Source: Salinivibrio sp. ES.052
GTDB taxonomy: Bacteria > Pseudomonadota > Gammaproteobacteria > Enterobacterales > Vibrionaceae
DNA: 64,000 nucleotides
Direction: 5' to 3'
Assembly: GCF_900141775.1 (NCBI RefSeq)
Contig: NZ_FSRI01000001.1
Coordinates: forward strand, 186,001-250,000
Shown here: one piece after another, positions 1 to 64,000 of the stretch
Layout: every line of letters begins with the position of its first letter
Numbering within the stretch: position 1 is the first letter of the stretch
Notes under the pieces: generated by a model
Database searches by the model: none
Told to the model about the DNA's origin: nothing
What the model saw: only the letters and a program-made list of their open reading frames with translations
Translations under genes and position numbers: made by a program

Positions 1-374
1 TATTTTTGTCACGCCAGGCGATGGACATTCTCATCGCCTTAAAGACATTTGCCGGTGGGTCTGATTACATTCTTCCTTCCCGTTATGACTCTGATGCTCC
101 AATGAGTAGTGCGACGATGAACCGAGTCATGGATTTGACATACAAAGCCGCGCAAAAGGAAGGTCAGTCACTAAATAAGTTTGGGCCGCATGACCTGCGT
201 CGAACTGCGAGCACTTTGCTGCATGAAGCTGGATACAATACGGATTGGATAGAAAAATGCCTGGCACACGAACAGAAAGGGGTGAGGGCAGTTTACAACA
301 AAGCCGAGTACCGAGAACAGCGCGCGGCCATGTTGCAGGATTGGGCTGACATGATTGATGAGTGGACAGTCTAG
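1..374 (+). CDS. Tyrosine recombinase/integrase, C-terminal part (5' end outside window)
   Basis: The frame is open from the window edge, so the start and the N-terminal DNA-binding domains are missing. The visible 120 or so residues are the catalytic C-terminus of a P4-like phage/island integrase: HDLRRT (the HxxR box), LAHE (the second conserved His) and VYNKAEY, which holds the nucleophilic Tyr. Such enzymes integrate and excise islands at att sites, often in tRNA genes, and usually sit just inside attL. The RepA/oriT element to the right is therefore plausibly its cargo, although attL is not in view. The family call is firm; ownership of the downstream element is inference. Confidence 0.85.
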   Translation, partial: FLSRQAMDILIALKTFAGGSDYILPSRYDSDAPMSSATMNRVMDLTYKAAQKEGQSLNKFGPHDLRRTASTLLHEAGYNTDWIEKCLAHEQKGVRAVYNKAEYREQRAAMLQDWADMIDEWTV

Positions 375-616
375 ATATGTAGATGAGCGAATCAGGGTTA
401 TCGCAATAGCTAGATCAATAAAATTTACTTTTGAGCAAATTTTTTTTGTCATATGTGTTAGTTTGAATAGTTCTAGAGTTTTCAAATGATAGAATACCTA
501 TGCCAGTCAATAATATAGTAACTTCAATTATTTGAGTAGTTCGCTGTAATGACGATAAGTAGGGAGATGGCGGCAGGCAGAGGCTTGTCCACTTAATCAA
601 TCATTAGGACGAGAAT

Positions 617-1624
617 GTGAACATATTTGATTACACACGTTATATTCTATCAATGGGTTCGGATGAACTGGAGATATTGGTTAGAAAGTGGGTAAGCGCC
701 CAATCAAGTAAGTATGCCTCAGTACATCGGCCTGCGGGAGCCGGTGATAGAGGTTGTGACGTAATAGGTTTCTATACTCCAAATAAATTTGAAGGAGATT
801 GGGATAACTATCAATGCAAACAATACAATAAAGCAGTCCCAACAGATAAAGGAATGCATGAGCTTGGAAAAATATTATATTATTCTTACTTAGGTGAGTT
901 CTCAAAACCAAAAAATTACTATTTTGTAGCGCCAAAAGGTATTAATAGAAACCTTAGAACTTGGATATTAAACCCCTCACAATTGAAGAAAGGTTTAATA
1001 GAAAACTGGGGTAAATATTGTGAAGACACTATTGTTGATGGTAAGAAAATAATTCTCGAACCAGAGCTGTAACGATTTATTTTAAGTTATGATTTCTCTT
1101 CTGTAAGTATTATTGGAATAGATGATATAGTCGATGATTCGAATTTTAGAGCAATTTTAGTCGATTTATATGGTGGGGAGCTTCCTAGTGCTCCAGCTGT
1201 AGAGGTTCCTAAAAATATCGACGATAGTGAACTAAATTATGTTAATAAAATTCTAGATGCTTATAGTGATCATGACCAAATAATATACTCAAAGCCAGAA
1301 GAGGTGGTTGGCCATGATGAGTTTGAAGAAGACTTTGTGGAGCAAAGAGAACGTTTTTATAGTGCAGAAGCATTTCGTTTATTTTATAGAGATAATACAG
1401 TAGATGGTGTTTTAGATTGTTTTGAGAAAGAAATACTTAAAGGTGTAAAACCAACTCTTAGGTTAGATTATCCTAATTCATTTATAAGAATGTGTACTGT
1501 CTTGTCTGAAGCTGGAAAACTACAGCCATCTGGTAAATTAGCAATTCATGGAAAGATAGACGTCAAACAAGGGTATTGTCATCAGTTTGCTAATGAAGAT
1601 AAGTTACACTGGAGGAAAAAATAA
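617..1624 (+). pseudogene. ABC-3C system nuclease effector, interrupted by an in-frame TAA
   Basis: One frame runs from ATG 617 to 1624 except for a single TAA at 1070-1072. Reading stays open through 1073-1303, with no frame change, and the second half continues to a stop overlapping the next ATG. The N-terminal part has PD-(D/E)xK (Mrr-like) nuclease features: GDRGCDVIG followed by the QxK-type YQCKQY. The part after the stop corresponds in position to the C-terminal domain that links ABC-3C effectors to their partners. A CAA-to-TAA change (EL-Q-RF) would explain the break simply. The upstream 151-residue product would keep the nuclease motifs but lose the linking domain. Assignment is by motif plus operon context. 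Confidence 0.75.
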
Positions 1625-2058
1625 TGTCCAATACACATGTTTTCAATAGCTCGTTAGAAGCCGGTGTTAGGACTATCTGCTTTCTTGATTCATACTTTCC
1701 AGAGAGTATGGATTTTGATGGATTGATGAAAATTGATTTCATACTTGTTCATTCTAGTGACTTTGGTGGCCCGGAAAGTCTTCATCCAGTAACACCTAAT
1801 CGAAAAGGGGAATACTTTTCCCGTAGAGAGAAAGTCAGATCAGGACTTGATCTTATGAGAGAGTTTGGGCTTGTCGAAGTTGATTACACAAATAATGGAG
1901 TCGCTTATAAAGCATCAGAGTATGTTAGTCCTTACTTAGATCTAATGAAGTCCAATTATTCGTTATCATTAATTACAATATCAGAATGGCTAGCAAAAGA
2001 ATTAAACAAAAATGGATTTGAAAAGTTTAACATAACTCTGGAAAATAAGGTGTTTTAA
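1624..2058 (+). CDS. ABC-3C system middle component
   Basis: This 144-residue protein begins inside the stop codon of the effector (taATG) and ends in the same way on the ATPase gene, so the three are translationally coupled. The pattern FDGLMKIDFILVHSSDFGGPESLHPVTP, followed by a conserved basic REKVRSGLDLM helix, resembles the small middle-component family of ABC-three-component systems, as does its position between a nuclease-type effector and an SMC-like ATPase. The family is defined by context and its exact biochemical role is not established; it presumably bridges ATPase and effector. This is the only intact gene of the three. Confidence 0.75.
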   Translation: MSNTHVFNSSLEAGVRTICFLDSYFPESMDFDGLMKIDFILVHSSDFGGPESLHPVTPNRKGEYFSRREKVRSGLDLMREFGLVEVDYTNNGVAYKASEYVSPYLDLMKSNYSLSLITISEWLAKELNKNGFEKFNITLENKVF

Positions 2059-3898
2059 TGAACTCTGGTTTTTTTATAAATAAAATACTATTTATTGGTG
2101 ATGATAATAAAGCATCAATTGATTTTTCCAATCACCTTCATATTGTGCATGGTGCCTCGAATACAGGGAAATCTCTATTAATTGAAGCTATAGATTATAT
2201 GTTTGGTTCTGAGGAGCTTAAAGAGGTTAAACCAGAAAGTGAAAAATACTCAGAAGTAGCAATGCAGCTTTATCTAAATAGTATACCTTATACTGTTTTT
2301 AGAAAATGGCCCTCGAACTCTTTTGAAATATATCATGATTTCGTTGAAGAAAAAGATGGTGCAAATTTTTATAGCTATTTTAAAGTAGGAAAAGAAAAAA
2401 AACAGTAAAAAATATTAGTGACTTTTATCTAAGTGGTTTAAGGGATGTAGAAATATCATCTAATCTATATGGTGAAAAAAGTTCTCTTACAATACGATTA
2501 TTATCAAGGGTTTTCTTTTCTAGTGAGGAGAAAATAATTAGTTCTAACTCTCCGATTGTCGTTGGAGATACTAGCGAAGATAGTAAAAATAAAAATATAT
2601 TTAAGTTTCTACTTACTGGAAATGATGACTCTAACGTAAAAACTGTAGTTCGTGGTAATGAATTTAAGAGCGAAAAGAAAGGGCAGTTAGATGTATTGAG
2701 AGATGTTGTAGAGACTTTACAATCTGATTTGATGTTTAAAGATGAGAGTTATGAAGATCTTAAAGAAAGAGAGGTTAAGCTAGATAGTACGATAGAAAAG
2801 TTGAATCATAGTATGAGTTTGATGAAAGAGTCTCTATCAGAAGTTGTAAAGAATAAAAGAAATATTGCCAATGAATTAATTAGTGTTGATGAAAGAAATG
2901 ATAATATTAAATCAAATCTAGCTAATTTTGAAATATTAGAGAAAATATATATTAGCGATATCGAAAGATTGAGTTCTCAAGAGGAAGCTGCATTCCTATT
3001 AGGCGTCGGACATCATGCTCAATGTGAACATTGCGGTAAGACACCAGAGAAAATATGTGAAGACTTGATGGATGTTGAAAAATTAGCTAAATCATCTCAA
3101 ATAGAAATTAAAAAAATAAAATATAAATTATTAGAGTTAAATGAAACAAGATTAAAATTAAAATCCCAGCTAGATAATTATTATTCAAGATCGCAAAGCT
3201 TAAGCTATGACTTGAAGTGTATAGATGATGAAGTTGAAAATAGAACTCCAGAAATAAAGATTATTGATGAAAAAATATCAGAGTTGACGGAAGAGCGAAA
3301 TCTTGTTTTATCAGATATCCGATTGCTTGAACGTATAAATGTTTTCTATAAAAGACTCCAAGAAACAGAATTCGCCTCTACACCGAAGAAATATAAATCC
3401 CATGATTTTTATCCTGAAAATGAAGCTGTAGATAATTTTTGTAGGATATATAAAGATATTTTAAATCAAATAAATTTTCCTGGTAATAATGAGGTTTCTT
3501 TCGACTTTTCTACTTTTGATGTGGTTATCGATGGCAAGCCTAGAAGTTTAAATGGTAAAGGAGTTAGGGCAATATTACATTCAGTGTTTAAAATTGCTCT
3601 CCTTAAACACTGTAAGGAAAGTAGCCTTTACCACCCAGGGATTATTGTGCTCGATTCTCCTTTAGTTACTTATAGAGATCCATTTAAAAGTAAACATGGA
3701 GATTTAGATGATGATGAGAAAGAGTTGGCAAATACTAAGGTTAGTTATCATTTCTTAAAATATTTAACCGAAAATAATATTGGGCAATTTATTATTGTCG
3801 AAAATATAGATATACCCGATTCGCTCACAAATAGTATTGGTGTAGATACATTTTACGGTAATAATGCTGAAAATGGTCAAAGGGCTGGTTTGCTCTAA
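2058..3898 (+). pseudogene. ABC-3C system SMC/Rad50-like ATPase, frameshifted in an A8 tract
   Basis: Two pieces of one gene: 2058-2408 in one frame, then from about 2402 to 3898 in the -1 frame. The first piece holds Walker A (GASNTGKS). The second holds a long coiled coil, a zinc-hook-like CEHC in its middle, and Walker B (GIIVLDSPL) near the end, as in Rad50/SMC-like ATPases. The break lies in eight A residues (2395-2402). In the first frame this reads A AAA AAA, a classical -1 slippery heptamer, and a -1 slip joins the halves exactly. One lost A, a sequencing error or true frameshifting are all possible. Without rejoining, Walker A and B are on separate peptides. Confidence 0.75.
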
Positions 3899-3911
3899 GG
3901 TTATAAGGTAG

Positions 3912-3947
3912 TACGTTAAACCTTAGTGGTGGAATAGGTTTAACGTA
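3912..3947. terminator. 11-bp perfect inverted repeat after the ABC-3C operon
   Basis: Arms TACGTTAAACC (3912-3922) and GGTTTAACGTA (3937-3947) pair perfectly around a 14-nt loop. It sits between the convergent ABC-3C operon and the minus-strand gene at 4017. The tail is only modestly T-rich, so a weak bidirectional terminator is likelier than a strong one; a protein-binding palindrome is the alternative. Confidence 0.5.
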
Positions 3948-4016
3948 TTCTTTAGTTACTTCTTTAGCCTAATTGAATCTTTGGTAGTCAATTAGTGCTT
4001 TTAGCCGCTAAAATTT

Positions 4017-5084
4017 TTAGATCTTCGAACCAGATAATAGAAACTCTTCACGAATTGACTTTATCGCTTTCGAAACAGCTTGATTTGACAACGGCTTACC
4101 TGTGATTTCACCCAGCAATATACCAATATTTTTATTAGATTTGTTCTGTTTGCGAAGAACCAACATGCGTTTTTTATTGTCCGTTAGCCGAGAATCTACC
4201 ATCTTTCGTGCTAAGTTGCGCAGTTCGGACACATTCGTCGGGTCCAGTGAAGAGTTCAGCATGTAGTAGTAAAAGTACTTATCAATTAATCTATCTCCGG
4301 ACTTAGCGTTATGACGGTCTGGATGCGCGATCTGGCGTCGTAATCTCAAGACTTCTTGCTCAAATTGTTCTGAAGAGCGTTTGGCTTGCTTATATAGAGA
4401 ATTCCAAGAACCATCATGAAGCTTGGGGCGATGGGGTAGACAGTAATTCGTACTCAGATCCGGCCGCTTTTTTTTCCCTTCTTTTTCATCATTGTCTTCA
4501 GCATTGTCACGTTCATTGTTTTCTCTCTCAATATATCCGTGTTTTGTCCATGTGTGCATGAACTGTGAAAACTCTGTAGGGTTTCCACACAAGGCACACA
4601 GTCGTGTTTTTTTATCCGACTTAAAACTGATATCAGGCGCTAGTTTTGATCTATTAGGTTTCTTTCCTTCACAAATCATAAACAATGATTTGAGCATATC
4701 TTGAGTCGATATGAACAGTATGTCTTGCTCTGTATGGGAACTCTTGCCAACAAAGTCGCGTAAATAAAAATGAATTTGGTCGGCCGTATAACGAAAACCT
4801 CTCAACTTGATGAGGTCACTATAGTTACACTTTTCTCTTGAGATAGGGCAAAAGGACAAATACTGGTTTGGAAGGCTACTCAAGTATTCCGATACCACGG
4901 GATCAATCACCTGTTTAATCAAGTTTATGATGTTGTGGCTTTTAGACTCTTCCGAGTATGAATGCCATTTCTCCCTAAAAATGCGAATGGCATTTGCCAC
5001 AGACTTGTCAGAGTTCTCCCATACAGGAATATAAAACGGACCTAGTCGTTCTGACGCATCTACCTCAGTTTCAAATATTTTCAT
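4017..5084 (-). CDS. Unrecognised protein with CxxC...CxxH zinc motif and C-terminal HTH-like segment
   Basis: I do not recognise this family. From ATG 5084 it is about 355 residues (an in-frame TTG at 5090 is an alternative start). Visible features: a CALCG knuckle near residue 165, a strongly acidic-basic low-complexity stretch, then NYCLPH, which together could form one split zinc site (CxxC...CxxH); and a C-terminal segment ending LSNQAVSKAIKSIREEF that looks like a helix-turn-helix recognition helix. It is transcribed away from the AlpA/RepA genes and toward ABC-3C. A DNA-binding role in the mobile element is plausible from motifs alone; function is otherwise unknown. Confidence 0.6.
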   Translation of the reverse strand: MKIFETEVDASERLGPFYIPVWENSDKSVANAIRIFREKWHSYSEESKSHNIINLIKQVIDPVVSEYLSSLPNQYLSFCPISREKCNYSDLIKLRGFRYTADQIHFYLRDFVGKSSHTEQDILFISTQDMLKSLFMICEGKKPNRSKLAPDISFKSDKKTRLCALCGNPTEFSQFMHTWTKHGYIERENNERDNAEDNDEKEGKKKRPDLSTNYCLPHRPKLHDGSWNSLYKQAKRSSEQFEQEVLRLRRQIAHPDRHNAKSGDRLIDKYFYYYMLNSSLDPTNVSELRNLARKMVDSRLTDNKKRMLVLRKQNKSNKNIGILLGEITGKPLSNQAVSKAIKSIREEFLLSGSKI

Positions 5085-5169
5085 ATCCAACTTTTTTGTC
5101 CAATGATTAGTCTAATCTACAGGCAGCTCCTGGCATTATCAACCCAAGAATGTTGAAAAGGAGAGGGTT

Positions 5170-5397
5170 ATGAATCCATCAATGACAAACAAAACGCTGA
5201 TAAATCGCAAGACCTTACTCAGCATGATCCCTTTGTCTGATCGAACCATCTATAACTTGGAACAGCGTGGTGAGTTTCCTCGTCGTATTGTTCTGACCAG
5301 CCGAAGTGTTGCTTGGGACCTGGCTGAAGTGGAGAACTGGATAGAAGAAAAGCGCAGGTCTGCGTTAAAAGCCGCAAGACCCGGTTTTATTTGGTAA
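5170..5397 (+). CDS. AlpA/MerR-like excisionase-type regulator
   Basis: A 75-residue protein with the AlpA-family winged helix: an N-terminal helix-turn-helix (LLSMIPLSDRTIYNLEQRGEFPRRIVL), then RSVAWDLAEVENWIEEK, the conserved W-x-x-x-x-V-x-x-W end of this family. A clear ribosome site (AAGGAGAGG) lies just before ATG 5170. AlpA-type proteins activate integrase expression or act as excision factors in P4-like islands and integrative elements, which fits the integrase to the left and the replication gene 12 nt downstream. Specific target sites are not visible. Confidence 0.8.
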   Translation: MNPSMTNKTLINRKTLLSMIPLSDRTIYNLEQRGEFPRRIVLTSRSVAWDLAEVENWIEEKRRSALKAARPGFIW

Positions 5398-5409
5398 GTC
5401 TGAGTCCAC

Positions 5410-6393
5410 ATGACGCTTAAAGATGTAACGGATGTTCAGGCTAGGGGAACCAGTCGGCAAAAAAGTGCCTCGGGTGCCAGCGGTAAACTAGAGCTAAGCA
5501 CGAAATATATAGACAACATCATAGCAATCCAGGAGTGCAGTGCTCAGGAGGCTAATGAACTCGGTTTTATTGCTCGGCTTCTGATTCAAGCAACCATACC
5601 GCACAGTAAGCCAGAATCGAATGAGTGGAGTCGGAAGAATGGTAATTTCACAATGCACATGATGGCCCCCTCATCGGTAGGTTTGCCTTACGGTTGCTAT
5701 GCACGTTTGCTTCTGGTTTGGGTAAGTACACAAGCGGTGAGAAATAAGTCAAGACTGGACAATGGTTTTATCACTGAACAGGAAGCGCGAAAGCTTGATC
5801 TGGGACACTCTCAAAGACGTTTTATGGAAGAGTTAGGGCTGCGTTCAACTGGCGGAAAAAGTGGGACTATAGGCCCATTTCGAGAACAGATGCGGCGGTT
5901 ATTTAAAACGACGATTAGTGTCAGTTTTACAGAGCTAAACGATGAAAGTGGATATATTTGTGAAGATGAAACTGGAGCCAGAGTTGCTGATATTTCCCAT
6001 ATTTGGTGGAGTACGAAGCAGCCTGATCAAGATTCACTATGGGAATCTTGGGTGGAACTGTCGCCTAAGTTTTTTCAACTGATTACTGATAAACCTGTCC
6101 CTCTGGATATGAGAGTGTTGAGGTTGATTAAGCGTTCTCCGATGGCCTTAGACATATATTGCTGGGCGACTTATCGGGTGAGTTACTTAAAGAGAGCAAC
6201 AATTATCCCGTGGTCAGGTTTGATGGAACAATTGGGCTCTAATTACGCCAATGTAAAAAGCTTTAGACGACGGTTTAATGATGGACTTGAAAAGGTGTTG
6301 CAGGCATGGCCAGAGCTAGATGCTACTCCAACTGAAAAAGGGCTACTTTTGAAACCAAGTGCTCCACAAGTACCTCGACGGACAAAACGATAG
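5410..6393 (+). CDS. repA: Plasmid-type replication initiator RepA
   Basis: A 327-residue protein resembling the 'plasmid encoded RepA' family: conserved blocks around GLPYGCYARLLLVWVSTQAVR, QRRFMEELGL-STGGKSGTIGPFREQMRRLF, and MALDIYCWATYRVSYL, with a basic C-terminus. These proteins bind iterons next to their own gene and open the origin. Four direct repeats at 6481-6571 start 88 nt after the stop and strongly support the assignment. The gene starts 12 nt after the AlpA-like gene and probably shares its transcript; the ribosome site is weak. It indicates that the element replicates, or once did, as a plasmid or plasmid-like intermediate. Confidence 0.8.
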   Translation: MTLKDVTDVQARGTSRQKSASGASGKLELSTKYIDNIIAIQECSAQEANELGFIARLLIQATIPHSKPESNEWSRKNGNFTMHMMAPSSVGLPYGCYARLLLVWVSTQAVRNKSRLDNGFITEQEARKLDLGHSQRRFMEELGLRSTGGKSGTIGPFREQMRRLFKTTISVSFTELNDESGYICEDETGARVADISHIWWSTKQPDQDSLWESWVELSPKFFQLITDKPVPLDMRVLRLIKRSPMALDIYCWATYRVSYLKRATIIPWSGLMEQLGSNYANVKSFRRRFNDGLEKVLQAWPELDATPTEKGLLLKPSAPQVPRRTKR

Positions 6394-6472
6394 AGTGAGC
6401 GGGATTATGTAGCGTGATGAAACAGATTGTATTCACCATTCTTGGCGTTAATAAGCCTGGGTATTTAGAAAG

Positions 6473-6820
6473 TTATCCACGCATGTTATGTCCCGCTTTA
6501 AAGGGGATATTTTGCGCATGTTCTGTCCCGGCTTACGCATGTTTTGTCCCAGAGTGCGCATGTTCTGTCCCGCGAAGTGCCAAAAAGTTTTTTAATAACA
6601 GGTAGTTGTAGAGCCCCCTATAGTACTTTCCTGTAGGTATACCTATATAGAAAATAAACCTGTAGTTGAATAAACAAGTATTGTGGATAACTTTGATAAA
6701 TAAGTTGCTCAAAACTGTCAATGAAATCATTTTTTTGAAGTTGGTGTATTTTTAACTATATGAAAATAAAGTAAATTTTATTTTTGTTATCTTGATTTTT
6801 AAAAATTTATTGACACTTGA
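6473..6820. other. Putative plasmid replication origin (oriV)
   Basis: Downstream of repA the sequence lists the parts of an iteron origin in order: a DnaA-box-like TTATCCACG (6473-6481), four iterons (6481-6571), a perfect DnaA box on the minus strand (TGTGGATAA, 6682-6690), and a strongly AT-rich stretch (about 6720-6815) that could be the unwinding element. The order and the repA neighbour support an origin; activity cannot be judged from sequence. Confidence 0.75.
6481..6571 (+). repeat. Four RepA iterons, GCATGTTnTGTCCC
   Basis: Direct 14-bp repeats start at 6481, 6516, 6537 and 6558, differing only at position 8 (A, C, T, C). The last three are spaced exactly 21 bp apart, two helical turns, as expected for an initiator binding one face of the helix; the first is 35 bp away from the second. 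A short ORF that crosses them is not a gene. Confidence 0.85.
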
Positions 6821-6925
6821 GGGGCGGTAAAATACGAACGCTCTGAACTTAGCCTAGAGCGGAAAGTGTTAGGAAAGCTGTGTTTTTCGGTGTCGTGATA
6901 TTGAGTAAAGCCAACACACATAAAT

Positions 6926-6991
6926 CGCTGTAAGACCGCTATTTTAGCGCTATTCAGTCGCTATAAGTGCGCTGTCATACCGTTATAAGTG
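6926..6991 (+). repeat. Six helically phased 11-bp direct repeats
   Basis: Units start at 6926, 6937, 6948, 6959, 6970 and 6981, exactly every 11 bp, each beginning CGCT (CGTT in the last), with a consensus close to CGCTATAAGTG. They lie between the RepA origin and oriT, where IncP plasmids carry traK, which is absent here. Exact one-turn phasing suggests a co-operative protein array, as in R1-type parC centromeres or oriT accessory sites. The binding protein is unknown. Confidence 0.75.
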
Positions 6992-7094
6992 TCGGACTTA
7001 TCGAGTAAACATAGTTTACACAGGAATAAACAGTTAAATGCAGAGAAATGCACACGGGCATGCATAACTTTCCGTGATAAAACCAAAGTTGAAA

Positions 7095-7195
7095 TACGGG
7101 CAGGATGTGTGAAGTAGGCACACCATGCAAGCATGGCGAAGCCTCTTCACTTTGGACTTATTCGCACCTTCGGAGCTCAACGTTAATCCTGCCCT
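7095..7195 (-). other. oriT: IncP (RP4)-like origin of transfer, oriT
   Basis: Read on the minus strand, this region matches the RP4 oriT as I know it in order and spacing: GCAGGATT, CGTTGAGC, GGTGCGAATAAG (7157-7168 on plus), AGTGAAGA, CCTACTTCAC (7109-7118) and ATCCTGCCCG. The nick is predicted on the minus strand between 7101 and 7100 (ATCCTG/CCCG). An imperfect inverted repeat, GTGAAGTAGGC (7109-7119) with GCCTCTTCAC (7141-7150), is the likely TraJ site. As in RP4, traJ is transcribed away from oriT, directly to the right. Confidence 0.88.
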
Positions 7196-7221
7196 GCGGG
7201 GCCAGAGAGAGGAGGCAAAGC

Positions 7222-7596
7222 ATGGGGAACAGCACGAACAAGATCACTCGAAAGAATAGCCCACCGATTAAGGTTTACTGTCTGCCAGAGGAGCGTGAGT
7301 TGATCGAATCGCTGTCTGTGCAAGCAGGTCTTAGTACTTCTACTTATCTACGTGAAGTCGGCCAAGGTTATCGCATTCAAGGTATTACCGATGTAGAACA
7401 GGTACGCGAACTGGTAAGAGTGAATGGTGACTTAGGGCGTTTGGGTGGTTTGCTTAAGTTATGGCTTAGTAATGATGCCAAGGTAGCGAATGTGGGAGTC
7501 AATACAATCTTAGCGGTGCTTAATCGTATTGAAGCGACGCAAGATCAAATGAGCTCGCTTATGGAATCCATTCTTCGGCCAAGGGCCGATCAATGA
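7222..7596 (+). CDS. traJ: Relaxosome protein TraJ (oriT recognition)
   Basis: A 124-residue protein from ATG 7222, chosen because a strong GAGAGGAGG ribosome site precedes it; the frame is open upstream through oriT but that part has no gene character. It closely follows IncP TraJ: SPPIKVYCLPEER near the N-terminus, YLREVGQGYRI, and the signature VNGDLGRLGGLLKLWL, ending in RPRAD. TraJ binds the inverted repeat at oriT and directs the relaxase to nic. It overlaps traI by 4 nt (ATGA), so the two are coupled. Length matches RP4 TraJ (about 123 residues). Confidence 0.92.
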   Translation: MGNSTNKITRKNSPPIKVYCLPEERELIESLSVQAGLSTSTYLREVGQGYRIQGITDVEQVRELVRVNGDLGRLGGLLKLWLSNDAKVANVGVNTILAVLNRIEATQDQMSSLMESILRPRADQ

Positions 7597-9353
7597 TAGT
7601 CAAGCACGTACCGATGCGTTCGCAAGGTAAGTCTGACTTTGCGGGCTTGGTGAATTACATCACCGATCACCAGAGCAAAGAGCATCGACTTGGTAGCGTT
7701 CGTTTAAATAACTGTGAAGCAGAAACCGTGCGCGATGCGATCAGTGAGGTGTTGGCGACTCAATTCGCGAACACCCGAGCGAAAAGTGATAAAACCTACC
7801 ACCTCATAGTGAGCTTCCCTAATGGTGAACAGTTAAAAGCGCATACTTTGGCTGCGATAGAAGAGCGCATTTGCCAAGGCTTGGGTTATGGAGAACATCA
7901 GCGTGTCAGTGCTGTGCACAACGATACGGACAACCAACATATCCATATCGCAATTAACAAGATTCACCCTACTCGCAACACAATCCATGAGCCGTACTAC
8001 CCGCATAAAAAGCTAGCGGAAATGTGCGAGGCCATCGAGCAGGATTTTGGTTTGCAGCCGGATAATCACATACCGCGCAAGCGCGGGGCCGAATTACGTG
8101 CGATGGATATGGAGCGGCATTCGGGTATTGAAAGCTTAGTGGGGTGGGTGAAGCGCGAATGCATGGACGAGATTAAATTAGCCAGTAGCTGGCAGGCGTT
8201 GCACCAGGTCATGCAGGACAATGGTTTGCAGTTAAGAACCAGAGGAAATGGTCTAGTGATCGTTGCCGATGGTGAAGCGATCATCAAAGCGAGCACCTTG
8301 GGACGTGAGTTTTCTAAACCCAAACTCGAAGCACGCATTGGTCCCTTTGAAGCGACTGCATCGGATTCTGTTAAGCCGAGCCGCCAATATACACACCGAC
8401 CTGTTCGCTTAAAGGTGAATACCACCGAGCTATATTCCCGTTATCAAGCAGAGCAGAAACATGCTGCAGAGAGTAAAACGCAAGCCCTTGAACAGGCTCG
8501 TCGTGATAAAGATCGACAGGTTGATAACGCCAAGAGGAAAGGGCGTGGCCGTCGCGCAGCGATTAAGTTGACCGGTAGCAATCAGCTTACTAAGAAGCTT
8601 TTGTACAAACAGGCCAGCAATGCATTGAAAAGCGAGCTTGAGCGCATTCACAAGCGTTACCAAGAGCAACGGCAAACGATATATCAAAGCAATAAACGCC
8701 AAACCTGGGCGGATTGGTTAAAGAGCCAGGCATTACAGGGAGATGGAGAAGCCCTCAAAGCGCTACGTAGCCGAGAGGCTGCACAAAAGCTTAAAGGCAA
8801 CACACTAAACGGGGATGCAGTTCAGGCTGAGCCCAAAGCAATGGTCGATACGATTACGAAAAAAGGCACCATTATTTATCGAGCAGGTAACAGCGCCGTG
8901 CGTGATGATGGTGAGCGTCTACAAGTGTCGACGGCTTCCAACCAAAGCAGTGTTTTAGCTGCGCTAAAGGTAGCAATGGAGCGTTATGGTAATCGTATTA
9001 CCGTGAATGGTTCGCCTGAGTTCAAGGCGCGAGTAATCAAGGCGGCAGTAGATGGCAATCTGTCTATCAAATTTGCCGATCAAGGACTAGAACGCCGCCG
9101 TCAGGCATTAATAGCCCAGAATAAAAGGGCCAAGCGGTCTGATAAGCCTGGCGTGTTACCGATTGGCAAAGTGCCACCTTCACGCCGTGGCCGGCTGCAG
9201 AATCTATCTCAGTTAGAGGTTCTAGCTATTAAGTCAGGCCCTGTAACTGAAAAAACGGTGGTCATGCCAGCATTAGAGCAACGTAAAGCCAAGCTACAAG
9301 CTGAGCAGGCAGCTAAAAAAGCTAAACGACAACATAAGAGCCGCTCACGTTGA
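7593..9353 (+). CDS. traI: MOB-P relaxase TraI with C-terminal LPD7-type domain
   Basis: A 586-residue relaxase that nicks oriT and leads the transferred strand. The N-terminus follows RP4 TraI closely: MIVKHVPMRS, then YITDHQ with the nucleophile at Tyr22, and the metal-binding motif HNDTDNQHIHIAINKIHPTRNTIHEPY. A conserved MERHSGIESLVGW block follows, then a charged coiled segment, and a C-terminal region (GTIIYRAGNSAVRDDGERLQVS ... GNLSIKFADQGLERRR) typical of the LPD7 domain of such relaxases. It is shorter than RP4 TraI (about 732 residues), mainly in the C-terminal half. The catalytic part appears intact. Confidence 0.93.
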   Translation: MIVKHVPMRSQGKSDFAGLVNYITDHQSKEHRLGSVRLNNCEAETVRDAISEVLATQFANTRAKSDKTYHLIVSFPNGEQLKAHTLAAIEERICQGLGYGEHQRVSAVHNDTDNQHIHIAINKIHPTRNTIHEPYYPHKKLAEMCEAIEQDFGLQPDNHIPRKRGAELRAMDMERHSGIESLVGWVKRECMDEIKLASSWQALHQVMQDNGLQLRTRGNGLVIVADGEAIIKASTLGREFSKPKLEARIGPFEATASDSVKPSRQYTHRPVRLKVNTTELYSRYQAEQKHAAESKTQALEQARRDKDRQVDNAKRKGRGRRAAIKLTGSNQLTKKLLYKQASNALKSELERIHKRYQEQRQTIYQSNKRQTWADWLKSQALQGDGEALKALRSREAAQKLKGNTLNGDAVQAEPKAMVDTITKKGTIIYRAGNSAVRDDGERLQVSTASNQSSVLAALKVAMERYGNRITVNGSPEFKARVIKAAVDGNLSIKFADQGLERRRQALIAQNKRAKRSDKPGVLPIGKVPPSRRGRLQNLSQLEVLAIKSGPVTEKTVVMPALEQRKAKLQAEQAAKKAKRQHKSRSR

Positions 9354-9590
9354 TGTGATGGCAAAAGAATCGACGGAAGCCCTAACCGCTTCGGTTGGTA
9401 ATGACACCGATGTTTAACCCTATTTGACCGCGCGTTTAACGGTGTCGCGCTGGTCGGGCGCCGAGATAGTAAGTGGCGAGCTAGCTCTGTACAGGCCCAC
9501 ATTCACCGCTGGTAACGGCAGGAGTAGAGATCAAGTTTCTACAGGTTGGTGAATGCAACTTTTAGTCATAACTACTAAGAGTAATTAACC

Positions 9591-10364
9591 ATGCTAAAAC
9601 GAAAAATTTTAGCGGCTAAAATTCCCGTGCTTGCCATCTCCTTGGCGTTAAACCTTTCTAATCCTGTATATGCGGGGATTCCGGTTGCTGATGGTACGAA
9701 TCTAGTTCAGAACATCATGTCGGCAATGGAAGCTGTTACACAGACTGCTAAACAAATTCAGCAGTATCAAACCCAATTGCAGCAGTACGAAAATATGCTG
9801 CAAAACTCGATGGCCCCAGCTTCTTATATTTGGGACCAGGCGCAGCGCACCATCAACGATCTGAACCAGGCGACCAACACGCTCGCCTATTACCAGAACC
9901 AGCTTGGCAGCCTCGATGCTTACCTAGGCAAGTTCCAGGACGTGGCCTATTACCGCAGTTCGCCTTGTTTCTCGGCAGCGGGGTGCAGTGATGCAGAACG
10001 GGCCGCAATGACCGAGAACCGACGCCTTGCGTCTGAATCGCAGAAAAAGGCCAACGACGCACTGTTTAGGAGTCTGGAGCAGCAGCAAGATAACTTGGAA
10101 GCAGATGCCCGTCAGCTTAACCGCCTGCAATCTGGTGCTCAGAGCGCGGACGGCCAATTGGCGGCTATTGGCTACGCTAACCAGCTCGCTAGCAACCAGG
10201 CCAACCAGCTCCTGCAAATCCGAAGCCTATTGATTGCCCAGCAGAATGCCGTTGGCACTCGAATGCAGGCGGATGCTGACCGCGAAGCTCAATATCAAGC
10301 GTCTCGTGAAAGGTTGTTCGATATGGGCGAGCCAACCGACCGTTCAGAAAACAGGGGGTTTTAA
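9591..10364 (+). CDS. trbJ: Conjugal transfer protein TrbJ (VirB5-like)
   Basis: A 257-residue exported protein with a signal peptide (hydrophobic core AKIPVLAISLALNL, cleavage near VYA-GIP), followed by Gln-rich amphipathic helices (QTAKQIQQYQTQLQQYENML) typical of TrbJ/VirB5, a minor pilus component in the periplasm. In IncP plasmids trbJ follows trbB-trbI; here it directly follows traI after a 237-bp non-coding gap (9354-9590), and the missing trb genes are not elsewhere in the window. Base composition changes inside the gene to a more GC-rich body. Its last 15 or so residues (DMGEPTDRSENRGF) recur at the end of the next gene. Confidence 0.85.
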   Translation: MLKRKILAAKIPVLAISLALNLSNPVYAGIPVADGTNLVQNIMSAMEAVTQTAKQIQQYQTQLQQYENMLQNSMAPASYIWDQAQRTINDLNQATNTLAYYQNQLGSLDAYLGKFQDVAYYRSSPCFSAAGCSDAERAAMTENRRLASESQKKANDALFRSLEQQQDNLEADARQLNRLQSGAQSADGQLAAIGYANQLASNQANQLLQIRSLLIAQQNAVGTRMQADADREAQYQASRERLFDMGEPTDRSENRGF

Positions 10365-10569
10365 TCATGAAGAATATCACCCGAGTTTTTATCGTTAGCG
10401 TGTTGGCCTCTTTTGCTATGGTGGGGTGCGGCGAAGATGACGGGCCAAAGCCTGCAACGATCAACTGTGACAAGCCGAACCTGACGAAAGAGCAGAAGGA
10501 AAAAGGGAGCTGTCTTTGGGATATGGGCGAACCCACGGATCGCTCCAAGAACAAGGGGTTCTAATCATG
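10320..10569 (+). repeat. Duplicated gene tails ending trbJ and trbK, 200 bp apart
   Basis: The segments 10320-10369 and 10520-10569 are near-copies at an offset of exactly 200 bp. Each encodes DMGEPTDRSxNxGF, then a stop, then the same TAATCATGA leading into the next start codon. The copies differ mostly at silent positions, so the peptide itself appears to be kept. Confidence 0.8.
10367..10564 (+). CDS. trbK: TrbK-like small lipoprotein (entry exclusion type)
   Basis: A 65-residue protein with a lipoprotein signal (VLASFAMVGC, lipidated Cys at residue 21), lying between trbJ and trbL as trbK does in IncP plasmids, where TrbK prevents entry of related plasmids. Two further cysteines (INCDKPN, GSCLWD) flank a charged middle. 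Its end (LWDMGEPTDRSKNKGF) nearly repeats the end of TrbJ. Identification rests on position, size and lipobox rather than strong sequence recall. ATG 10367 follows the trbJ stop by 2 nt. Confidence 0.7.
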   Translation: MKNITRVFIVSVLASFAMVGCGEDDGPKPATINCDKPNLTKEQKEKGSCLWDMGEPTDRSKNKGF

Positions 10570-11844
10570 ACCAAGATATTTATTCGGCTTGTCATGCTCC
10601 TGGCAGTTGTACTTACTTCGCAAACAGCATCAGCGGCCATTGAGCCTAATGGTGTCTTGGATGAAGTGGCCGTGCGTTTCATGACGGCCAGTGCTACTTG
10701 GGGCACGGTAATTACAAACTATGCTGCCTGGCTATTCTGGACGCTGGGCACTATATCCCTTGTTTGGACTGGCGGGACCTTAATCCTTAAGCAAGCGGAT
10801 ATAAGGGAGTTTTTTGCCGAGTTCGTGCGCTTCATCTTGACGTTTGGTTTCTTTCTCTGGTTACTCAGAAACGGCCCAGACTTTGCCACGTCAATTATCG
10901 ATTCATTGAGAACGATCGGTGCTCAAGCCGGTGGCCTTTCGAGAGACCTAACCCCGTCAGAGCCTATTAGTATTGCGTTCGACATTATTGTGAAAGCTGG
11001 TAAGTCATACAGCATCACCAGTCCGATAGATAACTTGTCTATCTTCTTGATAACGTTGGCAATTTTGGCGTGTATGGCGGTAGTGGCGGCCAATGTGTTG
11101 TTGGCCTTGGTGACGGCTTGGATATTAGTCTATGCCGGTGTTTTCGTGCTGGGGTTTGGTGGTTCGCGTTGGACTTCGGATATAGCAATCAACTACTTCA
11201 AAAGCGTATTAGGCGTTGCTTTGAAGTTGATGACAATGACGTTGCTTATTGGCATTGCCATGTCGATCATGGATGGTTTCTATGCCGATCTATCCAATGA
11301 TGCTCCCATGCGTGAATTGTTGGTGATCTTTGTCGTTTCACTGGTTCTCGTGATGCTCATTCACTCGGTTCCCAATGTGGTCGCTAGCCTGGTTCCTGGA
11401 GGCGGCGCGGCGGCAGGTGCTGGCAGCATCAGTGCCGGTGCGATGGCCGGAGCGGCTGTTGCCACTGGTGGTATGGCTGTCGGTGCCGCAATGGCTACCG
11501 CCGGCGGTGCGTCTGCTATTCAGGCTGCATTTGCAAAAGCGGGTGAGAACGTAGCGAATAATACTGACGTTATGTCGAGCCTGGGCGGTGCATTTAGTGG
11601 CAGTGGCGATTCTGATGAGGCTGGCTCCTTCTCTCAAGCTTCCGGTCAATCTTCTGGCGGCGGCTTTAAAGGTAGCGCTGTAAAAGCGGGGCGTATTGCA
11701 GCGGATACCGGTGCGAATTTGATGAAGGGAATGGGTGATATGGCCGGGGATAGAATCAGCGGCACTACCGGAGGTCGTCTAGCTAGTTCGATCCGAAACA
11801 GTACGAAAGATAACGGGGATGATGACGATAAGGAGGGCGACTGA
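10567..11844 (+). CDS. trbL: Conjugal transfer membrane protein TrbL (VirB6-like), probably C-terminally frameshifted
   Basis: A 442-residue polytopic inner-membrane protein: signal-like N-terminus ending SASA, about six hydrophobic segments between residues 50 and 280, then a Gly/Ala-rich stretch (GGGAAAGAGSISAGAMAGAAVATGG) and a low-complexity hydrophilic tail, as in TrbL/VirB6. The start is ATG 10567, 2 nt after trbK. The frame ends KDNGDDDDKEGD-TGA at 11842; removing one base (T11842) would continue as DDDASPAFDNDSLGGGG in the overlapping ORF to 12097 and bring the length to about 525 residues, near the RP4 TrbL size. A one-base insertion near the C-terminus is therefore likely. Confidence 0.85.
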   Translation: MTKIFIRLVMLLAVVLTSQTASAAIEPNGVLDEVAVRFMTASATWGTVITNYAAWLFWTLGTISLVWTGGTLILKQADIREFFAEFVRFILTFGFFLWLLRNGPDFATSIIDSLRTIGAQAGGLSRDLTPSEPISIAFDIIVKAGKSYSITSPIDNLSIFLITLAILACMAVVAANVLLALVTAWILVYAGVFVLGFGGSRWTSDIAINYFKSVLGVALKLMTMTLLIGIAMSIMDGFYADLSNDAPMRELLVIFVVSLVLVMLIHSVPNVVASLVPGGGAAAGAGSISAGAMAGAAVATGGMAVGAAMATAGGASAIQAAFAKAGENVANNTDVMSSLGGAFSGSGDSDEAGSFSQASGQSSGGGFKGSAVKAGRIAADTGANLMKGMGDMAGDRISGTTGGRLASSIRNSTKDNGDDDDKEGD

Positions 11845-12097
11845 CGACGCTTCCCCTGCATTTGACAACGATAGCTTAGGCGGTGGCGGCACTGGCTGGA
11901 TGAATCAAACCGGCGGCTTTGATGACCTATCCAGTGAGGATAAGGAAGAAGCGCGTCAAGCACACGCAGAATGGCAAGAGCGCGATCCGGAAAAGCACAC
12001 CTTCGATGTTGAGGACTACGTTTCATATGCCCAGGAACGCCAGCAGGAGCGTAACGAAGAGGTTGCCAGCTTTGTTAAAAAAGGTCGCATGGCCTAA
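11819..12097 (+). CDS. Probable detached C-terminus of TrbL (or small separate gene)
   Basis: An acidic 92-residue reading frame overlapping the end of trbL in another frame. Its ATG pair (11819, 11822) has no ribosome site, and the first seven residues overlap trbL. From GAC 11843 onward it reads as a natural continuation of the TrbL tail: Asp-rich, then Gly-rich (SLGGGGTGWMNQTGGF), then a charged helical end (EDYVSYAQERQQERNEEVASFVKK). I favour a fragment of trbL displaced by a one-base frameshift; an independent small protein is the alternative. Confidence 0.6.
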   Translation: MMTIRRATDDASPAFDNDSLGGGGTGWMNQTGGFDDLSSEDKEEARQAHAEWQERDPEKHTFDVEDYVSYAQERQQERNEEVASFVKKGRMA

Positions 12098-12117
12098 CTA
12101 AATAAGGATTATTGATT

Positions 12118-12372
12118 ATGGAGTTTAACTTTCCACCTCAAAACCTTGCGGAGGTATTTGGTTTCTTCGCAGTGATGTTCATTGTGATGCTTGCTTTCTA
12201 TTTTTTTGGACAGTGGCTACACAGCATCGGACACGGTCCGAAGTTGAAAGCCATTGCCGACAAAATGGAGGTTTTCCAAAACAGGTTGGCCGGGCGTGCT
12301 TACAAGGACATGACGAGATCGGTCGATCAAATCGACAAAATGAGACGTTGGCCATTTGGCCGACGCAAGTAG
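12118..12372 (+). CDS. Small single-span membrane protein of the trb cluster
   Basis: An 84-residue protein of unknown function, one transmembrane helix (VFGFFAVMFIVMLAFYFFG, about residues 14-32) followed by a basic cytoplasmic tail ending RRWPFGRRK. ATG 12118 follows TAAGGA and lies 20 nt after the previous ORF, so it probably belongs to the trb transcript. About 80 bp of its 5' part recurs at 15896-15980, where it has decayed. It is the last gene of the conjugation-type cluster before the AT-rich cargo. Confidence 0.65.
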   Translation: MEFNFPPQNLAEVFGFFAVMFIVMLAFYFFGQWLHSIGHGPKLKAIADKMEVFQNRLAGRAYKDMTRSVDQIDKMRRWPFGRRK

Positions 12373-12634
12373 TTAGAAAGCACACGTGCCGGTGATGGTG
12401 TTCCACTTTGTACTGCTGCCCCCTCATTGAGACAGTATTAAGCCCCATAGAAAGAAACCACAACTAGGCTAATGTTGTGGTGGTGTGGTTAAATAAACCT
12501 AAATTATTGATATATTAGGTTTTATTTGTTTTTTTTGTCATCATTATAAATATGCTTTTTAATTGATTTCTATTGTAATAAATGCTATAAATTTACAAGT
12601 GACACAACAATATTGTTGGGGAGTTTCTAAAGGA

Positions 12635-13078
12635 ATGATACCAGAATTTAATGAGTCGGGTAATTTGCCAGAAGGAGTGCATTTAGCCACGATGGAAGAA
12701 TTGATCGCACGATTTGGCTACAACCCAAAGCGTGCTTGGTTAATTGATGGACTAAAGCTTCTAATTTCAGCGCTCGAAAGTGCGAACTGTAATTTGGTTT
12801 ACATCGATGGAAGTTTTGTTACATCAAAGGAAATCCCTGGTGACTATGATTTGTGTTGGAGTCTACATGGTGTCGATGAGTCGAAATTAGATCGTGCACT
12901 TATTGATTTTTCTCCATCAGGTAGAAAATACATGTTGCAGAAATATCGAGGCGATATATTTCCTGCAGAATTACCAGAAGGAGGGTCGGGAAAGCTATTT
13001 GTCGATTTTTTTCAAACTGATAAAAACACCCTTGAGAAAAAAGGCATTGTGGCAATTAAGACTGGAGGTTCATCATGA
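12635..13078 (+). CDS. DUF6932-type minimal nucleotidyltransferase-fold protein
   Basis: A 147-residue protein from ATG 12635 (GGGGAG 11 nt upstream; the longer upstream frame lacks a ribosome site). It begins IPEFNESGNLPEGVH, which I associate with the DUF6932 family. IDGSFVTSKEIPGDYDLCW fits the nucleotidyltransferase motif (G-S, then D-x-D), and LFVDFF supplies a third acidic residue, so the catalytic triad looks complete. Similar folds act in AbiEii and MNT-type toxin-antitoxin systems. It overlaps the following XRE-peptidase gene by 4 nt. Substrate unknown; a toxin-antitoxin or defence role is inference from fold and coupling. Confidence 0.7.
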   Translation: MIPEFNESGNLPEGVHLATMEELIARFGYNPKRAWLIDGLKLLISALESANCNLVYIDGSFVTSKEIPGDYDLCWSLHGVDESKLDRALIDFSPSGRKYMLQKYRGDIFPAELPEGGSGKLFVDFFQTDKNTLEKKGIVAIKTGGSS

Positions 13079-14508
13079 TTAAAAATAATAAGCAGTTAGC
13101 TTTAACCAAAAAACGTATACAAGAGTTTTCTGAAGCAATTGAAAAACTTAATAGAGAAGAGTCTAAATTTTCTCCATTGTTAGCGAAAGCTCAGATTGAT
13201 GCACTAATGTGTCAGCGTGATGATTTGGTTGAGCAAGCGGAAGAATACGAACTACTGCTATCTGGTGAACTTGCTATTTTTGATGTGAATAGTATTTCTG
13301 ACCTCCCTAAAGCTCTTATTATGTCTCGTATTTCAATGGGGTTAACTCAAAAAGATCTGGCTGAAAGACTAGGGATGAAAGAGCAGCAAATACAAAGGTA
13401 TGAAAACACGGAGTATAGCTCCGCAAGTTTTAGTACTCTTGTTTCAATTGTAGATGCTTTAGATTTAAAAATAACAGAAGATGTCTTTTTACCTAAAGAT
13501 TCTAGAGAGAAAAATATATTAATATCAAAGCTAAATGATGCTGGTTTAGATAGAAACTTTATTGAAAAGAGAATTTTACCTCGTGATTTGATGCCTTTCG
13601 AATATGGCCTTTGGGTAGAAAAAACAGTAGAAAAACTTCAATCTATATTTGGATGGAATAAGGATCTTCTATTAGGTGATAGGCCGTTAGTTTTTGGGCG
13701 TGATGGATCAATGGTTGCAAGGTTTAAAATGCCAGTAGGTGCTAACGAGCTATATACAAGTGCTTATACGCAATATGCTTATACAATTGCAAATATTGTA
13801 GCTAAGTACTGTTCTTTAGAAAAGAAAGGCATACCTCAGGATGCTAATGTAGTTAGAGGTGATATTCTAGATAAATATGGCGAGTTAACATTTGAATCAG
13901 TTTTATCTTACGCTACTGAACTGGGTGTTCCTGTTATTCCTTTGAACGATTCTGGAGCTTTTCATGGCGCGACTTGGCGTATAAATGGTAGAAATGTAGT
14001 TGTACTTAAGCAAAAATCTAGACATACATCAAAATGGATGTTTGATTTACTTCATGAGCTCTACCATGCATCCCAATCACCAGAGCTGGATGAGTTTACA
14101 ATTGTTGAGCTTAGTGAGACAAGTGAAGAGCGGAGAAATGATCAAGAAGAAATTGATGCTAATAATTTTGCAGCAAGTGTTCTTCTCGGTGAAAAAGCCG
14201 GTAGTTATATTGAGCAATGCTTTAAAAATGCAAATGGTAATATTGCTTGGCTGAAAAATTCAGTTATTAAAGTCGCCGAAGAAAACGATTTAGATTGTGG
14301 TGTTTTAGCATATCAAGTAGCAAATAAATTGGACTCTATATCCAAACAGACTGGAAAGAAGGTCAATTGGTGGGGAGCTGCAAATAATCTGCAAAGGAAT
14401 ACTTGTGAGCCAAGTAATCTATGCTTTGATCAACTTTCAATAAGTGTTAATTTTGACCAAATGGAAGAGTTTGAGAGAGAATTGATTGAGCAAGTATCTG
14501 CTGATTAA
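13075..14508 (+). CDS. XRE-type HTH protein with ImmA/IrrE-like metallopeptidase domain
   Basis: A 477-residue protein with an N-terminal coiled segment, a Cro/CI-like helix-turn-helix (residues ~80-130: ISMGLTQKDLAERLGMKEQQIQRYE), and a C-terminal ImmA/IrrE peptidase region with zinc motif HELYHA (about residue 325) and a distal NNFAASVLL helix. Such proteins cleave repressors or antitoxins in stress or phage-related switches. It starts inside the stop of the nucleotidyltransferase gene with ribosome site GGAGG, so the two are co-expressed. The pairing suggests a regulated toxin or defence module, with this protein as regulator or sensor; that role is inferred. Confidence 0.75.
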   Translation: MIKNNKQLALTKKRIQEFSEAIEKLNREESKFSPLLAKAQIDALMCQRDDLVEQAEEYELLLSGELAIFDVNSISDLPKALIMSRISMGLTQKDLAERLGMKEQQIQRYENTEYSSASFSTLVSIVDALDLKITEDVFLPKDSREKNILISKLNDAGLDRNFIEKRILPRDLMPFEYGLWVEKTVEKLQSIFGWNKDLLLGDRPLVFGRDGSMVARFKMPVGANELYTSAYTQYAYTIANIVAKYCSLEKKGIPQDANVVRGDILDKYGELTFESVLSYATELGVPVIPLNDSGAFHGATWRINGRNVVVLKQKSRHTSKWMFDLLHELYHASQSPELDEFTIVELSETSEERRNDQEEIDANNFAASVLLGEKAGSYIEQCFKNANGNIAWLKNSVIKVAEENDLDCGVLAYQVANKLDSISKQTGKKVNWWGAANNLQRNTCEPSNLCFDQLSISVNFDQMEEFERELIEQVSAD

Positions 14509-14658
14509 ATATACTTGAAATTAAGGAACATGAAAAATTTCATGATGCGGCGAGAGAGTGACTCCATAACTAGTGGTTGTATAAACTCTTTCATTAGCAT
14601 TCTCGTTGGAATAGGCAAGGCTATAAATATATAACCTGGTCTTTACTTAGAAAACATG

Positions 14659-14691
14659 ATGCCAGTCAGTATCGCTGACTGGCATTTTTTA
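14659..14691 (+). terminator. Rho-independent terminator, module tail type
   Basis: ATGCCAGTCAG (14659-14669), loop TATCG, CTGACTGGCAT (14675-14685), then a T-run. Perfect 11-bp stem. It is the first of four terminators in the cargo region sharing the core GCCAGTCAG/CTGACTGGC. Confidence 0.9.
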
Positions 14692-14757
14692 TTGGGATAA
14701 TTGTTTATTAGTCTGCTGAATTCGGGAATAAAGATGAGTTATGTCAATGATGAGAGG

Positions 14758-15213
14758 CTAACAATTTTCAGCGTATTCACCAATTTGAACGATAACCTTT
14801 TCTAATATAGATAGATACTCATAGTTTGCAGTGTATTTAGTCTGAAAGCCATAATCTGCATGGAGTGCTTTAAGGTATTTTCGTTGCTCATTACAACGCT
14901 CAGCTATTACTTTATATAAGGTCTTTTGGTTTGTAATAGATTTTTCGTATTGAACCTTTAACTCAGATAATTCGCTTTGTGCACTTTTCAATTCCCTAGA
15001 TAGGTGCTTGTTATCGTTTTCAAATTGAATTTTATGCATTTCTAAGTTTTTAGTTGCTAACTCTAGATTTTTCTTATCCAATTCTGTTTGCACATTGTAG
15101 TAGGCTAAACCAAGACTGAAGACCACTGCTCCAACTACAAAGCCTCCAATCCAAAACTCTTTAGTACCAACTCCCTTCAAAACATCTTGAATAGTGGGCG
15201 CACTTACTGTCAT
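14758..15213 (-). CDS. Membrane-anchored coiled-coil protein, unknown function
   Basis: A 151-residue protein with one N-terminal transmembrane helix (FWIGGFVVGAVVFSLGLAYY, about residues 20-39), a heptad-rich coiled coil (about 40-110; KKNLELATKNLEMHKIQFEND and after), and a short C-terminal domain with two cysteines. The ribosome site AAGGAAAAC precedes the ATG on the minus strand. I do not recognise a family. It lies in the second cargo module and points away from its terminator. Confidence 0.6.
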   Translation of the reverse strand: MTVSAPTIQDVLKGVGTKEFWIGGFVVGAVVFSLGLAYYNVQTELDKKNLELATKNLEMHKIQFENDNKHLSRELKSAQSELSELKVQYEKSITNQKTLYKVIAERCNEQRKYLKALHADYGFQTKYTANYEYLSILEKVIVQIGEYAENC

Positions 15214-15273
15214 CAGTTTTCCTTTTTAGTAAAGAGTCAGTGTGACTTAATCTGACTCTATATTGAGGTAGCG

Positions 15274-15402
15274 TTACTTGGTAGAGGATTTACTCGGCTT
15301 TAGGCCTGGAGTGTTGCCTGGCGTTTTTTTGTTATCACGTCGACGTTGATCTGGCTTGCCGGTCGACTTGGCTATTGGTTTTGGTCCTGGTTTCAAACCC
15401 AT
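15274..15402 (-). CDS. 42-residue basic Pro/Lys-rich mini-protein
   Basis: ATG at 15402 on the minus strand follows AAGGATAAAATT, a good ribosome site, and reads MGLKPGPKPIAKSTGKPDQR and on to TAA at 15274. The product is very basic and Pro-rich. Part of the same sequence is found as a remnant near 18288-18368 in module tail copy 2. No family recognised; coding status is supported by the ribosome site and codon structure only. Confidence 0.45.
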   Translation of the reverse strand: MGLKPGPKPIAKSTGKPDQRRRDNKKTPGNTPGLKPSKSSTK

Positions 15403-15576
15403 AATTTTATCCTTGTTTATGATGAGGTTATCCCTCACTGTACACTATTTGGTCAATGCTAATGGTTTTCAAGATGTGTATGAAAAATAATCTAAAAATA
15501 CACTTAAGGTTCCTTGCTGGTAACTCATGTTTTGATACGCTATCTAAAATGTACAACGACAAGCTGGAGATATAAG

Positions 15577-15762
15577 GTGGATAGAGTTGCATCGAGCCCG
15601 CGAGTGCTTACTGATGAAGAGAAACAAGAGCTTCGTCGTGACATGGCAGAATCGTCAGCCTGGGCCAAATCCGAACTAAAACGTCGGCGAACTGCAAAAA
15701 ACCAAAAAAATTCTTTGCATGGTATCAATGATGGTATCGGCGAAGGTGGTATTTCTAACTAG
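15577..15762 (+). CDS. 61-residue charged mini-protein of the module tail
   Basis: GTG 15577 follows GGAGATATAA, so it is preferred over longer upstream readings. The product is mostly helical and charged (LTDEEKQELRRDMAESSAWA, then KSELKRRRTAKNQKN). A homologous frame at 21029-21202 is 57 codons long and conserved at most positions, but has TGA in place of the Trp codon; a third copy at 18369 is truncated. Conservation mostly at the protein level between copies suggests it was a real gene. Function unknown. Confidence 0.5.
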   Translation: MDRVASSPRVLTDEEKQELRRDMAESSAWAKSELKRRRTAKNQKNSLHGINDGIGEGGISN

Positions 15763-15850
15763 CTGTTATTTAGTTAGATTTCATGCTTGTTGATATTCGA
15801 GTGGAGTAGGGCTGATTATAAATAGTTAATCAGGTCTTAGAAAATAAATG

Positions 15851-15881
15851 AAAAGCCAGTCAGTTTCTGACTGGCTTTTTT
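15851..15881 (+). terminator. Rho-independent terminator, module tail copy 1
   Basis: AAAAGCCAGTCAG, loop TTT, CTGACTGGCTTTTT. The A and T arms make it usable in both directions. Confidence 0.9.
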
Positions 15882-15892
15882 ATGGCTTCTCA

Positions 15893-15980
15893 CTTCATCC
15901 TCAAAACCTTGCGGAGGTATTTGGTTTCTTCGCAGTGATGTTCATTGTGATACTGGCCTTCTATTTTTTTGGGGCAGTGA
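15893..15980 (+). pseudogene. Decayed duplicate of the small membrane gene at 12118
   Basis: CCTCAAAACCTTGCGGAGG and the following 60 or so bases match 12132-12213 with few changes, covering the transmembrane segment (LAEVFGFFAVMFIV). It has no start codon of its own, loses similarity after GGGGCAGTG, and its reading frame runs into the 3' end of the DUF4865 gene on the other strand. It is a gene fragment, not a functional copy. Confidence 0.8.
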
Positions 15981-16045
15981 ATATTATGGGTATTCTGTTA
16001 GTAGTTAGTATGGGAAGCGAGTACATTTTTAATTGTTCATTAAAT

Positions 16046-16525
16046 CTAACCGTGGGCTATATAACCGATAGAATAGATGTTGCCACTCATTTTATCGGCT
16101 AACTCTGGTTGAGCGAGCCACGAGACACTCACTGTCTCCCAAGAGGTAACATTGAGACCTTGAATATCCGCATTCTGACTGACCTGATTGTCTATACATG
16201 CAAACGAACATTCTGAATTTGGTATTGTTGGTTCATCCTCTATAAACCAAATCTTGACTTCCGGTCGACCAAATTGCTCACATAATCCTTTAAATCCTTC
16301 ACTTCTAAGAAAAGTCATCATAGAGTGATGATCTCTCCAAACATAAAAGGGAGCATAACTGTTGCTGCTTGTATAATATTCTGCATTTTTTCGTGAATAA
16401 AGGTAGGCCTTAAAGACTAATCCAGGGTATCCATCTAATAAATTTCCTTTTTCCCTGATACGAGTTTCTATTTTTTCCATCGGATAATCCGACGGGAGAA
16501 TAATTTTATATTGCATTGCTATCAT
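16046..16525 (-). CDS. DUF4865 family protein
   Basis: A 159-residue protein beginning MIAMQYKIILPSDYPMEKIETRIREKG, with GLVFKAYLYSRK and YAPFYVWRDHHSMMTFL, which I recognise as the DUF4865 pattern. Function is not established; the family usually travels with tautomerase-like and carboxymuconolactone decarboxylase-like genes under a divergent LysR regulator, exactly as here. It overlaps the upstream tautomerase gene by 4 nt. It is on the short side for the family and its 3' end lies next to a gene fragment, so the C-terminus may be altered. Confidence 0.75.
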   Translation of the reverse strand: MIAMQYKIILPSDYPMEKIETRIREKGNLLDGYPGLVFKAYLYSRKNAEYYTSSNSYAPFYVWRDHHSMMTFLRSEGFKGLCEQFGRPEVKIWFIEDEPTIPNSECSFACIDNQVSQNADIQGLNVTSWETVSVSWLAQPELADKMSGNIYSIGYIAHG

Positions 16526-16833
16526 TGTATTGTCTCCATTTCATCTTTCCATGACTGACCAGAAGAAAAAGACCAGTCTTCCGTGCTATTGAATTGAATA
16601 ATGATCATAATATCTTCTTTACCAATCGGGGTTTGGACCTGAAGTTGCTCACACAGCGCTTTATACAAGGCTCGTTTTTGTTCATGGTCACGCGATTTCC
16701 CGGCGAAGATTTGAAAACAGTCTCCATTAGAGACATCAAAATAAGCCTCTAAACATTGCTGGAGAATATGCGAAATTTGATGCTGATATTTTTCAAATAA
16801 TTCATTACCTAGTGAAATTCGCGTCATTGGCAT
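16522..16833 (-). CDS. Tautomerase (4-oxalocrotonate tautomerase-like) family protein, internally short
   Basis: A 103-residue protein with Pro2 (MPMTRISL), the catalytic base of the tautomerase superfamily, DCFQIFAGKSRD, HEQKRALYKALCEQL and ENWSF-like TEDWSFSSGQ. Relatives of this type have roughly 20 extra residues after the FQI strand; their absence here suggests an in-frame internal deletion. It overlaps the upstream gene by 10 nt and the downstream DUF4865 gene by 4 nt, so the three are one operon. Substrate unknown. Confidence 0.75.
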   Translation of the reverse strand: MPMTRISLGNELFEKYQHQISHILQQCLEAYFDVSNGDCFQIFAGKSRDHEQKRALYKALCEQLQVQTPIGKEDIMIIIQFNSTEDWSFSSGQSWKDEMETIQ

Positions 16834-17159
16834 GAGTCACTCCTCTTATGGTTCATTTCATCTAAACGTTCAAGTGCTGAAGCCGTGACAGGCCAGCCAG
16901 CATAAAATGCCAAATGCGTCATTGTTGCACTCAATTCTTTAACTGTAAGTCCATTGCTGCATGCCCGTGCTAAATGACCTGGAAGTTGTTCCACACGGTT
17001 TAAGACCACTAATGCAGTTACTGTTATCAAGCTTCTATCCCGAAGGCTTAGATTCTCGTCACGCCAAACTTGTCCAAACAATACCTCTTCCGTAAGTTGA
17101 TAAAATTGTGGAGCAAGTTTGGCAAACAGTTCCATTAAATGTTGTTCTTTTGTATCCAT
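16824..17159 (-). CDS. Carboxymuconolactone decarboxylase-like protein
   Basis: A 111-residue protein with the CMD pattern: LSLRDRSLITVTALVVLNRVEQLPGHLARACSNGLT, then ELSATMTHLAFYAGWPVTASAL. The AhpD-type CxxC redox pair is absent, placing it with the non-redox branch of the family. It is the first gene of a minus-strand operon with a tautomerase and DUF4865, divergent from a LysR gene, consistent with small-molecule metabolism or stress response; the substrate is not known. Confidence 0.8.
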   Translation of the reverse strand: MDTKEQHLMELFAKLAPQFYQLTEEVLFGQVWRDENLSLRDRSLITVTALVVLNRVEQLPGHLARACSNGLTVKELSATMTHLAFYAGWPVTASALERLDEMNHKRSDSCQ

Positions 17160-17218
17160 ATCTTTTCCTAGTTGATTGAGTTGACAGGAAAATAATAAGT
17201 TGATTTTTTAATATAAAA

Positions 17219-17237
17219 AATCAAAACTATTTTGATT
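17219..17237. promoter_or_regulatory. Probable LysR operator
   Basis: AATCAAAA-CTA-TTTTGATT is a perfect 8-bp inverted repeat 30 bp before the LysR start, in the divergent region shared with the CMD operon. A further TTTTGATT follows at 17243-17250. Size and placement suit autoregulation by the adjacent LysR protein. Confidence 0.65.
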
Positions 17238-17266
17238 GATAATTTTGATTTTCAGGATGAACAGCC

Positions 17267-18136
17267 ATGAGAAGTCTGGATTTGGATGCCTTACGATGTT
17301 TTGTTTTAGGAATTGAATTGGGTAGCTTTGCAACTGCGGCAGAGCGACTAAATCGTTCGCCTTCAGCAGCCAGTGCCCAGTTAAAAAAGCTAGAACAGCA
17401 GTGTCACACTCCGTTGGTGACAAAAATCGGCCGACATCTAGAACCGACCGAAGCGGGTGAAATCATTCTGGCTTATGCCCGGCGCATGATTCAGTTAAAT
17501 GACGAAGCTCTAAACCAGTTAGTGGGAAATTCACTGTCAGGGAAAGTAGTTTTTGGCTTACAAGAAGATTTTAGCGATGTGCTATTGCCACAATTGTTAG
17601 GTATATTCTCTCGCTCACATCCAAATTTACAGTTGCAATCCATTGTTGGGCGTCATCAGGAACTGATGGATGGTATTCAATCTGGTGAATTAGACTTTTC
17701 ATTAGGTTGGAGAGGTGAGAGATCGGCACCATATAGTGAGCTTTTGGCAGAATTACCACTGTACTGGTATGGGCCAGCAAACAAATATTTTAAAGAATCC
17801 ATTGATACCACTAAACCTGTACCATTAGTTATGCTTGATGGTTCTTGCATTATCAGACAACAAGCTACAGCAGCATTAGATCGAGGTGGAATTCCGTGGA
17901 AAATTACCTTTGTTGGCCGTAGTCTAAGTAACTTATGGAGTGCTGTTGATGCTGGATTAGGAATTACGGTTCGCTCTTCTTTCAGTCACCCGGATAATAT
18001 TAGTAAGTTGGATGGTTTGCCGACTCTTGGAAAGCTTAGGTTGTGCCTCGATCGTAATCAATATAAGTTAGAAAAAGTACAGGATCAGTTATATAATGAA
18101 TTAAAACAACAACTTACCATTCATCTCGAAAAATAA
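17267..18136 (+). CDS. LysR-family transcriptional regulator
   Basis: A 289-residue protein with the LysR winged helix at the N-terminus (LDLDALRCFVLGIELGSFATAAERLNRSPSAASAQLKKLEQ) and a periplasmic-binding-protein-like effector domain from about residue 90. It is divergent from the CMD/tautomerase/DUF4865 operon, which it presumably controls through the palindrome at 17219-17237. The ligand cannot be read from the sequence. Confidence 0.9.
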   Translation: MRSLDLDALRCFVLGIELGSFATAAERLNRSPSAASAQLKKLEQQCHTPLVTKIGRHLEPTEAGEIILAYARRMIQLNDEALNQLVGNSLSGKVVFGLQEDFSDVLLPQLLGIFSRSHPNLQLQSIVGRHQELMDGIQSGELDFSLGWRGERSAPYSELLAELPLYWYGPANKYFKESIDTTKPVPLVMLDGSCIIRQQATAALDRGGIPWKITFVGRSLSNLWSAVDAGLGITVRSSFSHPDNISKLDGLPTLGKLRLCLDRNQYKLEKVQDQLYNELKQQLTIHLEK

Positions 18137-18264
18137 AACGATCAAATTACCACCAATCAATGAACACAGGCCAGTCCGCATTATTGCTGAATTAGCCCCG
18201 AATGAGTCATTACTCTTAGCAAAAATAGGGGCAAAAATGTGTTTGGGTTTTAATAACAAAAGTC

Positions 18265-18560
18265 AGTACCACTAACTCTGACTTGATATTGAGGTAGAGT
18301 TAGTCAAGGATTTTCTTGGCTTTAGGCCTGAAGTGCTTCCTGCCGTTTTTTATTGTCACGTCGACGAGACGAAAAAAATCAAAAAAATTCTGCGCATGGT
18401 ATCGATGATGGTATCGAGAAAGTTGGTGTTTCTAACTAGCTGTTATTTCGGTGTATTTTTTTCCGTTGATATTCGAGTGGGAGTAGGGCTGATTATAAAT
18501 AGTTAATCAGGTCTTAGAAAATAAATGAAAAGCCAGTCAGTTTCTGACTGGCTTTTTTAT
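18265..18560 (+). repeat. Module tail, copy 2 (internally deleted), in an otherwise gene-free gap
   Basis: The 18137-18603 gap has no gene. It holds a remnant of the minus-strand mini-gene (about 18280-18368), joined at CGTCGACG to the end of the plus-strand mini-gene (KNQKN portion), then the shared downstream block (GATATTCGAGTGG, AGTTAATCAGG) and terminator. Recombination between the two CGTCGACG sites of a copy-1-like tail would produce this form. Confidence 0.75.
18528..18558 (+). terminator. Rho-independent terminator, module tail copy 2
   Basis: AAAAGCCAGTCAG, loop TTT, CTGACTGGCTTTTTT, identical in its stem to the one at 15851. Confidence 0.9.
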
Positions 18561-18603
18561 AGACTGATGCAATATCCTTAGAATAGCTTACCCTTGCCTT
18601 TAA

Positions 18604-19395
18604 TTAGTCGTGTTCACTTTTCGCATAAACCACCAAGCGCAAATGGCGGTCTGCATCAATGATTAAAGAAGTGTGTTCAAACGTGATAGTCTCGCCGTCT
18701 ACTTTGAGATCTCGACAACCATTGCATGGTGCATGTACATCATGTTGTTTCCACCAGGTATTGAAGTCGGGCGAGACTTTCTTCAACTCATCCACCAATG
18801 CTCGGAGGTCTGTTTCCTGACTGGCTTTTACATAGTCGCGGCGAAAGCTAGATAATATCTTTGGCGCTTCGTCCTCCCAGTGGCTAAGCAATTCTCGCAG
18901 AGCTGGGTCGGTAAAAAGTATCCACAACAAGTTACGCCTTTCGGGAGGATGCTGCTCGAAGTTAAACAGGTGATTGGCGGTCTCGTTATAAGCAAGTACA
19001 TCCCAGCGCAGGTTTAAAACATACGCAGGATGCTGGGCGATGTCATCCATTAAGCGACGAATCAAAGCAGGCACGACACACCAAGTCTTGCCCGGATCGG
19101 TTGGTGGGCGCTCATGCGCTAACAGAAACAGATGCCTGCGTTCCGATGCATCGAGTTTAAGAACCTTAGCTAAATTGTCCAAAAATGTTGCAGATACTCC
19201 GATATCGCGCCCTTGCTCCAACCATGTATACCAAGTTAATCCGACACCCGCGAGTGCCGCGACTTCTTCTCGGCGTAAACCCGGTGTTCTCCGTCTTCCT
19301 CCATTTGGTAATCCGACATCATGAGGCGATAAACGCTCGCGGCGTGAGCGTAAAAATGTGGCAAGTTCTTCGCGCGTTCGTTGCATGGTTCGCAT
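18604..19395 (-). CDS. XRE-family regulator with MmyB-like ligand-binding domain
   Basis: About 263 residues from the ATG at 19395 (GAGAGAA upstream; ATG 19386 is a possible alternative). The N-terminal helix-turn-helix includes RRRTPGLRREEVAALAGVGLTWYTWLEQGR, the hallmark of this family, and the C-terminal two thirds match the MmyB-like PAS-fold domain (HPAYVLNLRWDVLAYNETANHLF; later NGCRDLKVDGETITFEHTSL). Such regulators are usually divergent from the transporter or oxidoreductase they repress; here it is divergent from an MFS efflux gene. Confidence 0.88.
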   Translation of the reverse strand: MRTMQRTREELATFLRSRRERLSPHDVGLPNGGRRRTPGLRREEVAALAGVGLTWYTWLEQGRDIGVSATFLDNLAKVLKLDASERRHLFLLAHERPPTDPGKTWCVVPALIRRLMDDIAQHPAYVLNLRWDVLAYNETANHLFNFEQHPPERRNLLWILFTDPALRELLSHWEDEAPKILSSFRRDYVKASQETDLRALVDELKKVSPDFNTWWKQHDVHAPCNGCRDLKVDGETITFEHTSLIIDADRHLRLVVYAKSEHD

Positions 19396-19418
19396 CTTGA
19401 TTCTCTCTGACGGTATCA

Positions 19419-19431
19419 CTATTAGTAATAG
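19419..19431. promoter_or_regulatory. Palindrome in the XRE-MFS divergent promoter
   Basis: CTATTA-G-TAATAG, a perfect 13-bp palindrome 24 bp upstream of the XRE start, is a likely operator for the adjacent regulator. No footprint or second site supports it. Confidence 0.5.
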
Positions 19432-19501
19432 CATAAAGTGTTAAATTGTAACTGTCTACTGAGGTTATAAAATAAGATTTTTATGACTTTGGAGACACGT
19501 T

Positions 19502-20948
19502 ATGAGTACAATTTCTACATCGGCAGTCGGTGATAATATTCCCCCTCACACAGCGCCATGGCGCGGTTTATACGTGTTGTTACTGGCGGGATTCGTGACT
19601 ATTTTTGATTTGTTTGTCGTCAATGTTGCGATTCCCAGCATGCAAGCCAGGTTGGAAGCGAGCTTTTCACAGATAGGCTTTATCGTAGCAGGCTATGAGC
19701 TCGCGTTTGGCGTACTACTCATCACTGGAGGACGGTTGGGTGATATGTTCGGTCGCCGTCGGTTGTTTATTATCGGCATGTTGGGGTTTACTTTAAGTTC
19801 ACTTTTGTGTGCTGCTGCGCCCACTGCTAATATCCTTATCGGGGCGAGAGTATTACAAGGATTATCCGCTGCGCTGTTGTTTCCGCAAGTTTATGCATCC
19901 ATTCGGGTCAACTTTACAGGTGATGACAGCCGACGCGCTTTTGGGCTGTTAGGTATGACGCTTGGCCTTGCGGCTATTGCTGCTCAGGTATTAGGCGGGT
20001 GGATTGTTCATGGTGACTTTTTTGGTCTGGGTTGGCGTAGTCTTTTTTTTGATTAATCTTCCTATCGGACTCTTTGCCATTTTTAGCGCCCGTCTGATTC
20101 CCGAATCTAGATCCGAAGAACAACCCAGCTTAGATTGGGCTGGAGTGCTTTTGGTCTGTATTGCTCTGTCACTACTGTTACTCCCATTGATTAAAGGGCC
20201 TGAAGCTGGTTGGCCCTCGTGGACTTTGCTCTCACTGGCCGCGGCTGCAATGATGCTGATACTCTTTTATCGACAGCAGGAAAAGAGCAGGTTGTCAGGA
20301 AAGTTACCATTAGTCGATATGCAGCTTTTATCCCAAAAGCGATTTGCTTTAGGAACGGTATTGGTGCTGCTTGTTTATTTTACATCTAGCTCATTTTTTT
20401 TAAGTTTTGCGTTAATGATGCAAACGGGGTTTGGAATTGATCCATTTATTGCAGGTAGTATCTTTGCGCCATGTAGTATCGGTTTTGTTTTCGCTTCTCT
20501 CGTCACCCCTAAGCTCATCGTCAGGTGCGGTGAACGAATGATCGGTGTCGGCGCGTTAATCTATGCTGTATCGATAGGTGTTTTGATTTTACAAGTGTAT
20601 GAGGCGGGGGCTGATTTAATACCAACTCATCTCATTCCAGTTTTGTTTATTGTTGGGTTTGGACAAGGAGCAATCATGACGCCACTACTAAATTTGGTAC
20701 TAGGTTTTGTTAAAGAAAAACAGGCTGGAATGGCTTCTGGCGTTGTTTCTACTGTCCAGCAACTTGGTGCAGCGTTTGGGGTTGCTGTTATAGGAATTTT
20801 ATTTAGTACAGCATTATCAACGAGTAATGAGTCTATAGAATTGGCAAATCAGTATTCGTCTGCGTTTGTGATAGGAATGCTCTATAACTTTGTTGCAGCC
20901 GTTATTGTGTGTTTTCTGCTTATGAAGTTGGTACCGGCGAAGCAGTGA
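19502..20948 (+). pseudogene. MFS drug-efflux transporter (EmrB/QacA type), frameshifted in a T8 tract
   Basis: The gene is open from ATG 19502 to TAA 20056 and then, one base over, to 20948. The first part has the DHA2 pattern: FVTIFDLFVVNVAIPSMQ, GYELAFGVLLITGGRLGDMFGRRR and VLQGLSAALLFPQVYASI. The second carries the remaining helices to a total near 14. The junction is T8 at 20043-20050; with seven Ts the sequence would read WRSLFLINLPIGL, the normal motif of this family. One inserted T (true mutation, slippage site or sequencing error) is the simplest explanation. If it is real, no full-length pump is made without slippage. Confidence 0.85.
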
Positions 20949-20984
20949 CGTCGTCTAAAGCCTTAACTGGAGAAGAGGAAGAAT

Positions 20985-21333
20985 AAGCGAGCTATCTAAG
21001 ATGTACTGCGAGAAGTTACCGGTACAAGGTGGATAGAACTGCATCGAGCCCGAGAGTGCTTACTGCTGAAGAGAAACAAGAGCTTCGTCGTGATATGGCT
21101 GAATCCTCAGCTTGAGCCAAAGCTGAACTAAAACGTCGACGAGACGCAAAAAATCAAAAAAATTCTGCGCGTGGTACAAATGATGGTATCGAGAAAAGCT
21201 AGCCTTCTAACTATCTGTTATATAAATACATTTTATTCTCATTGATGTTCGAGTGGGTAAGACTCGCTAGATAGCGAATTAAGCCTTGCCAACTAATAAC
21301 AATGCCAGTCAGTTTTCCGACTGGCATTTTTTA
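20985..21333 (+). repeat. Module tail, copy 3, with a nonsense-mutated mini-gene
   Basis: Follows the MFS gene inside a 587-bp gap. GTG 21029 opens the counterpart of the 15577 mini-gene (VDRTASSPRVLTAEEKQELR), but codon 29 is TGA (21113-21115) where copy 1 has Trp; the frame then continues to TAG at 21200. The minus-strand mini-gene is absent. The remainder of the gap (21334-21535) holds only the AbiE promoter region. Confidence 0.78.
21302..21333 (+). terminator. Rho-independent terminator, module tail copy 3
   Basis: ATGCCAGTC ... GACTGGCAT followed by TTTTTTAT; the same core as the other three module terminators. Confidence 0.88.
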
Positions 21334-21531
21334 TGGTCATGTTAGTCATCACTTCTGTCGTCATGGTTACACAACACCTAAAACAGCCCTAAGATGGAAG
21401 CCATAGTCGACAAAAGTAAAGCGCATTGTTCATCAAGCAATTTGCCGTAAACGCTGTTTTACGTGAACCTTGCCGGTATGATTCAACCCCTCCGGTCATC
21501 TTGCAGAATTTCATGTTCACGACTAGTATTT

Positions 21532-21548
21532 GTTCATGATTCATGAAC
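21532..21548. promoter_or_regulatory. Inverted repeat at the abiE start, probable autoregulatory operator
   Basis: GTTCATG-ATT-CATGAAC is perfect, with related GTTCA/TGAAC elements at 21514 and 21561. AbiEi antitoxins repress their own operon through inverted repeats, so this is a good candidate site. It overlaps the first possible start codons, which favours a start slightly downstream (GTG 21560). Confidence 0.6.
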
Positions 21549-22558
21549 GGTTTTTATGTGTGAACAAAAACGCGACACTACTAATGCGAGCTTTGGATAA
21601 TCTGCCTTCGCATATTCAAGGGGAGTCCTCTTTTGATCCTAAGCCGGATGGTGGGCCGTACACCGATGCCGAGGTGACTCTGACAGTGCACGGCCAACGC
21701 TATTTGTTTAGCACTGAAATAAAGCGTATCCATCGTAAAGAGAGCCTATCAGCATTACTAGGCCTTGCTCGTTCAGATACTCTGTTGGTATGCAATAGAC
21801 TAACGGCTCATCTCGCCGATTTTTGCACCAAGAACGCGATCAATTTTATTGATGAGGCTGGTAATGCTCGCGTGAGCTTTAACGGGCTAAACCTATGGAT
21901 TGAGTGCAAAAACCTCACTGAAAACCACCTTGCAATTCCACAGCCGGCAAAACCGGGGTTAGGTTTTATGAAGCTGTTGTTTGCTTTGTTGGCTCAAGAA
22001 GATGTGTTACATCTGCCGTTTCGAACCATAGCCGAGATGGCGAATATCTCATTAGGTATGGTGAGTAAGGGATTTAAATACCTAGAGGCTGAAAAGCTTG
22101 TCAGTATGGGTAGTACCCGTCGCATTCTGGATAAAGAGGCCCTTTATCAGATTTGGATTGAACACTATCGTACCGTACTTAGGCCAAAGCTCGGAGGGCT
22201 AAAATTAGTTGCGCCGGATGATTGGCGAGACATTCCTTTAGCATCCAAGGATTGCTGGGGGGGAGAAGTCGCTGCCGATGAACTGACACGCTATTTACAG
22301 CCTTATGAGTTACAGCTCTTTACCTTTGAGCCATTGCAAAAAAAGCTTGCACTGCTCAAGGCAAAGCCAGACGCTTCCGGCAGACTTTGGGTGGTGCCTG
22401 CATTCTGGGGAAAGGCGCTGGATATCAATATCAATGCCAAGGCGTTGCTGGCTGTTGCTGAGCTGCTAGCAAGCAGAGATAGCCGAAACAAGGAGGTTGC
22501 CGAACGCATCAATGAGCAATATCTACACCTTAAAACACTCCCTAAAACCTGGGTTTGA
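21536..22558 (+). CDS. abiEi: Type IV toxin-antitoxin antitoxin, AbiEi family
   Basis: About 340 residues. The central wHTH-like part (LPFRTIAEMANISLGMVSKGFKYLEAEKLV, near residues 160-190) is the DNA-binding module of AbiEi-type antitoxins, and the C-terminal domain (ELQLFTFEPLQKKLALLKAKPDASGRLWVVPAFWGK) matches the family. The antitoxin counteracts the AbiEii nucleotidyltransferase and represses the operon. ATG 21536 is given, but GTG 21560 may be the real start because an operator-like palindrome covers 21532-21548. It overlaps the toxin gene by 47 nt. These systems abort phage infection and stabilise mobile elements. Confidence 0.85.
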   Translation: MIHERFLCVNKNATLLMRALDNLPSHIQGESSFDPKPDGGPYTDAEVTLTVHGQRYLFSTEIKRIHRKESLSALLGLARSDTLLVCNRLTAHLADFCTKNAINFIDEAGNARVSFNGLNLWIECKNLTENHLAIPQPAKPGLGFMKLLFALLAQEDVLHLPFRTIAEMANISLGMVSKGFKYLEAEKLVSMGSTRRILDKEALYQIWIEHYRTVLRPKLGGLKLVAPDDWRDIPLASKDCWGGEVAADELTRYLQPYELQLFTFEPLQKKLALLKAKPDASGRLWVVPAFWGKALDININAKALLAVAELLASRDSRNKEVAERINEQYLHLKTLPKTWV

Positions 22559-23345
22559 GCCTGTACTGACACTGATCATCCGCACAACTCAACAAACTGG
22601 AGTGCCATTTTTTGTTGCTGGGGCTACGGCAAGAGATCTCTTTTTGTATCATGTGTTTGGCCGTGACCCCGGTCGTCAGACTCGGGATATTGATACCGGC
22701 ATTCTGGTACCGGGTTGGGACGCGTTCGCCAGCGTAAAACATGCTTTGTTGGATGCCGGATTAAGCGCGATCAATAAAGCGCATCGGCTTAAAGATCCTG
22801 ACAGTGGTTTGCCAATTGATATTATTCCCTTTGGTGCCATCGCCGATGAAGCAGGTGAAATACAATGGCCACCGGAGCATGCTGTCACCATGACGGTAGC
22901 TGGATTTCATGAAGCTTACTATGCCGCTTTATCAATAGACCTAGGGCAGGGCGATATTATCAAAGTTGCGTCACTGGCCGGTCTGACTTTGCTAAAGCTG
23001 ATTGCCTGGCAGGAGCGGGGGAACGAGAGCAGCAAAGACGCATCTGACTTTCTAACCATTCTTCTTGAGTATCAGCATATTCAGGCGGATCGTTTGTGGG
23101 AGCCTTATATCCCAGCAGAGCGCTTAGAGTATGATACCGAGCGGCAAGGGGCCTTCTTGCTAGGATACGATTTGAAAATGATCTTATCTGAGCCTGCTAC
23201 CAACCCTGAGACCATCACCCGGATTACCGTATTGGCGGCGGATACGGATGGATTGGTCAGGGCTCAGTTCAGAAGTCAGAACCTTTGTAGTTATGAGAGG
23301 GTAGAGCAGCTGCAAAATGACTTTTGGGCAGGACTAGAGTTGTAA
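22512..23345 (+). CDS. abiEii: AbiEii/AbiGii-family nucleotidyltransferase toxin
   Basis: A 277-residue nucleotidyltransferase. The core motif is visible as VAGATARDLF followed by TRDIDTGI (G-A ... D-x-D), with a third acidic residue in LPIDIIPFG, so the active site looks complete. AbiEii-type toxins modify RNA with nucleotides and block growth unless their antitoxin is present. ATG 22512 lies within the end of abiEi; AAGGAGG at 22489 is rather far (16 nt), and TTG 22497 is too close, so the exact start is uncertain. Followed by a terminator that closes the accessory region. Confidence 0.87.
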   Translation: MSNIYTLKHSLKPGFEPVLTLIIRTTQQTGVPFFVAGATARDLFLYHVFGRDPGRQTRDIDTGILVPGWDAFASVKHALLDAGLSAINKAHRLKDPDSGLPIDIIPFGAIADEAGEIQWPPEHAVTMTVAGFHEAYYAALSIDLGQGDIIKVASLAGLTLLKLIAWQERGNESSKDASDFLTILLEYQHIQADRLWEPYIPAERLEYDTERQGAFLLGYDLKMILSEPATNPETITRITVLAADTDGLVRAQFRSQNLCSYERVEQLQNDFWAGLEL

Positions 23346-23362
23346 GAACAGTTTCAAAAAAC

Positions 23363-23390
23363 AAAGTCCGCGTAATGGCGGACTTTTTTA
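23363..23390 (+). terminator. Rho-independent terminator after the abiE pair
   Basis: AAAGTCCGC, loop GTAATG, GCGGACTTT then TTTTA. It lies between the toxin gene and the convergent pirin gene and may serve both. Confidence 0.9.
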
Positions 23391-23427
23391 TTGGTATTCG
23401 CGGATGACGGCGCTCTTGACTCAGTCC

Positions 23428-24291
23428 CTATAGCTGCCCGAACTTGCCTGCTTGCAGATCGTTGAACGCTTGCAAAATCTCTTGCTTGGTATTCATCACA
23501 AAAGGACCATGACCGACGATGGGATCGGTGATGGGCTCACCACTGAGTAGCAAAATCACGCTATCTTGTGAGGCGTGCAATGCGACTTCGCGGCCTTGGC
23601 GGCTAAGCAGTGCTATATCGGCGTCGCCAATGGGGTCGGCGGCGTTGATACTGACGTTGCCCTCCAGCACCACCACCGCGGTGGTCCAGTCTTGGGGGAG
23701 CGTAAGCTGCGTTTTCCCGCCAGCGTTTAACCGTATATCCCAAACCTGCATAGGGCTAAAGGTTTTGGCTGGCCCCTGATGACCGTCAAACTCACCGGCT
23801 ATGAGCCGTAATGTGCCTGCCTTATCGGCCAGGGTAACGTCGGGAATATCGGCTTTGCGAATGCCTTGATAACCCGGTGCGGTCATCTTGTCTTGTTTGG
23901 GGAGGTTAACCCACAGCTGCACCATTTGCAGCTCGCCGCCAGTGTGGCTGAACGCACTGGAATGAAACTCCTCGTGCATAATGCCGCTACCTGCGGTCAT
24001 CCACTGTACATCGCCGGGGCCAATCACGCCGCCTTTACCGGTGGAATCACGATGTTCCACTTCACCTTGATACACAATGGTGACGGTCTCGAACCCGCGA
24101 TGGGGGTGCTCACCCACTCCTCGCTTCACGCCATCGGCGGGGAAGTGCATCGGGCCGGCATAGTCCAGCAACAAAAAGGGGCTCACCTCCGCCGCTTGGT
24201 GGTGATAGGAAAACAGCGAACGAGCGGGGAAGCCATTGCCTACCCAGTGTGGCGTAGGCGCTTTAATAACACGCGAAAGGGATTTCATCAT
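23428..24291 (-). CDS. Pirin family protein (bicupin)
   Basis: A 287-residue pirin: HPHRGFETVTIVYQGEVEHRDS carries two of the metal-binding histidines and GSGIMHEEFHS the third His plus the conserved Glu; LQLWVNLP and a second cupin follow. Bacterial pirins of the YhhW type have quercetin 2,3-dioxygenase activity in vitro; the biological role varies. Codon use and GC are like the chromosomal genes to the right, so this is probably the first core gene outside the accessory region. Confidence 0.92.
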   Translation of the reverse strand: MMKSLSRVIKAPTPHWVGNGFPARSLFSYHHQAAEVSPFLLLDYAGPMHFPADGVKRGVGEHPHRGFETVTIVYQGEVEHRDSTGKGGVIGPGDVQWMTAGSGIMHEEFHSSAFSHTGGELQMVQLWVNLPKQDKMTAPGYQGIRKADIPDVTLADKAGTLRLIAGEFDGHQGPAKTFSPMQVWDIRLNAGGKTQLTLPQDWTTAVVVLEGNVSINAADPIGDADIALLSRQGREVALHASQDSVILLLSGEPITDPIVGHGPFVMNTKQEILQAFNDLQAGKFGQL

Positions 24292-24589
24292 GCTCTCCTA
24301 GAGTTGCCTTACCCTAATCATATCGTTGATGTTGTAGATTGCTAGGGCCAGCATACGTCTTCCATGCTATGCGTTTTTTTGTTTCTAAATGTTTCATCTT
24401 TATTGGTAAGCATCCGTTTTTTGTGCTGCTTTTCTAACTATAAAACAATTTAACATTGGGTTAACGGGCCTACTTATGGCTAACTATGCTGTTTTTTGCT
24501 TTACTGGCGATGATTTGTCATTTTATTGTCATTAAAACCTGCGTGATCAGGTAAGCCAAGACACAACATCGAAAATAACGGAGTTCTCA

Positions 24590-26152
24590 GTGAGCCAACA
24601 CATTAGCCAATCAACCGACACTGATCGACCGCGAGGGTTGGATCGGTTTTTAAATATGATAGAGCGCGCGGGCAACCGGATCCCAGATCCCGCCTTATTG
24701 TTTTTCTGGGGCTTGATTACCGTTTGGGTGCTTTCCGCTATTTTATCGCAGATAGAATTTAACTCGGTTCACCCTTTGACCGGTGATACCGTCCAAGTCA
24801 AAAACCTTCTTACCGGCACTGCGCTCGCCCACTTTTTAACCAGCATGGTTGACACTTTTACAGGATTTGCGCCGCTTGGGATTGTACTGGTAGCAATGTT
24901 GGGTGTGGGGGTAGCCGATCAGTCTGGCTTTATCACCACGGGGCTCAAGAAGATGCTGAGTGTGACACCGAAACAAGCGCTTACGCCGATGCTGATTTTG
25001 GTGGCGATCGTGTCACATACCGCGGCAGATGCAGGCTATGTGCTGGTGATCCCACTGGGCGGAATTATCTTCCACGCCGCAGGCCGCCATCCACTCGCGG
25101 GTATTGCAGCTGCTTTTGCCGGCGTGTCGGGTGGATTCTCGGCCAACTTTATTCCTTCAGGAATCGATCCATTATTGGCAGGCTTTACGGAGTCGGCCGC
25201 ACATGTACTGGACGATGGTTATCAAGTGAATCCGTTGGCCAACATCTACTTTACGGGACTGTCGTCTATCTTAATCGTGGCACTCGGCTGGTTTGTGACC
25301 GAAAAGATTGTTGAGCCACGCCTTAACCGCATGTCTATCGATGAAGATGCCGAAGAGGCCCCTGACCTTGGCTCATTTACGACGATTGAAGGCAAAGCCT
25401 TTAACCGTGCTGGATTGGCGATGCTGGTTGGGATCGCAGCGCTGGTGGCGGCCTCATGGCCTGAAACCTCGCCGCTTCGGTCACCCACAGGCGAGCTGAC
25501 CGCCTTTGATGCGCCGATTATGCAATCGATCGTGCCGCTGATTTTTGTGCTCTTTATTATCCCAGGCATTGTGTATGGCAAAACCGCGGGTACCTTTAAA
25601 ACCAGCCAAGATGTGATCAAATCCATGTCTGACACCATGGCGACCATGGGCGCTTATATGGTGATGGCGTTTTTCTGCGCGCAATTCTTGGCCGCATTTA
25701 CGCAATCAAACATTGGTACCTTGTTGGCGCTCAACGGCGCGGAGCTGTTGCAGTCAATGAACCTGCCCGGTGAGATGACGATTGTGGGGATGATTTTGCT
25801 GACGGCAATGGTGAACTTATTGATTGGTTCTGCGTCGGCAAAATGGGGCTTGATTGGTCCTATTTTGGTGCCGATGTTAATGGTCGTAGGCATTTCCCCT
25901 GAATTGTCGCAGGCGGCGTATCGTGTCGGTGACTCGGTCTCGAATATTATATCGCCTCTGATGGTGTTCTTCCCGCTGGTCGTGGTGTACTGCCAGCGCT
26001 ATGTGAAAGCCACCGGGATTGGTACCGTGGCATCGATGATGATCCCTTATTCATTGACCATGCTGGTGGGGTGGACCTTGTTCCTATTGGCGTATTGGGC
26101 GTTCGGGTTGCCACTGGGTATTCAAGCCAGTTACCAGTATCTGGTGCAATAA
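24590..26152 (+). CDS. AbgT-family transporter
   Basis: A 520-residue inner-membrane protein starting at GTG 24590. Family signatures: GLDRFLNMIERAGNRIPDPALLFFWG at the N-terminus and PSGIDPLLAGFTESAA mid-protein, with many hydrophobic helices and a two-fold repeat. AbgT members carry p-aminobenzoyl-glutamate or export sulphonamides (MtrF, YdaH). Single gene with its own upstream region (298 bp, 24292-24589, in which I see no further gene) and a strong downstream terminator. Confidence 0.9.
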   Translation: MSQHISQSTDTDRPRGLDRFLNMIERAGNRIPDPALLFFWGLITVWVLSAILSQIEFNSVHPLTGDTVQVKNLLTGTALAHFLTSMVDTFTGFAPLGIVLVAMLGVGVADQSGFITTGLKKMLSVTPKQALTPMLILVAIVSHTAADAGYVLVIPLGGIIFHAAGRHPLAGIAAAFAGVSGGFSANFIPSGIDPLLAGFTESAAHVLDDGYQVNPLANIYFTGLSSILIVALGWFVTEKIVEPRLNRMSIDEDAEEAPDLGSFTTIEGKAFNRAGLAMLVGIAALVAASWPETSPLRSPTGELTAFDAPIMQSIVPLIFVLFIIPGIVYGKTAGTFKTSQDVIKSMSDTMATMGAYMVMAFFCAQFLAAFTQSNIGTLLALNGAELLQSMNLPGEMTIVGMILLTAMVNLLIGSASAKWGLIGPILVPMLMVVGISPELSQAAYRVGDSVSNIISPLMVFFPLVVVYCQRYVKATGIGTVASMMIPYSLTMLVGWTLFLLAYWAFGLPLGIQASYQYLVQ

Positions 26153-26195
26153 GCGTTGAGTGGGCGATTTTATCGTCTATCGCTATTTTTCGGAC

Positions 26196-26224
26196 ACAAG
26201 CCGGCCTTCGAGCCGGCTTGTTTG
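26196..26224 (+). terminator. Rho-independent terminator after the AbgT gene
   Basis: ACAAGCCGGC, loop CTTCGA, GCCGGCTTGT then TTTG; 10-bp GC-rich stem. Confidence 0.88.
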
Positions 26225-26259
26225 TGTCGTATACTAGCCATTAATTGCGTAGCCAATGA

Positions 26260-26781
<522 letters not shown>

Positions 26782-26810
26782 TCTTGCTTGCCTAACTCAG
26801 GCAAAGTGTC

Positions 26811-26972
26811 CTAAAAAGCATCATCAAAGGCCGCAAATTCACGAATCGCAAAGGCACGTTGTCGCCAAAGCACCTTTTTATGCATATTTTGGCGCATACG
26901 CTTACGCCGGTTAGCGGATGAAATGTTGTTTTTGCGAAAGCTTTGTTTCACCAGCCGTTTTCTTGGAACCAT
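26811..26972 (-). CDS. 53-residue highly basic protein coupled to mltF
   Basis: I do not recognise the family. ATG at 26972 lies 7 nt after the mltF stop, and TGAGGACAGCATG places a GAGGA ribosome site over that stop, a typical coupling arrangement. The product is rich in Arg and Lys (VPRKRLVKQSFRKNNISSAN, RRKRMRQNMHKKVLWRQR) with a neutral C-terminus, suggesting nucleic-acid or ribosome binding. It is convergent with tadA. Real coding status is likely but not certain. Confidence 0.5.
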   Translation of the reverse strand: MVPRKRLVKQSFRKNNISSANRRKRMRQNMHKKVLWRQRAFAIREFAAFDDAF

Positions 26973-26979
26973 GCTGTCC

Positions 26980-28566
26980 TCATCGCGGTTGCGTGTCTGA
27001 TTGCGGTGTCGAGTTGTCCTCTGACAGTGATGACGCCGGATTTGGCGCTTGCTCGGTTGTTTTCTCGAGGGCTTGTGTCGACGGCTCATCGGGCGCGACT
27101 ATTGTCTGTAGGCCACCGAGATCTTCAACTTGTTGGCTGTCGAGTGATTCTATATGTGCTTTCTCATAGCCTAGAATACTTTGGTAGTAGCGACGAATAT
27201 TTTCGACATAGCTGAGCGCTTCGTAGCCACGTGCATAGCCGTAGCGTGTTTGGGTGTAATACTGGCGCTTGGCTAATAACGGCAGACGCTGCTTTACGTC
27301 ACTCCAAGAGTTGGGATCGGCACCTTGCGCATCCGTCAGTCGCCGTGCATCCATTACGTGGCCAAAACCAATATTATAAGAGGCGAGGGCAAACCAGATA
27401 CGTTCGTGCTGATTGACACTGTCAGGCACACGCTCGAGCACACGTTGCAGGTACAGAGCTCCCCCTTTAATGCTTTGTTCAGGGTCAAGGCGGTTTCTCA
27501 CACCGACCGATTTTGCGGTGGGGAGTGTGAGCATCATCATGCCTCTAACGCCTGTTGGGGAAATGGCGCGAGGGTTCCAATGTGATTCTTGATACGACAA
27601 CGCGGCAAGCAGGCGCCAATCAAAATCATTCGCGTGCTTTTTGAATAGCGGCTCCCATGTCGGCAATTTACTTTCAATGGCACGTAAGAAGGCACGTGTA
27701 TCAACATAATCAAATTGGTCGACATGACCGAAATATTTTTCTTCTAGGATTGCCAACTCACCGGTTTGATTCAACTCGCCAAAAAAGTTGACCATGAGAG
27801 CATAGGCGCTGCTATCTCCCTTTTTTTTCATAAACCAGGCTACAGGTTCATCTTCGCTCAGCGCCATGGCTACAGCGATATCCGGATGGGTGCGTTGCAT
27901 CAACGCAATATCAACCGAATCAGCGATGGTAAAATCAATGTCACCTTCTGCGACTTGTTTAAGCAGTTCGTCGTCGTCAGCGTCTTGCACCACTTTCCAG
28001 CTCAAATCGGGATGATCTTTTTTCAGTGTTTGTAAGGTCAGATCGTGGCTAGAATCTTCCACCACCGCCATGACAGCGTCTTCACGGTTAAAGTCCCCCA
28101 CATCGCGTGGGCGCCAATGGCCTTTTTTGTAGACGACTTGTTGGCTGACAAAATAGTAGGCGGGGCCGGGGCGGAATTGTGCGAGTCGTTGATCGGTAAT
28201 CGTGAGACTAGCGGCAATCACATCGACATCACCGCGTTCTAATGCGGGGAAAAGGCCTGATAGGGTATAGGTGGGGATCATTTCTAGCTTGACCCCAAGC
28301 TTATCGGCGAAACGTTTAGCGAGTTCGTAATCGAGACCGGTCGGGCCATCGGGGCCAATATAATAAGAGAGCTCGTTGTTTAGCGTCCCGACCCGAAGAA
28401 CTCCACGGTCACGGATTTTGTCCAAGACGGTACGATCGTCGAATTGCCAATCACAGCCGACTAACACGAGGCTAAGCACTAACACGGCTAGGCTAGTCAT
28501 CCATGATCGCAGAGAAAAGTCGCGCTGAGTCAAAGGCAGTCGCTCGCTATTGCAGGCCAGCATCAT
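26980..28566 (-). CDS. mltF: Membrane-bound lytic murein transglycosylase F
   Basis: About 528 residues from the ATG pair at 28566 (the open frame extends further upstream into the PurR/purL promoter region and is unlikely to be translated). The signal ends in a lipobox-like LVLVGC. An amino-acid-binding-type (SBP_bac_3) domain follows (VLRVGTLNNELSYYIGPDGPTGLDYELAKRFADKLG), then the lytic transglycosylase domain with the catalytic Glu in ALSYQESHWNP and SPTGVRGMMMLT. It cleaves peptidoglycan to 1,6-anhydro products at the outer membrane. Divergent from purL. Confidence 0.92.
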   Translation of the reverse strand: MMLACNSERLPLTQRDFSLRSWMTSLAVLVLSLVLVGCDWQFDDRTVLDKIRDRGVLRVGTLNNELSYYIGPDGPTGLDYELAKRFADKLGVKLEMIPTYTLSGLFPALERGDVDVIAASLTITDQRLAQFRPGPAYYFVSQQVVYKKGHWRPRDVGDFNREDAVMAVVEDSSHDLTLQTLKKDHPDLSWKVVQDADDDELLKQVAEGDIDFTIADSVDIALMQRTHPDIAVAMALSEDEPVAWFMKKKGDSSAYALMVNFFGELNQTGELAILEEKYFGHVDQFDYVDTRAFLRAIESKLPTWEPLFKKHANDFDWRLLAALSYQESHWNPRAISPTGVRGMMMLTLPTAKSVGVRNRLDPEQSIKGGALYLQRVLERVPDSVNQHERIWFALASYNIGFGHVMDARRLTDAQGADPNSWSDVKQRLPLLAKRQYYTQTRYGYARGYEALSYVENIRRYYQSILGYEKAHIESLDSQQVEDLGGLQTIVAPDEPSTQALEKTTEQAPNPASSLSEDNSTPQSDTQPR

Positions 28567-28637
28567 CGTGCTAGCGGTGATCGATAGACGCGATATTCTA
28601 CGTGAATAGACCGCAGACCGATAGAGGGAAATTTTTT

Positions 28638-28688
28638 GCGCAAACGGTTGCGTCAGGTGTGTTGTCCCTGACACTTTTGCCCTATAAT
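28638..28688 (+). promoter_or_regulatory. purL promoter with PurR operator
   Basis: GCGCAAACGGTTGCGT (28638-28653) is close to the PurR consensus ACGCAAACGTTTNCNT. A TATAAT at 28683-28688 follows at promoter distance. Together they indicate purine-dependent repression of purL, as in E. coli. Confidence 0.8.
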
Positions 28689-28761
28689 GGCGGCCGCTTG
28701 TTTAAAAGGCTAGCGCTTAACGGGCTTTTACTCTGTTCACCATTGCGGTAACGCGTGTGGT

Positions 28762-28803
28762 GATACCCAAGTTATCATGCCAGAGCGCGATAACTTAGGT
28801 ATC
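28762..28803 (+). promoter_or_regulatory. Long hairpin in the purL leader
   Basis: GATACCCAAGTTATC (28762-28776) pairs with GATAACTTAGGTATC (28789-28803) with one mismatch around a 12-nt loop, ending 36 nt before the purL ATG. There is no T-run, so it is not a terminator. Leader RNA structure or a dispersed palindromic repeat are both possible. Confidence 0.6.
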
Positions 28804-28838
28804 CCCTTTCATTTACCGCTAACGAGAGACGTACGCAC

Positions 28839-31800
28839 ATGGATATTTTGCGTGGATCCCCCGCACTGTCTGAGTTTCGTGTCAACAAACTGCTAGCGAG
28901 CTGCCAAGCTCATCAGTTACCGGTGACGGCACTGTATGCTGAGTTTATTCACTTTGCTGATTTACAGCATCCGTTGGATGCGGCTGAGCAAGACAAACTG
29001 GAAAAACTTCTAGCCTATGGGCCCACCCTCTCTTCGCATATGCCTGATGGCACTTTGTTTCTCGTTACTCCGCGGCCAGGCACTTTGTCTCCGTGGTCAT
29101 CAAAGGCAACCGATATTGCCCATAACTGCGGCTTGGATGCGGTTAAACGCTTAGAGCGCGGAACCGCGTACTATATCCAATTATCGGCGCCATTAAGTGA
29201 TGAGCAACACGCGACCTTAATCGGATTGTTGCACGATCGAATGATGGAAAGTGTGTTCGGTGAGCTAGAAGCCGCAGCGGTGCTGTTCGAACAAGCGGAA
29301 CCTACGCCGATGCATAGCGTGGACGTTCTCTCTGGTGGTCGAGCCGCTTTAGCTGAGGCTAACCAAGCTTTAGGGCTGGCACTGGCAGACGATGAAATCG
29401 ATTATCTGGTCGAGAACTTCACACAGTTAGGACGCAACCCTAACGACATTGAATTAATGATGTTTGCGCAAGCCAACTCTGAGCATTGCCGACACAAAAT
29501 ATTCAACGCCGATTGGACCATTGATGGTGAGAAACAGCCCAAGTCGCTGTTTAAAATGATCAAAAACACCTACGAGCAGACACCGGATAACGTCCTCTCT
29601 GCGTATAAAGACAACGCAGCAGTGATGACTGGCTCAAACGTGGGGCGCTTTTTTCCCACCCCAGACAGCCACACCTATCAGTATCATCATGAACCTGCTC
29701 ATATTTTGATGAAAGTCGAAACCCATAACCATCCGACGGCTATTTCGCCTTGGCCGGGCGCGGCAACGGGGTCTGGCGGTGAAATTCGTGATGAGGGTGC
29801 GACAGGCTTGGGCGGCAAACCCAAAGCGGGATTGGTTGGTTTTTCTGTTTCGAACTTAAAAATTCCCGGCTTTATTCAGCCTTGGGAACAAGATTATGGT
29901 AAGCCAGAGCGCATTGCCACTGCGCTCGATATTATGTTGGAAGGTCCGTTGGGCGGTGCTGCGTTTAACAACGAATTTGGACGGCCTAACTTACTCGGCT
30001 ACTTCCGTACCTATGAGCAGTGGGTGACCTCCCATGCCGGAGAAGAAGTGCGCGGCTATCACAAGCCCATTATGCTTGCCGGTGGGATGGGAAATATCCG
30101 CGATGAGCATGTGCAAAAAAATGACATCGACGTTGGCGCAAAATTGATCGTGCTGGGCGGGCCTGCAATGAATATCGGTCTTGGCGGTGGGGCGGCATCG
30201 TCCATGGCATCAGGCCAGTCGGCAGAAGACTTGGACTTTGCCTCGGTGCAACGTGAGAACCCAGAAATGGAGCGTCGCTGCCAAGAGGTGATTGACCGTT
30301 GCTGGCAGCTTGGCGAGGACAACCCGATTGCCTTTATTCATGATGTGGGCGCCGGTGGCCTCTCGAATGCGATGCCAGAGCTGGTCGATGATGGCGGCCG
30401 CGGTGGACGCTTTAACCTGCGTGATATTCCTAATGATGAGCCGGGCATGAGCCCGCTCGCCATTTGGTGTAACGAGTCACAAGAGCGTTACGTGTTAGCC
30501 GTAAAACCCGAAAATATGCCGCGTTTTGAAGCCTTGTGTGAGCGTGAGCGCGCCCCTTATGCGGTGCTTGGTGATGCCACCGACGCGCGCCATTTGTCAC
30601 TTAGCGATAGCTATTTTGACAATATGCCCATCGATATGCCGATGGATATTCTGCTGGGTAAAGCGCCCAAGATGCATCGCGACGTTACGCGTCAGCAAGT
30701 GACAGGCACCGCACTTAACACCCAGGGTATTGAACTGGCGGAAGCTTGTGAGCGTGTTTTACGTTTGCCTGCGGTGGCGGAGAAAACCTTCTTGATCACC
30801 ATCGGTGATCGCTCGGTGACCGGGCTGGTGGCGCGTGACCAAATGGTCGGCCCCTGGCAGGTGCCGGTCGCGAACTGTGCGGTCACTGCGGCCAGTTATG
30901 ACAGCTACCACGGCGAAGCGATGGCGATGGGCGAACGCACCCCTGCTGCCTTGCTCGACTTTGCTGCCTCGGCCCGTATGGCGGTGGGCGAAGCACTGAC
31001 CAATATCGCCTGTGCTGATATTGGCAGCCTGACCAACATTAAGTTGTCTGCTAACTGGATGTCTGCGGCTGGGCACCCGGGCGAAGACGCTGGTTTGTAC
31101 GAAGCGGTCAAAGCCGTGGGTGAGGAGCTGTGTCCGGAGCTGTCATTGACCATTCCGGTGGGTAAAGACTCGATGTCGATGAAAACCCAATGGCAGCAAG
31201 AAGGTGAAAACAAAACCGTGACGGCACCGATGTCGCTGATCATCACCGCTTTTGGGCGCGTAGACGATGTGCGCCGTACGGTCACGCCACAATTGCGTAC
31301 TGATAAAGGTGACAGCCACCTGATTGCGATTGATCTCGGTGACGGGGCGCAGCGTCTGGGCGCGACCGCGTTGGCGCAGGTGTATCATCAACTGGGTGAT
31401 CAGCCTGCCGATGTCACCAGCAGCGCGCGCCTAAAAGATTTTTTCCATGCGATGCAAACCTTGGTGGCAGAACAAAAGCTGCTGGCGTATCACGACCGTG
31501 CCGATGGCGGCTTGTTCGTGACCTTGGCAGAAATGGCGTTTGCCGGTCACACGGGCATTGATGTAGATATTGCCCGCTTAGGTGACGATGCCTTGTCGGT
31601 GCTGTTTAACGAAGAGTTGGGCGCAGTGATCCAAGTGACCGCGCAAGATCTTGAGCGCGTCAATGCCGTGCTAGCGGAGCATCAATTGACCGCATGCAGC
31701 CATCTGATTGGCGGCTTAAACGGTAGCGATGAGATTATCTTGCGTCACGGTGAGGCACCTGTCTATCAAGCCAGTCGCCAGTACTTACGTCAGATTTGGG

Positions 31801-32729
31801 CTGAAACCACGTATCAGATGCAAGCGCGTCGTGACAATCCCGATTGTGCGCGTCAGGAATTTGATGGCAAGCAGTCGGACGATCCCGGTTTGCACGCCTC
31901 GCTGAGCTTTGATGTCCACGAAGACATTGCAGCGCCGTATATTGCCACCGGCCAGCAACCGACCATGGCCATTTTGCGTGAACAAGGCGTTAACTCGCAC
32001 GTAGAAATGGCAGCCGCCTTTGACCGTGCCGGATTTAACGCCGTGGACGTTCACATGAGTGATATTCTTTCAGGGCGGGTCAGCTTGGACGGTTTCCAAG
32101 GGCTGGTGGCCTGTGGCGGTTTCTCTTACGGCGATGTATTGGGCGCCGGTGAAGGTTGGGCGAAATCGATTTTGTTCAACAGCCGCGCGCGCGACCAATT
32201 TAGTGCTTTCTTTAGTCGTGAAGACACGTTGGCACTTGGCGTGTGTAATGGCTGTCAGATGCTTTCGAACCTGCATGAATTGATCCCAGGGGCGGCGCAC
32301 TGGCCACGGTTTGTCCGCAACGAGTCTGAGCGCTTTGAAGCCCGCTTTAGCATGGTGGAAGTGCAATCGAGTCCATCGGCCTTCTTTGCAGGGATGGCGG
32401 GGTCACGCATGCCCATTGCGGTATCGCATGGTGAGGGCCGCGTGGAGGTGCGCGATGCTGAGCATTTGGCGGCGATTGAAGCGTCCGGCACGGTGGCGCT
32501 ACGTTACACCGATAATCACGGCCAGCCAACACAAGCGTATCCGGCTAACCCGAATGGCTCACCAAATGGCATTACCGCGCTGACCACTGAGTCGGGTCGC
32601 GTCACTATTATGATGCCGCACCCAGAGCGAGTATTCCGCACCGTAGCGAACTCTTGGCACCCAGACGATTGGGGCGAAGACAGTGCGTGGATGCGCATGT
32701 TCCGCAACGCGCGGGTGACCTTGGGTTAG
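28839..32729 (+). CDS. purL: Phosphoribosylformylglycinamidine synthase
   Basis: A 1296-residue large-type FGAM synthetase, fourth step of purine synthesis: FGAR + Gln + ATP to FGAM. Order: N-terminal PurS-like part, linker, two PurM-like synthetase halves ([42 protein letters not shown]; later [13 protein letters not shown]), and a C-terminal class I glutaminase with nucleophile in [10 protein letters not shown] and the His/Glu pair in [10 protein letters not shown]. Length matches the single-chain enzyme of gammaproteobacteria. Controlled by the PurR-type site upstream. Confidence 0.97.
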
Positions 32730-32746
32730 CCATTAAATGTGATATG

Positions 32747-33218
<472 letters not shown>

Positions 33219-33249
33219 TCGCGTGCTTGCAGTCGATACCGCTAACAGC

Positions 33250-33281
33250 AAAAAGCCAAGCATTCTGCTTGGCTTTTTTGT
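33250..33281 (+). terminator. glnB terminator
   Basis: AAAAGCCAAGCA, loop TTC, TGCTTGGCTTTTTTG; the complementary A-run makes it bidirectional for the convergent yitT-type gene. Confidence 0.9.
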
Positions 33282-33320
33282 TTTGCTTAGTCTTGTTGTA
33301 TTGATTGGCGTTGAGGTCGC

Positions 33321-33938
33321 TTAAACGCCTGGATGAGCGGGGTGCGCCTGATAGCGCCCGGGCTTGTGGTTCATCGCCAAAACCAAATTGAGCACAACCG
33401 CGCCAACCACAGACCACATCAGCAGATCCCGGTCGATGAGGAAGAAAGATAACGCGAGAATAGAGCAGTCGATGCCCATTTGTAGCTTTCCTGCCGAGAT
33501 CCCAAACTTGTCCTGACAATAGAGCACCAGGACGTTAAAGCCGCCCAAGCTCGCGTTGTGGCGAAAGATCATCAGCATCCCAACCCCCATCAACAATCCG
33601 CCGACCACGGCACAGTAGGCGGGAGCGAGCCAAGTGATTTCGAAAAAATAAGCAATGTGATCAGCCATGACGGAGACGGCGCCACCCGCGAATAAACTTC
33701 GGACAGCAAAGCGCGGGCTCATTCTAAACCAAGCCATCATGTAAAAAGGGCAGTTACAGAGAAAATACAACGTACCGAACGATAGGTCGGTAAATTGACT
33801 GAATAACAATGCGAGACCTGTCGTGCCCCCTGTTAACAACCCGGCCTGCTGTAAAAAAAACACCCCTTGAGCGACCAAAAAAGCGCCGGAGGCGATGGCA
33901 ATAATGTCTTCTTTCAAGCTGTGTTGATAACGGCTCAC
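33321..33938 (-). CDS. YitT family membrane protein
   Basis: About 205 residues from GTG at 33938, chosen because AGGGAG lies just upstream; the open frame extends further, to 34067, but that part is not membrane-like and has no ribosome site. Several transmembrane helices with the family motif FLQQAGLLTGGTTGLALLFS and later FRHNASLGGFNVLVLYCQDKFGISAGKLQMGIDC. Function of this DUF161-type family is unknown. Convergent with glnB. Confidence 0.8.
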   Translation of the reverse strand: MSRYQHSLKEDIIAIASGAFLVAQGVFFLQQAGLLTGGTTGLALLFSQFTDLSFGTLYFLCNCPFYMMAWFRMSPRFAVRSLFAGGAVSVMADHIAYFFEITWLAPAYCAVVGGLLMGVGMLMIFRHNASLGGFNVLVLYCQDKFGISAGKLQMGIDCSILALSFFLIDRDLLMWSVVGAVVLNLVLAMNHKPGRYQAHPAHPGV

Positions 33939-34443
33939 ACGGCTTCTCCCTACAAAAATGTCAACAACAAAAAAGGCCGCCAAAACCCATGTGGGCCGGC
34001 GGTGAAAAAGGTTTTTGGGAATTTCGGGCGCGCATTTTATCGCCAATGGTGATTGATAGGAAGTCAATGGGGTAAATAAGCTGATCTTAAAACGTCAGTA
34101 TTGTGATACTCCGCTGTAAAATCTTTACACTGTATTATTTAAAGTGCAGGCGTAAGCGAAAACAGACCGATTTAAAAGAAAAAGTGTGGCACAGGCTACC
34201 TGATAGGAGGGATTTTTTGTAGAATGGGAAACGCAGTCATGGCGGTGACGAAAACGTTTGCGTAGCGCCGCTGTAGTGAACGATTTTCCTTGGCTTAATC
34301 GCTTTGATTTGTCATGTTAAGGCGACTAAGCCAAGGCGTGATCTAAGCCATCACACCTGTACACATTTTTGCTAGGTGATTTGAAAGAGCCCTAGCTTCG
34401 CTTTTTGGGTAATTGCCCGCCAATGTTAAGTCAGGAGAGACAA
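33939..34443 (+). promoter_or_regulatory. glyA control region with PurR box and leader inverted repeat
   Basis: No gene in this 505-bp gap. ACGAAAACGTTTGCGT (34248-34263) is a near-consensus PurR box, expected since glyA is PurR-controlled in E. coli. Downstream, CCTTGGCTTA (34288-34297) and TAAGCCAAGG (34327-34336) form a perfect 10-bp inverted repeat in the probable leader, without a T-run. The left half, next to the YitT gene, contains only weak GC-rich palindromic sequence. Confidence 0.7.
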
Positions 34444-35694
34444 ATGCTAAAGCGTGACATGAATATCGCGGATTATGATCCAGCGCTGTTTGCGGCGATG
34501 GAAGAAGAAAGTACGCGCCAAGAAGAGCATATTGAGCTGATCGCCTCAGAAAACTATACCAGCCCACGCGTGATGGAAGCGCAAGGCTCTCAACTGACCA
34601 ACAAGTACGCGGAAGGCTATCCCGGCAAGCGTTATTACGGCGGTTGTGAATATGTAGATAAAGTCGAGACATTGGCCATCGAGCGTGCTTGTGAACTGTT
34701 TGGTTGTGAATATGCCAATGTTCAGCCGCATTCTGGCTCACAAGCTAACAGCGCGGTATATATGGCGCTATTAAACCCAGGTGATACGGTGCTAGGTATG
34801 AGCTTGGCACACGGTGGGCACTTAACCCACGGCTCTCCGGTTAACTTTTCGGGTAAACACTATCATGTTGTCCCGTATGGCATCGATGAAGCCGGTAAAA
34901 TTGACTATGAACAAATGGAGCAGCTAGCGCTTGAGCACAAACCCAAAGTGATCATCGGTGGTTTCTCTGCCTACTCACAAGTGGTGGACTGGAAACGCAT
35001 GCGTGAGATTGCTGATAAGGTCGGCGCTTGGTTCTTTGTCGATATGGCCCACGTTGCTGGCCTCATTGCTGCAGGCGTCTACCCGGATCCTTTACCACAT
35101 GCGCACGTGGTCACCACAACGACCCACAAAACACTCGCGGGCCCACGTGGTGGTCTGATCTTGTCGAACGCGGGTGAAGACATTTATAAAAAGCTCAATT
35201 CAGCAGTATTCCCAGGGGGGCAGGGTGGTCCGTTAATGCACGTGATTGCCGGTAAAGCGGTGGCGTTCAAAGAAGCGATGGAGCCTGAATTTAAGGCCTA
35301 CCAATCACGTGTTATTGATAATGCACGTGCGATGGTAAAAGGCTTTCAAGCTCGCGGGTATAAAATCGTATCGGGGTCAACGGATAACCACCTGCTGCTC
35401 GTGGATCTAGTTGACAAAAATATCACTGGCAAGGAAGCAGACGCAGCACTAGGCGCGGCGAATATTACGGTGAACAAAAACAGTGTACCGAACGATCCGC
35501 GAAGCCCGTTTGTGACATCGGGGATCCGAGTGGGAACGCCTGCGATTACGCGTCGTGGCTTCACCGAAGACGATGCCGAGCAGCTCGCGCACTGGATGTG
35601 TGATGTGCTAGATAACATTAACAACGAGCAAGTGATTGCAGAGACAAAAGAAAAAGTCCAAGCCATTTGTCGTCGGTTACCTGTGTATGCCTAA
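34444..35694 (+). CDS. glyA: Serine hydroxymethyltransferase
   Basis: A 416-residue PLP enzyme from ATG 34444 (CAGGAGAGACAA upstream). Converts serine and tetrahydrofolate to glycine and methylene-THF. [40 protein letters not shown] at the N-terminus, and [14 protein letters not shown] with the PLP-binding lysine, are the family signatures. Length is standard. Monocistronic, with a terminator after it and a PurR-type site before it. Confidence 0.97.
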
Positions 35695-35723
35695 CGACGG
35701 GTAGGCAATCTGTATGATAAGTC

Positions 35724-35746
35724 AGGCGCCTTGGGGCGCCTTTCTT
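35724..35746 (+). terminator. glyA terminator
   Basis: AGGCGCC, loop TTGG, GGCGCCT then TTCTTATTT. Confidence 0.85.
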
Positions 35747-35868
35747 ATTTGTTAGCCTATCTGTGACCCTGTTTGGGGCACAAAACCATTATAAAGTCCT
35801 CTTAGATAGGCTTTTTCATCTTCGCAAATCGGTTACACTAGCGGGATGATACTGAGGAGGCGACGCTC

Positions 35869-36318
35869 ATGCACTGTCCATTCTGTGGTACCACCGATAC
35901 CAAAGTGATCGATTCTCGGCTCGTAGCCGATGGTCACCAAGTTCGCCGTCGCCGCCAATGTTTGGCGTGCGCTGAACGTTATACGACGTTCGAAACGGCG
36001 GAGTTAGTCATGCCACGCGTGATAAAAACCAACGGGAACCGAGAGCCGTTTGATGAGGAAAAGCTTCGAGGCGGTATTCAGCGAGCCTTAGAGAAGCGCC
36101 CTGTCAGTGCGGATGATATTGAAAAGGCGATTAATAGTATTAAGTCGCGTTTACGCGCTACTGGAGAGCGAGAAATCGGCTCAGCGATGGTCGGTAATTT
36201 GGTGATGGAAGCACTCAAAGAGCTGGATAAAGTCGCTTATATTCGCTTTGCCTCTGTCTACCATAGCTTCGAGGATATTCGCGAGTTTGGTGAAGAAATC
36301 GCGCGGTTACAAAAATGA
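35869..36318 (+). CDS. nrdR: Ribonucleotide reductase repressor NrdR
   Basis: A 149-residue regulator: N-terminal zinc ribbon (CPFC ... CLAC, with [17 protein letters not shown]) that binds NrdR boxes, then an ATP-cone domain ([30 protein letters not shown]) sensing dATP/ATP. It represses nrd operons. First gene of a nrdR-ribD-ribE-ribBX-ribH-nusB-thiL-pgpA string typical of gammaproteobacteria. It overlaps ribD by 4 nt. Confidence 0.96.
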
Positions 36319-37463
36319 CAGCCAGTCACCAAGATCAAACAATGATGGCACGAGCCTTAACGCTTGCCGCTAAAGGCCGGTATACGACAACGCCAAACCC
36401 CAATGTTGGCTGTGTGATCACGAGTGGAAATACCATTATTGGTGAGGGTTATCACGCCTTTCCTGGCGAACCGCATGCCGAAGTTCACGCCTTAAAAGCG
36501 GCCGGTGACAACGCCAAAGGGGCAACGGCCTACGTGACACTAGAGCCATGCTCGCATCATGGTCGTACACCGCCTTGTTGTGATGCTCTGATTGCCGCTC
36601 AAGTCAGCCGCGTGGTGTGTGCAATGCAAGATCCCAATCCACAAGTTGCCGGGCGTGGTATTGCGCGCTTAAAAGCAGCAGGGGTCGAGGTAGCCGTGGG
36701 ATTAATGGCAGAGCAAGCTAAGGCACTCAATCCGGGCTTTATAAAACGTATGAAAACAGGCATGCCCTATGTGCAATTAAAGCTCGCGGGCAGCCTTGAT
36801 GGGCGCACGGCGCTGGCAAACGGCGAGAGTCAGTGGATTACAGGGGCTGCTGCCCGTGCCGATGTGCAGCGATGGCGCGCTCAAGCCAGCGCGATCTTAT
36901 CGACCAGTGAGACCGTGCTGGCCGATAATCCAAGCTTGAATGTTCGTTCAACCCAACTCCCCGATGATGTACAGAATGCATACCCCAAGGCGGATCTTCG
37001 CCAGCCAACGCGAGTGATCCTTGATAGATATAACCGTACATCACCAGACGCCACGGTCTATCAACTGAGTGGGCCGGTGATCCGGGTTGTTGACCAACCG
37101 AGTGATCACCTTTGGCCTGAACAGGTTAGCGAGTGGATCATGCCCGGTGCTGGCTTGGCGGAAATACTCCAGGTATTAGCAAAACACAATATGAATACGG
37201 TTTGGGTTGAAGCGGGCGCAACACTGGCTGGTGCCTTACTTACCGACGCGTTAGTTGATGAACTGATAGTGTACCAAGCGCCCGTTTTGATGGGAGCAGA
37301 TAGCCGGCCATTGTTGGCTTTAGAAGGCTACCAGACTATGTCAGCCCTGACGCGATTTCACTTTGATGAGATCACGCCCGTGGGAGAGGATATACGTATG
37401 CGTGCCACCCTTTCAGAGCATGCGAGTAAAGCGAGCTTGCAACCGTTAAACAGGCAAAAATAG
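36315..37463 (+). CDS. ribD: Bifunctional riboflavin deaminase/reductase RibD
   Basis: 382 residues: N-terminal zinc deaminase ([11 protein letters not shown] and [16 protein letters not shown]) and C-terminal NADPH-dependent pyrimidine reductase ([22 protein letters not shown], then [14 protein letters not shown]). Carries out steps 2 and 3 of riboflavin synthesis. The ATGA overlap with nrdR and the 6-nt gap to ribE indicate one transcript. Confidence 0.96.
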
Positions 37464-37469
37464 ACCACT

Positions 37470-38132
37470 ATGTTTACTGGAATTATTGAAGCCGTCGGCC
37501 GGATTAGTAAGCTGACGCGTAAAGGGCAAGACATGACGCTCACTGTAGACAGCGGTGCGCTGGATTTATCAGACGTTAAACTGGGTGATAGCATTGCAAC
37601 TAACGGGGTGTGCTTGACCGTCGTCGCATTGACCGCAACGGGCTATAGCGCAGATGTTTCCTCCGAAACCTTGGCGCGTTCGTCACTGGGCGCCTTGTCG
37701 GTAGGAGATAGCGTCAATCTTGAAAAAGCCATGCTACCTACCACCCGTTTTGGCGGCCATATGGTTTCGGGGCATGTTGATGGCTTGGGAGAGGTGACGT
37801 CCGTTAACCAAACTGGCCGCGCCTGGGAGTACTGGATTGCATTACCGCCTGAACTCGCCAAGTATGTGGCATTGAAAGGCTCTATCACGGTGGATGGTAT
37901 CAGTTTGACGGTGAACGAGGTGAACGGCAGTACGTTTAAACTCACCATCGTACCGCACACGGCTGAGCAAACCACTATTCAGCACTTTGCGCCTGGGCGC
38001 AAAGTAAACATCGAAGTCGATGTCATTGCCCGTTACCTTGAGCGATTGATGCTCGGTGACAAGGCCGCTGAACCGACACAATCAACGGGTGTCAGTCTAG
38101 ACACATTGGCCCGTTCCGGCTTTTTGAAATAA
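37470..38132 (+). CDS. ribE: Riboflavin synthase, alpha subunit
   Basis: A 220-residue riboflavin synthase with its two lumazine-binding repeats: [19 protein letters not shown] (first) and [23 protein letters not shown] (second), each followed by the conserved SLTV/CLTVV and NIE segments. Dismutates two 6,7-dimethyl-8-ribityllumazines to riboflavin. Ten nt separate it from ribBX. Confidence 0.95.
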
Positions 38133-38142
38133 GGAATTCAAG

Positions 38143-39252
38143 ATGGCAATTAGTAGCGCCCAAGCAATCATCGATGATATTCGCCAAGGTAAAATGGTGG
38201 TATTGATGGATGACGAAGATCGCGAGAATGAAGGCGACTTAATCATTGCAGCAGAAGCGATTACGCCAGAAGCAATCAACTTTATGGCGACCCATGGTCG
38301 AGGTTTAATCTGCCTGACGCTGACTCAGCAACGCTGTGAACAATTGGGGTTGCCATTGATGGTATCAGATAACAATGCGCAATTTTCGACAGCTTTCACT
38401 GTCTCTATAGAGGCGGCAGAAGGCGTGACCACCGGCATTTCGGCGGCGGATCGTGCGCGCACCGTTCAAGCAGCGGTTGCCCCAAATGCAAAGGCGGCAG
38501 ACTTGGTTCAGCCGGGCCATGTGTTCCCCTTGATGGCGCAAGAAGGAGGCGTGTTAACGCGTGCGGGCCATACCGAAGCCGGCTGTGATTTAGCCCGCCT
38601 TGGTGGCTTTGGTCCTTCATCCGTGATTGTCGAGATCCTTAACGAGGATGGCACCATGGCGCGTCGCCCCGACTTAGAAGTGTTTTGTGACCAGCACGGT
38701 ATCAAACTTGGCACCATTGCTGATCTGATTGAATACCGTAATCTCAACGAGACCACCATCGAGCGGGTGGCGTCTTGTAAACTGCCGACGGAATTTGGTG
38801 AATTTGATCTTGTGACTTATCGTGACACTATTGATAATCAAATTCATTACGCTATGCGCAAGGGTGACATTACGGATGAAGCTACGCTGGTCAGAGTGCA
38901 CTTGCAAGACACCTTCACCGACCTATTACGATCGGATCGTACGGCAGAACGTAGTTGGGGACTGACTCGCGCGATGAAGCGGATCAGTGAAGAAGGCGGT
39001 GTGCTAGTAGTTTTGGGTAAAGAAGAGTCGCCCGAGTCGATTATCAGCAAGATCAAAGCGTTTGAAGCGCAAGATAAAGGTGACAAACCGGCGGGGGCTA
39101 AATGGCAGGGCACCTCACGCCGAGTTGGGATTGGCTCACAAATATTGGCCGATTTAGGCGTCAAACAAATGCGTTTGCTCTCTTCATCAACGAAGCGCTA
39201 TCACGCGCTGTCAGGGTTTGGTTTAAACGTAGTCGAATACGTGACCGAATAA
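38143..39252 (+). CDS. ribB: RibBX: DHBP synthase with degenerate GTP cyclohydrolase II-like domain
   Basis: 369 residues. The N-terminal half is 3,4-dihydroxy-2-butanone-4-phosphate synthase ([43 protein letters not shown]). The C-terminal half aligns in position with GTP cyclohydrolase II but lacks its zinc cysteines: where active enzymes have a Cys-rich VHSECLTGD-like block, this has [13 protein letters not shown]. It should therefore supply DHBP only, with GTP cyclohydrolase II (RibA) encoded elsewhere. This fits the RibBX variant known in proteobacteria; the extra domain's role is unclear. Confidence 0.9.
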
Positions 39253-39374
39253 ATACAGAGAGAAACGGTGGGATATTGGCATTTTTCCCAAGACACTGAA
39301 CATGGTGTCAATGGTCAAAAGTATGCTAGAATCGCGCGGTTTCTCATTCCGGAAAGCAAGTCACAGGAAGGCTC

Positions 39375-39845
39375 ATGAACGTAATCGAAGGTGCATTTGC
39401 CGCGCCTAATGCGCAGGTTGCTATTGTTATCTCTCGTTTTAACAGTTTTATCAACGAGAGTTTGCTAGAAGGTGCGGTTGATGCACTCAAGCGCCAAGGC
39501 CAAGTCAACGACGATAATATCACCGTGGTACGTTGCCCCGGTGCTTACGAGTTGCCTGTGGTGACCCAAAAGCTGGCAAAAAGCGGTCGTTATGATGCGA
39601 TTGTAGCACTAGGGTCAGTGATCCGCGGCGGCACACCGCATTTTGACTATGTTGCCGGAGAATGTAACAAAGGGTTGGCACAAGTGGCACTGGAATATGA
39701 AACCCCAGTTGCTTTTGGTGTGCTGACAGTAGACACCATTGAGCAAGCGATCGAACGCGCAGGTACCAAGGCTGGTAATAAAGGGGCAGAGGCTGCACTG
39801 AGCGCGCTTGAAATGGTGAATGTTCTGTCCCAAATTGAATCCTAA
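39375..39845 (+). CDS. ribH: 6,7-dimethyl-8-ribityllumazine synthase
   Basis: A 156-residue lumazine synthase ([83 protein letters not shown]), condensing DHBP with the pyrimidine to make lumazine. CACAGGAAGG precedes ATG. It abuts nusB (stop then ATG with no gap). A 122-bp gap separates it from ribBX and may hold a promoter. Confidence 0.96.
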
Positions 39846-40310
39846 ATGGGGGTTAAAGTGAAACCAGCCGCACGACGTAATGCTCGCCAATTCGCCTTGC
39901 AAGCCATCTATACATGGCAGCTCGCTAAAGGAAATGTCGCAGATATTGAAGCGCAATTCTTGGCCGCAGATAAATACGAAGAAGAAGATGAGCACCAAAA
40001 AAACGAGCCGCTTCTTCGTGAACCGGAAACAGACGTTGCGTATTTTCGCAATCTTTTCAGTGGCGTAGCGCTTAGCCACCAAGAGCTTGATAGTAAGATG
40101 CGTCCGTATTTGTCTCGCCCCTTGCAGGATCTTGACGATATGGAGCACGCTCTATTGCGTCTTGCGATGTATGAGCTGATAAAGTGCGATGATGTCCCCT
40201 ATAAAGTGGTCATCAATGAAGCCATTGAGTTGGCCAAGCGCTTTGGTGCAGAAGACAGCCATAAATTCGTTAATGGCGTCTTGGATAAAGCGTACCCTCG
40301 GCTACGTTAA
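39846..40310 (+). CDS. nusB: Transcription antitermination factor NusB
   Basis: 154 residues beginning [25 protein letters not shown], an all-helical RNA-binding protein (boxA with NusE/S10) for rRNA antitermination. The middle contains an acidic insert ([13 protein letters not shown]) and the end is [24 protein letters not shown], as expected. ATG 39846 immediately follows the ribH stop; GTG 39858 is a less likely start. Confidence 0.95.
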
Positions 40311-40322
40311 TCCCTCCTAACT

Positions 40323-40346
40323 AGGCCAGCATTGCTGGCCTTTTTC
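40323..40346 (+). terminator. nusB terminator
   Basis: AGGCCAGC, loop ATT, GCTGGCCT then TTTTC. It separates the rib-nusB transcript from thiL, so thiL may need its own promoter or read-through. Confidence 0.85.
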
Positions 40347-40371
40347 TTGATCTAATCCGATAAATAGTTTT

Positions 40372-41361
40372 ATGACGCGTAACGAATTTGATTTAATTCG
40401 CGATTACTTCGCTCGTCAACCAGTTAATCGTCGAGATGTCGCCCTTGGCATTGGTGATGATTGTGCCATTACAGAGGTACCTGAAGGCTGCCAACTGGTA
40501 GTGACCACAGATACGTTAGTGGAGGGCACGCATTTTCTTCCTTCAGCCAGTGCATCCGATGTAGCCCATAAGGCATTAGCCTCCAACTTAAGCGATCTCG
40601 CGGCCATGGGGGCCATGCCTGCTTGGTGCTCGCTCGCATTAACCTTACCTGACCCGGATGAAGCCTGGGTAGCAGGGTTCTGCCAAGGGTTTTCCGCATT
40701 AGCTGAATACTTTCAAGTGCAGTTAATTGGTGGAGACACCACGCGAGGTCCAAGAAGCATTACCATGACGCTTCATGGTCATGTGCCCAAAGGACAAGCG
40801 CTTACTCGTTCAGGCGCTAAGCCAGGGGACTGGATCTATGTCACGGGGACGTTGGGAGAAAGCCAAGCTGGGCTTGATTATTTGCTTGGTAAACCCATTG
40901 TTGATCAAGGGCGCGCCAATGGTCTGATTAACCGACATTACCGATCTCAACCCCGCATCGTGGTGGGGCAATCGCTACGTGGTATTGCGTCGTCAGCGAT
41001 AGACATTTCAGATGGCCTGCACGCAGATTTGATGCATATTCTCAAGGCCAGTGATGTTGGCGCACAAATAGAGGTCACGCAGCTACCGGTGTCTGAACGT
41101 TTACGCGAGGACGTTGATAGCGAAACGGTAGCACAAAAACTGGCACTGACCAGTGGTGAGGAATATGAACTCTGCTTTACGGTGCCTGAAATGCACCGTG
41201 GTACATTAGAGACCGCGCTCAACCATAGCGGAGTCAATGTGCAATGCATAGGTCAAATCAATGGAAGCCAAACGTTAGAGCTGGTGGCGGAAGGAAAGCC
41301 ACTCGATTGGGTGCTTTCAGGTTGGGATCATTTTAAGGAGCCACATTGTGACGAATCCTAA
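40372..41361 (+). CDS. thiL: Thiamine-monophosphate kinase
   Basis: 329 residues: N-terminal GIGDDCAITEVPEG, LASNLSDLAAMGAMP and GGDTTRGPRSITMTLHG (metal and nucleotide sites) and the AIDISDGLHADLMHIL motif identify ThiL of the PurM-like ATPase superfamily. It phosphorylates thiamine monophosphate to the pyrophosphate cofactor. No strong ribosome site is visible. It overlaps pgpA by 14 nt. Confidence 0.95.
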   Translation: MTRNEFDLIRDYFARQPVNRRDVALGIGDDCAITEVPEGCQLVVTTDTLVEGTHFLPSASASDVAHKALASNLSDLAAMGAMPAWCSLALTLPDPDEAWVAGFCQGFSALAEYFQVQLIGGDTTRGPRSITMTLHGHVPKGQALTRSGAKPGDWIYVTGTLGESQAGLDYLLGKPIVDQGRANGLINRHYRSQPRIVVGQSLRGIASSAIDISDGLHADLMHILKASDVGAQIEVTQLPVSERLREDVDSETVAQKLALTSGEEYELCFTVPEMHRGTLETALNHSGVNVQCIGQINGSQTLELVAEGKPLDWVLSGWDHFKEPHCDES

Positions 41362-41842
41362 GCACCGCTTGTCGTTGACCAACCCCTTTCATCTATTAGC
41401 ATTAGGGTTTGGTAGTGGTTTATCCCCGATCGTGCCAGGCACCGTCGGAACACTGTTTTCCATCCCGTTTTATCTCGTGTTTGTTACCTATGGTGGAGGC
41501 GTTGGGCTTTGGCTAGCCATTGTCGTCGGTAGCCTCGCTGGTATTGCGATCTGCGGGCGTGCATCGACAGATATGCAAGTTCATGACCATGGTGCCATTG
41601 TTTGGGATGAGTTTGTGGGTTTCTGGTTGACCATGGCTCTTGTCCCAACAACGGATTGGAAAACAGTATTGGCTGGTTTTGTTTTATTCCGTGTGTTCGA
41701 TATGGTGAAGCCTTGGCCGATCAGCTGGTTAGACAAGCATGTTCATGGCGGATTGGGGATCATGATTGATGATATTCTCGCTGGCGTGATGGCAATGTTT
41801 AGCCTTTGGCTTCTTGTGACCTATATGTCCGGGCTTTTCTAG
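41348..41842 (+). CDS. pgpA: Phosphatidylglycerophosphatase A
   Basis: 164 residues from GTG 41348, preceded by AAGGAG at a good distance. GFGSGLSPIVPGTVGTL, DHGAIVWDEFVGFW and FDMVKPWPISWLDKHVHGGLGIMIDDILAG are the PgpA motifs; four hydrophobic segments. It removes phosphate from PGP in phosphatidylglycerol synthesis. The overlap with thiL is conserved in gammaproteobacteria. Confidence 0.95.
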   Translation: MTNPKHRLSLTNPFHLLALGFGSGLSPIVPGTVGTLFSIPFYLVFVTYGGGVGLWLAIVVGSLAGIAICGRASTDMQVHDHGAIVWDEFVGFWLTMALVPTTDWKTVLAGFVLFRVFDMVKPWPISWLDKHVHGGLGIMIDDILAGVMAMFSLWLLVTYMSGLF

Positions 41843-41860
41843 ATTTATTGCCAATAAAGT

Positions 41861-41936
41861 TGGCGCTCCCACAGGGACTCGAACCCCGATCGATCGCTTA
41901 GGAGGCGACTGCTCTATCCTGTTGAGCTATGAGAGC
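41861..41936 (-). tRNA. tRNA-Arg (anticodon CCT)
   Basis: A 76-nt cloverleaf on the minus strand. Acceptor GCTCTCA pairs with TGGGAGC (one G-U), followed by G and an encoded CCA; the anticodon arm GTCGC-CTCCTAA-GCGAT gives anticodon CCT; the T arm contains GTTCGAGTCC. It reads AGG. tRNA-Arg(CCT) genes often host integrases, but no island is attached here. Confidence 0.95.
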
Positions 41937-41986
41937 GTACTGCCATTATACGTAAAAACAGGCGCGATTTAAGCGCCTGTTTTCAT

Positions 41987-43126
41987 TTAGTTTACCCCTT
42001 TGGTCACGATATCACCGATTTGAATGCTACCGGTTAAGTTGTTCGGCTGAACAACCGCTTCTGCACTGCTTTCATAGACGCGAGCAACAGTCAGTGTGAT
42101 ACCACTTTTTCGACGCTGAGTGCGAACAATCCCCAAATCATCGGTGAAAGAAGCCACGTGCCAGAGGTTTAGTTGATCCCCTTGTTTTACACCGTTGATA
42201 CGACCGACATTGATTTGTGCAATACTTTCTTTTAGCGACACAATTTTCGGTTTACTGGCTCGGCAAGCGAGGGAAGACTCGAGGTCCAGTAAGATGTTAC
42301 GGCTCATTCGTCGTGCCATTTGCCCATACGGAGACTGCCAAAATCGCGCGGTTTGCGTATCGACTTGACTGTGGCGTTCAAATGGCCACTGAGCCACATC
42401 ACGATATCGACGTTGGAAGATCACTTCACCACTTTCACTGTCCATCGCTTGCACGTTAATCGCTAATTGACGATTATTTTGAGCCTCGCTAAATCGGGGG
42501 CTCTCTGTGGTTGCGGACAAATCGGTGATCGCGCCCGTAACGACAAATTGTGCATCCTTATCTTCAGCCAGCATAGACGCCGCACGTGGCCTGTTGGGAG
42601 AAATATCAACATTGGCAATCCCGCGCCCGACAAAGCTTTGTGCATGTTGTTTAATCTCACGGTTTAAGAGCACCGAAAAATCATCACCAAATTGATAGAT
42701 ACCCCCCAGTGCTGCTTGTTGTGGTGAGATAATAGGAAATCGGGTTAAAACGATCCCCTTTCTGTATTGCGTTTTGTGGCAAGCGTTTGCCGATGGGTAG
42801 ATATCTAGCCGCAGGTTAACCACATAATTGCCACCTTGAGTACCTTCTTCAAGTACTTGAACCTCGCGGACGGCATTGCCACTAAACTGATAACCAGGTT
42901 TTACTTGTGAGTAAAAACGTTTGAGCTGCTGCAAGCTACCCACGTCGGCACCGGCAAATTGTATGGCATCAAATGTCGCCGCTTCCAAGGCCCGCATACG
43001 CGCGGCTTGCTGGCTTTCCAGAATGGGTGAACTGGCTGATACCTCATACCAAGCGGCATGAGTGAACGGAGCGATAGCAAGGCTGACAATCAGTGTTAAC
43101 CGCGCCAAAAAGGTTTTCATAGTCAA
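41987..43126 (-). CDS. flgT: Flagellar H-ring protein FlgT
   Basis: 379 residues with a signal peptide (ARLTLIVSLAIAPFTHA). FlgT forms the H ring around the basal body of sodium-driven polar flagella in Vibrio and supports assembly of the MotX/MotY T ring. The three-domain layout is consistent: N-terminal part (YEVSASSPILESQQAARMRALEAA), a middle TolB-like part, and a small C-terminal beta domain (RVYESSAEAVVQPNN). Divergent from flgOP, as in Vibrio. It is a taxon-informative gene. Confidence 0.92.
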   Translation of the reverse strand: MTMKTFLARLTLIVSLAIAPFTHAAWYEVSASSPILESQQAARMRALEAATFDAIQFAGADVGSLQQLKRFYSQVKPGYQFSGNAVREVQVLEEGTQGGNYVVNLRLDIYPSANACHKTQYRKGIVLTRFPIISPQQAALGGIYQFGDDFSVLLNREIKQHAQSFVGRGIANVDISPNRPRAASMLAEDKDAQFVVTGAITDLSATTESPRFSEAQNNRQLAINVQAMDSESGEVIFQRRYRDVAQWPFERHSQVDTQTARFWQSPYGQMARRMSRNILLDLESSLACRASKPKIVSLKESIAQINVGRINGVKQGDQLNLWHVASFTDDLGIVRTQRRKSGITLTVARVYESSAEAVVQPNNLTGSIQIGDIVTKGVN

Positions 43127-43252
43127 GATCTCACTTAGTGGGTATGGAAATTGCTTTCACTTTATTAACGCGTAGGGTAACGACCTACCAATAAGATGAC
43201 GCAAAGACGCTGATGCAAGTTGTGTTCCTAAATGGGGGCTAGCAATCCAGGG

Positions 43253-43279
43253 TAAAGGTTTATCGACATTGACCGATAC
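43253..43279 (+). promoter_or_regulatory. Sigma-28-like promoter of flgOP
   Basis: TAAA (43253-43256), 15-nt spacer, ACCGATAC (43272-43279) against the FliA consensus TAAA-N15-GCCGATAA. Spacing is exact with two -10 mismatches. Confidence 0.6.
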
Positions 43280-43331
43280 AGTAATTCACACACTTGTCTC
43301 ACATCGATGACTGATCGCGGAGCATGATAGG

Positions 43332-43967
43332 ATGAAAAAGTGGATAGTGGCGATAGTAGCGCTATTGGTTACAGGCTGCGCTTACACGCCGATTTATAAC
43401 GGCAAAGAGCCGTATTCGGGCAGTGAGTTCTTTCTCAAGCAGCGACCACGCCACACTCTTGACTATTTTTTAAATAGCATGGCGGATGAGCTTTTAGCGA
43501 CGAATGCGTACCTGACTGCAAGGACACCTCTGGCCGTCACCTCATTTGTCGATTTACAAAAAATGGACGAAACGAACTGGTTGGGAAATACCGTCACTGA
43601 AGGGCTTATCTATCAGATGCAGCGCCGTGGTTTTACTGTTATTGACTTTAAGTCGACGGGAGCCATCCGAGTGACAGAAGAGGGCGATTTCACGATCAGT
43701 CGCGATTGGAAAGAGTTAAACCCAGAACAGCAAATTGAGTATGTATTGACCGGCACCATGTTGCGTCAAGGCGGTGGCGTGTTAGTGAATGCGCGTGTCA
43801 TCGGCATGGAATCTCGCGTTGTAGTTGCCTCGGCACAAGGCTTCTTACCTGCCGATCGCATTGGTCGTGATATCGATAGCTTATACAAGGTACGTAAGCG
43901 TGATGGGGTGATCATTAGAGATGATCAAAATCGCGTGAAACGGGAAACCGTGGTGCTTAAGCCCTAG
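43332..43967 (+). CDS. flgO: Flagellar outer-membrane protein FlgO
   Basis: 211 residues with lipobox LLVTGC (lipid Cys16). FlgO is an outer-membrane-associated factor required for full motility of polar sheathed flagella in Vibrio. A TolB-like body with DFFLNSMADELLATN-type sequences (here LDYFLNSMADELLATNAY) and DLQKMDETNWLGNTVTEGLIYQMQRRGF. Co-transcribed with flgP after 24 nt. Confidence 0.9.
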   Translation: MKKWIVAIVALLVTGCAYTPIYNGKEPYSGSEFFLKQRPRHTLDYFLNSMADELLATNAYLTARTPLAVTSFVDLQKMDETNWLGNTVTEGLIYQMQRRGFTVIDFKSTGAIRVTEEGDFTISRDWKELNPEQQIEYVLTGTMLRQGGGVLVNARVIGMESRVVVASAQGFLPADRIGRDIDSLYKVRKRDGVIIRDDQNRVKRETVVLKP

Positions 43968-43991
43968 TTCGGGAAAAAGTAAGGTAGATAA

Positions 43992-44426
43992 ATGCTTAAA
44001 AAACATGGATTGCTTTTCGCCGTTTTGTTGATGATTTCTGCATGTCAGCCCCTCACTAAAATGAAAGAAGAAAATATCATTTCGGCAGTAGGGATGGCGT
44101 CGATTAGTGCGCAACAAGGCGCAACGCAAGAAGAAAAAGAAACCCGAGCCATGCGCGCTTCGAAAGTGGATGCGTATAAAGAATTGAGTGAGCAGGTGTA
44201 TGGATTGCGAGTAAGCAGCCGTGCGCGTGTAGACGATCAAAGTTTAGGCCGAGACACTACCCAGGGTGCGGTGGATGGCATTATTCGCGGCGCAGAGGTC
44301 GTGGCCAGCTATAAAGTAGGCGATAGCTACGTCACTGAACTAGAGCTTGATCTCGATACCATGCAGAAAATGAAACGCTACGGCGAGTCTCAGCCGGTGC
44401 CAAGTAACAACAATATTATTTTCTAG
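43992..44426 (+). CDS. flgP: Flagellar outer-membrane lipoprotein FlgP
   Basis: 144 residues with lipobox MISAC (lipid Cys18) and an LPP20-type body (TRAMRASKVDAYKELSEQVYGLRVSS; GIIRGAEVVASYKVGDSYVTELELDLD). In Vibrio it is an outer-membrane lipoprotein needed for motility and attachment. A terminator-like hairpin follows at 44463. Confidence 0.92.
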   Translation: MLKKHGLLFAVLLMISACQPLTKMKEENIISAVGMASISAQQGATQEEKETRAMRASKVDAYKELSEQVYGLRVSSRARVDDQSLGRDTTQGAVDGIIRGAEVVASYKVGDSYVTELELDLDTMQKMKRYGESQPVPSNNNIIF

Positions 44427-44462
44427 GGTTCGTTTTTCAGCGTTGATGATCAAGAGACAAAG

Positions 44463-44484
44463 GCGGGCGGATGCTCGCTTTTTT
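44463..44484 (+). terminator. flgOP terminator
   Basis: GCGGGC, loop GGAT, GCTCGC (one G-T pair) followed by TTTTTT. Confidence 0.75.
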
Positions 44485-44618
44485 CGTTTCTGCTAGACGG
44501 TGTCTAGACTGCAGTGTTACATGCCGTAAATCTGTTTGTGTTTTGAGGGACAGATTTGTGTTAAAGAGACAGAAAATTGACGCTTTGAGGCTGAAAGGTA
44601 GAGGGTGAGAGCTGTTGT

Positions 44619-45053
44619 TTACGCTTTTACGTTAGTGCCGAGGGTTTTTCGTCCAGAGGCATTTCCATCTTGATTGTAAGTAAGCTCTGATTTTCCGCCG
44701 CTTTCTTGGAATAAATTGCGCAAGCGGTGGATACTCAAACTGGCTCGCTGTAAAATAATCCCATTGGTTTCATTTTGCTGTTTACACGCAGACAAACAAC
44801 GTTGGATCGCGCTGACGTGTTCGCGCAAGCTTTCGTCATGGTTGAGTGAGTCACGTTCTGGGTGGCGACTAATTTGCGCATCGTTGCGCTGAATTTCATT
44901 GATTAAAGTCTGTTTTTGTTTTGCCATGGCATCAATATCATCTGAGGCACGGCTCGCAATCACGTTGGCTTCTTGCTCAAGGAGGGTTTGGAGAGCCTGG
45001 ACACACTCCCGCTGTTGCTCAATAAGCGTGGTTAAAGGTGCAGTAGGACTCAT
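44619..45053 (-). CDS. flgN: Flagellar export chaperone FlgN
   Basis: A 144-residue helical protein of FlgN type: an N-terminal LTTLIEQQRECVQALQTLLEQEANVI helix, long central coiled coil, and a C-terminal segment. FlgN escorts the hook-associated proteins FlgK and FlgL to the export apparatus. Identification rests on helical character and position after flgM, 17 nt apart on the minus strand. Confidence 0.88.
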   Translation of the reverse strand: MSPTAPLTTLIEQQRECVQALQTLLEQEANVIASRASDDIDAMAKQKQTLINEIQRNDAQISRHPERDSLNHDESLREHVSAIQRCLSACKQQNETNGIILQRASLSIHRLRNLFQESGGKSELTYNQDGNASGRKTLGTNVKA

Positions 45054-45069
45054 AACTACTCCTGTCAGC

Positions 45070-45393
45070 TTAGCTTTCGTTTAGATCGTTCTCAAAACGC
45101 ATCATATTGGCAGCGAGTTTATCGGCATCCACTTTATAAGAGCCATTAGATATCGCTTGTTTAATTTGATCCACTTTAGCGCTATCAAAATACGGCTCAG
45201 CGGCCATTTTTTGATTCATCTTATCGATCACCTGGCTTTGTTGGCTCAGCGAGACAGCATCGTCTTGAGACTTAACGCTTTGCTGCTCACGTACTGTGCC
45301 GCTTTGTGTCTCTTGTGTTTTGGTTTGATTACTCGTATTTCGAGTTGTGGTCAGTGCTTGCTGATTACCACGTAATTGGTCAATACTCGCCAT
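45070..45393 (-). CDS. flgM: Anti-sigma-28 factor FlgM
   Basis: A 107-residue protein whose C-terminal half (DDAVSLSQQSQVIDKMNQKM ... VDQIKQAISNGSYKVDADKLAANMMRFENDL) is the sigma-28-binding part of FlgM. It holds FliA inactive until exported through the finished hook, coupling late gene expression to assembly. A sigma-28-type promoter on the minus strand precedes it, giving the usual feedback loop. Leads flgMN. Confidence 0.93.
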   Translation of the reverse strand: MASIDQLRGNQQALTTTRNTSNQTKTQETQSGTVREQQSVKSQDDAVSLSQQSQVIDKMNQKMAAEPYFDSAKVDQIKQAISNGSYKVDADKLAANMMRFENDLNES

Positions 45394-45436
45394 AACATCG
45401 CCTTACTGTCAGTCGCTTTTGAGTCCGTTGCTCAGC

Positions 45437-45463
45437 ATATCGGCACACATAGGTGTTACTTTA
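45437..45463 (-). promoter_or_regulatory. Sigma-28-like promoter of flgMN
   Basis: Read on the minus strand: TAAA, 15-nt spacer, GCCGATAT, one mismatch from the FliA consensus. It lies 44 nt upstream of flgM. Confidence 0.75.
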
Positions 45464-45481
45464 GCCCTGAGACGTAAAAAG

Positions 45482-46174
45482 TCAGAAATTAACCGTTACT
45501 TCACCGACCGCTGAGATTGTAGCATCGACAATACGATTAGATTTATTGTTCTTTACTTTTATTTGCTCACCAAGAGCACCGTCACTTAATGCCGTACCTT
45601 TTGCAACAATGTTGAGTCCGTTTCCTTGCGCAGTGATCAAAACGTCATCATTTCGACACACGGCACAGACATCGTTACTGCTGATCGGCTCGCCAATCCC
45701 TACTGTCCGTTTGACTTTAGAGCCAATCAACCGAGCAGGTTGGGTATAGGTTTGGCCGCGTTGAAACCGACTATTTACCATTTGAATGGTTAGATCACTT
45801 GAAGCAAGAGCCATGCCACGATTTAGCGGTCGTCGCGCAACAACCGAGGGTGTCATGAGCTCAATTTTAACCGGAATATACACTTGCCAGTTGTCTCGAT
45901 CACAAGACACCATAACCGTGACGGAGGTATTAACCTGTTGTCGACCTGGTACCTTTGTATCCAGCGCTATTGGACAGTCTGTTAAACGCATTCGAGAATC
46001 AAGGTTACCCGCAGCGATATTGAGTTCGCCGTTTTTTGGCACGGAAATAATTCCTGCAACATGTTGTTCCGCGGCATCTTGCACCGCTTCAATTTGACTT
46101 ACTGTTGCAGCGGCTATACTTACGCTAAAGCCAGAAAGCAAAGTGACGATAAATAAACGCAATATCTTGGACAT
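45482..46174 (-). CDS. flgA: Flagellar P-ring assembly chaperone FlgA
   Basis: 230 residues with a signal peptide (FIVTLLSGFSVSIAAA), an SAF-like domain (PLNRGMALASSDLTIQMVNSR) and the C-terminal beta part (GNGLNIVAKGTALSDGALGEQIKVKN) shared by FlgA proteins, which help FlgI form the P ring in the periplasm. Minus strand, divergent from cheV. Confidence 0.93.
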   Translation of the reverse strand: MSKILRLFIVTLLSGFSVSIAAATVSQIEAVQDAAEQHVAGIISVPKNGELNIAAGNLDSRMRLTDCPIALDTKVPGRQQVNTSVTVMVSCDRDNWQVYIPVKIELMTPSVVARRPLNRGMALASSDLTIQMVNSRFQRGQTYTQPARLIGSKVKRTVGIGEPISSNDVCAVCRNDDVLITAQGNGLNIVAKGTALSDGALGEQIKVKNNKSNRIVDATISAVGEVTVNF

Positions 46175-46298
46175 AGTTCCAAACCATCAGTAGCGGACAA
46201 AGAAGAAATTTTCCCTTCTTTCTCGAGAGTCATGTGATTAACCACTATGATTACCATGCTACTCTACAAAAAAAATGGGGCAATATGGAGTTTATCTT

Positions 46299-47222
46299 AT
46301 GACAGGTGGTGTTCTTGATTCGGTCAACCAGCGCACGCAGTTGGTGGGGCAAAACCGTTTAGAGCTGTTGACTTTCCGCCTGATGAGAAAACAGCGCTTT
46401 GGCATTAATGTTTTTAAAGTCAAGGAAGTGTTGCAGTGCCCTCGACTCACAGCAATGGCGAATTTGCATCCTCTCGTTAAAGGGGTGGCCCATATCCGCG
46501 GTCAAACCGTCTCTGTCATTGATATGAGTCTAGCAACAGGCGGGCCAGCTATACCTGATCCAGAGAATCGCTTTGTGATCATTGCAGAGTTCAACCGTTC
46601 CATGCAGGGCTTTTTAGTTGGCTCGGTAGAGCGGATCGTCAATATGAACTGGGAAAAAATTCTGCCGCCGCCGCAAGGGACCGGACGGTCACATTACCTC
46701 ACGGCAGTGACCGAAATTGATAATGAGCTGGTAGAAGTCCTCGATGTTGAGAAGATTCTCAATGAAATCGCGCCAGTGAATGAAGATGTCAGTGAAGAAG
46801 TCTTATCGAAACGTCAAGAAAGGGAAGAAAGTGCGCCGAGCCAAGTATTGGTGGCGGATGACTCCAGTGTCGCTCGACGTCAGGTTAAACGCGCGGTTGA
46901 AAGTGTCGGTTATGACGTTATTTTGGTGCAAGATGGTAAAGAAGCACTCGAAAAATTGAAAGAAATGGCCGCCGAAGGAAATATCTACAGCCAACTAGCC
47001 TTGGTGATCTCAGATATCGAAATGCCTGAAATGGACGGGTATACGCTTACCACAGAGATTAGAAAAGATTCGAGTCTTAAAGATCTTCATGTAGTATTAC
47101 ACTCATCCCTAAGTGGCGTATTTAACGAGGCCATGGTTCAACGTGTAGGAGCCAACTCGTTCATTGCTAAGTTCGATCCAGATGAATTGGGCTCTGCCGT
47201 CATTGAGGCGGTTAAGTCGTAA
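46299..47222 (+). CDS. cheV: Chemotaxis adaptor CheV
   Basis: 307 residues from ATG 46299 (TATGGAG upstream). N-terminal CheW-like domain (FGINVFKVKEVLQCPRLTAMANLHPLVKGVAHIRGQTVSVIDM) and C-terminal receiver domain with the phosphorylatable Asp in ALVISDIEMPEMDGYTL and Lys in AKFDPDEL. CheV couples receptors to CheA with phosphorylation-dependent adaptation. Forms an operon with cheR, as in Vibrio. Confidence 0.94.
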   Translation: MTGGVLDSVNQRTQLVGQNRLELLTFRLMRKQRFGINVFKVKEVLQCPRLTAMANLHPLVKGVAHIRGQTVSVIDMSLATGGPAIPDPENRFVIIAEFNRSMQGFLVGSVERIVNMNWEKILPPPQGTGRSHYLTAVTEIDNELVEVLDVEKILNEIAPVNEDVSEEVLSKRQEREESAPSQVLVADDSSVARRQVKRAVESVGYDVILVQDGKEALEKLKEMAAEGNIYSQLALVISDIEMPEMDGYTLTTEIRKDSSLKDLHVVLHSSLSGVFNEAMVQRVGANSFIAKFDPDELGSAVIEAVKS

Positions 47223-47248
47223 CGCAACCAGAGCGATTGAGTTAATTA

Positions 47249-48076
47249 ATGACAAATGTAGCAATCAGTGACCAAGAGTATCGGGATTTCTGTAAACACC
47301 TTGAAGCCAAGTGTGGGATCGTGCTCGGAGACAGTAAACAGTATTTGGTGCGTAGCCGTTTAAGTCCGCTCGTGAATAAATTTGGCTTGGCGTCATTGTC
47401 AGAATTGGTCAAGTCGGTGATCACTGGGCGAAATCGTGAACTGGCTGTCGCCGCCATTGATGCGATGACGACGAATGAAACCTTGTGGTTTCGTGATACC
47501 TATCCATATGAGGTATTAGCACACCGTCTGTTACCGGAGCTGGCGAAGTCACGAAAACCTATCAAAATATGGTCGTCAGCCAGTTCATCTGGACAAGAAC
47601 CTTATTCGATTGCCATGACGGTCGCGGAGACACAGCAGCGTAAACCAGGGATGCTCGGAAGCGTGAGCATTACCGCGACCGATATTTCAACGTCGATGCT
47701 AGAGGCCTGCCGTCAGGGAATTTACGACAATTTGGCTCTCGGCCGTGGCTTGTCCCCTGAACGGCGACGTACCTTTTTTGAAGAGGCGGACGACGGGAAA
47801 ATGCGGATAAAAGAGAACATCAAGCGGATGGTCACTTTCCGTCCGCAAAACTTGATGGAAAGTTACAGTTTGTTGGGGAAATTTGACATCATTTTTTGTC
47901 GTAATGTATTGATTTATTTCTCACCTGACATGAAAGCAAAAGTGCTCAACCAAATGGCGGGTGCGCTCAATCCGGGCGGTTACTTGATTCTCGGAGCATC
48001 AGAATCACTCACTGGCTTGACCGATAAATTTGAGATGATCCGCTGTAATCCGGGCATTATCTATAAGCTGAAGTGA
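47249..48076 (+). CDS. cheR: Chemotaxis protein methyltransferase CheR
   Basis: 275 residues with an N-terminal helical domain and the SAM-dependent fold: IKIWSSASSSGQEPYSIAM, ITATDIS, and FDIIFCRNVLIYFSPDMKAKVL. It methylates receptor glutamates for adaptation. 26 nt after cheV; terminated at 48085. Confidence 0.95.
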   Translation: MTNVAISDQEYRDFCKHLEAKCGIVLGDSKQYLVRSRLSPLVNKFGLASLSELVKSVITGRNRELAVAAIDAMTTNETLWFRDTYPYEVLAHRLLPELAKSRKPIKIWSSASSSGQEPYSIAMTVAETQQRKPGMLGSVSITATDISTSMLEACRQGIYDNLALGRGLSPERRRTFFEEADDGKMRIKENIKRMVTFRPQNLMESYSLLGKFDIIFCRNVLIYFSPDMKAKVLNQMAGALNPGGYLILGASESLTGLTDKFEMIRCNPGIIYKLK

Positions 48077-48084
48077 TCCTTTCT

Positions 48085-48113
48085 AAAGCGGCACATTGTT
48101 TGCCGCTTTTTTA
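48085..48113 (+). terminator. cheVR terminator
   Basis: AAAGCGGCA, loop CATTGTT, TGCCGCTTTTTT. Confidence 0.88.
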
Positions 48114-48213
48114 TAGGTAGGCATCGCGATCCATGTCGACTCACTATTCATGGTTACACTCGAACCCCGCATCCCACCTGACTCCAACATAAAAAACAGA
48201 CCAAAATTGAAAC

Positions 48214-48230
48214 TTGGCACCCTGTTTGCT
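48214..48230 (+). promoter_or_regulatory. Sigma-54 promoter of flgBCDE
   Basis: TTGGCAC-CCTGT-TTGCT: -24 GG at 48216-48217 and -12 GC at 48228-48229, exactly 10 nt apart. Near-perfect consensus; expected under FlrC control in Vibrio. Confidence 0.9.
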
Positions 48231-48262
48231 TTATTTCATGTAGTAGAACTCGGAGGTTGTCC

Positions 48263-48658
48263 ATGGCGATCACATTTGACAATGCATTAGGCGTGCATCA
48301 GCACACCGTCGGCGTAAGAGGTAAGCGGGCAGAAACGTTGTCTAGCAATATCGCTAATGCCAATACGCCAGGCTATAAGGCGCAAGACATTGACTTTCAG
48401 CGTGCCCTTAAGGCGGCAACATCCGGGGCAAATATTGGCCTAAGTCGCACCAATGAGCGGCACATTGCTGCCTCTACCCACGTGATGGGAGAGAAGAAGT
48501 ACCGTATCCCAACACAGCCGGATACGGGAGATGGCAATACGGTTGATGAGCAACTAGAAAAGAATTTATTCATGCAGAATGCATTGGAATACCAAGCCTC
48601 ACTTGATTTTCTTGGCTCTAAGTTCAAGAACATGAAGAAGGCATTGAATGGGAAATAA
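48263..48658 (+). CDS. flgB: Flagellar proximal rod protein FlgB
   Basis: 131 residues from ATG 48263, 6 nt after CGGAGG. N-terminal AITFDNALGVHQHTVGVRGKRAETLSSNIANANTPGYKAQDIDF is the rod-protein signature. First gene of the rod-hook operon under a sigma-54 promoter, 3 nt before flgC. Confidence 0.95.
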   Translation: MAITFDNALGVHQHTVGVRGKRAETLSSNIANANTPGYKAQDIDFQRALKAATSGANIGLSRTNERHIAASTHVMGEKKYRIPTQPDTGDGNTVDEQLEKNLFMQNALEYQASLDFLGSKFKNMKKALNGK

Positions 48659-48661
48659 TCG

Positions 48662-49075
48662 ATGAGTTTGTTTAATATTTTTAACGTGTCGGGATCGGCG
48701 ATGAGTGCCGAATCAGTACGATTGAACACCACATCAAGCAACCTGGCCAATGCCAATTCGGTGAGCAGCTCTGCTGAAGAAACTTATCGAGCCCGGCATC
48801 CGATTTTCTCTGCGGAGCTTAACCGCTTCAAGCAGCAGGGCGAGAGTGTGCCGGTTAATATTGACGGTATTGTGGAAAGCCAAAAACCATTACGTGCGGA
48901 ATATAACCCAGATCATCCGATGTCGAATGAAGAGGGTTATATCTTTAAACCGAACGTCAATGTAATGGAAGAAATGGCGAACATGATTTCTGCATCGCGG
49001 GCCTACCAAACCAATGTACAGGTGGCCGATGCGAGTAAACAAATGCTGATGCGTACGCTTCAGATGGGGCAGTAA
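48662..49075 (+). CDS. flgC: Flagellar proximal rod protein FlgC
   Basis: 137 residues; SLFNIFNVSGSAMSAESVRLNTTSSNLANANS at the start and VNVMEEMANMISASRAYQTNVQVADASKQM at the end, the conserved axial-protein segments that form the coiled-coil core. Confidence 0.95.
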   Translation: MSLFNIFNVSGSAMSAESVRLNTTSSNLANANSVSSSAEETYRARHPIFSAELNRFKQQGESVPVNIDGIVESQKPLRAEYNPDHPMSNEEGYIFKPNVNVMEEMANMISASRAYQTNVQVADASKQMLMRTLQMGQ

Positions 49076-49089
49076 TGTAGGAGGCGAAG

Positions 49090-49833
49090 ATGGCCGGAAT
49101 CGACGGTACAGGTTCGAGTAACGGACTGTCCTACATTGACCAGCTAAAGGCGCAGCAAGAGAAAAAACTGCAAGAGAGCCAGGATACAACAACGGGTAAA
49201 CAGGCACTCGAACAGGAAGATTTCCTCTCTCTGCTCACCAAGCAGCTGTCACAACAGGATCCGTTCAAGCCTGTCGATAATGACAAGATGATCTCACAGA
49301 TGGCGTCTTTTGCCACGGTAGAAGGGATCGGCAAGATGAACAATCAGTTTGATTCGTTCAATGAGTCGATTACGTCTAACCAAGCATTGCAAGCGTCATC
49401 CTTGGTCGGACGTGATGTCCTTGTGCCTGGCTCTACAGGTGTTAAAGGAGAGGCGGGTGGCGTCGCGGGGATGGTGAAATTACCGCGTGCGCTCGATAAC
49501 GTCAGTGTTCGGGTTGAAAACGAGCAAGGACAACTGCTGAGAACATTCAGTATGGGCGCCAAGCCACCCGGTGATCACCGCGTGGAATGGGATGGGCTAG
49601 ATGATAGTGGCAATCCCATGCCGGAAGGCACCTATAAGCTCAAAGTCAGCGGTATGGTTGATGGCAAAACACAAGAGTTCGATGTGTCGACCTATGCCAA
49701 TGTAAACAGTGTCTTGCTGGGGAATGGCGATGGCAACGTGATGCTCAATCTTGCCGGCTTCTCCTCACCGTTTAAGCTTGCTGAAGTGCTAGAGGTCGGT
49801 AACGCCGACGTCGGAAATGTGACGAAAGGCTAA
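49090..49833 (+). CDS. flgD: Flagellar hook capping protein FlgD
   Basis: 247 residues: N-terminal FLSLLTKQLSQQDPFKPVDNDKMISQMASFATVEGI and a beta-rich C-terminal part (VEWDGLDDSGNPMPEGTYKLKVSG). It caps the growing hook and is discarded when FlgK arrives. ATG follows GTAGGAGG. Confidence 0.95.
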   Translation: MAGIDGTGSSNGLSYIDQLKAQQEKKLQESQDTTTGKQALEQEDFLSLLTKQLSQQDPFKPVDNDKMISQMASFATVEGIGKMNNQFDSFNESITSNQALQASSLVGRDVLVPGSTGVKGEAGGVAGMVKLPRALDNVSVRVENEQGQLLRTFSMGAKPPGDHRVEWDGLDDSGNPMPEGTYKLKVSGMVDGKTQEFDVSTYANVNSVLLGNGDGNVMLNLAGFSSPFKLAEVLEVGNADVGNVTKG

Positions 49834-49857
49834 CCGATTTATTAGGAGTGAAAAGCC

Positions 49858-51171
49858 ATGGGTTTTAATATTGCGTTAAGTGGCCTTGGTGCGGCCCAGA
49901 AAGACATGAACACCACCAGTAACAACATCTCTAACGCCAATACGTATGGCTTTAAGGAATCACGTGCTGAGTTTGGTGATGTCTACTCAACCTCAATCTT
50001 CTCCAATTCGAAGACCACTAACGGTACCGGTGTACAGACGTCGACCGTGGCGCAGCAGTTCCACGAAGGCTCGAGTATCTACACCAATAACCCGCTCGAT
50101 TTGCGGATTAGCGGTAATGGCTTTTTCGGTGTGTCAAATGACAAGCTGCAAACCAATGATTATCACCTAACGCGAAACGGTGCCTTCCACCTTGATAAAA
50201 ATAACGACATTATCAACTCTGAAGGCCAGTACTTACTGGGTTATAATGTCGACCCTGATACCCAGCAGGTTTCTTCTTATGAGCCCCAATCTCTGAATGT
50301 GCCGGATCAATTTGGTCAGCCTCGTGCGTCACAAAATGTGGATATTGGTTTGAACTTGCCAGCTGGTGGAGCAGAGAAAGATCCCGCGCAGTTTAATTTT
50401 GAAGACCCAGAAACCTACAACAAGCAAACCTCTGCAACGGTGTATGACTCGCTCGGTCAGCCTTACAAGCTATCGACCTATTATGTCAAGGGCAACGATC
50501 CTGCCACCCCAAACAGTTGGTCGGTTTACTACACCATGACAGATCCTGAAGGTGAGAAGCCGGTGAATATCCAAGGGGGGAATTCAACCAATGCAGCGGG
50601 GCAGGTGGGTCACACTGTCGACTTTAACTCTGATGGCTCGGTGAACAGTATCAATGGCGGTAACCCGATAGTGACCGATGCACTGGGGCCAGCAGGCGCT
50701 GGATTGGAAATGAATGGTGCTAACGGTGACCAGCAGCTCACGCTCAATTTTGATAATCCGACCCAGTATGCGGCCCCTTTTGAGATGCGTAAATTCACCG
50801 ATGATGGTGCAACCACCGGCTATCTCACTAAGGTCGATATTGATCCTAAAGGCACCATCATGGCGACATACAGTAATGGTGAAAATGTAGCATTAGGACG
50901 GGTTGGTATGGTGCGTGTTGCCAACCAGCAAGGCTTGGCACAGGTTGGTAATACTCAGTGGGATATCACCCAAGATTCAGGTGACCCCATCTTTGGTGAA
51001 GCGATGCAAGGGGCATTTGGCCAAGTCAAAAGCGGGACGATTGAGCAATCAAACATTGATATGACCCAGGAACTCGTCGACTTGATCACGGCGCAGCGTA
51101 ACTTCCAGGCGAACTCGCGCGCCTTGGAAGTGAGCAACCAGATGCAACAAAACATCCTACAGATCCGTTAG
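49858..51171 (+). CDS. flgE: Flagellar hook protein FlgE
   Basis: 437 residues; GFNIALSGLGAAQKDMNTTSNNISNANTYGFKESRAEFGDVY at the start, central surface domains, and FGQVKSGTIEQSNIDMTQELVDLITAQRNFQANSRALEVSNQM at the end. Polymerises to form the universal joint. A terminator follows, then a new sigma-54 promoter for flgF. Confidence 0.95.
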   Translation: MGFNIALSGLGAAQKDMNTTSNNISNANTYGFKESRAEFGDVYSTSIFSNSKTTNGTGVQTSTVAQQFHEGSSIYTNNPLDLRISGNGFFGVSNDKLQTNDYHLTRNGAFHLDKNNDIINSEGQYLLGYNVDPDTQQVSSYEPQSLNVPDQFGQPRASQNVDIGLNLPAGGAEKDPAQFNFEDPETYNKQTSATVYDSLGQPYKLSTYYVKGNDPATPNSWSVYYTMTDPEGEKPVNIQGGNSTNAAGQVGHTVDFNSDGSVNSINGGNPIVTDALGPAGAGLEMNGANGDQQLTLNFDNPTQYAAPFEMRKFTDDGATTGYLTKVDIDPKGTIMATYSNGENVALGRVGMVRVANQQGLAQVGNTQWDITQDSGDPIFGEAMQGAFGQVKSGTIEQSNIDMTQELVDLITAQRNFQANSRALEVSNQMQQNILQIR

Positions 51172-51182
51172 AGACGATAGGT

Positions 51183-51217
51183 CTTGCCGCCGGCTGAGAT
51201 GGCGGCAAGGCTTTTCC
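51183..51217 (+). terminator. Terminator between flgE and flgF
   Basis: CTTGCCGCC, 9-nt loop, GGCGGCAAG, then GCTTTTCCATTTTTTT. A strong 9-bp stem that splits the rod-hook operon. Confidence 0.82.
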
Positions 51218-51289
51218 ATTTTTTTACCATCCTCTTTTCTTCCTTGGCTTTTTTATTCCTATCCTTTTGAAAAATAACGCACTAAATTA

Positions 51290-51306
51290 GTGGCACGCTC
51301 TTTGCT
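51290..51306 (+). promoter_or_regulatory. Sigma-54 promoter of flgFGHIJ
   Basis: GTGGCACG-CTCT-TTGCT: -24 GG at 51292-51293, -12 GC at 51304-51305. Matches the TGGCACG-N4-TTGCW consensus fully. Confidence 0.92.
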
Positions 51307-51341
51307 TTGTTCTATGTAGAACGATTGTGGAGGCAACCAAT

Positions 51342-52091
51342 ATGGATCGCGCGTTATACCTCGCCATGAGTGGCGCAAAGCAAGATATGCAGGCAATGCA
51401 GTTGCGCGCCAACAATCTGGCTAATGTCAGCACCACGGGATTCCGAGCTGATCTCGAGCAGTCTCGATCGATGCAAGCATACGGAGAGGGCTTGCCAAGC
51501 CGAGTCTTTAACATGACCGAGCGACCCGGGTATAGCTTCCAACAAGGTTCAACAATCACGACGGGCCGTAATCTCGATGTTGCCGTTCAAGGCGACGGTT
51601 GGATGTCTGTGTTGGATAGTCAAGGGCAAGAAGGTTACACCCGAGCGGGCCACCTTAAAGTGGACCAAACCGGGTTACTGCAAAATAGTAACGGTAACCT
51701 CATACTTGGCGAAAACGGCGGGCCGATCTTTATCCCATTACCGGCCGCGAAGATAGAAGTGGGTAAAGACGGGGGGGTCTCTGTACTCCCCCAAGGTGCG
51801 CCAGCTGACGCGATGGAAGTGGTAGATAGAATCAAACTGGTTCGCCCAGATAACCAAGATCTCTTCAAAGACAAAGACGGCGTGTTTAAACCGAAAGAAC
51901 TAGGCACCGTATTTCCGGCTGATGCAGGGGTGACACTACAAACGGGTGCGTTAGAAGGCAGTAATGTCAATGCTGTCGGTGAGATGACAGGGCTAATTGA
52001 CTTGCAACGTCATTTTGAAATGCAAGTGAAGTTAATGAAAACCGCAGAAAAAATGGACGAGTCGTCAGCATCGCTATTACGGCTTGGCTAA
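51342..52091 (+). CDS. flgF: Flagellar proximal rod protein FlgF
   Basis: 249 residues from ATG 51342 (GTGGAGG upstream). MDRALYLAMSGAKQDMQAMQLRANNLANVSTTGFRADL at the start; VNAVGEMTGLIDLQRHFEMQVKLMKTAEKMDESS at the end. First gene after an internal terminator and a new sigma-54 promoter, 22 nt from flgG. Confidence 0.95.
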   Translation: MDRALYLAMSGAKQDMQAMQLRANNLANVSTTGFRADLEQSRSMQAYGEGLPSRVFNMTERPGYSFQQGSTITTGRNLDVAVQGDGWMSVLDSQGQEGYTRAGHLKVDQTGLLQNSNGNLILGENGGPIFIPLPAAKIEVGKDGGVSVLPQGAPADAMEVVDRIKLVRPDNQDLFKDKDGVFKPKELGTVFPADAGVTLQTGALEGSNVNAVGEMTGLIDLQRHFEMQVKLMKTAEKMDESSASLLRLG

Positions 52092-52113
52092 GGTTTATTA
52101 AGAGGAAGTAATT

Positions 52114-52902
52114 ATGCATCCAGCATTATGGGTCAGTAAAACCGGACTTGATGCGCAGCAGACCAATATTTCGACCATTTCGAATAACTTAGCCAACGCA
52201 TCAACCATCGGCTTTAAAAAATCGCGTGCGGTGTTCGAAGATCTTTTCTATCAAAACATTAATCAGCCGGGTGGTCAGTCTTCTCAGAATACGGAGTTGC
52301 CGAGTGGTTTGATGCTGGGGGCCGGCTCAAAGGTGGTTGCCACGCAACGCGTACATACCAACGGTAATGTACAAACCACAGACAACGCGCTCGATATGAT
52401 GATCGAAGGGGATGGCTTTTTCCAAGTACTGCTCCCCGATGGCAACATTGGTTATCAGCGTAATGGTCAATTTACCTTGAATGACGAAGGGACGATCGTT
52501 ACCTCGGGCTCAGGGTATACGTTAGAGCCTGAGATCACGGTGCCTGAGGACGCAGTACAAATAACCGTGGGGACCGATGGTGAAGTCTCTGTACGGTTAC
52601 GTGGCCAGCAAGAAAACCAAGTGCTGGGCCAACTCACGACGGTTGATTTTATTAACCCAGGCGGCTTGGAGCCTGTTGGCCAGAATATTTACTTGCCAAC
52701 AGGAGCAAGTGGCGACCCGCAAGAAGGGGTGCCAGGACTCGATGGGTTTGGTGAAGTGAAACAATCCATGCTTGAGACCTCGAACGTGAACGTCACTGAA
52801 GAGCTGGTTAACATGATTGAGGCACAACGTGTTTATGAGATGAACTCTAAAGTGATCTCATCCGTTGACCAAATGCTCAGCTATGTGAATCAACAGCTGT
52901 AA
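52114..52902 (+). CDS. flgG: Flagellar distal rod protein FlgG
   Basis: 262 residues; [43 protein letters not shown] and the C-terminal [41 protein letters not shown]. Length is the family's constant length. Precedes flgH by 19 nt. Confidence 0.96.
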
Positions 52903-52921
52903 GTCAGGTAAGGAGGCAATG

Positions 52922-53716
52922 ATGGCGATACAACGCGTATTAATTTCGAGCCTTTTCCTTGCGACCTTGCTGGGGCTGGGCGGCTGTTCATTGCCGGGGC
53001 AACAAGACACTGGCAGTGATCTTGACCAAGCCACCTCGACCACTGATGCGGTAGAAGGGGATACCACGCCGGACAGTGAAGGGTTGATTGGTTTATTACG
53101 TCAACGTGAAGACCCAAAAGCAGACGATCCGGCTTGGTCACCGATTCAGCCGCAACAACCGCCCGAGCATTACGCCACGGCGACAGGCTCCTTATTCAAC
53201 GTTAATGACCAGCGCGACCTGTACGATGGCTCAAAACCACGTGGTTTAGGTGACATTGTTACCGTGATGCTGGAAGAAAACACCCAAGCGCAAAAGAGTG
53301 CGAGCTCTGATCTGGCCAAATCGAATGATCTGAGTATGGATCCCTTATCGCTAGGCGGAGAGGAGATCACCATTGGTGAGCGTACGCTATCGTACGAAGT
53401 AAGCAACGATAACTCGGTCACCGGTTCCACCTCTGCGGATCAAAGCAATAGCTTACAAGGCTCTATTTCTGTTCAGGTGGTGGATGTGCTCGCGAATGGC
53501 AACCTGATGGTACGTGGCGAAAAGTGGTTAACCTTGAACTCAGGGGATGAATATATCCGCCTAAGTGGCACGATCCGTCCCGCTGATATTGGTTCGGACA
53601 ACACCATTGCCTCGACACGCATTTCCAACGCAAGAATTCAGTATTCAGGTACGGGCGAGCGACAAGATACCCAAGAGCAAGGCTGGTTGGCACGATTCTT
53701 TAATGTCACCTTGTAG
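52922..53716 (+). CDS. flgH: Flagellar L-ring protein FlgH
   Basis: 264 residues from ATG 52922, preferred over ATG 52919 because AAGGAGG ends 5 nt before it. Lipobox [46 protein letters not shown] and the later [25 protein letters not shown] and [13 protein letters not shown] are the L-ring signatures. Outer-membrane bushing of the rod; its N-terminus is slightly longer than usual because of an acidic linker. Confidence 0.95.
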
Positions 53717-53741
53717 CCCTATAATGTGACGGAGAGTTGAC

Positions 53742-54830
53742 GTGAAAAAGTGGTTATTATCGATAGTCTTGCTGGTTATGGCCACGCCAAGTCTCGCGGC
53801 TCGAATAAAAGATGTTTCGGAAGTGGCTGGGGTGCGCAGTAACACCTTAACAGGATATGGCTTGGTCGTCGGTTTGCCAGGCACAGGGGAGAGCACGCCC
53901 TTTACTGATCAAAGCTTTAAATCGATGCTAGAGAACTTTGGCATACAACTTCCTCCCGATATCAACCCGCAAGCGGCAAACATTGCCGCGGTAGCCGTGA
54001 CGGCTGATCTACCGGCGTTTGCTAAACAAGGTCAAAAACTTGACGTTACCGTTTCTTCGATTGGTTCTGCTGAGAGCTTACGGGGAGGAACGTTACTTCA
54101 AACCTTTCTGAAAGGGTTGGACGGTAACGTGTATGCAACCGCACAAGGTAATTTGATTGTAGGTGGCTTTAGCGCCACGGGGGCCGACGGCTCTCAGTTG
54201 GTCGGGAACACGCCCACAGTGGGTCGAATTACCAATGGCGCATCGGTCGAACGTGAAGTCCCTAACCCTTTTGGGCGTGGCGACCACTTAACATTTAACC
54301 TTTTCCAGTCCGACTTTACGACGGCTCAGCGCATGGCAGATGCAATTAATCGCTTTTTAGGGCCATCGACGGCCTCAGCTATGGATGCCACTTCTATCCG
54401 TGTCAGAGCACCGCGTGATGTGAGTCAGCGTGTAGCATTTTTATCGACAGTCGAGAATATTGAATTCCAACCGGGTGATGCAGCAGCCAAAATTATCGTT
54501 AATTCTCGTACAGGAACGATCGTCGTTGGGCAAAATGTGCGCCTTCGCCCCGCGGCTATCACACATGGCGGAATGACAGTGTCGATCCAAGAGGATTTTA
54601 ATGTCGATCAACCTAACCCATTTGGCGGTGGCGAAGCCGTGGTCACGCCAGATACCGAGATCAATGTTGAAGAAGAAGAGGGACGAATGTTTCACTTCAA
54701 ACCCGGCGTGACATTAGATGACTTGGTGCGTGCGGTTAATGGGGTTGGCGCTGCGCCGTCCGATCTGATGGCGATTCTACAAGCGCTGAAACAAGCCGGG
54801 GCCATCGATGGCCAACTGATAGTGATATAG
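53742..54830 (+). CDS. flgI: Flagellar P-ring protein FlgI
   Basis: 362 residues from GTG 53742 (ACGGAGAG upstream). Signal peptide [46 protein letters not shown] is the family start, and [44 protein letters not shown] lies near the end. It forms the P ring in the peptidoglycan layer with FlgA's help. Confidence 0.96.
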
Positions 54831-54839
54831 GTCAACGCA

Positions 54840-55790
54840 ATGAAATCTCCTGTTGATAGCCAATTTGTACACGATATAAGTCAGCTTGATTCGTTACGTC
54901 GCCAAGCGGTAAAAGGCGGAGAAGGCGATGAGAAAGCGGCATTACGTTCCGCGGCAGAACAATTTGAATCGTTATTTACGCAGATGCTGTTTAAGTCGAT
55001 GCGGGATGCTAATGAAGCGTTCGAATCTGATTTGATCGATGATCGAACCTCCAAGTTCTACGAGCAAATGGCAGACGAGCAGATGGCGAGTGAACTCAGC
55101 CGAGAGGGATCACTTGGCTTGGCGGATATGATTGTTGAACAACTAGGCCGTGCACAAGGTGATAATAAATCTGATTTAGAAAATGCGGCCCGGGCGTCAG
55201 CGCAATCACTTCCCCTTGATCAAATCCGAAGTAGAGAGGCGGCAGAAAAAGCAATTGCGGCATTGGACAGTCAGTCTATCGCTCCCCCGAGAGTGGATCG
55301 CTCTCCTGTACAGCGTGGTGAAAACTTTGACTCTCCCGCATCATTTGTCGATACCTTAGCCCCACATGCACGTCGTGCGGCCCGTGCGTTGGGCACCGAT
55401 CCGGCAATTATTCTTGCCCAAGCGGCGCTAGAAACGGGATGGGGACAAAAGGTTATCGCCAATGCCCGTGACAACAGTCACAACTTGTTTAATATTAAGG
55501 CTGATCAACGTTGGGGGGGCGATAAAGTTGCCACACAAACGCTTGAAGTGTATGACGGGATCCCGGTTAAAGAAACGGCAAGCTTTCGCTCTTACCCCTC
55601 CTATCAAGACAGTTTTGATGATTTCGTCTCATTTTTGCGTGATAACCCGCGCTATGAGCAAGCCTTATCGCAATCAGCCCAACCTGAACGGTTCATTCGT
55701 GAGCTTCATCAGGCGGGGTATGCCACCGATCCGGAATACGCTGATAAAGTGATCCGCGTCCTTGACCAAGTGCGTGGCATGATGGATTAA
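54840..55790 (+). CDS. flgJ: Peptidoglycan hydrolase/rod cap FlgJ
   Basis: 316 residues with two domains: an N-terminal rod-capping part (EQFESLFTQMLFKSMRDANEAFESDLID) and a C-terminal glucosaminidase (IILAQAALETGWGQKVIANARDNSHNLFNIKADQRWGG) with the catalytic Glu in LETGWG. It opens the cell wall for the rod. Last gene of the flgF operon; GGCAAG/CTTGCC plus a T-rich tract follow at 55801. Confidence 0.95.
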   Translation: MKSPVDSQFVHDISQLDSLRRQAVKGGEGDEKAALRSAAEQFESLFTQMLFKSMRDANEAFESDLIDDRTSKFYEQMADEQMASELSREGSLGLADMIVEQLGRAQGDNKSDLENAARASAQSLPLDQIRSREAAEKAIAALDSQSIAPPRVDRSPVQRGENFDSPASFVDTLAPHARRAARALGTDPAIILAQAALETGWGQKVIANARDNSHNLFNIKADQRWGGDKVATQTLEVYDGIPVKETASFRSYPSYQDSFDDFVSFLRDNPRYEQALSQSAQPERFIRELHQAGYATDPEYADKVIRVLDQVRGMMD

Positions 55791-55897
55791 GATAGCGGCA
55801 GGCAAGGGCTTGCCGTTTTGCTTTTTTATCTCCTTGAAGATTGTTTTTTATCTTTTAAGTATATGATTTAATTTAATATTAAACTAAAACCCCTCCT

Positions 55898-55913
55898 TGG
55901 CTTAATTTTTGCT
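55898..55913 (+). promoter_or_regulatory. Sigma-54-like promoter of flgKL
   Basis: TTGGCTTAATTTTTGC: -24 GG at 55899-55900 and -12 GC at 55911-55912 with 10 nt between. The -24 side is less complete than at flgB and flgF. Confidence 0.75.
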
Positions 55914-55959
55914 TAATTCCTAATATCTCGTTTTAATTGCCGGGTTATTTGGAGGCACA

Positions 55960-57837
55960 ATGGGCTTGGACCTGCTTTCCCTTGGGTCGCAAGGCGTACT
56001 GACTGCGCAGCGACAGCTGAATACAACAGGTCACAATATCTCAAACGTGAATACGGAGGGGTATAGCCGCCAGTCGGTTGAGCAAAAAACCAATGATGCC
56101 CAATTCTGGGGTGGCAATAATTACGGCACCGGTGTCCATGCTGCCGCCATCCGCCGCAACTACGATAAGTTTGCCGTAAATGAGCTTAACGTCTCGACCT
56201 CTAACCTCTCTCATGCCGCTGCTCGTAACGATCAGCTTGGACGGCTTGACGATATGATGGCGCATTCCGCCAAAAAAATTCCCGAGAATATGAACGAGTT
56301 CTACGGTGCGGTTAAAGGCCTGGCAGATAGCCCGAGTGATATGGGCGCACGTAAAGTCGTATTAGAAAAAGCGGGGATGGTCGCTGCAGGCATGAATGAT
56401 GTCTATGGTGTGCTGCAGCAGCAGTCGATTGACACGTCTTCGCAAATTGATGCGACGGTTAAGCGTATGAATGATATCGGTCAAGAGCTGGTGGATGTGC
56501 ATAAAGCGATACTGAAAACGCCCGCTGAAGCGAATGACCTGCTCGATCGCCATGACAAGCTAATCCGTGAGTTATCAGAATACACCCAGGTGAGTGTGAA
56601 TGCCCGTGAGGACGGGTTGTTTAATGTCATCATCGGCAGTGGTCATATGCTCGTCTCGGGCATGAACAGCAGTGAGCTGACGACATTGCCGGGAAATCCG
56701 GATCACCAAGAACGCCAATTGGCACTCGTTGAAGGTAAGAGTGTAAAAGCCATCTCGAACAGCGATATTCGCGGTAAGTTAGGGGCTCTATTCGAATACC
56801 GAGACGATACCCTGGGCCAAGCCCGTGATGAGTTAGGCCGCATGGCGATTGGTTTTTCTGGTGCGTTAAATGACTTACAAGAGCAAGGTTTTGATCTTAA
56901 TGGTGAAGTCGGAAAAAATATTTTTACCGACTTTAACAATGAACGAATTGCTCGTTCACGAGTGATCAAAAGCGGGGAGTCCGGTGCCGATCTCAAGGTC
57001 TATATTGATGATCTGCAGCAGCTTAAACGTGGTGATTACCAACTCAAGTTTGATGGTGCTCAATATACGCTGACATCGCCGGATGGAAAGCAATCTACCG
57101 TAACGCCGAGTGGCACGCCTCCGAGTTTTAATGTCGACGGTATGCGCGTGCAAGTGGACGCAGGGCTCGCTGCCAATGAGCGCGTATTAATCCGTCCCGC
57201 GCGTTCAGCTGCTGGGCAAATGCGAGCCATCATGGATGATCCCGCCGACATCGCGGCACAAAGCTATGTCAGTGCCAGCTCGGTGAGCAATGGTGAGGGA
57301 GATGTCCGTGTGCTGCAAAGCGGTGCGCAAAAAGAGTTTCAAGTTCGTCTCTCGCCCGATGGCAGCCAATTTGCAGTAACTGATCCTCAGGGGCAAGTCT
57401 TGGTGGCGCCGCAAGCTTACCCACCGGGTGGGCCTGTTGATGTTAATGGCACCATCATTGATATCAATGATAAAGCAGTCTCCGATGATGTGCTGGCCAT
57501 TAGCCTTATCCCCGCTGACGGTGACAATAGTAACCTAATCCGCATGCAAGAGTTGCAAACCAAGAAATTAATGGATAATGGCCGTTCCACGGTGCTTGAT
57601 GTTTATGAAGGTCTGAGTACCGATCTTGGGGTTCAAAAAGCCTCTTATGAACGGTTACAAGATGTGAGTATGGTTGAACATGATGCAGCGGAAAGCCGCG
57701 TCGCGGAAGTCTCAGGGGTTAACTTGGATGAAGAGGCAGCAAACATGATGAAATTCCAACGTGCGTATATGGCGGCTTCACGTATCATGACCGCGGCCAA
57801 TGAAACCTTTGATTCACTGCTCAACGCAACGCGATAA
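55960..57837 (+). CDS. flgK: Flagellar hook-associated protein 1, FlgK
   Basis: 625 residues; GLDLLSLGSQGVLTAQRQLNTTGHNISNVNTEGYSRQSVEQ at the start and SGVNLDEEAANMMKFQRAYMAASRIMTAANETFDSLL at the end form the core helices. It joins hook and filament. ATG follows TTTGGAGG. The middle is a domain of variable sequence with 'outer' exposed residues. Confidence 0.95.
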   Translation: MGLDLLSLGSQGVLTAQRQLNTTGHNISNVNTEGYSRQSVEQKTNDAQFWGGNNYGTGVHAAAIRRNYDKFAVNELNVSTSNLSHAAARNDQLGRLDDMMAHSAKKIPENMNEFYGAVKGLADSPSDMGARKVVLEKAGMVAAGMNDVYGVLQQQSIDTSSQIDATVKRMNDIGQELVDVHKAILKTPAEANDLLDRHDKLIRELSEYTQVSVNAREDGLFNVIIGSGHMLVSGMNSSELTTLPGNPDHQERQLALVEGKSVKAISNSDIRGKLGALFEYRDDTLGQARDELGRMAIGFSGALNDLQEQGFDLNGEVGKNIFTDFNNERIARSRVIKSGESGADLKVYIDDLQQLKRGDYQLKFDGAQYTLTSPDGKQSTVTPSGTPPSFNVDGMRVQVDAGLAANERVLIRPARSAAGQMRAIMDDPADIAAQSYVSASSVSNGEGDVRVLQSGAQKEFQVRLSPDGSQFAVTDPQGQVLVAPQAYPPGGPVDVNGTIIDINDKAVSDDVLAISLIPADGDNSNLIRMQELQTKKLMDNGRSTVLDVYEGLSTDLGVQKASYERLQDVSMVEHDAAESRVAEVSGVNLDEEAANMMKFQRAYMAASRIMTAANETFDSLLNATR

Positions 57838-57849
57838 GGGTCGTTCAGT

Positions 57850-59043
57850 ATGATTAGTCGTATTGCCAGTTTCCATAATTATCAATCCGTCTCAAATGAC
57901 ATCATGCGCCAAAATGTCAAGGTGCAGGATAACCAAGAGCAGATGGCAACCGGAAAACGTGTGATAACGTCCGGCGATGATCCTGTCTCTTCGATCTATA
58001 TTCAAAACTTTCGCCAGCAAGATGAACAGATTGACCAATTTATAGACTCAATCACCTTGGCGCGAAACCGGCAAACGCGCGAAGAGATCGCGATCGATGA
58101 ATCAGAGCAGATCATGGATGGTGCAAAGCGCAAAGTGATGGCGATGATTAATGGTTCATTGTCAGTGGACGATCGCACTGCACACCGTCAAGATTTGCAA
58201 GGTATGTTCGATAATTTTATGAATTTGGTGAATACCAAAGATGAATCGGGCAATTTTTTATTTTCGGGGACTCAAACCAGTACACAGCCTTTTTACCGTG
58301 ATAGCCAGGGTAATGTCCGTTATGCCGGCGACAGTTACTATCGCACCTCACGGGTCGCGCCAGCGGTTGAAGTGCCGACTTCCGATCCGGGCGATAAGAT
58401 GTTTATGGAAATAGATAACCCCTTTGGTGATTATCAGCCGGAATATGACTTAGAAGACGGCTCACTCCTTTTGCTGGCCAAAGCGGAAAATAGCAATGAT
58501 GCGGATAATGCGAGCTACTCGGTGTCGTTTGATGTCAATGCCAGTGGCGATACCACGTACTCATTGACTCAAGATGGTACAGAGGTCAGTGCCGGTCTAT
58601 ACGATCCGCAAACGGGCATTGAATGGAATACACTGAAAATGACCTTTGAAGGGGAGATGGAGCCAGGCGATACCATTACGCTCGCGAGGCAAGACTCCTT
58701 CAGTATTTTTGATTCATTTAAAAATGGTGCCGCTTTATCTTATGCGGATATCGACGATGCTTCAGCCACCGCTGAGCTTCATCAAGTGACAGAACAGTTT
58801 TCTGCTGCTTTTAAGCACTTGAACAAGGCGCGGTCAGAGGTGGGGACTCGCTTAACGACGCTCGACCGACAAGAGAGTATGCACAAAGACTTTAAGCTAG
58901 TGCTTAATCGCTCACTGGGCACCATGGAAGATTTGGATTATACCCAGGCAGCGATAGATATGAACGAAGACATGCTCGCACTACAAGCTTCCCAGCAGGC
59001 ATTTGCTAAGACCAAAGATCTCTCACTGTTTAATTATATCTAA
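57850..59043 (+). CDS. flgL: Flagellar hook-associated protein 3, FlgL
   Basis: 397 residues; ISRIASFHNYQSVSNDIMRQNVKVQDNQEQMATGKRVITSGDDPVSS and the end LDYTQAAIDMNEDMLALQASQQAFAKTKDLSLFNYI, the flagellin-like core of FlgL. Adaptor between FlgK and the filament; exported with FlgN. Twelve nt after flgK. Confidence 0.95.
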   Translation: MISRIASFHNYQSVSNDIMRQNVKVQDNQEQMATGKRVITSGDDPVSSIYIQNFRQQDEQIDQFIDSITLARNRQTREEIAIDESEQIMDGAKRKVMAMINGSLSVDDRTAHRQDLQGMFDNFMNLVNTKDESGNFLFSGTQTSTQPFYRDSQGNVRYAGDSYYRTSRVAPAVEVPTSDPGDKMFMEIDNPFGDYQPEYDLEDGSLLLLAKAENSNDADNASYSVSFDVNASGDTTYSLTQDGTEVSAGLYDPQTGIEWNTLKMTFEGEMEPGDTITLARQDSFSIFDSFKNGAALSYADIDDASATAELHQVTEQFSAAFKHLNKARSEVGTRLTTLDRQESMHKDFKLVLNRSLGTMEDLDYTQAAIDMNEDMLALQASQQAFAKTKDLSLFNYI

Positions 59044-59088
59044 CCCAAAGGTTAGGTGTTGGGTGACGGCAAGATGCCTGAGATAAAT

Positions 59089-59121
59089 AAAAACGGGGCC
59101 GTGTCAGCGGCCCCGTTTTTA
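59089..59121. terminator. Bidirectional terminator between flgL and the TPR gene
   Basis: AAAAACGGGGCCG, loop TGTCAG, CGGCCCCGTTTTT; 13-bp stem with A- and T-runs on both sides, serving the two convergent genes. Confidence 0.92.
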
Positions 59122-59141
59122 TTGCTCTGGCCCATTCTTTT

Positions 59142-61244
59142 TTATCGGCAGAGATCGTCAACCATACGGTGTGCCATAGCCTCAAGCAGTGGCTGCTTGT
59201 CTTTGAGCATGGGCGGATAACTAAATGCATATTCGGCGTAACCCGGCATTGCATCGGGCGTTTGCATATTACTATTCTGATGGCCGGCAAAGAACACATA
59301 GCATGGGGTACCGACAGCAACGGTCAGTCTGTGTACTGCTGTGCCCGCGGTAAACACACCAGACAATTGTTTGATCGCATGCGCAGTACCCATAAAATCA
59401 TTTTTTAGATCAAGTCCGGGTAAGGATACAATTTCAACGCCCGTCTGTTTCTTGATTTTGCTGAGTTCTTTCTCACTCTCACCATATTGCAAATTGACAA
59501 ACTGGGCTCCAGGGCAAAGCTGGCGCACGGTATTTATCCAACCAGCCAACTCATCGCCCACCAAGTAGTGAATATTACGGGTGGCCGCGGCGAGGCCACT
59601 TCGCCAGCACACACCGAACACGGGACCTTGCTGATGTAGTTTGGCTAACGATGCTGTCCAAGGCGCATCGGTGGCGGTATTAGGGGCAATGTAGGTTTGC
59701 TGATAAAGATGGCGCTTAAAGTGTTGGAAGCACAAACCTGCCAACGATCCGCCGGCAATCCAACTATCAATATCAGCAAGGACATGCTCAGGCACTAAAA
59801 TGTCTTTTCCGTCGGCGCGAGAAATCGGCACAATGTCCGTACTCGGAAAAGCGTGGCGCAATACAGGCTCCAGACGAGGGTCACAGCCTACATATACCTT
59901 ACGAGCACGCTCAACGACCATGGCGACGTTGTGAAAATAGGAGAGCTCATCCCCCACACCTTGTTCAGGCATGATTAGCACGGCATCGGTCTGCGGTCGA
60001 GATAAGTCCCAGCGAGGCAAGTTGCCGTGATATTTGAGGCGTCGGCCGCATTCAATACCTGCTTCATTCGCGTGATAGAATTTCTCCCATGCCATTTGCG
60101 TGCGATAGACAAACGCCAGATTAAACTGCAGCGCCTGATCATCCGGCTGAGCGGCTAATAACGCCTCTAAACGGTGCTGTGCTTGGTCAATATTCCCCAT
60201 ATACCAATCAAGCTCGCCCAGTTGCGCATTTAACGTATTGGCTTGCTTGTCACTGACATGATCGAGGGCCTGTAAGTGGATCTGGTAGCAATCGGTTAAT
60301 TTATCTTGGGTAAATTGATGGTGCTGCTTGAGCAGTTCGAAGGTGGCACGGGCATAAGCATAATGTAACTCACCGCGCTCAGGCTCATCACGCAAACACT
60401 GTTTGGCCAATTTGCTTGCTTCTAACCAGTTTGCTTCATTGAGGTATACCACCAGTAGCTGACGCAAAAATGCCGTGTCTTGTGTTTGCTTGTAAGTGGT
60501 TAAACAGCGCTGGCGCGCGCTAGCATACTCACCCAGTCCGGCTTCTGCGCGGATGAGTAACAGTTGCCAAACAGGATGCGCCTGTGCTTTGTCACTGCCA
60601 CGTAGTAGCAGTTGTTGTGCTTTGCCGAACGCTTTCTGATCCAATGCTTGTTGTGCCAATGCCATCAGCGCAGGTGGGTAATCCGGCTCCAGCGTGAGTA
60701 TGGTTTGGTAAAGTTGTTCCGCCTGCTCTGTGTGCCCGTCGGCGACCAAATTGGCTGCGACTGAGAGGGTTTTGTTTATTTCCTCGGCGAGCCCTTGATT
60801 TTTTAGCTGGTGGAGCTCGTCGCGTAGAGCATGTGTTCGGCGGCTTTCACCTTGCAGGCCCAGTTTGGCCGTCAACTGCTCTCGTAGATTAAGAATGTCT
60901 TGATTGGTGGGGGCTGCGGCAAATAATGATTCGACAATCTCTAATGCGGCTTTGTTGTGCCCTTGCTGCGTGAGCAATTGTGCTTTGTCAAATAAGAGGG
61001 AGAGATCATCGGGGGCGTGTTCAAGAGCATGTTCAAGGTGACGCATCGCTTGAGGATATAGACCCTCTTCAGCATCCAGTACCGCGAGAACCTGCCGGAC
61101 TTGAACCGTGTTTGGCGCATGGTTCAGTATTTCTTCAAAGACTTGCCGTGCATCTGCCTTGTTTCCTTCCTGGTAAAGACGAATGCCAAGCTGGAACGCG
61201 TCATCCAGCGTCATATTTGTTTGACCGTCATTGTCGTGCGTCAT
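59142..61244 (-). CDS. TPR protein with glycosyltransferase-like C-terminal domain
   Basis: 700 residues. Roughly residues 1-430 are tetratricopeptide-like helical repeats (AFQLGIRLYQEGNKADARQVFEEIL, and others with A-x-x-x-P spacings). The C-terminal 270 residues resemble the glycosyltransferase fold attached to bacterial TPR proteins: LIMPEQGVGDELSYFHNVAMV, VGCDPRLEPVL, FGVCWRSGL, QFVNLQYGES, and LSGVFTAGTAVHRLTVAVGTPCYVFF. It lies between flgL and the flagellin genes on the opposite strand, a position often occupied by flagellin-modifying enzymes. Flagellin glycosylation is my inference; the sugar donor is not identifiable. Confidence 0.7.
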   Translation of the reverse strand: MTHDNDGQTNMTLDDAFQLGIRLYQEGNKADARQVFEEILNHAPNTVQVRQVLAVLDAEEGLYPQAMRHLEHALEHAPDDLSLLFDKAQLLTQQGHNKAALEIVESLFAAAPTNQDILNLREQLTAKLGLQGESRRTHALRDELHQLKNQGLAEEINKTLSVAANLVADGHTEQAEQLYQTILTLEPDYPPALMALAQQALDQKAFGKAQQLLLRGSDKAQAHPVWQLLLIRAEAGLGEYASARQRCLTTYKQTQDTAFLRQLLVVYLNEANWLEASKLAKQCLRDEPERGELHYAYARATFELLKQHHQFTQDKLTDCYQIHLQALDHVSDKQANTLNAQLGELDWYMGNIDQAQHRLEALLAAQPDDQALQFNLAFVYRTQMAWEKFYHANEAGIECGRRLKYHGNLPRWDLSRPQTDAVLIMPEQGVGDELSYFHNVAMVVERARKVYVGCDPRLEPVLRHAFPSTDIVPISRADGKDILVPEHVLADIDSWIAGGSLAGLCFQHFKRHLYQQTYIAPNTATDAPWTASLAKLHQQGPVFGVCWRSGLAAATRNIHYLVGDELAGWINTVRQLCPGAQFVNLQYGESEKELSKIKKQTGVEIVSLPGLDLKNDFMGTAHAIKQLSGVFTAGTAVHRLTVAVGTPCYVFFAGHQNSNMQTPDAMPGYAEYAFSYPPMLKDKQPLLEAMAHRMVDDLCR

Positions 61245-61691
61245 CAGTTACATCGTCCTGTTTTTCGTGATTGCCTCGCTGTGATGTCAGGGACTGGCGA
61301 GCCTCTATGATCTCAAACATTAGCAAAAAATATGCCTCTCGTCCGAATGTTCACGAGGTTGGCCGCTTATTTGCAAGTCTCCTTGTGTACAAGAGAGGCA
61401 AACCTAAAGGCGAGGCGTTGCCGCCACCTTGCCGCTTGGTACAGAAAAACGGCAGCCTTTATGGTCTAAATGGCTTCTCCTATTCGACGAATTACAATTA
61501 AAGCTGTTGATTTTAAAGTAATTATAAAAGTTGGCATGCATATTGTATTTGATGAATCAAGCGGCCAGATTTTGAACGGGCTGATACTGAAACTGATTAA
61601 CAAGCTGTTCCCGCAGCACCGCCATTTATACAGTGCAACACGTCGCGGGTAGGCTGTTTCGCAAAGCAAGCGAAAGTCAAAGGAGAGCAAA
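61245..61691 (+). promoter_or_regulatory. First flagellin upstream region with sigma-54-like promoter
   Basis: No convincing gene in this 447-bp gap. TTGGCATGCATATTGTA (61531-61547) fits the sigma-54 pattern with -24 GG at 61533-61534, but the -12 GC is GT. The AT-rich flanks (61470-61570) and direction suit a flagellin promoter, as flaA of Vibrio is sigma-54 dependent. No sigma-28 motif is visible before this gene. Ribosome site AAAGGAGAG just before 61692. Confidence 0.5.
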
Positions 61692-62834
61692 ATGGGTGTA
61701 ACAGTTAACACCAACGTGTCTGCGATGACTGCGCAGCGTTACCTGAATAAAGCGACCGATGAGTTGAATAATTCAATGGAACGTCTGTCGTCAGGTAGCC
61801 GAATTAACAGTGCTAAAGACGACGCGGCGGGTTTGCAGATTTCTAATCGATTGGTTGCCCAGACACGAGGCTTGGATGTGGCAATGCGAAATGCCAATGA
61901 TGGTATTTCGATTGCGCAAACTGCTGAAGGGGCAATGCAAGAATCGACTAATATTTTGCAGCGTATGCGAGATCTTTCCTTGCAGTCTGCAAATGGTGCC
62001 AACGGTAAATCTGAGCGTGTGGCTATCCAAGAAGAGGTAGAAGCCCTTAAGGATGAGCTTAACCGGATTGCTGAAACCACGGCTTTCGGTGGACGTCGAC
62101 TCCTTAACGGTTCGTTTGGCGAAGCATCTTTCCAAATTGGTGCCGATGCCGGTGAAGCGATCATCATGGGACTCTCGAGTATCCGTGCTGATGATTTCCG
62201 TATGGGCGGGGTCGAATTTACAGGCACCCAACCCAAATCGGCAGGATGGCAGGTTGACCCAGCGGCAGCAACGTTGCAGCTACAGTTCACGACCAAAGAT
62301 GGACAAAATGTGAGCATGGCGATCGCAGCGAAAGCGGGTGATGATGTCGAAGAATTGGCCAGTTACATCAATGGTCAGTCTGGCGAAATGTTAACCGCAT
62401 CGGTTGACGAAGAAGGCCAACTTCAAGTCTTTATGGAAGAAAATAAAGTTGAAGGTGCGGTTACCTTTGGGGGCGGGCTGGCAACATCATTGGGCTTGGT
62501 CTCTGGCAACGGTGACTTAGTGACGGCCGCAGATCTGGATGTATCGGATGTCGGCGGTGCACAAATGGCGATAGGGGTGATTGACTCAGCGATGCGTTAT
62601 ATCGATAGTCAACGGGCTGATTTGGGTGCGAAGCAAAACCGCCTCAGCCACACCATTAGCAACCTGTCGAACATTCAGGAAAACGTTTCTGCTTCGAATA
62701 GCCGGATCCGAGATACAGATTTTGCTCGTGAAACTACAGCAATGACTAAAGGACAGATCCTGCAGCAGGCTGGCACTTCAATGCTGGCGCAAGCGAAACA
62801 GATGCCGCAAGCGGCATTGAATCTTCTACAATAA
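61692..62834 (+). CDS. Flagellin
   Basis: 380 residues with both conserved flagellin ends: [53 protein letters not shown] and [46 protein letters not shown]. The middle (about residues 170-290) is a short variable surface domain. No flagellin leader is cleaved. It is the first of two adjacent flagellin genes; the upstream promoter resembles sigma-54 and not sigma-28, as for the Vibrio filament-starting flagellin FlaA, so it may be the flaA equivalent. Confidence 0.95.
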
Positions 62835-62855
62835 TTCTCGCCATCTCAGCACACG

Positions 62856-62885
62856 AAAAGCGGCAATCAATTGCCGCTTTTTTTA
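62856..62885 (+). terminator. Terminator of the first flagellin gene
   Basis: AAAGCGGCAAT / ATTGCCGCTTT with a very short loop, then TTTTTT. Confidence 0.88.
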
Positions 62886-62996
62886 TGCCATTTTTTCTCA
62901 AAATCCCGCTAAAGATATTTCTCCTTTGGGCGTTAACCTTCATAGCGCCTTACAGCACTGGTGTGAAAACACCGACAAGCACAGGTAAAAAAAAGC

Positions 62997-63023
62997 TAAA
63001 GCTTTCCTATCGTGCGCCGCTAA
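62997..63023 (+). promoter_or_regulatory. Sigma-28 promoter of the second flagellin gene
   Basis: TAAA (62997-63000), 15-nt spacer, GCCGCTAA (63016-63023), one mismatch from the FliA consensus. It lies 79 nt before the start codon. Confidence 0.85.
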
Positions 63024-63101
63024 ATGGGTTGTGAATAATTTTACACTGGTTTTCCCTGGTCAGCTGGGCGAAGCCGGACCTAGAACCAAAGGAGAATAGT
63101 T

Positions 63102-64000
63102 ATGGCTATTACTGTTAACACTAACGTCCCTGCGATGACTGCTCAGCGCTTTTTGAATAACTCAACAGATGCGCTGAACAATTCAATGGAGCGTTTATCA
63201 TCCGGTTCTCGCATCAACAGTGCTAAAGATGACGCGGCAGGCCTTCAGATTTCTAACCGTTTGATGGCTCAAAGCAGTGGCTTAGGTGTCGCAGTACGAA
63301 ACGCGAATGACGGCATCTCAATGGCGCAAACCGCTGAAGGTGCGATGGAAGAGTCAAGCAACATCTTGCAACGTATGCGTGACTTGTCACTGCAATCGGC
63401 TAACGGTGCTAACGGTGACTCTGAGCGTGGCGCAATCCAAGAAGAGGTTGTCGCGTTGCAAGATGAGTTGAACCGTATTGCAGAAACCACCTCGTTCGGT
63501 GGCGCGAAGCTACTTAACGGCTCATTTGGTACGCGTTCATTCCAAGTCGGTTCGGATGCCGGTGAAGCGGTGATGATGGAGTTTAAAAACATCCGTGCTG
63601 ACCACAGTGAAATGGGTGGCGCAAGCTTTACGGCTGCCAATGGTAAATCAGCAGGGTGGACAGCCACTGCAGGTGCAACCATGGCAATTAACATCACCAA
63701 TGCGGATGGCACCTCAACGTCGATCAACGTAGCGGCGAAAGGCGGTGATGACATTGAGGAAATTGCGACCTACATTAATGGTCAGTCGCAAGACAAATTG
63801 AGTGCCTCTGTCACTGAAGACGGTGAGTTACAAATTGTCACAGCCTCTGGTTCTGATGCCACCTTTACAGGGGCGTTGGCTACATCGCTAGCCATGGGTA
63901 CCAAAGTCGATGAAACCATTAAAGATGTGGATGTATCTTCGATGGGTGGCGCTCAAAAAGCGGTAGGTATGATTGATAATGCGATGCAGTTTATTGATTC
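63102..64000 (+). CDS. Flagellin, 3' end outside window
   Basis: Open from ATG 63102 (CAAAGGAGAATAG upstream) to the window end, 299 codons visible. N-terminal [56 protein letters not shown] is nearly that of the upstream gene; the variable domain ([22 protein letters not shown]) differs. Its sigma-28 promoter contrasts with the upstream gene's sigma-54-like promoter. The two arose by tandem duplication. Confidence 0.95.

Follow-up and report, generated by a model that had tools for sequence, protein, structure and literature searches.

The guaA-integrated island of Salinivibrio sp. ES.052 carries, between repA and an RP4-like oriT, six direct repeats with a period of 11 bp that, judging from their sequence and position, are most probably a TraK-type binding array. 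On balance, the comparisons described below favor an operator array of an IncP-like oriT leader that was retained after the loss of traK, with TraK supplied by a helper plasmid. TraK-type arrays themselves are of a known kind; the array without its gene is new.

Period and Uniqueness of the Array

The array occupies positions 6926–6991 (plus strand) of the window, that is, of the whole 64,000-nucleotide stretch of DNA that was analyzed. Its units are CGCTGTAAGAC, CGCTATTTTAG, CGCTATTCAGT, CGCTATAAGTG, CGCTGTCATAC, and CGTTATAAGTG, with a consensus of about CGCTATAAGNG, referred to below as the clade I motif. CGCT begins at 6926, 6937, 6948, 6959, and 6970, giving five exact copies with a period of 11, and the sixth unit, at 6981, begins with CGTT. 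The preliminary description, in which CGCT occurred six times at an exact 11-bp period, thus had the coordinates, the period, and five of the copies right and was off by one base in the last unit. At lag 11 the array has 31 matches out of 55, where dinucleotide shuffles give 19.7 (z 4.4, p 0.004), and no other segment within 64 kb reaches a score of 31. It is also the sole case in the window of a run of at least five identical 4-mers at any period from 7 to 30, and comparable runs occurred in none of 30 mononucleotide-shuffled versions of the whole window and none of 200 of the intergenic region. In a separate pattern count, CGCT-N7-CGCT-N7-CGCT gave 4 matches, with 0.3 expected. The permutation check proposed with the first description therefore shows a periodicity that neither dinucleotide nor mononucleotide shuffling produces. 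The same description had set the array apart from the RepA iterons, and rightly so: the RepA-type iterons (CGCATGTTCTGTCCCG, mostly at 21-bp spacing) lie outside the array at 6478–6572 (plus strand), and the difference in motif and spacing rules out a RepA iteron as the identity of the array.

The Host Island

The element hosting the array is a chromosomal mobilizable island of the GIflu/GIsul2 kind, integrated at guaA and containing int, AlpA, RepA, an RP4-like oriT, TraJ, TraI, and TrbJ-K-L. Upstream of the window lie guaB, guaA (L107 3302–4879), and, 0.3 kb after guaA, the start of a 395-aa integrase gene (L107 5187–6374, PF00589), the C-terminal end of which falls at window positions 6–374. 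This end and the features that follow are all on the plus strand: alpA, encoding an AlpA-type regulator and likely excisionase (5170–5397, PF05930, E 7e-13); repA (5410–6393, RepA_C, PF04796, E 1.2e-36); the TTGACACTTGAGGGGC landmark (6810–6825), which is 288 bp from oriT and in TraK-bearing plasmids lies beyond traK; and the RP4/R751-like oriT (7098–7215), with the nick-region motif GGGCAGGATGTGTGAAGTAGG and an inverted repeat expected to bind TraJ. The nic site is expected on the minus strand. Then come traJ, for a NikA-like relaxosome protein (7222–7596, PF21983, NCBIfam TraJ equivalog, E 3e-52), traI, for a MOBP relaxase (7593–9353, PF03432, NF041893, E 2.9e-171), trbJ (9591–10364, NF010452, E 5.7e-117), a weakly matching gene for a trbK-like entry-exclusion lipoprotein (10367–10564, TIGR04359, 19.1 bits, below the cut-off of 23), and trbL (10564–11844, TIGR02783, E 4.6e-76). 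Transfer-channel genes other than TrbJ-K-L were not seen in the island. Over a stretch of about 108 bp, the oriT reaches up to 88% identity with those of TraK-bearing IncP-like plasmids, and TraJ and TraI are 69 and 61% identical, respectively, to their pMAD49b counterparts.

The attL core, GAGTGGGA, is located in the 3′ end of guaA (G000:C6:184868; L107 4868), and a second copy of only 8 bp at 18475–18482 (plus strand), about 19.6 kb away, is the probable attR core; the core sequence matches that given in PMC9376610 and PMC13418153. GIflu of Vibrio (PMC13418153) and GIsul2 (PMC9376610) share with the island the integration at the guaA 3′ end, the GAGTGGGA core, the integrase, AlpA, RepA, and TrbJ-K-L, and GIflu also TraJ and TraI; the window island differs from them in its cargo, a Lamassu-like operon. 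An array, an oriT, or a missing traK is not mentioned in the consulted parts of either paper.

The TTGACACTTGAGGGGC motif is conserved upstream of the leader (window 6810–6825, L003 3411, L067 1366, L068 1286, L069 1203 and 1309) and occurs in the island and in plasmids, with two copies in V. furnissii. Its role is probably origin-related.

Loss of traK

The Burkholderia glumae IncP island (PMC5704250) and plasmids like pMAD49b resemble the island in TraJ, TraI, TrbJ-K, and IncP-like transfer genes; unlike it, both carry traK. Five TraK-bearing IncP-like mobilizable plasmids share the order TTGAYACTTGAGGGGC landmark, traK, array, oriT, and in them the landmark is 636–716 bp from oriT, compared with 286–288 bp in the window and in L004, L005, and L006. 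The shortfall of 348–430 bp is to be compared with a traK length of 393–423 bp. The gap is about the size of traK, the gene that the island family has lost. A TraK profile found nothing at E 10 in the Salinivibrio genome and nothing in the island loci of its relatives, and in ten other genomes with related islands no TraK is detectable; the same profile does detect TraK in six further Vibrionaceae genomes, none of them among the array-bearing ten. The supposition in the preliminary description that the element has lost traK accords with both the gap and the profile search of the genome. A scan of viral contigs for TraK returned no relatives. In the Salinivibrio genome no StbA homologue is credible, the best match having an E of 0.06 and stop codons. 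A small minus-strand ORF to the left of the array (ATG near 6919, located by eye) was considered as a TraK remnant and rejected, because the corresponding region of relatives contains indels and has lost the start.

Across this type of island the loss of relaxosome genes is graded, with oriT kept in each of three cases. The window lacks traK; the guaA island of E. coli W5-6 (L106) has traJ and oriT, with traK and traI unannotated; pL29 of V. alginolyticus (L002, NZ_CP017910.1) has an RP4-like oriT, with traJ, traI, and traK unannotated. The 29.7-kb “plasmid” record of pL29 contains an island relative together with yfgM and PQQ-repeat genes, which E. coli has immediately upstream of guaBA, and it may be a circularized chromosomal piece or an assembly artefact. 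Other Vibrionaceae islands (L099–L102, L119, L120) carry traK on the traJ strand, before the array and oriT, and have CGCT-type array units and a short TraI ORF.

Arrays in TraK-Bearing Plasmids and in R388

In IncP-type plasmids with traK, 11-bp-phased arrays are found between traK and oriT. Among traK-bearing IncP-type leaders, which were picked from database hits, are in part related to each other, and were tested post hoc, lag 11 is the best or joint best of lags 5–20 in 13 of 19, or in 10 of 16 with close pairs removed (p 3e-8), and its score exceeds that of shuffles at p < 0.05 in 13 of the 19. The lag-11 signal is not significant in R751, RP4-type R702 (the IncP-alpha representative, standing in for RP4, NC_001621), LMG31884, pXAM48, a Salmonella plasmid, and, narrowly, pP6VIM-11. 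The leaders of pIJB1 and pAKD4 are distinguished by the insertion of one 11-bp unit and by five single-base differences. The best four-unit segment of the island array ends 128 bp from the nick-region motif, and the corresponding distance is 107–140 bp in pMAD49b, pMCBF6, pIJB1, and pAKD4. Together with the landmark order, this distance supports the earlier placement of the array at the traK/leader position of IncP plasmids.

In RP4, binding by TraK extends over about 200 bp of curved DNA in the leader (PMC7314908), at a place between nic and traK (PMC3098194). Compared with the TraK-binding leader of IncP plasmids (srk; RP4, R751, pAKD4, pIJB1, pMCBF6), the island has its array likewise between nic and the (former) traK side, homologous oriT, TraJ, and TraI, the 11-bp phase, and the CGCT-type motif of clade I plasmids. 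In contrast to these plasmids, island and genome are without traK, and the array motif differs from that of RP4-type R702. In a contig assigned to Vibrionaceae (L085, G458:C57:3412–3515), the oriT leader is almost identical to that of RP4 (compare R702), possibly owing to a vector or contamination.

The stbDR region of R388, upstream of stbA, shows lag 11 in the same test (z 5.7). The stbDRs are 9-bp repeats with 2-bp spacers that are bound by StbA, of which RP4 TraK is reported to be a homologue (PMC3098194); a TraK profile matches StbA weakly (E 0.035). The island array and stbDR are alike in being phased direct repeats of 11-bp period beside oriT, with StbA as the reported TraK homologue. 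They differ in motif (TTGCATCAT in R388, about CGCTATAAGNG in the island) and in arrangement (two sets of five units vs. one set of six), and stbA is absent from the island.

Array Motif and TraK Clade

A position weight matrix (PWM) built from the array units of traK-less islands scores z 10.2 in the leader of pAKD4, 7.9 in pIJB1, and 5.8 in both pMCBF6 and pMAD49b, the same strand scoring better than the opposite one in all four, and finds no match in the R702/RP4-type leader (z 0.15). The TraK proteins of these four plasmids, together with that of R751, form one group (clade I) in a tree of the N-domain, with a support of 0.74. RP4-type TraKs and those of a third group go with other array motifs, by inspection GTRGAAA-like and CGATT-like. 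With the PWM, clade I outscores the two other TraK groups (p 0.003), and the more identical two TraK N-domains are, the more similar their arrays tend to be, a modest correlation (Mantel rho 0.23, p 0.005). Because R751, a member of clade I, matches poorly and pYH16056, of the third group, scores 4.8, the association of motif with clade is a tendency, not absolute. These sequence comparisons suggest a rule for TraK-type sites, namely phased 11-bp units with a motif that tends to follow the DNA-binding clade of TraK. Such a rule was not found in the open PubMed Central literature, and it could help to predict which helper plasmids move which island.

Conservation among Related Islands

A DNA search found a leader and oriT matching the window in ten other Vibrionaceae genomes, and nine distinct Vibrionaceae leaders were aligned, genome-contig copies included. 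The array is kept in all nine of these leaders with the same oriT. Every unit, the sixth included, has CGCT in the V. furnissii and V. cincinnatiensis copies, and in V. salilacus and V. litoralis the period is kept, with CACT, CGGT, or CGTG in some units. Unit 1 of the L077/L080 leader carries a 1-bp deletion, the most diverged copies (L083/L084) align with exactly one 11-bp unit fewer, and one leader variant keeps the period and only part of the motif. The comparison of relatives put forward with the preliminary description thus finds the 11-bp period in nine distinct leaders, two of them one unit shorter and one with a 1-bp deletion. More distant relatives differ: the enterobacterial islands L008–L010 and L106, as well as pL29, keep oriT and have no array, and the enterobacterial guaA islands and pL29 are thereby ruled out as bearers of the same array. 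A plasmid collection searched with the island leader alone contains no plasmid carrying it, the matches listed covering oriT and not the array.

Invariant columns make up 56% of the array, 74% of the left flank, 52% of the right flank, and 90% of oriT. Since conservation of the array does not exceed that of its flanks, there is room for the reading that it is a relic, a former TraK-binding array whose function went with traK and which is now decaying, TraJ and TraI sufficing for mobilization. This is the main rival for the same reason. The substitutions that also hit the CGCT core among the Vibrionaceae leaders, the traK-sized gap, and the complete absence of the array from more distant relatives fit such decay. 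However, array identity falls to 71–74% among the Vibrionaceae leaders with the phase still kept, except in the first unit of one copy, and the length change in L083/L084 aligns as exactly one 11-bp unit. We judge the relic unlikely, with a chance large enough to be taken seriously.

Other Candidate Ligands and Functions

It is improbable that the array is the site of another island or host protein (AlpA, TraJ, or a nucleoid protein) that would regulate traJ or repA, or excision. The location between repA and traJ would suit this role, and AlpA and TraJ, both encoded by the island, are small proteins that bind DNA, but arrays that match it are also present in different surroundings in TraK-bearing plasmids, where they tend to follow the TraK clade. 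Moreover, the binding site of RP4 TraJ is a 19-bp inverted repeat near nic (PMC7314908), a region that in the island is separate from the array (7098–7215). A TraJ site is accordingly rejected as the identity of the array, the TraJ inverted repeat being expected at oriT.

The preliminary description had offered a minimal centromere or a relaxosome scaffold, and of the two the scaffold is the better supported. A centromere would serve the excised, RepA-replicating form, with one DNA-binding protein being enough for segregation, as in R388, where StbA/stbDR, with the same 11-bp period, gives plasmid stability without need for the ATPase StbB (PMC3098194); RepA and its iterons are present in the island. 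Against this stand the integration of the island in the chromosome and the lack of a partner: no StbA or TraK homologue was found in the genome, and Pfam and PADLOC scans detected no ParA-, ParB-, ParM-, or ParR-type domain in the main island ORFs, in agreement with the initial remark that parA and parB are not visible. A centromere is therefore very improbable. The parC site of R1 also consists of phased 11-bp direct repeats. Its parallel with the array, drawn at first through ribbon-helix-helix proteins, is less apt than those with R388 StbA/stbDR and TraK, for the island shows no ParM/ParR-type protein and the position and motif of the array are those of an oriT leader. Chance periodicity, which the shortness of the motif might suggest, is refuted by the uniqueness of the segment in 64 kb, its absence from shuffles, and the occurrence of the array in TraK-bearing plasmids.

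A Proposed Helper-Dependent Relaxosome

If the array is indeed a retained TraK operator, it would recruit the TraK of a helper plasmid. TraK, binding to the array and supplied in trans, would occupy each 11-bp unit on the same helix face, and the filament or wrap that results, lying some 110 bp from nic, might affect nicking or transfer by stabilizing the TraJ–TraI relaxosome. Lacking its own TraK, the island would obtain the protein from an IncP-type helper plasmid; from the array motif, a clade I helper is predicted, with a TraK of the R751/pAKD4/pMCBF6/Marinobacter clade. The same plasmid would provide the secretion channel. Relaxase and TraJ are still encoded by the island itself, whose relaxosome would be complete only in the presence of a suitable helper. 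IncP helpers have been proposed for related elements (PMC5704250); for this island, no helper plasmid was identified. The TraK-positive loci of Vibrionaceae were discarded as helpers, the G178 element being itself an integrated island, with a short traI ORF, in which no transfer channel was seen.

A bolder and tentative suggestion, to which we give less than even credence, is that the island family has outsourced TraK, the array reading the identity of the helper and licensing mobilization only with a compatible one. If this is true, mobilization would be licensed only in cells with a helper that matches the TraK clade of the array. The array also allows a simple test of whether relaxosome proteins, besides the secretion channel, are borrowed by mobilizable islands. 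GIflu islands can carry resistance genes and, in the published test, failed to transfer when no helper was present (PMC13418153); knowledge of the helper class would therefore be of practical value.

Cargo and Right Part of the Island

The cargo of the island includes a Lamassu-like defense operon (LmuA, LmuC, LmuB; ABC-3C) at window positions 617–3898. This copy looks broken or misassembled, LmuA and LmuB each being split into two separate ORFs. At 12563–14508, a DUF6932 protein and an HTH/IrrE-peptidase protein give weak matches to the PADLOC models RmrA and PDC-M63A. The ORFs at 12112–12372 and 15848–16102 have the stretch PQNLAEVFGFFAVMFIV.LAFYFFG in common, a partial duplication in the right part of the island.
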